NCBI GenBank assembly: GCA_021323475.1
Contig: JAJQJM010000009.1
Span: 1 to 40,873, forward strand
Reading direction: 5' to 3'
Source: Vampirovibrio sp.
GTDB taxonomy: Bacteria > Cyanobacteriota > Vampirovibrionia > Vampirovibrionales > Vampirovibrionaceae
DNA length: 40,873 nucleotides
The notes beneath the pieces were generated by a model. That model did not search any database. It was given only the letters and a program-made list of their open reading frames with translations, and was not told where the DNA came from. Positions within the stretch are counted from its first letter, which is position 1. Each line of letters begins with the position of its first letter. Position numbers and translations under genes: made by a program. This document shows positions 1 through 40,873 of this stretch, in pieces.

Positions 1-279
1 CCTACTTCTACTATAGGAAAAACCCCTTATAAAAATATCACAGGCCCAAGAAGTACCTTTTTTAACATTGAAACAAATATATCTCCTACTGAGTTTGGGC
101 AAAATCTTGTAAAAGACGGTTGGAAAAGCTATATAAGTAAAGATGGAGAAGCAACTATTTTTACAAAAAATGGGGCTCGTTATGCTATTAGATCAAGCTC
201 AAAAAACGGTCCTACAGCAGATTATTACGCGCCAGGAAACAATGGAAAAGCAGATCTAAAGATTAGGTTAAGAAAATGA
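1..279 (+). CDS. C-terminal end of a polymorphic toxin (Rhs/CDI-like toxin tail), 5' truncated by window edge
   Basis: Frame 1 is open from base 1 to TGA at 277-279 (PTSTIGKTPYKNITGPRSTFFN...GARYAIRSSSKNGPTADYYAPGNNGKADLKIRLRK*). Stop overlaps the next ORF (ATGA). Rhs core fragment lies downstream. Confidence 0.5.
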   Translation, partial: PTSTIGKTPYKNITGPRSTFFNIETNISPTEFGQNLVKDGWKSYISKDGEATIFTKNGARYAIRSSSKNGPTADYYAPGNNGKADLKIRLRK

Positions 280-893
280 TTAATTCAATTTCATTTGTAA
301 CAGACAAGACGGAATTCGATAAGTTATTACTTGAGGCTGGTTGTATTTTTAATCTCGAAAAAAGGCTGCCAGATCAAGTCTTTAAAGAGGGCTACATTTT
401 TTATTTAATAAAAAATTTTATCGGAGATACGATGAGCACAGATTTCTGGCGATATATTCAGCATGGAAATCTTGGTCTTAATAATGAGGTTATTAGTTTT
501 TTAACTTTAGATCCGGATCCAGTTCAATATTTCCATAAGGAATTTAGCTGTTACAGCGCATTTCAGTTTCCACTACACATAAATGATGAGTCCTATGCGC
601 AAGCATTTCAAAATGATCCTGGGCATAGTCCAGCAGACGCTTTATTATTTAACTCCACAACGGTAATCTGGTTCCCAAATTCCTTAAACTGGGGCATTTG
701 GGCTGAGCGTGATTTAGAGATAGCCATACTTGCCCTTAAAAAAGAGAATTCTGCTCTTAAGAAGGATCGATTTTTAATGGATGGCCAATGGATGAATATA
801 CAAGCTGCTTTAGTTGACATCCTTCCTCAAGTTTTTCCAAACAATGTTGTGCCGTCAGATATCAGTAAGAAACTTTTGGAGAATTATATCTAA
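276..893 (+). CDS. Putative cognate immunity protein (205 aa)
   Basis: ATGA overlap with the preceding toxin-tail ORF; position is typical of a toxin-immunity pair. No family recognised. Confidence 0.5.
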   Translation: MINSISFVTDKTEFDKLLLEAGCIFNLEKRLPDQVFKEGYIFYLIKNFIGDTMSTDFWRYIQHGNLGLNNEVISFLTLDPDPVQYFHKEFSCYSAFQFPLHINDESYAQAFQNDPGHSPADALLFNSTTVIWFPNSLNWGIWAERDLEIAILALKKENSALKKDRFLMDGQWMNIQAALVDILPQVFPNNVVPSDISKKLLENYI

Positions 894-966
894 ATTTGTC
901 TTGTGTATTGCTATTCCCGTAATTCCAGTAGTTTCGGCCAATTATAAAGAATCTAATTCTTCCTAA

Positions 967-1569
967 ATGGGTTATCGAGCCCGATCCTATGAGCCGGAGT
1001 TGAATGTGCTAATTCAGCCGCACCCGCTGGGCCGTCATACTAGCTTCAGCAAAGGCATGGCCAACCAGACCTTCTTGTATCGGGGGCAATCCATGCTGAG
1101 CAATGGCAACGCCCAATTCCTGGATGGAGCTGGCATTGATGAGCACCTGCAACTGAAAGTGGGCACCTTGAATGCCGATTACCTCACCGACCATCTGGGC
1201 TCCACCTCTCACCTGGTCAATAGTGCCAACGGCCAAGGCAAAGCCCGGCTGGATTACTCTAGCTACGGCGCTTTGGAAGCGGATGATCGTAATCCTTTAA
1301 CCGCCAACCCCTACACCTACACCGGCCGGGAAGATGACGGCACGGGCCTGCTGTATTACCGGGCCCGCTATTATGACCCGGAGTTAGAAGTATTTATCTC
1401 GCAAGACCCGCTGGGGGATGCCCAGCGGTATGTGGGTGGAAACCCGATGAGCTTTGTGGACCCTCTGGGATTGTATTTGCGTGGTAAGGGACTAACAGCA
1501 AAGATGGTCACACAGATTGAACAATCAGCGCGTTACGATTCTCCGTCAGCGATCCAGTCCTGCAATTGA
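967..1569 (+). pseudogene. Orphan Rhs-core C-terminal fragment with no recognisable toxin domain
   Basis: [43 protein letters not shown] and [11 protein letters not shown] motifs of the RHS repeat-associated core. ORF starts inside the core and ends directly against the first CRISPR repeat. Confidence 0.75.
1504..1539 (+). repeat. Degenerate terminal CRISPR repeat, followed by a 30-nt spacer (1540-1569)
   Basis: The last 14 nt (CAGCGCGTTACGAT) match the repeat 3' end at 13/14; exactly 30 nt separate it from the first perfect repeat. Confidence 0.8.
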
Positions 1570-4313
1570 GTCATAGCTTCCTTACGCACACCAGCGTGTT
1601 ACGATTCTTCTGGATACGGTATTCGATGAATTTAAGTCATAGCTTCCTTACGCACACCAGCGTGTTACGATGCAGATGAGGCACAGCATCACCATGTTTG
1701 AGTCATAGCTTCCTTACGCACACCAGCGTGTTACGATCTATTCTGGCCGACCAGATCCCCTTCGTGGGTCATAGCTTCCTTACGCACACCAGCGTGTTAC
1801 GATCTTCCTACCCATCAGATGAGCGGTTTTTCAGTCATAGCTTCCTTACGCACACCAGCGTGTTACGATTGGCTTTGTTTCCTTAACGCCGTCTTTTCAG
1901 TCATAGCTTCCTTACGCACACCAGCGTGTTACGATAGTGTTTTGTGTTTGGGCACGAACATCCTCGTCATAGCTTCCTTACGCACACCAGCGTGTTACGA
2001 TAAGTTGTGGACTGGTAATCGACAACGTTTAGTCATAGCTTCCTTACGCACACCAGCGTGTTACGATCTTGAGGAGGTACGCAAGGCCAAGGGATTGGGT
2101 CATAGCTTCCTTACGCACACCAGCGTGTTACGATCGTAAATCTCTCATCGTTTCCGCTTCTACAGTCATAGCTTCCTTACGCACACCAGCGTGTTACGAT
2201 ATTGGGTGCTTCGGCAGATCAACTACGTTTGTCATAGCTTCCTTACGCACACCAGCGTGTTACGATCTGTCTGAGTATTTATAAACATCTTTGAGTGTCA
2301 TAGCTTCCTTACGCACACCAGCGTGTTACGATTCGATAAGAAACAATGGCAAGACCCGGAAAGTCATAGCTTCCTTACGCACACCAGCGTGTTACGATCA
2401 CGTGTTCGTGGAGGTGTAGAGCGTCGCCGTCATAGCTTCCTTACGCACACCAGCGTGTTACGATTCTTTGACCCGGATCGCCCGGAGGGCTACAGTCATA
2501 GCTTCCTTACGCACACCAGCGTGTTACGATTTGCTTTGCATCCAGGTGGCGGCGTTCATGGGTCATAGCTTCCTTACGCACACCAGCGTGTTACGATTGG
2601 GCACAGTTACTCCTCCTCTGCCTCTCGGTCATAGCTTCCTTACGCACACCAGCGTGTTACGATCACTGTTATACAACTCAGCGCGTGTTTTATGTCATAG
2701 CTTCCTTACGCACACCAGCGTGTTACGATACTACATCCGAACTAGAGACAGCAACAGAAGTCATAGCTTCCTTACGCACACCAGCGTGTTACGATTTATT
2801 TTCGCCTGCCAATGCGCAATTAATTAGTCATAGCTTCCTTACGCACACCAGCGTGTTACGATTTCCACGTATTCGATGTAAACAAAACCAACGTCATAGC
2901 TTCCTTACGCACACCAGCGTGTTACGATACCTCGGCTGGTACTAACTCGTGCTTCCGTGTCATAGCTTCCTTACGCACACCAGCGTGTTACGATGCTCAG
3001 GAATAATCATCCCGTCTTCTTGACGTCATAGCTTCCTTACGCACACCAGCGTGTTACGATCCACTATGGCGAGGGAAAGGCATGACCTTCGTCATAGCTT
3101 CCTTACGCACACCAGCGTGTTACGATTCAGATTCGCGGCTTGAAGTACAAGGAACAGTCATAGCTTCCTTACGCACACCAGCGTGTTACGATTTCGGTCG
3201 TCATGATTACCGACGTACATTCGTCATAGCTTCCTTACGCACACCAGCGTGTTACGATAAAGCCAATCTAGCGGACTCTGGTGAGAATGTCATAGCTTCC
3301 TTACGCACACCAGCGTGTTACGATCCGCCGTTTGCAATGGGTTTACCGGTAACGGTCATAGCTTCCTTACGCACACCAGCGTGTTACGATACATTGTAAT
3401 AGGAGCGTGGAGCATATGGCGTCATAGCTTCCTTACGCACACCAGCGTGTTACGATGCCGGATACGTTTCCTTTACTGCAACGGTGGTCATAGCTTCCTT
3501 ACGCACACCAGCGTGTTACGATCCCGCTGGACTCATCACCGAAACGTTTATTGTCATAGCTTCCTTACGCACACCAGCGTGTTACGATTTTACACAGAAG
3601 ATGAGCACGGGAAACCGGTCATAGCTTCCTTACGCACACCAGCGTGTTACGATGCGTTCCGTAAGTTCCCGGTCAGTATCGAGGTCATAGCTTCCTTACG
3701 CACACCAGCGTGTTACGATTTCAACAAGGCGACCCCAACCGCCACAATGGTCATAGCTTCCTTACGCACACCAGCGTGTTACGATTGGATTGTGAACAAT
3801 GATCCCGACTTCGTAGTCATAGCTTCCTTACGCACACCAGCGTGTTACGATCAGCGGGCATAATGGGATTGGTCAAGGTCGGTCATAGCTTCCTTACGCA
3901 CACCAGCGTGTTACGATGAGGGCTCCTTCTCCGTAGTCTCTCAAGGCGTCATAGCTTCCTTACGCACACCAGCGTGTTACGATGAAGCCGAGTGGGTCAA
4001 TGAACTTACCATAGTCATAGCTTCCTTACGCACACCAGCGTGTTACGATTAAGGCGCTGTTTTATCAAAGCCGAGTTTGGTCATAGCTTCCTTACGCACA
4101 CCAGCGTGTTACGATTCCTGAAAAATCATTGAACGCCTTGTGCCGGTCATAGCTTCCTTACGCACACCAGCGTGTTACGATGAGCGTGGTTGGTGGTAGG
4201 TCTGCCTAGCGGTCATAGCTTCCTTACGCACACCAGCGTGTTACGATCGTACTGAGGCGGATAGACAAGCACGTTGGGTCATAGCTTCCTTACGCACACC
4301 AGCGTGTTACGAT
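1570..4313 (+). CRISPR. CRISPR array, 42 repeats / 41 spacers (type II-C)
   Basis: Repeat GTCATAGCTTCCTTACGCACACCAGCGTGTTACGAT (36 bp), no variant copies seen by eye; spacers almost all 30 nt (a few 29 or 31). Strand assigned from complementarity to the tracrRNA anti-repeat. Confidence 0.98.
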
Positions 4314-4344
4314 AGATCCAGCCAAAAGCCTTTATAAGAAGCTA

Positions 4345-4392
4345 AAAACGCTCCCCCCTTCTCAAAATAAAACGAGTTGCTGGGAGCGTTTT
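4345..4392. terminator. Bidirectional terminator between the array (+) and cas2 (-)
   Basis: AAAACGCTCCC (4345-4355) pairs with GGGAGCGTTTT (4382-4392); T-rich downstream on either strand. Confidence 0.65.
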
Positions 4393-4691
4393 GTTTCATT
4401 TTCAGTCCTTTTTCCAACCAGTAATTGCATGCGGCCATATTGCAAATCCGTGACTTTCAATATTCGAACCTGCCCCTGCGGTGGGGTGGCAAGTTTGAGG
4501 CGGGCAATATGCTTGTCTACCCGCTCTTCTCCTCGACAAAGTCTAGCATAAACAGACCACTGGAGCATAATATAGCCATCCTGAAGGAGAGATTTACGGA
4601 ACCGGCTAGCTATTTTGCGATGCAGCTTCGTGACTACGGGAAGATCGAAAAAGACCATAATCCACATATAACGTTCTCCTTCAGCAGGCAT
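4362..4691 (-). CDS. cas2: CRISPR-associated endoribonuclease Cas2
   Basis: YMWIMVFFDLPVVTKLHRKIASRFRKSLLQDGYIMLQWSVYARLC matches the Cas2 N-terminal signature; 109 aa; 1-nt overlap (TGATG) with the cas1 stop. Confidence 0.95.
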   Translation of the reverse strand: MPAEGERYMWIMVFFDLPVVTKLHRKIASRFRKSLLQDGYIMLQWSVYARLCRGEERVDKHIARLKLATPPQGQVRILKVTDLQYGRMQLLVGKRTENETKRSQQLVLF

Positions 4692-5599
4692 CAGAAAGTG
4701 ACCCTTAGTAAAGCAGCAGGCTCTTTGTCTCGTAGCGCCCGAACTAAAGACTCGCTAAGCCGCTGACATCCAAGGGGCAAGGGCGTCACTTCCTGATCGA
4801 TGGTACAGTTTTTCTGAGTGAGCAACACGAGCTGGTGTTTGGCGAAACGCGGCAACTCGTTTGAAACATCCTCATCCCCGGTTGATTCAACTTGCTGCAC
4901 CAACTGATATACGGTTTCATCCACCAGAGGTCGGAAAGGCTCAATGAGATCATCGACAAGGTTAAAGGCGTTGAGCTGGCTTTGATGGTTCAGACCGAAA
5001 CAGGGGAGCAGACCGTTGGCTACGACAGCCCTGGCCATAGCGCCCCGAAGAATGGCGTAACCGTAGTTGAGTGCGCTACTTGTCCAGTGGGTTTGGCTGA
5101 AACGCCGGAATCTTGTCCCGAAAAGACGAGGCCAGTAGAGCTTGGCCGCTTGGGCTTCCTTATTGCCTTTATCACCACTTTGCACTTCCCGAGCCAAGGC
5201 TTCCAGAAGATGGTTATCTTCAGAATCGCAGCGCTCCAGACACACAGCCTGGTTGAGGATTTTATTTTGTACCAGTTGCTGCCAAAGGCGTTTTTTCAGG
5301 GGCAGGCTGGCCTCAACCTGGATTTGGGCTACCTGGAGTTGTCGACTGTGCTGGTGGAAGGGCATCAACAGGCCATTGGGGATATGTTTTTCATCGCAAG
5401 TATAAACAACCACCCCTTGGGATTGGAGGTGAGCTAATAGGGCTGTGCTGATTTGGCCATAGTGAGATTCCAGGACCACACTGTGGAGTTCTTCTAAAGG
5501 CAGGGTTAGAAGTTCTCCCGCATCACTCCGGCAGACCAGCTGGCCCTGCTTGAGGCTGAGTTGGGCGGGTTTTTCGACGAGAAGGGTTTGCCAGCTCAA
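4691..5599 (-). CDS. cas1: CRISPR-associated endonuclease Cas1 (TTG start proposed; ORF track start is 5659)
   Basis: (M)SWQTLLVEKPAQLSLKQGQLVCR matches type II Cas1 N-termini; AGGAG lies 7 nt upstream of TTG; NYGYAILRGAMARAVVANGLLPCFGLNHQSQLNAFNLVDDLIEPFRPLVD is the Cas1 core. Confidence 0.93.
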   Translation of the reverse strand: MSWQTLLVEKPAQLSLKQGQLVCRSDAGELLTLPLEELHSVVLESHYGQISTALLAHLQSQGVVVYTCDEKHIPNGLLMPFHQHSRQLQVAQIQVEASLPLKKRLWQQLVQNKILNQAVCLERCDSEDNHLLEALAREVQSGDKGNKEAQAAKLYWPRLFGTRFRRFSQTHWTSSALNYGYAILRGAMARAVVANGLLPCFGLNHQSQLNAFNLVDDLIEPFRPLVDETVYQLVQQVESTGDEDVSNELPRFAKHQLVLLTQKNCTIDQEVTPLPLGCQRLSESLVRALRDKEPAALLRVTF

Positions 5600-8500
5600 G
5601 GCGTTTCTCCTGTTTGACGAGGGACACTTCACCAAAATAGTTAACGATACATTTTTCAAAGGATTTTAGATTCTGAATCCCAAACTTGTGTTTTCCTTTT
5701 TCAAGGTCGGTTTCGTCGTGATTAATGATCTTGATTGCTCCGCTTGAACGATCACATGTGACGTAATATCCAAAAGTCACAACACCATCTTTAGAGATAA
5801 GCTTTAGTAAATCTTTTGGATAAATTGAAAACTTAAACGTATAGCTAGCATCAATGCATGGCCAGTCCGCTTCAGCTTTTCCCGATTTAACTACTTGATT
5901 TGGTAATTTTTTGCTATAGACCTCTTTTGCATAAAGAATGGCCATGAAGTATTTATTATCTTTTTCAAAAATATCTATCCGTATCACATCCCCGTTAGAA
6001 GCAATCCCGTTTCGAACTTCCATACCACTCTGATCGTTCGTTTTAAGTCGGACGTGTTGAATGAGTGGGCCTTGTTTATTCGGATCTTTGGTAGGCATAT
6101 AAACCGGATCCTTGAAGGCTTTTTTGCCATCATTATTGAATGCTTCCAGGCGTTGCTTGAGAGTATGATACAGAGCTTGGTTCCGTTCCTTGTCCACTAG
6201 GCTTTCCAATTTGTCAAGGTTTAGACTTTCTATTACAACGCGCTGGACGGTATAAGCCTTGCCCTCGCTATCATGTCGTAGTGAGCGGATGGTTCCCTGA
6301 TGGAGCTGGCCGCTCATTTTTCGGCGCGGCATGCGAGAGACAAACACATTTTTGACTGCTTCAATCACCTCGTCTCGAAATGTTTCCCACGGTTTGGGGA
6401 CTTCAAGTTCATGATGCCGGGCTTCATGCTTACGGTACCGTGTAATGGCGGTAACCATGGATTGCGTTGTGGCAGCAATGACCAGGGCATCCTGGGCATG
6501 ATGATTGGCAGAGGCTGCGCGATCCTTGTTCAGTCCCCACTGATATCGGAGGTGTGCCGTAATTTGCCCGCTGACCACCATGACGCGCCGTTTTTTCTCG
6601 ACGGGTGAACCGGAAAAGTCTAGATATTCTTCCAGATAGGTTTTGAGCAAACGGGCAATATAGCGTGTATCATTGAGATGACGTTCTTTCCAGGCATCTT
6701 CCTGAGAGTCGGTCAGGTTGGTATTTTTAAAATTGCGCCGTTTATTACGGTGTGCCAAAGAAGTGATCGCCAGAAATTGATCCCATCGTTCAGAGTCTTT
6801 TCCAAAATACTCCCAAGGTGTATTATCACCTTTTTTCTGATTCTCGGTAGTCAGGCAGAGACACAAGTTGAAGAAGCTATTGTCGTAGGTACGTCTATAC
6901 GGCAGAATGTGATCGATTTGGGTATAGAGCGAATCTTTTAACTGTTCCGGCTTGATGTACTGGAAGCTGTAGGGACAATATCCCTTTTGCTCTTTCCACA
7001 GCTTGTACTTTGTAAGGCCGACATTCTGCTTTAATTCGTCCAACATTTCCTGATAGAGCCTGTCATTAAGCGCCTTGTTGGCATCCTGGCGTTTTTTAAT
7101 CTCTTGCCGATCATCCCAGGATTTACCCAGCTCTCTTCCCAGCTCGATATGAATGGCGTCAATGGTGATCCCTAACGATTGGCAACGACGGTAGATAGCG
7201 TTGATCACCTTCCGGCTTTGGGCCAGAGCGCGATCCACCACAGGATTATTGGTCTTTTCAAAAGCCGGCAGGTAATTGGAACGTTTTCTTTCCGTTTTCT
7301 GGTAGCCTGCTAATACAACCGCCTTATCATAGGTTTCTCCACTTTCCAGAAATGGCAGCAAGTTGGTAATGGCCTTGCAGGAATGGCCAACCGTACCTTT
7401 GAAATCGGCAATTTCTTTTAAGACACTTATTTGTTCTTCCGTTAGACTCAGACGGGCTCCCCGCAGCGCTTTTTCAATGGCCAACTCGTCCTGCTCAAAA
7501 CTTAAAATTTCGCTGATCGTGTCCCACAGCACCGTATCAATGATTTGTGCGGGCAGAATGTCTTTGAGTGCGTGATAGCCCGTCATTTTAAACCATACTT
7601 TCTTCTCGGCATCTTTTACAACTGCCTCAAAATTCAGAGCGGCGTCATTGTCCTCTTGCGCCTTTGCTGCTTTTTGTTTAGCCGATTTTTTGGCACCGCT
7701 CCAAGAATATGCCAATCCTTTAATGATATAAGGAATATCAGATGAGCCGCAGATTTCCCGGATATGGGAATAATTAACGGTTTTGATCTGGTGAGCTTTT
7801 TCAAACAGTTGAATCCGCTGCTCAGGGGCGAGGGCGCGCTCCTCGCCATTGTCAAACAACAAGCGGAGATGGTTGATTTTTTGCCACAAGACAAATAGTT
7901 CGCCAGAACGGGAAAATTTGGGAGCTCGTGGTTCATCGGGCTCCAGAGAGCATGGACCCACTAAATCACGAACCGAGTGCAATGGACGCTGGAAAAAGGC
8001 GATATTTTTGAAACCCTCCTCCAATACGGCAGTTGCTATGGTATTACCAAGACTCCGCTGTTTTTCAAACAGAATAGTCACTTCCTCATAGACTAAGTCT
8101 CTGAGAACAGTTTTGCTGTACTCATTGTTACCATTGCGTTTTTTGCCAGACTGAGAGGCTAGATAGGCTCCAATAGTTTCGCATTGGGCCTCGTCCATTT
8201 GCTGCTTAAGGGTTTGAGCAGCTCCCAGCATTTTCTTATTTTCCTCAGAGCCGGACTTTTGATCCTTGCGATTGGATTTGAATCCTCTCCGTTTTGCAAG
8301 ATGATAAAGGGCTCGAGCAAATCCCTCGGGAGTTAATATACGGATTAAGCCTTCTTTTCGTAATTCCCAGGGCGTTTTCTCGCCACAAACTTGCACATCA
8401 ATAAAATCGGTAGGGAGGCCAGCATTTAATAGGAGTTCTTTGATATGCCTGCGTCGGGCGGCGCGTCTGCGAATGGTTCTGCGTTGTCCTCGGGCAAGCC

Positions 8501-8648
8501 TCCGAGGCAAAGCCAGGGATGCCCCGGTTTTTGGAACTTCTGCCTTATCAAACAAATGGACACCGGTAAACACAATTTTTTGTGCCTCTGTATCGATCAG
8601 TCCAAAGCCGCAGGATGCAATCCCAATATCCAAGCCGAGTAAATACAT
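5523..8648 (-). CDS. cas9: CRISPR-associated endonuclease Cas9, type II-C, 1041 aa
   Basis: RuvC-I GLDIGIASCGFGLID; arginine-rich bridge helix RGQRRTIRRRAARRRHIKELL; RuvC-II IHIELGRE; HNH QIDHILPYRRTYDNSFFNLCLCLTTENQKKG; RuvC-III HHAQDALVIA. Confidence 0.97.
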   Translation of the reverse strand: MYLLGLDIGIASCGFGLIDTEAQKIVFTGVHLFDKAEVPKTGASLALPRRLARGQRRTIRRRAARRRHIKELLLNAGLPTDFIDVQVCGEKTPWELRKEGLIRILTPEGFARALYHLAKRRGFKSNRKDQKSGSEENKKMLGAAQTLKQQMDEAQCETIGAYLASQSGKKRNGNNEYSKTVLRDLVYEEVTILFEKQRSLGNTIATAVLEEGFKNIAFFQRPLHSVRDLVGPCSLEPDEPRAPKFSRSGELFVLWQKINHLRLLFDNGEERALAPEQRIQLFEKAHQIKTVNYSHIREICGSSDIPYIIKGLAYSWSGAKKSAKQKAAKAQEDNDAALNFEAVVKDAEKKVWFKMTGYHALKDILPAQIIDTVLWDTISEILSFEQDELAIEKALRGARLSLTEEQISVLKEIADFKGTVGHSCKAITNLLPFLESGETYDKAVVLAGYQKTERKRSNYLPAFEKTNNPVVDRALAQSRKVINAIYRRCQSLGITIDAIHIELGRELGKSWDDRQEIKKRQDANKALNDRLYQEMLDELKQNVGLTKYKLWKEQKGYCPYSFQYIKPEQLKDSLYTQIDHILPYRRTYDNSFFNLCLCLTTENQKKGDNTPWEYFGKDSERWDQFLAITSLAHRNKRRNFKNTNLTDSQEDAWKERHLNDTRYIARLLKTYLEEYLDFSGSPVEKKRRVMVVSGQITAHLRYQWGLNKDRAASANHHAQDALVIAATTQSMVTAITRYRKHEARHHELEVPKPWETFRDEVIEAVKNVFVSRMPRRKMSGQLHQGTIRSLRHDSEGKAYTVQRVVIESLNLDKLESLVDKERNQALYHTLKQRLEAFNNDGKKAFKDPVYMPTKDPNKQGPLIQHVRLKTNDQSGMEVRNGIASNGDVIRIDIFEKDNKYFMAILYAKEVYSKKLPNQVVKSGKAEADWPCIDASYTFKFSIYPKDLLKLISKDGVVTFGYYVTCDRSSGAIKIINHDETDLEKGKHKFGIQNLKSFEKCIVNYFGEVSLVKQEKRLELANPSRRKTRPTQPQAGPAGLPE

Positions 8649-8722
8649 TTATTTCTCCTAAATATATGCTGGACAAGCTTTTCTCTTTTGCGTATCATGC
8701 TACTACAAAAAGCGTAATAAGC

Positions 8723-8806
8723 ATAACACGCTGGTGTGCGTACGTTGCTGTGATAAAACGCAATATTTGTAAGGCCAACTGAGCCACCCTTTTGGGTGGC
8801 TCATCC
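8723..8806 (+). ncRNA. tracrRNA
   Basis: TAACACGCTGGTGTGCGTA (8724-8742) is 19 nt exactly complementary to the repeat, then a bulge and GCTGTGAT (8747-8754) pairing with the repeat 5' end. Tail ends in hairpin GAGCCACCC-tttt-GGGTGGCTC (8781-8802). Confidence 0.9.
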
Positions 8807-9142
8807 TTTGTCAGCCTATTTAATAGCATTCCCAAATAGCTAAAAATGGTATTAGTTACCCATAAAACTGGCCTATGGACCAACTTCCATTCCGCTATGA
8901 CATTTATAAAACAGATTCATATAATTTTTCCAAAAATCTGGGAGCGTAAGTAAACGCTCTCTTCCCGCAAACGAATATTTTCTGCTTGCATTTGCGCTGT
9001 CCCGACAATAGGCTAATGACTGATGTTAAGGCATCATTTAATTCGGTTGCTATTGGGCTCCTTGCGTAATCATTGGTAACAAAACTTGCAAAACCATAGA
9101 TTCAAAGACCATAGCTTTCTCCAAGTATTTTGTTTGACATGA

Positions 9143-10342
9143 CTAGACAGTGGCTTCAACGAGCAACTCCAAAGGTGTCGCAGAGGAAGCCTTTTTAATT
9201 TTAAAGTTTTCATCATTCATACAAAAGGCCAATGAATCGAACAGCATCCCTGGAATCCGCATGAGGTCATCCGGGGTATCCAAGTAAATGCTGTCTCCGG
9301 TTCCTAGCTCAAGACCAGCTCTTTCGATTTCGCTCTTGTATTTTTCGGTCAGAGGAACGATGAATTGCAGAGTTGGACGTTTTTTGTTGGCATTATAGCG
9401 GAATAGCCAGCGATTAACTTTGCCTTGGAAAAGGAGTGCAAAATAGCTTTCAGTATCCTTTGGCACAATGGCAGCGTCATCGGCTTTGCCCTTCAGCAAA
9501 GATTTGGCCACTTCCTGCAACCGGCGCTCATCTTTGGTAGTGATGATCTTGGAATTAGTCGGATCAACAATATCCTCGTCTTCTTGAATAAGTATATCGT
9601 CGATCTCGGCATCGACTTTTACCGGTTCGGAGGGTATATTGAGGCTATTGACCACCATACCTGTCATTGCTTCGGCAACAGCCCGCTTCACCAATGGGGT
9701 CATAGAATCTAAGACCTTTTGAGTCATTCTCAGGTTAGGTGATGCCTTGGTAATTACAAAGCGGACAAAATCTGGGTCCATTTCACGGAGGCTGCTTTGG
9801 ATAACTTCCTTGAACTTGGCTAAATATGCCTGATCTTCAGCAAAGGTCCGAATACTTTCAGCTTTAATATGGTCATAGCGGAAACGGGCCATTTCCTCTA
9901 TATCCGAGTCCTTAAGATCAAGAAAATCCACCACAAAGAAGGGCTTATCATCCATGACGTTCTCTAACTTAAGGTCAGTAAAAAACTTCCAAGTTTGGCC
10001 GTTTGTCAAAGCAGCAATACGAACACCAGGGGTAGAGTTAAAGTATCTTGCAAGCTGGGGAGCATGGTTTCCCAGCTTTTCGCGATAGGCCTTTGCCTCA
10101 ACAAACATTACAGGTTGTCCCTCATGGAAAAGGGCATAGTCCACTTTTTCAGTCTTTTTGATGCCTGGAAAGTCTGCAAGGTACTCGGATTGAACCTTTA
10201 GAGGGTTGTGGGGCGTGAAGTCCAGAGTATTCATCAACGGAAGAATTAAAGCCTGCTTTGTAGTCTCTTCGGAGATACAATGTACTCCCATTTCTTCAAC
10301 ATGCGTGGCGTGGTGACGTAATTGTTCTTCAAATTTTTCCAT
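9143..10342 (-). CDS. HsdR_N-like / predicted type IV restriction endonuclease-like protein (PD-(D/E)XK)
   Basis: KVDYALFHEGQPVMFVEAKAYREKL resembles the D...(E)AK nuclease motif of type I/IV restriction N-terminal domains. Confidence 0.7.
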   Translation of the reverse strand: MEKFEEQLRHHATHVEEMGVHCISEETTKQALILPLMNTLDFTPHNPLKVQSEYLADFPGIKKTEKVDYALFHEGQPVMFVEAKAYREKLGNHAPQLARYFNSTPGVRIAALTNGQTWKFFTDLKLENVMDDKPFFVVDFLDLKDSDIEEMARFRYDHIKAESIRTFAEDQAYLAKFKEVIQSSLREMDPDFVRFVITKASPNLRMTQKVLDSMTPLVKRAVAEAMTGMVVNSLNIPSEPVKVDAEIDDILIQEDEDIVDPTNSKIITTKDERRLQEVAKSLLKGKADDAAIVPKDTESYFALLFQGKVNRWLFRYNANKKRPTLQFIVPLTEKYKSEIERAGLELGTGDSIYLDTPDDLMRIPGMLFDSLAFCMNDENFKIKKASSATPLELLVEATV

Positions 10343-10363
10343 GCTTTACTTCCCATTTATTTG

Positions 10364-13300
10364 TTAGGCTGTGACGACTTTAGACACTCTCTTTTCAGAG
10401 AGTACCTTTTCAAGCGTTTGTTTTAAACGGAACTCTTCACGTCTTGGGTCTGAGAACCAGTCTGTTGACCAAATACGGTGCAAGGTCCATCCCTTTGATT
10501 CCAAAACCTCTTGGCGTAAACGATCACGGTCTCTGGCAGATTTGGCACTGTGATATGAAGCCCCATCGCATTCAATACCAAAGAGAAAATCGTTCTCCCA
10601 ACTTGGATGTTTTACCCCGATATCAATAAAATAACCTGACACACCAACCTGAGGAACAGCAATACATCCCAGGCTTTCAATGGTTGAAATTACACATTCT
10701 TCAAATTCTGAATCAGGCAGGCGGTTTGAGGCTTCCCCAATACTTAAATTACCCTGGTTTGCAGAAAATTCTAACCATTTTTTAAGCATATATGGGCCTG
10801 GCTTTGACTCATCTGCAATCACATCCGTAGGCTTCATTGAAGTGAAAGTAACAATCCTTTGTTTTGCCCGAGAGAAGAGAACATTAAGGCGACGCTTACC
10901 AGCAGCACCATTAATCGGGCCAAATCGCTGCATAACAGGACCACCTGCTTGCTCTGGGCCATAAACAGTACCGATGAAAATAACATCCCTTTCATCACCT
11001 TGCACATTTTCCAGATTTTTAATGAAGAACTTTTCGATCCCACCATCTTTCTGGGACCAATAAGAGATATATTCTTTGGCTTGTGGATTCTGATCGAGAG
11101 CGTAGCTCCATTCCTGCTCGATTAAGTCTTTTTGTTTTTGGTTCATTACAACAAGACCAAGGGAAAGATCAGGATGGTCTTTAACAAAGTGGAGTACCGC
11201 CTGAACCATTTCGTGTGCTTCGATTACATTTATACTAGACCTGTACTCTCCAGGAACGAAGACTTGAGACACGCCATATAAAGACGTATTCAGGCTAGGT
11301 GATGGAAATACGACCAATTTACTGTTGTAGACATAATAGTTAGAGAATGCAATCAAGCTCTCGTGTCTAGAGCGATAGTGCCAACTTAAACGCCTTGCAG
11401 GTAAAAAGACCTTGTTGGCCATCTCAAGGATAGATTCGTCTACTACGCTTTCATCTTCATCATCACCGTCAGCCGGGGCGAACATTTTCCCAAAGAAGTT
11501 TGAAGGCGGCAACTGGTTTGTATCACCAACAACCATTACCTGCTTGCCCCTACAAATAGCTCCAATCGCATTTTCTGGAGTCATCTGTGAAGCTTCATCA
11601 ATAATGACCAAGTCAAATTCAATACTACCTTTCGGAATATATTGGGCAACAGTAAGAGGTGACATCATCCAGCAAGGTTTAATCTCTTGAAGGGCTTGGC
11701 CAGCTCTTCTCGTCATTTCTCGGACAGGAATAATCCTCGCTCTCTTCATTGCTTCATTTTTCAATAGAGAAAGTTCTGTGAATTCGCTTTTTCGCCCTTT
11801 ACACACCCCTTCAGGTGGCCGTGCATTTTCAATAAGCTTGCTTCTTAGTTTCAGCCTGGCAAGATTGACCAATTCCTTATCTGTATCAGCAAGCCGCTTA
11901 CGCAAGTCATTTAAGCGTTCTCCAGAATATCTCGTTACAAAATTCCCATGCTGATTGCAGATTTGTCTAAACATTTCCCTATAGATAAGCGCTTCTGTAA
12001 TATCGCCAAAACCGTGAATCGTTTCTGAGAGATAAGCAAGATTATCAATAAGAAAACTAAAGCCTTTGTCAGAAAGTTCCTGCTTTACCCAGGCCAAGTT
12101 TCGATATGCTTCAAGCCCTGTACGATCTTCAGCCGCTTCAAAGAACTTACTTGAATTATCATAAAGGGCAAGGAACGCATCTTGTTGAACATCTGGTATA
12201 TTAGCGCGCTGAATCAATACTTGGGTAGAGTCTTGGACGTCTCTAGCTTTAATGGCGATAGACTCTTTCAGCGTGACGAGGGTATGAGTTTGGCCATTTT
12301 CGAGAATATACAATAAGACATCTCTTAAATCTGTATCCAAGTGATTTGCCGTCTCTGCTATATCCAAAGCCCGATCCAGGTCATCGCTCTGCGTATCTGC
12401 ACCCAGAAAAGCTTCTCCGAGGATAGCTTTGACAGTGTTATTTGAAGCTAACAGAGACCAAGCATTGCTCAACTCAGTTACTTCCTCAATTAGTTTGGGA
12501 ATTTCATGAACAATAACATCGTCAGGATTATTAAATACAGAAGAGCACTCTTGGATTCTCTCTATATTTAGTTCCAAGGTTTTTAGCTGTTCCTCATATT
12601 TTTTCAGTTGCTCCTGAAAAGTGTTAAGGCCTATACTAAGCGTTTCGTCTTTAAACCTGTTAAACGTTTCTGGCTTGGGAAATAACATTAGGTTATCAAT
12701 TGAAGTGTTATGTAGAAAATCTTTTACTTGAACGCCGTCTGGGCCTGTTAAGGATTGATTTAAAGCCGCATAAAACTCTGTAATTGCTATAAATGGTTCA
12801 AACTGAGTATCAATTCCATGAAAGTAATTGCCGAGAAGTCCCTGTAGGCCACTAGAGTTATTAAATTCTTTTATTTGAGAAAGAAACTCTAATAGCTTTC
12901 GTAGTTCTAAAACTGCTGTCTCATTGCCCATCCACTTGTGTTTACAGATAGTCAAATAGAAGTGCTTAGCTTGGCGATATTCAGATTTCAAAAATGAAAA
13001 GATATTGGCTGAAGAAAGCTGCCCGATATGACTCAAAATTACCGATTCATCAGGCAGGACATTCAGTATGAATATCTCTTCAGTTTGCTCTTTTTTTCTT
13101 TTGATTAAAGAAGCCGTTTCATATCCTTGTTTGATATTAAAAGCAGCCATTGAGGTAGAAAGTTCGGATCTCCTTAGCTCAAGAGCATTTTGAGGAGTTT
13201 GCTGGAGAATTTTTGATACTGTATACATAACCTGCAAGGAAACACCCTCTACAGGGGTATTCAGTGCTTTTATAGATTCAATAAGTTGAATGGCTTTCTT

Positions 13301-15478
13301 ATGCTCAGTAATTGAAGCTTGTGTTAAAGAAATAATACTTTCCTGCTCAGTTTTACCAAGAGAGCTCAGATTGCACTCGTTGAGTAGCTTATAAAGCCTA
13401 TCTAGAGTGCTAGCCAGCTCAGGATGGTTAGGCTCTTTCAGAACAGCACGAAGACCATCACGACTGCATCTTGTGACTGCGGCAGATTCCAGAAACTTGC
13501 GAACCTCTGCCAAGCTTTCAGGTGTACTTAACCGTTTTGCCATTAGAATAGCATCCGGCTCATCTACTTTCCCAAGGGTGTCAATAGTGCTGATAAGCTG
13601 ATCCAGTTGCTCCAGAGTTGAGTCAGGTTTTAGTTTTAATTCTTGTAAACCACCTCTAACCAGGACTAGTTCTTCAAACTTATGGCCAGCCTGTTTAGCT
13701 GCTTGTAGGGTTCTTTCTATAGCCATCGGATCAGAATCCATCAAATATGAAAACTGCCAATAATCTTTGCAGGATGTCGCATGTTTCCAGAGGCTGAAGA
13801 ACCTGTCGCAAAGCTGCTTAATCTCTCCGATTTCTGTTTTGGATAGTGTTTCAATTTCTGAGATTGGATAATCCAGAACACTATCAGGAAGAGCTTCGCA
13901 ACGATGCCTTTTAGAAATGTGCTTCCAGATAATATCGTGTACAGTAAGCCCAGTATTGCCATAAGACTGGGTTACTAGATGAAGATATTCTGCAATGTCT
14001 TGTCTTGCCTGCCTGAAGGACCTGTGAATCTGTTCATACTCAAGTGGCGAATGTTCTTTATTCATTTCCAGGCGAGTTTTTACGCTTGAGACAACCTCAG
14101 TCTTACTGGCGCGTGTTGAGTGGAGGGGAAGTAGAAATTCTCCAAGCCCAAACGCCTCAAGGCGGTTTTTTACAACTTCCAATGCAGCAGCCTTTTCAGC
14201 CACAAAAAGCACTTTTTTACCTTGTTCTAGAGCTACCGCTATCGCATTAACAATAGTCTGCGATTTGCCCGTCCCAGGAGGCCCTTCTACTGATAGATTT
14301 CTGCCTCCAGCTATATCGGCCAGGACACTGTATTGGGAGGCATCGGCCTGAGTGACCAAAAGCGGTACTTTAGCTTCAACCTCAGGAGCATCAGCGTGAT
14401 AATCTTCGGCGTAGATAGTAAGACTGTCTCCACCGTCCATACTGCAAAAAAGGTCTTGCAGTACAGGGTGTTCCGTTAAATCAAAGCCATTTTCACCTAA
14501 CTGAGCTGTATCGAGGTCTTTATATAAAGCTAGGGTGGTTGAAGGGAAAATACCAATAGCAATTTGCCGCTTTACCTTGCATGGCTGGCGATTAATGGAT
14601 ATATCTGATAGACGGCTGAAATATGCTTCCGGACTTTCATTCTCTTCTAGCTTTGGAAGGTTAATATCGAATTCTTGGGTAAACTTTTCGATCAGAACAG
14701 GGTTCAGTTCAACCGAATCGCCGTTGCTGGTAATCCAAAACTCACTGCCCTTGGTCGTTAAAACCTTTTCCATTGTTAGGCGAAGCAATAGTAAGGGAGC
14801 AAAATGCTGCTTACTGCCTATCTGTTCTTGCCATTCCAGAAACCCAAAAGCAGCATAGAGAATATTTACGCCAGTTTCTTGTAAGCTCTCTTCGCATTTT
14901 GAGGAGATCTTATCCAGGTGTCGATGCAGAGAATCTGGGAGCATCAGGGTTTGTATGTCATTATCCTGATGCTCTTCTTTTAATCCGACTGCTCCTGGCA
15001 ACGGCAAGTCATAATGGGGCGAAATTTGGTTGTTACGGGCATGTTGCTCCAAGGATACATTGGTATGCGTGATACGCGGAGGGAGGCCTAACTGTTCTCT
15101 AACACGGTCTTTTAAGCGCCTTTCAAGTTCAGCCTGTTTTTGAGGCTCATTTTCATCACTGAGCGAAAGTTCATCTACTTCAGCCTGATAAATACTGTCA
15201 TTCAGCATGGCCTCTGCCAGAGCGTCTTGGAACACCTGCGTTTGCTCGTCTTTCGGGTCCTGCTCTATAGCGGGAAGTGCTAAGACCCGCATTTGCCCAT
15301 TGGAAAGCTTTTCAGCAAGCACGTCCGGCAGCTCATCAACCACACGCACATAAGATATACTTCTGCTACTAAATTTTGTAGATAATAATGGGTTCTTTGT
15401 CGAAAGCTCTAAGAGTTTGGGGCGAAGCTTTTCGATTTTTCCTTTAACTAAAGGGGCATAAGATTCAAGGCTGCTCAT
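10364..15478 (-). CDS. DUF4011-type SF1 helicase with C-terminal MTES_1575/Vsr-like endonuclease domain (1704 aa)
   Basis: N-term KLRPKLLELSTKNPLLSTKFSSRSISYVRV (DUF4011-like); Walker A GPPGTGKS; Walker B FDLVIIDEASQM; GDTNQLPP; C-term FLFGIECDGASYHSAKSARDRDRLRQEVLESKGWTLHRIWSTDWF (PD-(D/E)XK). Confidence 0.88.
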   Translation of the reverse strand: MSSLESYAPLVKGKIEKLRPKLLELSTKNPLLSTKFSSRSISYVRVVDELPDVLAEKLSNGQMRVLALPAIEQDPKDEQTQVFQDALAEAMLNDSIYQAEVDELSLSDENEPQKQAELERRLKDRVREQLGLPPRITHTNVSLEQHARNNQISPHYDLPLPGAVGLKEEHQDNDIQTLMLPDSLHRHLDKISSKCEESLQETGVNILYAAFGFLEWQEQIGSKQHFAPLLLLRLTMEKVLTTKGSEFWITSNGDSVELNPVLIEKFTQEFDINLPKLEENESPEAYFSRLSDISINRQPCKVKRQIAIGIFPSTTLALYKDLDTAQLGENGFDLTEHPVLQDLFCSMDGGDSLTIYAEDYHADAPEVEAKVPLLVTQADASQYSVLADIAGGRNLSVEGPPGTGKSQTIVNAIAVALEQGKKVLFVAEKAAALEVVKNRLEAFGLGEFLLPLHSTRASKTEVVSSVKTRLEMNKEHSPLEYEQIHRSFRQARQDIAEYLHLVTQSYGNTGLTVHDIIWKHISKRHRCEALPDSVLDYPISEIETLSKTEIGEIKQLCDRFFSLWKHATSCKDYWQFSYLMDSDPMAIERTLQAAKQAGHKFEELVLVRGGLQELKLKPDSTLEQLDQLISTIDTLGKVDEPDAILMAKRLSTPESLAEVRKFLESAAVTRCSRDGLRAVLKEPNHPELASTLDRLYKLLNECNLSSLGKTEQESIISLTQASITEHKKAIQLIESIKALNTPVEGVSLQVMYTVSKILQQTPQNALELRRSELSTSMAAFNIKQGYETASLIKRKKEQTEEIFILNVLPDESVILSHIGQLSSANIFSFLKSEYRQAKHFYLTICKHKWMGNETAVLELRKLLEFLSQIKEFNNSSGLQGLLGNYFHGIDTQFEPFIAITEFYAALNQSLTGPDGVQVKDFLHNTSIDNLMLFPKPETFNRFKDETLSIGLNTFQEQLKKYEEQLKTLELNIERIQECSSVFNNPDDVIVHEIPKLIEEVTELSNAWSLLASNNTVKAILGEAFLGADTQSDDLDRALDIAETANHLDTDLRDVLLYILENGQTHTLVTLKESIAIKARDVQDSTQVLIQRANIPDVQQDAFLALYDNSSKFFEAAEDRTGLEAYRNLAWVKQELSDKGFSFLIDNLAYLSETIHGFGDITEALIYREMFRQICNQHGNFVTRYSGERLNDLRKRLADTDKELVNLARLKLRSKLIENARPPEGVCKGRKSEFTELSLLKNEAMKRARIIPVREMTRRAGQALQEIKPCWMMSPLTVAQYIPKGSIEFDLVIIDEASQMTPENAIGAICRGKQVMVVGDTNQLPPSNFFGKMFAPADGDDEDESVVDESILEMANKVFLPARRLSWHYRSRHESLIAFSNYYVYNSKLVVFPSPSLNTSLYGVSQVFVPGEYRSSINVIEAHEMVQAVLHFVKDHPDLSLGLVVMNQKQKDLIEQEWSYALDQNPQAKEYISYWSQKDGGIEKFFIKNLENVQGDERDVIFIGTVYGPEQAGGPVMQRFGPINGAAGKRRLNVLFSRAKQRIVTFTSMKPTDVIADESKPGPYMLKKWLEFSANQGNLSIGEASNRLPDSEFEECVISTIESLGCIAVPQVGVSGYFIDIGVKHPSWENDFLFGIECDGASYHSAKSARDRDRLRQEVLESKGWTLHRIWSTDWFSDPRREEFRLKQTLEKVLSEKRVSKVVTA

Positions 15479-15841
15479 TAACGTATTCCACTCGTAAAGT
15501 TAGAAAGATTTATTAAAATCCAAGGAAATTAACTATTCTACAGTGGTTACTGTTAAGATTCGATATAAATTCATTTAATGTTACACTCATAATAGGATGG
15601 TATAACATTCGGTATAAGTTTTATTTCCCTTATCCTTTATTGGGTTTCATATTGCTACTAATTATTCCGCTATAGAAGCTTGAATGGCTATTACGAACCA
15701 GTCTCAACCTTATTATATCCTTACAATATATCAAGCAGTCATTTGTAAATGGCAAAAGTCTTGCTAGAATTGGCTACTCATGGGAGCACTACTGTTTTAT
15801 AAGGGCAGTTCGCAGATATTGCAAAAGTAGGGCAGCCTCGA

Positions 15842-17347
15842 ATGCGTACACTAATAGATACAAACATCTTCATTGGCCTTGAAGACTTTTCTTTACTGGA
15901 TGAGACATTGAGTGAACTTGACAGAATACACAGAGAAAATGACATTCTGTTTTTAGTTCACCCGCTAGTCCGCACAGAGATTGAAAGGGATAAGCTAAAG
16001 GATAGGCAAGATCGTGCCTTGTCAAGGATACATAGGTATCCTGAACTGAGTAATCCACCGGATTATTCTGAGCTGTTTCGTGAGAAATATAATATCGAAG
16101 CTAAAAATCCAAATGAATTAGTCGACAACGCCCTGTTAAGTGCCGTTTATGGTGACGCCGTTGCCTTTTTAATCACTGAAGATAAGGAAATTCACAAAAA
16201 GGCAAAAAAATTAGGCCTTGATGAACGCGTCTTTAGGATTGTAGAAGCACACGAACATTTCAAAAAAATATATAGTTTTCAGCCAGTCGTTTTACCCAAT
16301 ATTAAAGAGGTCGAAGTTCACGAAATAAGGCAATATTTGGAAACCTCATTTTTCGATGACCTCAGGGAGTCATATGGAACCAAAATGTTTAATGATTGGT
16401 TTATCAAAGCAGCCCAGGGAGGCCGACGAGCTTGGTACTGTCACGACGATCAAGGGGATTTAGGTGCTGTCTGCATTTATAAAGACGAAAATGGAGAAGT
16501 CATTACGGATGATCACCGTGGTTTTGACGGTAAAGTATTAAAGCTCTGCTGCGTAAAGGTTGGGGAATCTGTTAGGGGTCGAAAAATTGGTGAATTGTTT
16601 TTCAAGGCTGCTTTTCGCCATGCCAAATACAACAAACAAGAAAAAATCTATTTGACTCTCTATGCGGATAAATTACCTCATTTAGTAGAATTATGTGAGG
16701 ATTTTGGGTTTGAGTATTTTGGCAAAACAAAAAAAACCGGCGAAGATATTTATTTCAAAGAACACCCAATAAACCCACCAGAATCCTCACTCAGCGCATT
16801 GGATTATCATAAAAAGCATGCACCACACTTTAAATGTGATGACTCTGTTGCAAAGTACCTTGTTCCTATTCGCCCTCCGTATCACGAAAGACTTTTTCCT
16901 GATTGCTATTCTGAACGAGGCACCCAACAAACATTTTTCAGTGTAGGCGTCTCATTTGGAGAGTCATTTCCAGGCAATGCTATAAAACAAGCGTATCTTT
17001 GCAATGCAAATAATCAAGGTATCAAACCAGGCGACTTGTTATTGTTTTACCGTTCCGAAGATCTAAAAGAAATTACAACTGTTGGAGTCGTTGAGTTTGC
17101 CGGACACTTCAGCAATGCCGAAGAGATACTTAAACGGGTTGCCAAAAGAACCGTTTATAATAGAAATGAGATAGAACAGATGGCGGCGACTAGCTGCCTT
17201 GTTATCCTGTTTCGACTAGCCTGTCATTTTCAATATCCTGTGCCCTATACCGCACTTGGGGATTATGGGATTAAAGGTCAAATCAGGACTATCAGAGAGA
17301 TAGATGATGAATCGTTTAAAAAAATCCATAGCAAATCCGGACTCTAA
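15842..17347 (+). CDS. Three-domain fusion: PIN-like nuclease - GNAT acetyltransferase - PUA/EVE-like domain
   Basis: PIN acids in LIDTNIF, LVRTEIERD, LVDNALLSAVYGDAVAFLITEDKEI; GNAT motif VRGRKIGELFFKAAF; C-terminal NQGIKPGDLLLFYRSEDLKEITTVGVVE is PUA-superfamily-like. Confidence 0.75.
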   Translation: MRTLIDTNIFIGLEDFSLLDETLSELDRIHRENDILFLVHPLVRTEIERDKLKDRQDRALSRIHRYPELSNPPDYSELFREKYNIEAKNPNELVDNALLSAVYGDAVAFLITEDKEIHKKAKKLGLDERVFRIVEAHEHFKKIYSFQPVVLPNIKEVEVHEIRQYLETSFFDDLRESYGTKMFNDWFIKAAQGGRRAWYCHDDQGDLGAVCIYKDENGEVITDDHRGFDGKVLKLCCVKVGESVRGRKIGELFFKAAFRHAKYNKQEKIYLTLYADKLPHLVELCEDFGFEYFGKTKKTGEDIYFKEHPINPPESSLSALDYHKKHAPHFKCDDSVAKYLVPIRPPYHERLFPDCYSERGTQQTFFSVGVSFGESFPGNAIKQAYLCNANNQGIKPGDLLLFYRSEDLKEITTVGVVEFAGHFSNAEEILKRVAKRTVYNRNEIEQMAATSCLVILFRLACHFQYPVPYTALGDYGIKGQIRTIREIDDESFKKIHSKSGL

Positions 17348-18497
17348 AATTGCTTTTATGCCAATTAAGCCCGTTTATGCGGAAAAACTAATAAATGGTG
17401 AAAAGCACTTTGAATTCAGAAGGAGACCTATAAGCTTAAACTTGACTCATATTGTGGTGTATGCCAGTTCACCCGTACAAAGGATTTTGGGCATAGCAAA
17501 AGTAAATCAAGTTTGTATTGCAACCCCTACAGAAACTTGGCTTAGGACTAAAGAGTTTGCAGGAATTGCAGAGGATGCTTTTGCTGAATATTTCTCTAAC
17601 TCAGATATAGCTTATAGCATAGAAATTGAACCTGACGAAACTATAAAACTAGACAAGCAGATTCATCCAAGGGAAATTGATCCTGAATTTCAAGTCCCTC
17701 AATCATTCAGATATGTTGAGGAAAACTTTTTATTTCAAATTTTGGCTAAGGGTTTTTACAATAAATATAAAAAATCAGGATACACGTTGATGAATCTTAT
17801 TGATTCTAGATTAAATGATATTAATACTCAGATGAAAAACTGGGCAAATAGGTCTATTACTTTTGATTTTGATTCAAATGGAACAAATCTATATTCCATA
17901 CTTGAGCTAGCCTATAGTTTTGCAAAAAGATTTGTCGAACTGTCGGGATCTCTCCAAATAATGCTTGAACAGGAAAATTTAGTAGCTGCAGCAATAATAG
18001 CTAGAGCCCTTTATGAAACTGTGGGTATGGGATGTTTATACATAGATAAAATTACAACGCAAATAGAAGCAAAAGATTTAAAACTTCTCAATGAGAATTT
18101 TTTGCAACATTATACTGGTTCTTGTGATGGAGAAATAAAGCCTGTCCGAATCACCAAAGCGATTCAACATCTTGAATTGGAAGAGTTAGCTTACTTGGAT
18201 TATTTAAGCCAGAAAATATCTGCAATGAAATCACTCCTAGAACTAATGAAGGAAGATGGCAAAGATAGGCCAATGAAAAGCAATTATGCTTTTTTATGTG
18301 AACTAACTCATCCCAATGCACTCGGAACTCATTTGATCTATGGAGATCCAGTTCTTTGTGAAGAACACATAGCCAGTATTAAGTTCAAGATTTATACATC
18401 ATCCACAATGGCCGTAGCCATAGGGCATCATCTATTACTGGCACTGGAAAGGACAAACATGATACCAGAGTCCTATAAACAGGCATTTTTGGAGTAA
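17304..18497 (+). CDS. ASCH-domain protein with C-terminal DUF5677/HEPN-like helical region
   Basis: IAFMPIKPVYAEKLINGEKHFEFRRRPISLNLTHIVVYASSPVQRILGIAKV matches the ASCH pattern; overlaps the upstream gene; YAFLCELTHPNALG resembles DUF5677-type proteins. Confidence 0.68.
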   Translation: MMNRLKKSIANPDSKIAFMPIKPVYAEKLINGEKHFEFRRRPISLNLTHIVVYASSPVQRILGIAKVNQVCIATPTETWLRTKEFAGIAEDAFAEYFSNSDIAYSIEIEPDETIKLDKQIHPREIDPEFQVPQSFRYVEENFLFQILAKGFYNKYKKSGYTLMNLIDSRLNDINTQMKNWANRSITFDFDSNGTNLYSILELAYSFAKRFVELSGSLQIMLEQENLVAAAIIARALYETVGMGCLYIDKITTQIEAKDLKLLNENFLQHYTGSCDGEIKPVRITKAIQHLELEELAYLDYLSQKISAMKSLLELMKEDGKDRPMKSNYAFLCELTHPNALGTHLIYGDPVLCEEHIASIKFKIYTSSTMAVAIGHHLLLALERTNMIPESYKQAFLE

Positions 18498-18501
18498 ACT
18501 T

Positions 18502-19255
18502 GTGTCAAATTTCTCAAATTTTGCATTAAAGCTTGCAAACTCAAATCTTGCATCTGCTTTCTTCGGGGCTATTTTAGGTGCCCTTACTCTGTGGAGTATC
18601 GAGTGGATAAAGGAAGAACATGCATTAATTAAAGATGTAAACACCTCTCTGGCAGGGCTAAAATATTTATCAGAAACCTTGCTAAACATGAAGAAGCAAA
18701 TTGTTATACCAATATGTCAAGCTTATCAAAATAACATTGAGCAAATTAGGAAGTCAGCCGGGCAGCCTGTTCATCTCAATCTTTCGACAAATACTTATTC
18801 TGCCCCAAGACTAAGTTTTAACTTTCCAACCAATAGGATATTTTCAAAAGTCACAGTTGTTCCCAAGATCATCGATTCGATTATATATTTACAAAACTCT
18901 ATGGAGCAACTAGACCACTTATGGCAAAAGCACAATAGCTCTTATAGAAGAGCTTCGACTAAAAGACGAGGATAGTGAAAAATTAAAAATCTTTTTTGGA
19001 CGCTATTCCAATTCAATTTACCAGGATGGCCGATATGAAGACATGATAGAGCATATTAGATTAACAACTGATGATGCCCTTTTCTATGCAGAACGAGCAA
19101 AAGAATGTCTATCTAAAATTGGTAATCAAAGCATATTTCGGAAAATACCCCCATGTTTCTTACGACCCTTATTGATCGACTATAGCTTTCAAGACTCATC
19201 ATACGCAGAGCTTATTCCTACCATAAACCATATATCTGGCTGGGGAAATGATTAA
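18502..19255 (+). pseudogene. Frameshifted single-TM protein downstream of the ASCH gene (GTG start)
   Basis: Frame 1 ORF 18502-18975 (TM helix LASAFFGAILGALTLWSIEWI); reading continues in frame 2 as TIALIEELRLKDEDSEKLKIFFGRYSNSIYQDGRYEDMIEHIRLTT... to 19255; switch near CAAAAG at about 18925-18930. Confidence 0.55.
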
Positions 19256-19627
19256 GAGTGCCGAAAATCCAATTTGAAGGCTGATCAATAAGTAAACCTA
19301 ATTCCGGCTACGTTTACTCCATTGTATAGCAGTAGCTTCCTGAGTCTTCCATAAGGCACGATTATTGTTTTTGGCATTGGTAGGCATCTCCAATTCAGAT
19401 CCACTTGAGGTAGAGCATGATTCAAGATCACCTTGCAGCCATTCTGACCAAAGTAGTTGTAGCTATTAAGGAAAACTTGACCTCTACAGGCCCAGATTCA
19501 TCAATATGCGAGTACAAAATGTCGGAATAACCCCAAATACTGAAAATAACAACTACTCCCTTAATGGTTGACTTTCAGGCAACCTAGAGCGTGTATATGA
19601 CTGTCCCATAACCAGAAAGGAACAGTC

Positions 19628-19963
19628 ATGAACCCCAAAAACGATATTACCCTGCAAGAAGCCACGAAACAGTATCTCAAGTCATTGGAGGAAGCCGGTA
19701 AAAGCCCACGGACACTTTATACTTACGGCCAAGATTGCAAACAAATGATCGCCTTCTTTGGGGTAGACAAAAAGCTCACCAACATTCTACCCGCCCATGT
19801 GGCCAAGTTCTACAAGTCAGATGAGCTTTTGAAAATTCCCAAACAGGGGAAAGACCGAGCCCCCAAAACCATTAACAAAACCAAAATGGTCTTCCGAGGC
19901 CTGCTCACCTGGGCCAAAGAGCAAGGGCACATTGAAGGACTCCCTCTACCAAAAAACCAGTAA
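19628..19963 (+). CDS. Truncated tyrosine recombinase (core-binding/SAM-like N-terminal domain only)
   Basis: LQEATKQYLKSLEEAGKSPRTLYTYGQDCKQMIAFFG...INKTKMVFRGLLTWAKEQGHI; no catalytic domain follows. Confidence 0.7.
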   Translation: MNPKNDITLQEATKQYLKSLEEAGKSPRTLYTYGQDCKQMIAFFGVDKKLTNILPAHVAKFYKSDELLKIPKQGKDRAPKTINKTKMVFRGLLTWAKEQGHIEGLPLPKNQ

Positions 19964-19971
19964 TATTAGGA

Positions 19972-20018
19972 AATTCAAGAGCTACAGGCTGGAAAACCCA
20001 GCCTGTCACTCTTGAATT
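19972..20018. terminator. Bidirectional hairpin between convergent recombinase ORFs
   Basis: AATTCAAGAG/CTCTTGAATT outer stem and ACAGGCTGG/CCAGCCTGT inner stem. Confidence 0.65.
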
Positions 20019-20028
20019 AAAAGGTAGT

Positions 20029-21000
20029 TTAATCCCAAGCACGCATCGCCTCAATGGTCTCATCTTCAGTGGTCATACAATAGGAGCGGGTGGTGGCAAT
20101 ATTATTATGACCACAAGCAATCTGCAGCATCACCAATGGTCTACCCTTGTTGGCATTCAAAGTCACAAACGCTCGCCGTAGGGCATGCGGAGTTACTCTG
20201 ACATCTACCCGGTCTCCAATTCGATCCAATCGGTTCCGAATGCCAAAGCGATCCATCCGGTTGCCATGACGGTTAATCAGCAGCCACGCTTCTGCCACTT
20301 TGGGACGATAAGTCAGATAAGCCTGAATTGCTTCAATCACTTTGCTGGATAAACCTACGCGCCGGGTTTTACCCCATTTGGCAACCATTACCGTTAGATA
20401 TTTTGCCTCATAATTAATATCTTTCAGCTTCAGATTGGCCGCTTCACTCACACGAAGGCCCGTCTGGCTAAGTAGAATGACAAGCAACCGTTCCAGCGGA
20501 TTCTGGCAAGCTTCTATGAGCTTTTCCAGCCCTTTTTGATCCACCGTAATCTTTCGTTCTGGTAAGTGACGCCGAGGACGGAACTTCTTTGATTCAATCA
20601 GATATGCTGGCTCTAAGGCTTTTTCCTGGATCAGAATCTTAGCCAAGCTTGAGACAGCCTGATACATTTTCTGACGTTTGGCAAAATGCTCGGTAGGAAT
20701 AGCAAGCAATGCCTTTTTCAGCGTTTCCAACGAGATTATGTGATAGCGTTCCAAGAACCAGCGAGCGTAATATGTATAGGTTTCAATGGAGATTGCACTG
20801 TGGGGTCTACCGTCCATTAGGCCAAAGCGCATGGCGTCTTCCCAAGCGGGTAGATAGTCCAGATGATTGGTTTCAGAGGTCATCGAGGTCATAAATGGGC
20901 TCCTATTTGATCGGGACACCGCATTCATCACTCTTTGGGGCGCTAAAGTCCACTTCCTCTCAGGAATTGTGTGCTGACAGACACAGATGAGCACTTCCAC
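20029..21000 (-). CDS. Tyrosine recombinase/integrase (start codon uncertain)
   Basis: TGLRVSEAANLKLKDI, VAKWGKTRRVGL, TPHALRRAFVTLNANKGRPLVMLQIACGHNNIATTRSYCMT: catalytic R, K, HxxR, H and Y all present. Confidence 0.92.
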   Translation of the reverse strand: MEVLICVCQHTIPERKWTLAPQRVMNAVSRSNRSPFMTSMTSETNHLDYLPAWEDAMRFGLMDGRPHSAISIETYTYYARWFLERYHIISLETLKKALLAIPTEHFAKRQKMYQAVSSLAKILIQEKALEPAYLIESKKFRPRRHLPERKITVDQKGLEKLIEACQNPLERLLVILLSQTGLRVSEAANLKLKDINYEAKYLTVMVAKWGKTRRVGLSSKVIEAIQAYLTYRPKVAEAWLLINRHGNRMDRFGIRNRLDRIGDRVDVRVTPHALRRAFVTLNANKGRPLVMLQIACGHNNIATTRSYCMTTEDETIEAMRAWD

Positions 21001-21116
21001 AGGGGGACAACCCAGACAAAACCCCGTGACACATGGTAACTTAGGCCCTCTTCAGAGCTACTCTACGCCCTACCCCTCTACCCAATGAAAAACCAATACT
21101 TTACTTCTTAAAGAAA

Positions 21117-21191
<75 letters not shown>

Positions 21192-21381
21192 TGGAACCGA
21201 TTACAGAATATCACAGTCAAAGCCAGAGTAAAGCATCAGCAACTTTGGGTTACAGACAAGGGCATCCGTCGTCTACCAGTGTCCGGATAGACAGCCCTCA
21301 TCAGTCTGTCCCTACTAAATGAGAAGTCCTTGCGCAAAACATCCCTTCCCCGACAGGTTCCCAGTTCCAAATTTGGCGCTC

Positions 21382-22929
21382 TCAGCTCCGGGGACTGATA
21401 ATAACCGGCGGGACCACTTCGTAGACTTTGTTCATGTTGCTATCCGCCAGGAAAATATGATTGGTTGCAGGATCATAGGCCATTTGCCAGTTCCCATTAG
21501 TGCCAGTAGTCGTGTTTGTGCTGTCCATATCGGTGATATTAATCGAAAAGTCGGCCGATGTGGCAATGGCCCCGCTGCGCGCAATCCTGTAAACATATAT
21601 ATAATTACTGCCGCTGGCAGCAACCACTAGATTCCGGACAATGAAAAAGTCCCCGGAAGTAGGCTCTATAAACATGCCGCCAATATGACTGCTGCTGGAA
21701 AAAGCCGCCGGCAATGCCCACTCGTTGCCAGTCCTGGTTGCCGGGCTGGTCCGGTAAAACTCCACAATTTTCAACGTCGTGTCATTGCAGGCCACAAATA
21801 CGGTGGTGGGGCTGTTCGGATCGACCGCAACCGCCCTTTGGCTACTGGGAGAAGCGCCCAGCGACAGGGTGGAAATCGGGGAAACAGGAGGAGCCGCACT
21901 TAAACTATACTGATTTAAATAATGCACACCGCCCGATGAGTCATAATACAGCGAATATGCCGATTGACCGACATTATCGACCGCTATCGACTTAGCCCCG
22001 GCAGATCCATTTGCAAACATAAGCGGATCGTTAATCTGGATTCCGTTACGCTCTGTCTGATACAATCTGCCGGACGCCGAACCACCAGCATCATTGCCTA
22101 TAATCAGCCGCTCCCGGTATGGATCCCATGCAATGCCGGACACGGTAAAGCCGGAAGGAAACATGGCATTACTGGCGTTACTGGTGGAAAAACTCAACAA
22201 CGCGGGTGAGTCTTTTACTCCCGGTGATGCCACGGGGCTTTGGCTGCGAACCGGACCTTGCGGAGCGCTGATAAATATGTTGGTCGGCAGGTTGCGGATG
22301 GCCTCCGGACTGCCAAGCCCGGTGGTAAACTGAAAACTGCGCAGAATTACCTTGTTGGCCTGGGAAGGCTTATCCAGAACCGGACCCGAAGTAGCGCTGC
22401 TGCCGCATGCTAAATAGGCGGCTCCTTCACCGGTGGCCCACACGCCATTGGTGTTGGTATCCGTAAATTGCGTACATGTGTTTGATATATTCGCATACAG
22501 AAAAAGCGGCGTACCCGTCAGCAAATACTTGGTAGCGCTGGTCGCCAGACGATACGGAGATCCCCAGGATGTGCCGCCGTCCCTGGATAACTCGATATAG
22601 TAATTGGAGCCGGAAGCGCTCAACTGGTAGATTTTTTTAACCGCATCGCCATTACTGTCGTATGTGGTGTATTCCAGCCGACGGCTGTGAGAGTTGTCGC
22701 TAATGTAAACCCCTTGCCGCAACTCAGCCTGCAAATCCTGAATAAAAGCATGGATTTCATTCACTTCCTTATAGCGCATACTGACTGAATTGGTAGTGAC
22801 ATTGCTCTTAACCAGGAAATTGGTAATTAAAAGTGATACGAAACCCATTAAGGCCAATGCAATCAGGAGTTCCGCCAAGCTAAAACCTTTGGCCCTGGTA
22901 GAATTGATAGTCCGTAACATTGGCCTCAT
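21382..22929 (-). CDS. Prepilin-type protein with C-terminal beta-propeller-like region (515 aa)
   Basis: N-methylation motif KGFSLAELLIALALMGFVSLLITNFL; C-terminal repeats such as VSGIAWDPYRERLIIGNDAGG, AVDNVGQSAYSLYYD, RAVAVDPNSPTTVFVACND, WQMAYDPATNHIFLADSN. Confidence 0.8.
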   Translation of the reverse strand: MRPMLRTINSTRAKGFSLAELLIALALMGFVSLLITNFLVKSNVTTNSVSMRYKEVNEIHAFIQDLQAELRQGVYISDNSHSRRLEYTTYDSNGDAVKKIYQLSASGSNYYIELSRDGGTSWGSPYRLATSATKYLLTGTPLFLYANISNTCTQFTDTNTNGVWATGEGAAYLACGSSATSGPVLDKPSQANKVILRSFQFTTGLGSPEAIRNLPTNIFISAPQGPVRSQSPVASPGVKDSPALLSFSTSNASNAMFPSGFTVSGIAWDPYRERLIIGNDAGGSASGRLYQTERNGIQINDPLMFANGSAGAKSIAVDNVGQSAYSLYYDSSGGVHYLNQYSLSAAPPVSPISTLSLGASPSSQRAVAVDPNSPTTVFVACNDTTLKIVEFYRTSPATRTGNEWALPAAFSSSSHIGGMFIEPTSGDFFIVRNLVVAASGSNYIYVYRIARSGAIATSADFSINITDMDSTNTTTGTNGNWQMAYDPATNHIFLADSNMNKVYEVVPPVIISPRS

Positions 22930-22935
22930 AGGCTA

Positions 22936-23901
22936 TCAGGCGCCCCACTTCAGAATTTGTATCGCATTCACGAATACGTTGGAATCATTGGAACTGGCGT
23001 TTTTGGAAATTGTAATGTTCAACGTCCCATCGGAAACGTTGACATCATACATTTTCACATGGGCGCGACCTGTCCCGCCGGTCGCCTCATAAGGGCTATA
23101 GGGAGCCTGGGTCATCTGTACGCCCTCAATGGTAATATCCGCAAGGCGACGGTTGGTTGTACCATTAATTGCACTGTTGATTTCCGCGAAATAGAGTTTG
23201 ACGGTATACGGCCCGTTCTCCACATCAGCGCTATAACTTATACTGGCACCATAGGAATTTTTACACAGCAGGTTATCGTCGTTCCCGGTGGTATTAATAA
23301 TATCCGGGCAAGCCGTCGCATCGTAGGAATAACTGGCAACCAGCCCCGGCACTTTATTAGTGCTATCGTACGTGGTAGCGGTGTTCTGCCAGAGATTATT
23401 GGCGGTATCAATTATCGATACGCCAGTGCCTGTCCTATGCCGCAAGCTTTTAGCGCTTTGTACGACGCGGGTTTTATAGCGATACGCCGTATTCGCATCG
23501 GTACTATTGTTATACAGGTAAAAATTAACGGTTCGTTTCAGCGAATTGGTCGCTCCGCTATTGGTAATGTCCACCTTTCGCATAAAAGGAATGGTTTGCC
23601 CGGATTCGCTAACGGTGGTGTCCATGCTGGAATCGTTAAAGCGAGAATAATACGTGGTCCGCTCCGGGTCCATCTCATCCAGTAAGCTATTCAACAGAAT
23701 GCTCCGGGTGGACTGCAGGTAGAGTCCCCGGCTGCCCTGTGTCGTTTGGCTCATAACCAGGGTATAAGGCACCATAATTAAAGACAGCATGCTGATGATC
23801 AGCAGCACTTCCACCAACGAGAAACCTGCAGTAACCTTGTTTCGTCTCAAAACAGGAGCCGGATGCTGACGACCCATCATCATAAAAACCGTGACACTCA
23901 A
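22936..23901 (-). CDS. Prepilin-type protein with C-terminal malectin-like carbohydrate-binding domain (321 aa)
   Basis: AGFSLVEVLLIISMLSLIMVPYTLVM prepilin motif; ENGPYTVKLYFAEINSAINGTTNRRLADITIEGVQM...VSDGTLNITISKNASSNDSNVFVNAIQIL matches the malectin pattern. Confidence 0.78.
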   Translation of the reverse strand: MSVTVFMMMGRQHPAPVLRRNKVTAGFSLVEVLLIISMLSLIMVPYTLVMSQTTQGSRGLYLQSTRSILLNSLLDEMDPERTTYYSRFNDSSMDTTVSESGQTIPFMRKVDITNSGATNSLKRTVNFYLYNNSTDANTAYRYKTRVVQSAKSLRHRTGTGVSIIDTANNLWQNTATTYDSTNKVPGLVASYSYDATACPDIINTTGNDDNLLCKNSYGASISYSADVENGPYTVKLYFAEINSAINGTTNRRLADITIEGVQMTQAPYSPYEATGGTGRAHVKMYDVNVSDGTLNITISKNASSNDSNVFVNAIQILKWGA

Positions 23902-24545
23902 TACTTATAATACCTCTTTATCGATCACTTCGAGTGAAACTTGAAAATAAGCTCCTTTTAGCTCATCTGCCAGTGAAAAAACCTATCAGTCAGAGTCTTT
24001 TTAGCTAAAGAACAGACTCCAGGCAGCAGCAACTGTGAACCAACCCAAATATGTGGGCATTTGAGGCCATTGACCAAACACCGTCAAGTATGACCGCCCA
24101 CATTCTTACCCCTCTCTAAGATTTCAGCATTTTCTGACTTTCGGTTCTGCCATTTCCAAATCCCCGAAACTTTACACTTGTTACAAACCATTCACCATTT
24201 CCACAGGTCGTCGAATCCATATATAGGAAACAGCCTTCAGGAGTGTGGTTTATGGAAATTCGGTCATCAGGCAGTAACGGTAAGTTTTCCCAGCCGTCAC
24301 CCATACAGGGAAATCCTTGGTCATCGAATAAGTCAAAATCCACGCCGGATTCTCCCGCAAACCAACCACACAACAAATCCAGCGCCTCTTTGATGAGCAG
24401 TGTGCAATCCATGAATCTGCTTTCCGGGCAAACACACAAAATTGACTTGTCATCGTTATGGAGCAAGTTATTAAGCGCCTCAGATGATTCATCATCCCAG
24501 GAATCAATCAGTAGAATTCAGGCATTCAATGCTTATAAGAACCAA

Positions 24546-24758
24546 CCAGCCCCAGCTCCGGCTCCAGCCCCAGCTCCGGCTCCAGCCCCAGCTCCAGCTC
24601 CAGCCCCAGCTCCAGCTCCAGCCCCAGCTCCGGCTCCAGCCCCAGCCCCAGCTCCAGCTCCGGCTCCAGCCCCAGCCCCAGCTCCGGCTCCAGCTCCGGC
24701 TCCGGCTCCAGCTCCGGCTCCGGCTCCAGCTCCGGCTCCGGCTCCGGCACCAGCTCCA
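24546..24758. repeat. Hexanucleotide-type (CCN GCN)n repeat, Pro-Ala on + strand / Gly-Ala on - strand
   Basis: Uninterrupted degenerate CCAGCT/CCGGCT/CCAGCC units, 71 codons. Confidence 0.95.
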
Positions 24759-24961
24759 GGCAACGGCTATGGCAGAAATAAATAATTAAGGTCGTATCTA
24801 TTCAAAACCTAGAGCTCTGTCATTGCAAGCGACCAGCGGTAGCGCGGCAATCTGCGGCCTGAGTACATTGAATGAGTACGTCTGGATTGCTGCGTCGTTT
24901 CACGCCTTCCATTCACAGTGAATGGGAATAACAACAATATGCTAGAACTGCCAACCGGCTA

Positions 24962-25510
24962 TCAAAGAGACGACGGCTGCACCTGTATTTCCCGCCTAAC
25001 CGTTTGCCCGGCAGGAATTTTCACTTCCATTCGTTCCTGGACCTGACGCTCGGCAACCGGACTACTGAGCGTTACGTAGTAGGTGCCTGGCAGCAGTTTG
25101 AGTTGATAGCTTCCGGATGCAGTGGGTTGAGTGCTGACCCACTGCCGACTGTCCTTGGCAATAGCGTTGATCACGGTTTGCTCCAGAACGTCGGGAGGGA
25201 CCGCACATTGTTTTTGACGGCTTTGCACCGGGCAAAAATTAACATTCCCCACCAGATAGCCGGACTCAGGCTTCCTAATAATTGATTCACGGCGCGCGGA
25301 ACGGTTTGGCCATATGGTTGCTCCAAACCCATAATAACCGTGACTGCCCCCATACCCGGACCCGTAAAATCCTCCAAACCCCGCGCCTCCATAATACCCA
25401 GAGCCAACCCCAATGCCAATGCCCAATTGAGCCATGACCTCCATAGGCTTAGCCCCTAGCAAGACAATCGTCAATAGCAAGCCGGTTCCGCAGACCTTGG
25501 CAACACTCAT
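24962..25510 (-). CDS. Secreted glycine/tyrosine-rich protein (182 aa), fimbrial-locus neighbour
   Basis: Signal-peptide-like N-terminus, GYYGGAGFGGFYGSGYGGSHGYYGFG tract, then YQLKLLPGTYYVTLSSP region. Confidence 0.6.
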   Translation of the reverse strand: MSVAKVCGTGLLLTIVLLGAKPMEVMAQLGIGIGVGSGYYGGAGFGGFYGSGYGGSHGYYGFGATIWPNRSARRESIIRKPESGYLVGNVNFCPVQSRQKQCAVPPDVLEQTVINAIAKDSRQWVSTQPTASGSYQLKLLPGTYYVTLSSPVAERQVQERMEVKIPAGQTVRREIQVQPSSL

Positions 25511-25775
25511 GCTCGGCTTCCTTTCAGTAGACTCCGGTTTGGAATCTTTTGCTTTCTGTTTGATTCTGCAAAAAGTGACGATGCCGTTCAGGAAGGTTCA
25601 ACCCGACCGATTGCGTTGCGTCTATACGCCAGCGGGCCCCTCCGCTCCCTATTCGCCTTCCTGACAAAAAAAGGGCACAGCAGGCCATGTTGCCCGGCCA
25701 TAAAGCGCCGAAACATTCAGCAACGGGCCGATAGACCGTATCGTTGCAAAGCTCAAAGACGGCCTTGATTCCCCC

Positions 25776-26651
25776 CTAGCCAGCCGGCACCGTAAAATTG
25801 CAGGTGGCAGGAATCGCCGGCTGAATATTACGCTCATCCACCAATTGCACGTCCATTTGGTATTCACCCGCATCCAGTCTGGACACTTTTTGCAATTCCA
25901 GCAGATTCTTTACCGTACGCAGCGAGCCGGGCATTACAATGATCAGGGTCGAATTCTGCATGTGCAATACATCCACCAATTGCCCGGAGCCACCAGATGA
26001 GGCTTTACGGTTAATGATCACGTTGCCGAACAGGCGGGCATGCTTAGCGCCCTGATTACTCAGGCTCAAGTCAACGGACACCAGACGCTTATCAGGCTGA
26101 TAGCCGCATTGCAGTCCCTCCACCTTTACCTTTGGAGCAGGGGCGCCTTTATAGGCATACACGGTCGTGGTGAAAATAGGCACCACGTCCAGCACGTTAT
26201 TCACAGCGGTCGCCTGCTGCTTGGCATCAGGCTCCAGCAGGCTGGTCGGCTGGAAATACAGTTGAAACGGATATTCGGCATTCTCAATGTCGTGCGGAAC
26301 CTTAACGATAAATCGCACCAGACGGGATTTACCCGGCAGCAGCTCGAACTCCTCCGGATTAATGCCGATGTTGTCCAGCAAGGATTCCTTATCTTTGGGC
26401 GGCTCCTGATACGTCAGTACGCCTTGCGGACTCAGCTCCCACAGCTTGGGAATCACCTTGAGGCGGATGGGCTTATTGCTGTTGCTGCTGACTCTCACCA
26501 CCCCGGAGGCCGTATCGGTTGTTGGCGATACCTGTAACTCCAGCCGGGATGCATCCAGGTAGTAACTGGACGTTGAAGCAATCCCGGCGGGAATGCCGGC
26601 CAGAATCAGAATCAGGCATTGGGCCATAAACAGAGCAAATTTTTTATTCAT
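25776..26651 (-). CDS. PapD-like periplasmic fimbrial chaperone
   Basis: LDASRLELQVSPTTDTASGVVRVSSNSNKPIRLKVIPKLWEL and NPEEFELLPGKSRLVRFIVKVP typical of chaperone Ig-like folds. Confidence 0.78.
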   Translation of the reverse strand: MNKKFALFMAQCLILILAGIPAGIASTSSYYLDASRLELQVSPTTDTASGVVRVSSNSNKPIRLKVIPKLWELSPQGVLTYQEPPKDKESLLDNIGINPEEFELLPGKSRLVRFIVKVPHDIENAEYPFQLYFQPTSLLEPDAKQQATAVNNVLDVVPIFTTTVYAYKGAPAPKVKVEGLQCGYQPDKRLVSVDLSLSNQGAKHARLFGNVIINRKASSGGSGQLVDVLHMQNSTLIIVMPGSLRTVKNLLELQKVSRLDAGEYQMDVQLVDERNIQPAIPATCNFTVPAG

Positions 26652-26770
26652 GCGGACTACGATTCCTTCGGCTATGGTCTTTCACGTCTCTCATACTATG
26701 GTTATCGCGCATGGTTCAAACGACTCAAGTCAACAGGTTTCAATGTCAAACAAAATCAATCATTCTCGCG

Positions 26771-27700
26771 TTACAGGGTTGACCAAGTAAATAAAACCGG
26801 CGCACTCGTATAGGTACCAGCAGTGGTACTGTTGGTTGTAGTACCCTGATACCGGATTTGTATTTTGGCAGGCATGCTATTGATGTTGCCGCTGAACCCG
26901 CCACCCGCCGTCCCTGAAATACCAGTAACGGAACTATCCGGTGATGTTACCCCCGGTTGCAGGGTGGCTGTTAAGTTGGAGGTGCCGTTGGTCAACGTGA
27001 CCGTACCCGGTGAAAACATGTTCTGCGTTCCGGGAGACATTTTGTCCGGGTTGCCGCCGGACAGGGTGCAGGTAATATCCAGGCTGAACGGCCCGCCACC
27101 CGGCACGGCCTGCACCGGTTCGCTGCCGCAACTGACCGAAACCGGCGCCGTGGAAATATTGAGCGACAGGTACGCCGACGCATTGCCGTTATAACTTTCT
27201 TTATTACAAGACGGCGTGGTGCAGATGCGATATTTATAATAGGGCGGCGTCAACAATGAGTAATACATGCCGCCAGGGGTCGATTCCCTGGTTGTAATTT
27301 TATATTCGAATCTCAGCATTTTAGGCGTGGAGCCGCTGGAAAGCGTCCCGCTAAAGCCACTGCTGGTACCGGAAATGGAGGACACCGTATTATCCGGGGA
27401 AATCACCGTCGGCTGTAGCGTTGCTTGCAAAAAGCTGAGTCCCTTGTTCAGATAGACGGTCGTCGGCAGCATCATATTGCTGCTGCTGGAAGTAATCCGG
27501 TAGGAACCGGAGATAGCGCCGGGCGCATCAATCAGGCAATTCACATAGGCGGAAACGGTTCCACCTTCAGACGGAGCGCTTACCGTGGGGCTGGTGCAGG
27601 AAACCGCCACATCCTCAATGCTCTGCGCCCACCCGTAGCCGGAGGTAAATAGGAATAACCCCAATATGAATGGTAAAAGTAACGTGCGTATGTTCCGCAT
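26771..27700 (-). CDS. Fimbrial subunit with two tandem SCPU/pilin-like domains
   Basis: Signal peptide; two units each containing SC..P..., SPD..V..ISGT..GFSG; related to ORF 28302-28778. Confidence 0.65.
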   Translation of the reverse strand: MRNIRTLLLPFILGLFLFTSGYGWAQSIEDVAVSCTSPTVSAPSEGGTVSAYVNCLIDAPGAISGSYRITSSSSNMMLPTTVYLNKGLSFLQATLQPTVISPDNTVSSISGTSSGFSGTLSSGSTPKMLRFEYKITTRESTPGGMYYSLLTPPYYKYRICTTPSCNKESYNGNASAYLSLNISTAPVSVSCGSEPVQAVPGGGPFSLDITCTLSGGNPDKMSPGTQNMFSPGTVTLTNGTSNLTATLQPGVTSPDSSVTGISGTAGGGFSGNINSMPAKIQIRYQGTTTNSTTAGTYTSAPVLFTWSTL

Positions 27701-27800
27701 ACCGAACCTCTCAGCAAGCCGTGCCGAATTCTTTAATTATTATATCGCTATTCGGCCTCCCATGCCGGATAGTGGTTTAATAAACACCCCGGAAAGACGG

Positions 27801-28076
27801 TTAAAGTTCCATCCAAACCTCGTAGGTAATGCCCCCTTTGGCCTGTTCCCGCAAGCTGATATGCGTATCGGGATCGTAATTCCCCGCCGAATTCGACAAC
27901 CCGCTTGGATGTTTTTGAGACCTCAAATTTAATTCATTCGGCGGCACGAACAGGGACATAATGGCCTGGGCGCCGCCCCCTTCCGCTTGGGCATCCTGGG
28001 CTTCCAGGCCACATAATACCAGGGCGAGCGTAACAAATAACCAGACTTTTAAATAATGCAGAACAGCAATATACAT
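27801..28076 (-). CDS. Small secreted protein, possible minor fimbrial subunit (91 aa)
   Basis: Signal peptide-like start, located between fimbrial subunit genes. Confidence 0.45.
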   Translation of the reverse strand: MYIAVLHYLKVWLFVTLALVLCGLEAQDAQAEGGGAQAIMSLFVPPNELNLRSQKHPSGLSNSAGNYDPDTHISLREQAKGGITYEVWMEL

Positions 28077-28187
28077 GGCAAAAGCCCTCTTCCGTGAATG
28101 GACAAAACCAAGTTCAGTATGATTTCTGATTCAGTACGATTCTCTCTGAAGCTAGAAGAGCGCCCCGTGCACTTGTTTTCACACGAA

Positions 28188-28226
28188 AACAACAGGGCAT
28201 TCCAAAATGTGGGATACCCTGTTGTT
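28188..28226 (-). terminator. Terminator/attenuator downstream of the 158-aa pilin
   Basis: AACAACAGGG/CCCTGTTGTT stem; on the - strand followed by TTTTCG. Confidence 0.55.
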
Positions 28227-28301
28227 CGAATGTTAACGATTTTTCTGAAGGGGTTACGGATTAATTATCAAGTTATTGTAACAATCGCCTTCAAAATTGC
28301 C

Positions 28302-28778
28302 TTACAGTGTGGACCAGGTATAGGTCGTGGTGCCGGTATAAGTACCGGACTTGGTAGAGGCCGTCGTGTTCACGTTGTAAGTGGCCTGCACTTTGGCTGG
28401 CAGACTTTGAATCGTACCGGAAAAGCCGGAACTGCTGCCGGAAATGGATGTAATGGTTCCATCCGGTGAAGTAACGGAGGATTCCAGATTGGCAGTCAGG
28501 GTGTTGCTGCCTGAAGTCAAGGTAACTGCACCGGGGCCAAAGGAGTTTGCGGTGCCACTGGCCAGATTATTCGGGTTACCAGTAATGCTGCAGGTCACGT
28601 TCAGCGCGTTGGTGCCGGACGATGCCGTGACAGACGGACTGGTACAGCTAACTACTGTCTGAACCGGAACCACCAGAGTCATGGTAGCGCTGGCGCTGCC
28701 ACTATCAGCGTTGGCAACCGTTGCCGTAGCGAAAATACCAATCAGGGTCAAGGCGATTAAGGAGGAAAAATTTTTCAT
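28302..28778 (-). CDS. Major fimbrial subunit-like protein (158 aa)
   Basis: Signal peptide MKNFSSLIALTLIGIFATATVANA; single pilin-like domain ending TYTGTTTYTWSTL. Confidence 0.65.
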   Translation of the reverse strand: MKNFSSLIALTLIGIFATATVANADSGSASATMTLVVPVQTVVSCTSPSVTASSGTNALNVTCSITGNPNNLASGTANSFGPGAVTLTSGSNTLTANLESSVTSPDGTITSISGSSSGFSGTIQSLPAKVQATYNVNTTASTKSGTYTGTTTYTWSTL

Positions 28779-29008
28779 AGGCTCGGCTCATCCTTCTTTT
28801 CTTTGATAACCGCAACAAAGTTGGCCCTAGATCGGGGGCGCTGTGTTGAGAGGTGACGCTTTCCACTTATGATTTCAATTTATATTGTTTCGCAGAAGTT
28901 TAAATCAACCAAAGGATTTACTTCCCATTAGGGGTAATAAAATTATATGATTTATTCAGGAAAGTGAACAGATCGAATTTCGTTTGAGAAAGCCTGGCCC
29001 CAAGCGGC

Positions 29009-29030
29009 TTTTGTATATCAATATACAAAA
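29009..29030. promoter_or_regulatory. Perfect 10-bp-arm palindrome in the divergent fimbrial promoter region
   Basis: TTTTGTATAT-CA-ATATACAAAA. Confidence 0.6.
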
Positions 29031-29074
29031 CCACCTCCTTTAATTAGTGGAAAAATGCTTAAAAGAGCTATTCG

Positions 29075-32000
29075 TTGCATTCAGTTCATGTTGTATCCCT
29101 TTTTGGCCAGCTCGGCCCTGAGGCGTTTCGCCGGGGTCCTTTCAGCAAGCTGTCTGCATACTCGCCTCTTTCTCATTCAAAACCTTTCAAAAGTCGGCTG
29201 GGTCTATTGGTATCGCTTCTGGTTTTATTATGCGGGCATTGCCAACCGTCCGCTCTGGCGGCGGAACATGCGGCCGATTCCCCTTTAAAGGCGACCGATC
29301 AGAAAAATCTCGCGGTTAAGCCGGATTTCGTGACCTTGACCTTGCAAAACAGCCTGTCTCAGGATGCGGAGATCGTCCAATGGCCGGACGGCGGATTTTC
29401 CGTGCCGGTTAAAACCTTTGCCGCGCTGCTGGATATTGACGCGCAATTATCGGAAGCGGAAAAACGCTTGTTCTGGATTGACCCTCAAACCGGCCAAACC
29501 GTGGAATTGTATTGGGAACAAAACCGCCTGCTGATGAACGGGCAGGAAGTACCGGTTGGCCCCCATGCGCCGGTACGGTTAAGCGGCCTGCTGATTAATG
29601 ACGATGTGTATCTGGATCAGGCGGCGTTCTCCCAGTTATTTCAAGTCACCTTCAAGCTGGACAGAGAGAACACCACCCTGGATCTTTCCACCAGCCGGAA
29701 ACTTCGGCTGCCCACAACCGATAACACGGCCGCATCCGCATCCGATATGACGATCAACGCCCGCGTTATCCGGACGCCGGAAATCAGCCGAAACCTGGTG
29801 GACAAAATTTATCTTCAACATTCCAGCAACTACGGCTATCAGGTTTCCAAGCAGCCGGTCGGCACACAAAACCAGATAGACAGCACCTATTTTTCTTCGC
29901 TGGTGGACACGTCCACGGTTGGTGTCCGAGGATCGATTCTGGGGCTGGATTATTACGTAAAACCTTCGATTATCCGGTTCAATAAAAAAGCCAATTTCGA
30001 ACGCGTGGAATGGTCCATTCAACATGAGGGTAAAAACAATATTATTAGCCTGGGCAGTACGGATGCGGGACTAAGTACCCTCACCACGCCTTCGTTAAAT
30101 ATTTGGGGACTCAAGCTGGCCTCTAAAAACGCAACGGGCCCCACCCTGTTTCCGCAACAAGGATACGAGTTTTCCGGCAAGGCCGGTAACGGCAACCAGG
30201 TAATTATTCGCGTTAATGATCGGACCGTGCAGACCGTAACCGCCCAGGACTACACCTACGAGCTTGAGCCGGTTTACCTGCAACCTCAGGCCATGAGCCA
30301 CATCCAGATTTTTGAAAAGGACAGCCAGAATCAGGAAAAGCTACTGGTCGATAAAACCGTCGGGAATTTCTCCAGCCTGCTACCCAAGGGGGAAGCGGGC
30401 TATTCGGCATTTGCCGGACGGGTGCCGCTGCAGTTTCATCCGTTGATTCCGGATCTGAAAACCCCGATTTTGATGCCCCAGTCTGAAAAATGGCTGGCTG
30501 GCGGACGCCTGTTCTACGGCCTGGGACACCGAATGACCGTGGGCGTTTCCGCGGCAGGGGATCATATTTTCGGAAAACCGGAAACCTACTTCACCAGCCT
30601 GAATCCGTATTCGGTGGACCTGACCGGATTCAGCAGCTACCAGCGGGACGCCAATTTTTTCAGCGGAGAGAACGCCTCCGTGACCATGCGCTACCAATTA
30701 ACCGACCGCTGGCTGGCCACGGCCGACCTGGGCATGTCGCGCATGCGCTTGAAGTCCGGCACTTTGCTAGACATCCCCGATTCATCCTCCGGTAAGGCCG
30801 CCCAATTGCACCTGGAGCGGCAAGGCTCCCTGCTGTCCTGGTATGTGGATGCCTTTCATTACGATCCGTATTACTACACCCCCACCGCCTCGCTCTACGG
30901 CAACACCTTATATGACAAGCGCGGCCTGGGCGCGGGCGTAAACGGCACCGTTTCCAAATTCCTGACCCTGAATTACAACGTCAACTGGAGCCATTACCAA
31001 ACCAACCTAGAGCGGCTGATACCGGGCGGCCTGATCAATGCGGACCGCTGGGGCGGGACTGTGAGTACCCAATTGAACAATAACAATTACGTGGCCGCCA
31101 CCTTCAACTGGGTCAAAGGCACCAATCATGAACGGGAATTCATCCAGCGTTTCCTGGACATCGATTACCGCACTCAATCCCTGCCCTGGGGCATTCAAGG
31201 GCAAATCAAGGCTAGCCATTACTACACTAATACCTTGTTTTTGCCGTCCAAAACCCTGGGCACCGAATTATTGGAAACACCGTACATCAATAACATCCTG
31301 GATACCTCGCTGGATATTCCCATCAACCGGCGCAGGCAAACCCATGTCAAAATCGGCAACCGTCTATCCAGCTTCGTGAATTACGGTTATATTCAAGGTT
31401 TTTTCCGCTACAAACAGCTCTTTATGGAACCGGTAGCCCAGGTCAGCTACGGGGACAGGCCCCAAACCCAAAACCGCTACGGGCTGAAGTTGGGCTATGA
31501 ATTCAAAAGCGGCGCTCGAATCAGTGTGGCCTACTATAAGATTGCCAGTTCGTTTCAACCAGGGCTTGGCATATCGGTGCGCCCTACCATTAAAACGGAT
31601 CAGTTTTATGTTGATTTCGCCGATGTGCTTGGGCTACTGGGGCACCGCTTAACCTCTCTGGGCCCCGGCGCGGATACCGCCGGCATGATTACCGGCATCC
31701 TGTTTGTGGATTACAAACCAAACGGCAAGCCGGACAAAACGGAGCCGGGCCTTCATGGCGTTAAATTGATTATCGATAAATCCAGAGTGGTGGAAACCGA
31801 CAAAAGCGGACAATACCAGGTCAGTGGACTATCCGCCGGATACCATACCCTGGAGGTATTACCGGACGCCTTACCGCTGACTATTAGCGCCGAAAATCCC
31901 ATTTACCGAATCAAGGTGCGCGAAGGCAAGAAGCACCGGGTCGATATCGCTCTCATGCCGGAAGGGGGCGTTTTAAAAGGCCGTCTGGAGCTGGTGGATA

Positions 32001-32275
32001 CGGTGGACAAATCCATGAACCCCAAACATATCATTCTGGTATTGCGAAACGAACGCGGCGATAGCGTAAAATACACCTCCGTCGATGAGCAGGGGCGCTA
32101 TAAATTCAGCAACGTGCCTGCCGGGCGCTATTCCATCGATTTGGAGGCAAGGATGAAAGCAAGCGGACGTTATAAAATTCTGGCCGCGCCATCGTCCGTG
32201 GAATTGAGCATTCCCCGGCATTACTCGGAAATCCAGGAAATTCCCAACCTGAACCTGAAACTGCTGGCATTATAA
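29075..32275 (+). CDS. Outer-membrane usher (FimD/PapC-like), TTG start in ORF track
   Basis: FSGKAGNGNQVIIRVNDRTVQTVTAQDYTYELEPVYL, LPKGEAGYSAFAGR, large beta-barrel-like region, C-terminal ITGILFVDYKPNGKPDKTEPGLHGVKLIID (SdrD B-like). Confidence 0.75.
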   Translation: MHSVHVVSLFGQLGPEAFRRGPFSKLSAYSPLSHSKPFKSRLGLLVSLLVLLCGHCQPSALAAEHAADSPLKATDQKNLAVKPDFVTLTLQNSLSQDAEIVQWPDGGFSVPVKTFAALLDIDAQLSEAEKRLFWIDPQTGQTVELYWEQNRLLMNGQEVPVGPHAPVRLSGLLINDDVYLDQAAFSQLFQVTFKLDRENTTLDLSTSRKLRLPTTDNTAASASDMTINARVIRTPEISRNLVDKIYLQHSSNYGYQVSKQPVGTQNQIDSTYFSSLVDTSTVGVRGSILGLDYYVKPSIIRFNKKANFERVEWSIQHEGKNNIISLGSTDAGLSTLTTPSLNIWGLKLASKNATGPTLFPQQGYEFSGKAGNGNQVIIRVNDRTVQTVTAQDYTYELEPVYLQPQAMSHIQIFEKDSQNQEKLLVDKTVGNFSSLLPKGEAGYSAFAGRVPLQFHPLIPDLKTPILMPQSEKWLAGGRLFYGLGHRMTVGVSAAGDHIFGKPETYFTSLNPYSVDLTGFSSYQRDANFFSGENASVTMRYQLTDRWLATADLGMSRMRLKSGTLLDIPDSSSGKAAQLHLERQGSLLSWYVDAFHYDPYYYTPTASLYGNTLYDKRGLGAGVNGTVSKFLTLNYNVNWSHYQTNLERLIPGGLINADRWGGTVSTQLNNNNYVAATFNWVKGTNHEREFIQRFLDIDYRTQSLPWGIQGQIKASHYYTNTLFLPSKTLGTELLETPYINNILDTSLDIPINRRRQTHVKIGNRLSSFVNYGYIQGFFRYKQLFMEPVAQVSYGDRPQTQNRYGLKLGYEFKSGARISVAYYKIASSFQPGLGISVRPTIKTDQFYVDFADVLGLLGHRLTSLGPGADTAGMITGILFVDYKPNGKPDKTEPGLHGVKLIIDKSRVVETDKSGQYQVSGLSAGYHTLEVLPDALPLTISAENPIYRIKVREGKKHRVDIALMPEGGVLKGRLELVDTVDKSMNPKHIILVLRNERGDSVKYTSVDEQGRYKFSNVPAGRYSIDLEARMKASGRYKILAAPSSVELSIPRHYSEIQEIPNLNLKLLAL

Positions 32276-32448
32276 ACGTGAACCGTGCCTGTACCGGCTT
32301 TGCCCAAACCCGCTTTTCCACTTCTTCCCTTTGGCAGTAACGCACTGTTGCCCGACTTCTGTAAATATCTGGTTACGTTTACTCAACTTTCCAGAGAAAG
32401 GTCCGAAACATCTAAAACCAGTCGTTCTTTACAGGAAGAAAGATTAGT

Positions 32449-33273
32449 GTGTTTAGAAGAAGCAAATTAAGCCCGGCCATACACCATAGCGGCAATACCA
32501 TGCTGGAGTACGGCTTGATCGGGTCACTTGTCGTCCTGGTCTGCATTGCAGCATTCAATGACGTTAGCAGTAAATTTAAAGCCTGGTTCACCGGCATTAA
32601 AGGCGATATGAAAAACCAGGTCAGCGCGACAGCAACCGCCAACGCTTCCCAGCTGAAAGCCATGACCACCTATGAAGCCCAGCAGGCTGTAAAAAAGGCC
32701 CAACAAGGCACCCCCAGCAGCGGTTTGCTATGCCCGGCGGGTGGCTGCGCCAGTTTGGCCATACAACCCTACGATCCTGCTCAAACCGCTGGCGCAAACG
32801 GTGGTATCGATATTGTGGATGAATACGCCAACAAAATTAAAGCATTAGCCGACGAATTGGAGCTGAACTCGAATGTTCACCCTGACTTCATTGAAATGCT
32901 TGTCGATTTAGCAGACGAAGGACATCGTGTGGCGGGCGATGAGCGGTCGGTACTGACTTATACGCAGTCCAGCGACGGTGGTTTTGATTTCAGCATCCAG
33001 GATCGGTACCATCAAACCGAAAACCGGGCGATGAATTATTTAAATGCACATCCGAACGAATTGACGCCGGAACAGGCCCAACTGCTGAGGCAGGCATCGG
33101 ACAATATCAAACTGCAAATGGCTGATTTCATTGGCAATGCCGACCCCGGATCACTCAGCGGAATGAACATCAATCAGAAGTTCACCGATAGCGGCGGCGG
33201 TAAAGGCGCAACCTACGTTGATACCCAAGCCACCAAAATTTGCGGCACATCCGGCTCCGGCAACTGTAATTGA
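32449..33273 (+). CDS. Flp/Tad-type pilin-like protein with long C-terminal extension (GTG start)
   Basis: GNTMLEYGLIGSLVVLVCIAAFNDVSSKFKAWF. Confidence 0.6.
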   Translation: MFRRSKLSPAIHHSGNTMLEYGLIGSLVVLVCIAAFNDVSSKFKAWFTGIKGDMKNQVSATATANASQLKAMTTYEAQQAVKKAQQGTPSSGLLCPAGGCASLAIQPYDPAQTAGANGGIDIVDEYANKIKALADELELNSNVHPDFIEMLVDLADEGHRVAGDERSVLTYTQSSDGGFDFSIQDRYHQTENRAMNYLNAHPNELTPEQAQLLRQASDNIKLQMADFIGNADPGSLSGMNINQKFTDSGGGKGATYVDTQATKICGTSGSGNCN

Positions 33274-33325
33274 GCTGCGTTCAGGCTCAGACATTTACCC
33301 AAGTATCCATAGGATTTAACAGGAC

Positions 33326-33676
33326 TTAGCCCTGAATATTAACGCTTCGCCTGCTACCGGTTGGCCGCCTCTGGTGCCGAGACGGTGCGCTACGAGGTCG
33401 CGTCCCAAGCGCGGCATCCAGGCTTTCCCTTTCCTCTAGCCAGGCTTCCAGCCAAGTTTCAAAATCCTGTTTGCTTTTGGAAGACTGCCATTCTTCATAC
33501 CGCCGAGTCAGCCATTTTTGGTATTTGTCCTGCGGCTTGGAAGATGGCTCCGCCAACAGAGAGGTCGTTTCGGAAGGCCTATAAGCAGGTGGTTCTTGGG
33601 ATGGGGATTGCGGATGGACGGGTTTCCTGGCGCCGCAGCAACTGGCAAATAAAGAGGTAATCATAGAACTCATCAA
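33326..33676 (-). CDS. Hypothetical protein (116 aa)
   Basis: Open frame with coding-like composition; no recognised family. Confidence 0.4.
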   Translation of the reverse strand: MMSSMITSLFASCCGARKPVHPQSPSQEPPAYRPSETTSLLAEPSSKPQDKYQKWLTRRYEEWQSSKSKQDFETWLEAWLEERESLDAALGTRPRSAPSRHQRRPTGSRRSVNIQG

Positions 33677-33718
33677 GGCAAGTCTCCATGGTTAAACAGC
33701 ATTAAATTTTACTTAGAA

Positions 33719-34096
33719 TCAGCAGGATCCGGCAGGAGGTTGCGGTTTGCCAGGCTGCCGGTTTACCCGGTTTGCAATAATGCGATGAGCCAAATCCCGA
33801 AGCTGCTGAGGCGAAATGTCATTCAACATGGACAATGATAGTTCACCGAAGGTTTTCTCGGGGTGTTCCACCATTAGCTTTGCCGCTTTCAGCTGTATGG
33901 GGCTTGCCTTTTCGCTTTTGTTTATGAACCGGAGCATCGAATGACCCTGATCCGATAACTGCAATGTATCCATTTCAACGGATTGGGGATTGCCAATATC
34001 TTCAATATGCTCACATTCAGCACCTTGAGTGTTTTTGAACGATTGTCTGCCAAATAGCGCTTTCATTGAAATGCCTGAAAATGACACCATATACAC
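33719..34096 (-). CDS. Hypothetical protein (125 aa)
   Basis: Open frame with coding-like composition; no recognised family. Confidence 0.45.
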   Translation of the reverse strand: MYMVSFSGISMKALFGRQSFKNTQGAECEHIEDIGNPQSVEMDTLQLSDQGHSMLRFINKSEKASPIQLKAAKLMVEHPEKTFGELSLSMLNDISPQQLRDLAHRIIANRVNRQPGKPQPPAGSC

Positions 34097-34516
34097 CTCC
34101 CACTTGATTTTGTCGTCAAACTTTAAACATCCGTTGACGCAGGCCGTTGTTTTCCCAATAACCTTGAAGTCAACCCAAGGTAAACCATGCGAGTTTTTAA
34201 TAACATATCTGAAACACGCCGGACGAAAACATGTTTACTCAACCAATTTCACATTAAGCAGCCGCATCCCCCAAACAAGAAACACCCAAATACCCACGCA
34301 CCTGCGCCTGAGACTTTAAATCGTTCCAGTAAACGGAGACATAAGCCAGGGTTCAAAATCAATATGCCTTTTAGGGTTACCCATTGAAATTGTCTCCAAA
34401 TCTACAAATAACAATTGAAATAAATACCGCTTGTGTTTCAAAAACCTCTTGTTTATGATGCACACAACTTTCGACTTTATATTTCATATCATTCAAGTAT
34501 TAGAGGTTTCATAGTA

Positions 34517-35773
34517 ATGCTCTCCTTGTCCCCACGCCGGGTCAGCCCGGCTCCAAATCGTATTGGCACGTCTACACCCCAAAGCCAGCCCATGTTTAGC
34601 GGGAAACAAGGCGTTTCCATTAAACGCCTGATTCTTCCCACCTTGTTGGCAAGTAGCGGCGCCGCAGCGCTTGCCCTTCCCAATCAATCGAATGCGGTTG
34701 CCGAAAAGCCGGATACATTCTCACTCAGCACACGCCATTCCGCTGATGATTCTTTGGCGTTTCTCACCTCCTGCGATACCTTTCTGCCGGAACATTCCGA
34801 CGAACCGGAAGGCATTGAAAAACGGCGAGCCTCCAAACAGTCGATACAGGATATGCTGAAATGCCCACCATTTGCACCGACCGACGTTAACCTGTTCATG
34901 CCGCAGACATACAGCCAGGCGAGTGCACCCGCGCCGGCTCCTGCTAAACCCGTCAATGAGGGTCAACTCATCGATCAATTGGCCCAGCTTTGGAGCAGAC
35001 GAGGTAATGGCAACAGTAGTCAAGCAAAAAAAGAAGTAAAAGCGTTATTCAATAATGCCGCCTTTAAAGCCGCTGTTCCGGATGCGCGCCTGCGGGCCGC
35101 CATTCTGTCTCTGAAAAATACGCCTGCCGAAGATGCCGTGCGTGACGCGGCCCAAAAGCGGGTATTCAGCCAGGTGATTTTCCAGGATCTGCCGGCAGGC
35201 GTTATTGCAGGGGTCAATCCGAATGGCAAGAATAATAAACCGGAAATCCTTGTGAACAGTCGCTACCAGCACGAGGACTTCCGCCAGATTGCGCCAGCCC
35301 TTGCCCATGAATCGCTTCACCAGGACAGCATTGCCTCCGGTCGGGAAGAGCGGGTAAACCACTCCCTGGATACACTGGTTTATGCCCACATGATTCAGGA
35401 AGATCCTTCCCTGGCCAGCAGCAATACGGAATTAGCCAAAAAGCAAAATACCAAGTTGATGGCCCGTATCAACAGTCGCGACGCCAAGGGTAATTTGCGT
35501 CTGTTTAGCGCCAAATCCAACGTTTACCCGGGTGGCACTCCGTTGGCCAATTTCGCGGCCGCGTTTACCGCAACCGGAGGCGGCCCCATTACCGATAACA
35601 GCCCCGGTAATTCCGCGCTCAAACTCTTTGTGAAAGATACGACGGGCGTTAATGTCCGCCAGCCTAACTTTGATCAAGCGCTGGAAAACGTGATGGACCA
35701 AAATCAGAAGGCCCTCAAAGATCAGGATGTAATCGCCGTTGCCAAGGCCCTGAAGCTGAATACCAACTGTTAA
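34517..35773 (+). CDS. Secreted protein with HExxH motif, putative zinc metallopeptidase (ORF opens at 34433; ATG 34517 preferred)
   Basis: Proline-rich N-terminus, hydrophobic segment LILPTLLASSGAAALALP, and LAHESLHQDSIASGREERVNHSLDTLVYAHM. Confidence 0.55.
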   Translation: MLSLSPRRVSPAPNRIGTSTPQSQPMFSGKQGVSIKRLILPTLLASSGAAALALPNQSNAVAEKPDTFSLSTRHSADDSLAFLTSCDTFLPEHSDEPEGIEKRRASKQSIQDMLKCPPFAPTDVNLFMPQTYSQASAPAPAPAKPVNEGQLIDQLAQLWSRRGNGNSSQAKKEVKALFNNAAFKAAVPDARLRAAILSLKNTPAEDAVRDAAQKRVFSQVIFQDLPAGVIAGVNPNGKNNKPEILVNSRYQHEDFRQIAPALAHESLHQDSIASGREERVNHSLDTLVYAHMIQEDPSLASSNTELAKKQNTKLMARINSRDAKGNLRLFSAKSNVYPGGTPLANFAAAFTATGGGPITDNSPGNSALKLFVKDTTGVNVRQPNFDQALENVMDQNQKALKDQDVIAVAKALKLNTNC

Positions 35774-35787
35774 TTATCCAATACCTG

Positions 35788-35822
35788 CAAATCGCCTCAG
35801 CCTGAATGGTTGGGGCGATTTG
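35788..35822 (+). terminator. Rho-independent-type terminator
   Basis: CAAATCGCC/GGCGATTTG stem, later T-run GGGTTTTTG. Confidence 0.5.
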
Positions 35823-35854
35823 TAGCCGGGTTTTTGATAAGCAGCCTCAGACAC

Positions 35855-36994
35855 CTACACACTCAACCCGGCTCGATAACTCCGTTGAGTAAACCGTTCC
35901 AGCCGACTCAAGGCTTCCGGCATACTGGCTTTACCGTAGCTAACCCGCAAGTGTGTGTCCGGCAAACCGTATAAATGGCTTGGCAGCACCAATACCCCCT
36001 CCGATTCCAGCAACTGCTGGGTGAATTGTTCAGCGGGCAGGTTAGTCTTCAGTTCTGGAAATCCAAGACAGCCACCTTGCGGTTCTTGCCAATGGAAGAG
36101 TTTGCTATACCGCTCAAAAAAACGGGTCATTTCGTGTAAATTCCGCCGCATCAGGTCCATGCCAAGCGGCACAATGGCATCTTGAGCCCGTAAGGCCATC
36201 AGGGCCAAAAGTTCGCTGGCGCTGTTCGGACAAATGCTCAGGTAATGTTTTTTGCCGATGGCCGCACGAATTACCTCCGGCTCTCTGGCGGCAGCCCAGC
36301 CGATTCGCAAGCCCGGCAAGCCATACAATTTGGAAAAACTACCGATACTGATGCCGCGTTCGTACACATCCACCAAGGCAGGTAAACGATCGGCCGGATT
36401 CACCTCCATGCCCCGGTAGACTTCATCCGAAAAGAGATAAATATTCCGGCTCCTGGCCAATTCAACCAAATCCAGCAGGATGGCGCGCTCCGGAATCGTC
36501 CCGGTGGGATTATTTGGGAAATTAATGACGATCAGTCGGGTATTGGGGCGTAACGCCGCCTCTATGACCTCCAAGTTCAACGTCCATCCGTTTGCGGCAT
36601 CTAGGGACACGCGAGTGGTTTCACACAGACTGGCTGGAATGCTCTCCAGCGACTGATAACAGGGCACAACCACCACCGCATGATCCGTGGGCCTTAACAA
36701 CCCTTGCAAGGTACAGATAATAGCTTCGGCCGCGCCTGCAAACACACAGACCTGCTCTGCGGAAACTGTTTCGTACTGCCCGGCGATTTCTTCCCGCAAC
36801 GGCAAAAAGCCCTGCGGTTGACTATATTCCAATACCAAGCCCTGCCATAACGCCAGAGTTTCCGCATCAGCCAGCGACAACAGCCGCCCCAACCCCACGG
36901 TTTCCAAGCCGGAGGCGCACAGTGAAACCGTCGCCCTTGCTTCATGGCGCAACAGGTAATCTTCCAGCTCAAAGACGGGCAGCAATGGTATCAA
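35855..36994 (-). CDS. PLP-dependent aminotransferase class I/II
   Basis: NFPNNPTGTIPE, LFSDEVYRGME, GSFSKLYGLPGLRIGW. Confidence 0.92.
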   Translation of the reverse strand: MIPLLPVFELEDYLLRHEARATVSLCASGLETVGLGRLLSLADAETLALWQGLVLEYSQPQGFLPLREEIAGQYETVSAEQVCVFAGAAEAIICTLQGLLRPTDHAVVVVPCYQSLESIPASLCETTRVSLDAANGWTLNLEVIEAALRPNTRLIVINFPNNPTGTIPERAILLDLVELARSRNIYLFSDEVYRGMEVNPADRLPALVDVYERGISIGSFSKLYGLPGLRIGWAAAREPEVIRAAIGKKHYLSICPNSASELLALMALRAQDAIVPLGMDLMRRNLHEMTRFFERYSKLFHWQEPQGGCLGFPELKTNLPAEQFTQQLLESEGVLVLPSHLYGLPDTHLRVSYGKASMPEALSRLERFTQRSYRAGLSV

Positions 36995-37086
36995 CCTCTT
37001 TTTGGGTCTTCAGTGACCTCCCCGGAGAGGGCAGCAAGGCTTCATGGTAGCACAGCCATTCTCATCATCGCCGTCAGGTTTCGGTA

Positions 37087-37728
37087 CTAAAACTCCGGAG
37101 CCAGCCCTTTGGCAATTTGAGCCGATTCCTGCTCCACGGTTCTCAACAGAAAGTCGAACAACAGGGCCAATCCGGAAATTAAGACCGCTCCCACCAGGAT
37201 TTTAGAGGGATTATTCTGGGAAAGCCCTTCAAAAATCAGGGCTCCCAGGCCACCCGCGTTAATCCAGGCGGCCACCGTTGCGGTGCTGAGGGTACTTAAC
37301 GTGGCGTTGCGAAGACCACTCACCCAAGTCGGCATTGCCATTGGCGCTTCCAGCATCCTAAATATCTGCCACGAGGTCAGTCCCAGACCTCGCGCGGCCT
37401 CCAGAGAGGCAGGATCAATGGAGCGCAGGCCAAGTAGCACATTTCGCAGCAATATAAATTGGGCGTAAATCACCAGCGCCACAATGGCCGAACCCTTGCC
37501 CAGACCAAGCACCGGCACCAACACGGCCAGCATGGCCAGACTAGGCACTGTATAAAGCATGCCCAATGCCGTGAGGGATAAATCCGCCAGCCACTTGCAA
37601 CGGGCTAGCAGGAGCCCGGCCGGAAAGGCGATGACGCTGCCAATCGTCAGGGCTATCAAGCAAAGGTCGATATGCTCAACCAGGGCTCTCAGCACAGAAG
37701 AAAGCGGAAACGGAAACCAGTCTGTCAT
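37087..37728 (-). CDS. Glycine betaine/osmoprotectant ABC transporter permease
   Basis: ProW/OpuCB-like: EAARGLGLTSWQIFRMLEAPMAMPTWVSGLRNATLSTLSTATVAAWINAGGLG. Confidence 0.88.
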   Translation of the reverse strand: MTDWFPFPLSSVLRALVEHIDLCLIALTIGSVIAFPAGLLLARCKWLADLSLTALGMLYTVPSLAMLAVLVPVLGLGKGSAIVALVIYAQFILLRNVLLGLRSIDPASLEAARGLGLTSWQIFRMLEAPMAMPTWVSGLRNATLSTLSTATVAAWINAGGLGALIFEGLSQNNPSKILVGAVLISGLALLFDFLLRTVEQESAQIAKGLAPEF

Positions 37729-38732
37729 CGCCTTGCGCCCGTTATGGCAGGCTCCGTGAGTATGCCTGACATGCAGAGCCGGGCCTGTTTTTTCAAGCTG
37801 GCCAAAGTCAGTAGCCCCATGCGCTCCTGTCGATCATTTTCCACGTATATATAATCTTCCGGCGCTTGCAGCAGACATTTCAGCGCCTCATTCAGAGTCT
37901 GGGTATCCCGCACCACCGGAACCAACGCCCCATTTCCGGTAACGTCACCGGCAACGCTCACCAGCGCACCGGCTTGCATCAACGAAAACTGCCGGTACAA
38001 ATTATCCGTTTCCAACAGGCGGGCCACGAATTGGTTCGCCGGGTTCAGCAAAATATTCATAGGCGTGTCATACTGCTGAATCCGGCCTTCATTCATAATA
38101 ATGACCCGATTCCCCAGTTTCAGCGCTTCCTGAACATCATGGGTCACAAACACCACGGTTTTTCGCAAACGATTTTGAATGTCGATTAATTCATCCTGCA
38201 GCTTTTCCCGGATAATCACATCCAGCGCGCCAAACGGCTCATCCATCAATAGAATTCCCGGATCCCCCGCCAAAGCGCGAGCCAGGCCCACCCGTTGCTG
38301 TTGCCCACCCGAAAGCTGCCGGGGATAACGCTGCCGGAACTGGGCAGGTTCCAGGCCAACCAAATTTAACAATTCATCAACGCGGTTATTAATTTTCGCC
38401 TTGGGCCATTTCAGGATTTCCGGGACAATGGCAATATTCCGGGCGATGGTTAAATGCTGAAACAGGCCGACATGCTGGATGACATAGCCTATTTTCCGGC
38501 GCAGCTCGATTTCGGAAACGGTGGAAATATCCTCTCCGTTGACGCGAATGATACCGGAATCCGGCTTGCATAACCGATTAATCAGCTTCAGCAGGGTGGT
38601 TTTACCGCTACCCGATGTGCCTAATACCGTTACAAAACTACCATCCTCAATGGACAGGCTGGTCGTCTCCAAAGCCGGCCCCATCGTTCCTGCGAACGTT
38701 TTTTGCACCTCTTCAAACACGATTGTATTCAT
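37725..38732 (-). CDS. Glycine betaine/osmoprotectant ABC transporter ATP-binding protein
   Basis: GTSGSGKTTLLKLINRL, LSGGQQQRVGLARALA, LLMDEPFGALD; OpuCA/ProV-like. Confidence 0.93.
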   Translation of the reverse strand: MNTIVFEEVQKTFAGTMGPALETTSLSIEDGSFVTVLGTSGSGKTTLLKLINRLCKPDSGIIRVNGEDISTVSEIELRRKIGYVIQHVGLFQHLTIARNIAIVPEILKWPKAKINNRVDELLNLVGLEPAQFRQRYPRQLSGGQQQRVGLARALAGDPGILLMDEPFGALDVIIREKLQDELIDIQNRLRKTVVFVTHDVQEALKLGNRVIIMNEGRIQQYDTPMNILLNPANQFVARLLETDNLYRQFSLMQAGALVSVAGDVTGNGALVPVVRDTQTLNEALKCLLQAPEDYIYVENDRQERMGLLTLASLKKQARLCMSGILTEPAITGARR

Positions 38733-39634
38733 GGAATCGTCGCCAAATATTGCCGGACGACCTGGCGGTAATCCCGCTTCTGCTGATCGACCTGGTAATT
38801 GAGCCGTTGCAGCGTGTTTGTTTCAAGCGTGGCAGAAATTTGATTTAAAATGGCAGCCATCTCGGGATGCTCGTTCAGCGCCTCCTGCCGAACCACCGGC
38901 GCCACGTGATAATCCGGCCAGAACTGCCGGTCATCCCTCAGCAATAAAAAATCAGGCTCACTCAATGCGCCATCGGTGGTAAAGGCGACCGTCACGTCCA
39001 CATCTCCCCGTCGCAAAATCCGATATTTCAAACCATTATCATACAGGGCAGTCGATTTAAAACGAAACCCGCCGTACGCATGTTGTAAACCTTTCAGGCC
39101 ATCCGGCCGCTCCTCGAATTCCGCAATACTGCCCAGCCTCAATTGACCAGCCCGCTTTGCCAACCCGGATAAATCCGAGATATGCAACTGCCTGGCAAGC
39201 GATTGCCGCATGACCAACCCTTGGGAGTTGTTGGCCTTCGAGGGGGTTAACCAGGCCAAATGCCACTGCCGGGCATATTCGGAAGACAACAGTTGATATG
39301 CATCATGCTCATTTTTAGGGGGCGCCACATGCAGCACGTCAATCAGGCCAGTGCCGGTGTACTCCGGATACAAGTCGATTTCCCCGGCCTTCACCGCTTC
39401 GTGGGCGATTAATGTGCCTCCCAGGTTGAAGCGCCGATGCACAAGGTAGCCTTTGCGCTCCAAGGTTTGGGCATATAATTCGCCAATCAGGATTGATTCC
39501 GTAAAGTTTTTGCTGCCGATACTGATGCCCGCCTGCTGGCGATGCGGCCATAGCTTTAAACGCACACCGAGATACACGGCCAATAGCAGCAATACCAGGC
39601 TTAGCGCCTTGCGGTGGCGAAAAAAGCTCAACAT
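38729..39634 (-). CDS. Osmoprotectant ABC transporter substrate-binding protein
   Basis: ISIGSKNFTESILIGELYAQTLERKGY...GTLIAHEAVKAGEIDLYPEYTGTGL typical of OpuAC/OpuCC proteins. Confidence 0.92.
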   Translation of the reverse strand: MLSFFRHRKALSLVLLLLAVYLGVRLKLWPHRQQAGISIGSKNFTESILIGELYAQTLERKGYLVHRRFNLGGTLIAHEAVKAGEIDLYPEYTGTGLIDVLHVAPPKNEHDAYQLLSSEYARQWHLAWLTPSKANNSQGLVMRQSLARQLHISDLSGLAKRAGQLRLGSIAEFEERPDGLKGLQHAYGGFRFKSTALYDNGLKYRILRRGDVDVTVAFTTDGALSEPDFLLLRDDRQFWPDYHVAPVVRQEALNEHPEMAAILNQISATLETNTLQRLNYQVDQQKRDYRQVVRQYLATIP

Positions 39635-40281
39635 GCCTGATACCGGGTTACCTGCCGGATGAGTTCGTTAAAGCCGAATTCCACCAGCAGAGCCAACAGG
39701 GCAACCGGCAACGCGCCCGCCAGCACCAGCGGAAAATTATACGTGCTGAGCCCTTTGACGATAAGCGTTCCCAGACCACCGCCACCAATGAATGCAGCCA
39801 GCGTGGCCCCAGCGATAATTTCCACCCCGGCAATCCGCAGCCCGGTCAGGATATAAGGCAAGGCCAGCGGTAGCTCCACCCGGCTGAATACCTGCCAGGC
39901 ATCCAGTCCAAGCGCCTGAGCGCTTTCCAGCACCGGCGCGTCCACTTGCCGAAAACCGGCCAGCGCATTCAGCATAACCGATGGCAAGGCCAGCAGGCAT
40001 AATGCCACTATCGTTGGAATCGCGCCGGTTCCCAGCACCGGGATCATAAAGGCAATCAAGGCCAGCCCTGGAATAACTCGCAAGGTGTTAAACACCGGCG
40101 GCACAATCCGGCCGATTCGCGCGGAACGAAAACTGCCATACCCCAGCAGTAAGCCCATCAGCGCCGCAATGCACCAGGCAGCAACCGTCAAACCCAAATG
40201 AGTCGCCATCGCCTCCCGGAGAAGCAGCCTGTGGCTCGCCACCTCCTGTATGATCAACGTTATCCACTCCGTATTCAGCAT
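39628..40281 (-). CDS. Osmoprotectant ABC transporter permease (second)
   Basis: ESAQALGLDAWQVFSRVELPLALPYILTGLRIAGVEIIAGATLAAFIGGGGLGTLI. Confidence 0.9.
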   Translation of the reverse strand: MLNTEWITLIIQEVASHRLLLREAMATHLGLTVAAWCIAALMGLLLGYGSFRSARIGRIVPPVFNTLRVIPGLALIAFMIPVLGTGAIPTIVALCLLALPSVMLNALAGFRQVDAPVLESAQALGLDAWQVFSRVELPLALPYILTGLRIAGVEIIAGATLAAFIGGGGLGTLIVKGLSTYNFPLVLAGALPVALLALLVEFGFNELIRQVTRYQAC

Positions 40282-40362
40282 TCCTCGTTTCCGGTTTGGC
40301 TCTTGAAAGCGCTGGCATAGAGCTGAGCTGTTACTTTAACCCCATCCATCCCAAATTGCTAC

Positions 40363-40851
40363 TCAACCATTGGTTAATAGTCGGTTCTGAGGCATGGCGG
40401 AAACCCATTGCGCTTCTGTTTTGATGACACCCTGGCTGTATACGGGGAGCGTACTCCTCAAACTTGGCTGAGCTTGCCAGGCGTTAAAACCAGCCAACTG
40501 GGTTTGTGGCTTACTAGCGGGTTCCGCTTGCCCTGCGGGACGAAACCATTTTGACAACCGAACCGAACCAATTCCGGCATACAGAATATTCACCGCCAAC
40601 GCCACGGTAAACGGAATCAATTCGCGGCTTCCGTCACCCAGCCGGGGGAAATGGTGCATCATGCGTTTTCCGGCAAAATATGTTCCCAAAAACAACAAAG
40701 CGCCCAACGTGTAAGTGGAGGCATCCCGCACGAACAGCTCTTTCCGCTGCGCCTTATCATCCTGAAAATAGCGCAGCGTGGGAATACCGATTGCTGGCGC
40801 CACCCAGGTCAGGGCATCCCTTGTAAACTGGACTTTGTTACTGATGATCAT
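40363..40851 (-). CDS. Hypothetical membrane protein (162 aa)
   Basis: Two hydrophobic segments; no recognised family. Confidence 0.5.
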   Translation of the reverse strand: MIISNKVQFTRDALTWVAPAIGIPTLRYFQDDKAQRKELFVRDASTYTLGALLFLGTYFAGKRMMHHFPRLGDGSRELIPFTVALAVNILYAGIGSVRLSKWFRPAGQAEPASKPQTQLAGFNAWQAQPSLRSTLPVYSQGVIKTEAQWVSAMPQNRLLTNG

Positions 40852-40873
40852 GGACAGAATCGGAACCTCGACG

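Follow-up and report, generated by a model that had tools for sequence, protein, structure and literature searches.

What does a protein that combines a predicted RNase, an acetyltransferase and a base-reading type of domain do together with a small-domain partner, next to CRISPR-Cas genes? This question is raised by two overlapping genes of Vampirovibrio sp. (assembly GCA_021323475.1), which we name here A and B. The whole stretch of DNA that we analysed, 40,873 nucleotides of contig JAJQJM010000009.1, is called the window; features of the gene pair are listed in Table 1. An earlier interpretation made from the letters alone (the sequence-only reading) had regarded the pair as an uncharacterised system which targets RNA or nucleotides. 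The coordinates, reading frames and 44-nt overlap that it gave were found to be exact.

Table 1. Features of the A/B gene pair, in positions of the window
Feature	Position	Strand	Basis
ORF A, 501 aa, PIN-GNAT-EVE protein (PDC-M11A)	15842..17347	+	PADLOC 8.6e-128, alignments
PIN-like RNase domain of A, residues 1-150	15842..16291	+	D6, D95, D114 invariant
GNAT acetyltransferase domain of A, residues ~155-310	16304..16771	+	acetyl-CoA loop R245-G-R-K-I-G250-E251
EVE (PUA-superfamily) domain of A, residues ~335-501	16844..17344	+	Pfam, family profile matches
ORF B, 397 aa, ASCH-DUF5677 fusion	17304..18497	+	44-nt overlap with ORF A
ASCH domain (PDC-M11B) of B, residues ~13-147	17340..17744	+	PADLOC 7e-38, ZmASCH
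DUF5677 domain of B, residues 157-397, helical	17772..18494	+	Pfam 1e-06, residues 203-340

Protein A is a member of the PDC-M11A family

The match of A to PADLOC PDC-M11A (PDLC04422) covers residues 1-499 of 501, and at the PADLOC E-values obtained for A and B chance is not an issue. When full-length A was scored as a single sequence, the Pfam matches to PIN, GNAT and EVE were under the curated cut-offs, thus the domains were assigned from the family as a whole. The N-terminus matches PIN_12 at 0.0013, while PIN_3 is found in 8/14 relatives. Residues D6, N8, D95, T112 and D114 are invariant in 14 diverse relatives, in line with the earlier description of the acidic PIN residues as apparently intact. 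For the GNAT domain, Acetyltransf_1 was matched by seven of nine relatives (best 2.6e-08), a Foldseek search with the model of A found GNAT structures at 3e-07, and four positions of the RGRKIGE loop (G246, K248, G250 and E251) do not vary in the alignment of relatives. The C-terminus matches EVE at 0.0034 (8 of 12 relatives match, the best at 1.6e-07), and it also gave weak profile matches to the EVE structures 2ar1 and 1zce. The three-domain composition proposed from the letters is thus confirmed by the PDC-M11A match and holds in profile searches through the family. The model of A (mean pLDDT 75, pTM 0.39) does not give the relative arrangement of the domains.

Protein B joins an ASCH domain to DUF5677

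The nearest solved relative of the PDC-M11B (PDLC04424) region of B is ZmASCH of Zymomonas mobilis (5guq, 1.1e-11), and the model of this half agrees with ZmASCH at a TM of 0.83-0.84, which bears out the earlier ASCH call. ZmASCH, which lacks DUF5677, is reported to cleave ssRNA weakly and in a Mg-dependent manner in vitro (PMC5615036). Of its cleft residues, Tyr47 aligns with Y53 of B and Ser128 with S134, whereas Lys53 is replaced by Q59. We also considered B as an N4-acetylcytidine amidohydrolase of the YqfB type, whose signature is a Lys-Thr-Glu triad with Arg (PMC6972931). Alignment of YqfB with B by motif spacing led us to reject this candidate: B and nine relatives (ten proteins aligned) have K34-x-x-E37-x-R39, with Glu where the Thr nucleophile of K-x-x-T-x-R is needed.

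The C-terminal half of B had been described as HEPN/DUF5677-like. The DUF5677 part of that description stands, as the Pfam match is over its cut-off. The HEPN part is not supported: no HEPN family was matched, and the conserved H180 (alignment numbering, four relatives) is not preceded by an Arg at the spacing of an R-x(4-6)-H motif. A different motif, NYxFLxExxHPN, is conserved between B and its relatives on rhizobial plasmids. The DUF5677 profile had no match in the PDB, not even at an E-value of 10, and in this region the model of B has a pLDDT of ~26-63 and no usable fold match.

Although the sequence-only reading noticed this part of B, it did not single out the fusion as unusual. The ASCH proteins of nine relatives from the same class have only 129-135 aa, and in the wider phylum the ASCH-holding open frame does not exceed ~200 aa, except in a GNAT-ASCH fusion (L061). 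At 1e-4, the DUF5677 half of B matched only itself in 388 phylum genomes, and it had no match among the phage records. No second ASCH-DUF5677 fusion was found in the plasmids, phages and phylum genomes searched; within this range, the fusion is apparently new. The relatives used throughout came from these three sets and from E. coli genomes.

Free-standing relatives of the DUF5677 half were found in four Rhizobium/Neorhizobium plasmid records, 31-35% identical (32-35% over the entire C-terminal half of B). These proteins share the motif with B but lack ASCH, and they adjoin base-modification genes, not PIN-GNAT-EVE genes. In L048, genes for a ThyA homologue and an aGPT-PPlase/ADDT enzyme come after the DUF5677 gene, as profile searches confirmed, and L049 has the same gene order. 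In L047 the DUF5677 gene comes last in a series made up of Dam (as annotated), an unknown gene, GHMP kinase and Ham1-P-loop kinase. This placement of the only close free-standing relatives found, next to base-modification genes on rhizobial plasmids, is apparently a new observation as well. The regions L048:3944-6777 and L049:3962-6795 are possible base-hypermodification cassettes.

The pair lies in a low-GC island with other defence genes

The pair is flanked by a gene for an Hhe-like helicase-nuclease (10364-15478) and by a tyrosine recombinase gene (20029-21000, minus strand), which adjoins an integrase N-terminal-domain fragment (19628-19963) and tRNA-Val (21117-21191, minus strand). Beyond the Hhe-like gene, away from the recombinase side, there are a CRISPR array, cas1 and cas9, in agreement with the defence-cluster position noted earlier. 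The GC content is 0.40 for A and 0.35 for B, in comparison to 0.51-0.53 for host-like genes nearby and 0.49-0.53 for genes beyond the recombinase. As the two halves of B are nearly equal in GC (0.344 and 0.350), we infer that the ASCH-DUF5677 fusion probably arrived as a unit. A is absent from the four congeners. No second copy of the tRNA-Val end was detected within the window.

Some further features of the region were recorded. The Hhe-like gene (minus strand) encodes a 1704-aa DUF4011/helicase/MTES_1575 nuclease protein which is also PDC-S37-like; its Hhe-like match of 1160 bits is under the NCBIfam cut-off of 2000, and a 399-aa HSDR_N protein (9143-10342) adjoins it. The CRISPR locus (1501-8648) comprises an array of 66-nt units from ~1501 (38 copies in register reported), cas1 and a cas9 of type II (1041 aa). 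Upstream of A, a search for operator-like repeats gave just one short inverted repeat with 10-nt arms, which may be due to chance. A small gene C (18502-19255, plus strand) begins 4 nt past the stop of B and encodes an N-terminal hydrophobic stretch. Its frame breaks near 18940 and resumes in another frame to 19255, so either the gene is frameshifted or the assembly contains an error. We rejected gene C as a third component, as it has no convincing relatives.

A-like genes are found directly upstream of B-like genes

At 1e-8, PDC-M11B was detected in 33 genomes of the phylum, and 30 loci were read. In 28 of them, a complete or fragmented A-like gene is located directly upstream, a co-occurrence of the kind that the earlier reading had proposed to look for. 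The second-round profile weakly detects ASCH too, and A was counted only from a separate upstream frame. The remaining loci are L061, where GNAT and ASCH are fused in one protein, and L078, which is devoid of A. The L061 protein (L061:32-937) consists of GNAT and an M11B-type ASCH, with no PIN or EVE matches. The distribution of A itself is patchy (11/388 phylum genomes at 1e-30); integrase genes adjoin several copies, and further copies reside on phages and plasmids. In L010 and L012, proteins of 315-356 aa that are 42% identical to each other (L010:3001-3948, L012:426-1496) are encoded directly upstream of PIN-GNAT-EVE; they have a C-terminal hydrophobic stretch and no PADLOC match.

Each of the 15 phage records in which A occurs has B too, though these records represent few independent lineages. 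Among phage records the A-type effector was never seen alone, whereas the ASCH partner can be: psiM2 has the ASCH gene without A, and in the related psiM100 A starts in an inserted fragment and overlaps the ASCH gene. In E. coli, the homologous genes annotated as GevT and GevA are each present in 275 genomes, the two sets being taken as the same from overlapping annotation in the rows shown, and the sole broken copy is that of GevT. This asymmetry between effector and partner is weak evidence, since the phage lineages are few and the E. coli copies are near-identical.

In other ASCH-only phages, a different GNAT gene or an unknown gene precedes ASCH. The ASCH gene of Streptococcus and Oenococcus phages comes after genes for a ParB-like protein, an ABC-type ATPase and a small GNAT. 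These four genes are consecutive in L083, L085 and L086 (Javan141, MismyG and Vinitor23), and in both annotated phage records the row immediately precedes the gene for the terminase large subunit. Taken across loci, the recurring core looks like GNAT plus ASCH, with PIN and EVE as additions.

The pair is a variant of an already predicted kind

The sequence-only reading presented the system as undescribed, which has to be corrected. PIN-GNAT-EVE and ASCH operons are catalogued, and Bell et al. 2020 (PMC7641849) relay a prediction of Iyer et al. that they form toxin-antitoxin or modified-base systems; at the time of that review no such module had been characterised experimentally. In addition, PADLOC includes PDC-M11A/B, and a phage record annotates GevT/GevA. 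Among the papers searched, none was relevant to PDC-M11 or GevT. The Vampirovibrio pair shares with PDC-M11 and the Bell et al. operons the full-length A, the ASCH domain of B, the gene order, the overlapping frames and the association with CRISPR and other defence genes. It differs in that B has an extra C-terminal DUF5677 of ~240 aa, and in that no HTH or AAA_17 gene adjoins the pair. Judged by its sequence, it is thus a variant, with an added domain, of an already predicted kind which PADLOC lists as a defence candidate.

Two other comparisons are instructive. In Escherichia phage PhiR47_2 (PV340567), GevT/GevA are annotated as toxin and antitoxin and consist of a GNAT-EVE gene and an overlapping ASCH gene which match PDC-M11A/B; GevT, unlike A, has no PIN, and GevA (125 aa), unlike B, has no DUF5677. 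In the Methanothermobacter element psiM100, the PIN-GNAT-EVE gene ORFD overlaps the ASCH gene ORF5, with 31% identity over 98% of A. Here ASCH stands alone, without DUF5677, and the inserted fragment in which ORFD starts is absent from psiM2.

A conflict module is the favoured explanation

What we observe directly are the domains, the conserved catalytic-type residues, the almost invariable pairing of two genes whose frames overlap, and the location in an island. On balance we consider it probable, with moderate confidence, that the pair is a horizontally acquired conflict module of the PDC-M11 kind, which acts like a toxin-antitoxin or abortive-infection pair. This view is based on the PDC-M11A/B matches, the conserved PIN and GNAT residues, the upstream pairing in the phylum together with the L061 fusion, the pairing in phages and E. 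coli, the toxin/antitoxin annotation of PV340567, the low GC, the absence from four congeners, and the CRISPR-Cas9 and Hhe-like neighbours. The toxin or defence function suggested earlier was right as to type, as a prediction. In such a module, the EVE domain would place A on a nucleic acid, either at a modified base or on an RNA, for example tRNA. There, GNAT would move an acetyl group from acetyl-CoA onto an amino group, and the PIN domain would cut RNA. The ASCH protein may bind the target of A, or A itself, and silence A until infection; B would serve as a check on, or a guide for, an acetyltransferase/RNase effector. Since A keeps all its own domains, we read DUF5677 as an extra module that acts as a sensor or an adaptor; joined to ASCH, it may supply a sensing part linked to modified bases. 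In a more specific version, DUF5677 would sense or process hypermodified pyrimidines or the corresponding nucleotides, and by joining ASCH it would make the PIN-GNAT-EVE module a defence against phages bearing such bases; this is speculative and rather doubtful at present.

The main rival is base marking and reading, a self-marking proposal that also goes back to Iyer et al., as reported in PMC7641849, where both kinds of explanation are already found. Here the GNAT of A would acylate a DNA or RNA base, EVE and ASCH would read the mark, PIN would act on unmarked or foreign nucleic acid, and the DUF5677 half of B would provide the tie to hypermodified bases. Recognition of modified bases is indeed known or predicted for EVE and ASCH (PMC7641849). 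The ASCH genes that follow ParB-like, ATPase and GNAT cassettes, and the DUF5677 relatives beside ThyA and aGPT-PPlase/ADDT or beside Dam, GHMP kinase and Ham1-P-loop kinase genes, suit base marking as well as or better than a toxin-antitoxin-like module. However, an RNase-type PIN is present in the same chain as GNAT, and no methyltransferase-like or precursor-synthesis gene adjoins the pair in the window. We thus regard base marking as a serious explanation, yet not a likely one.

It is improbable that B itself is the RNase or RNA-processing enzyme, with A regulating or assisting it. The in vitro activity of ZmASCH and the retention of two cleft residues in B would fit such a role, but that activity is weak, one of the three cleft residues is changed, and the classical nuclease and transferase domains sit in A. 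A housekeeping pair of RNA metabolism with no conflict role, which the sequence-only reading named as a possible refutation, is very improbable: PIN, GNAT, EVE and ASCH are also found in RNA metabolism, but vertical conservation across the genus or family is not seen. Such a role is largely disfavoured by the patchy spread of A, its absence from the congeners, the low GC, and the copies that are carried by phages and plasmids or lie beside integrases.

Implications

PIN-GNAT-EVE/ASCH pairs are found in bacteria, archaea, phages and plasmids. Should the Vampirovibrio pair acetylate nucleic acid as well as cut it, two activities would be combined which, to our knowledge, are otherwise known only from separate toxins. 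With DUF5677 genes lying beside base-modification genes, the fusion offers a concrete lead to the signal that the reader half may detect. If DUF5677 senses or processes hypermodified pyrimidines, conflict systems based on base modification would have in it a component not recognised so far.
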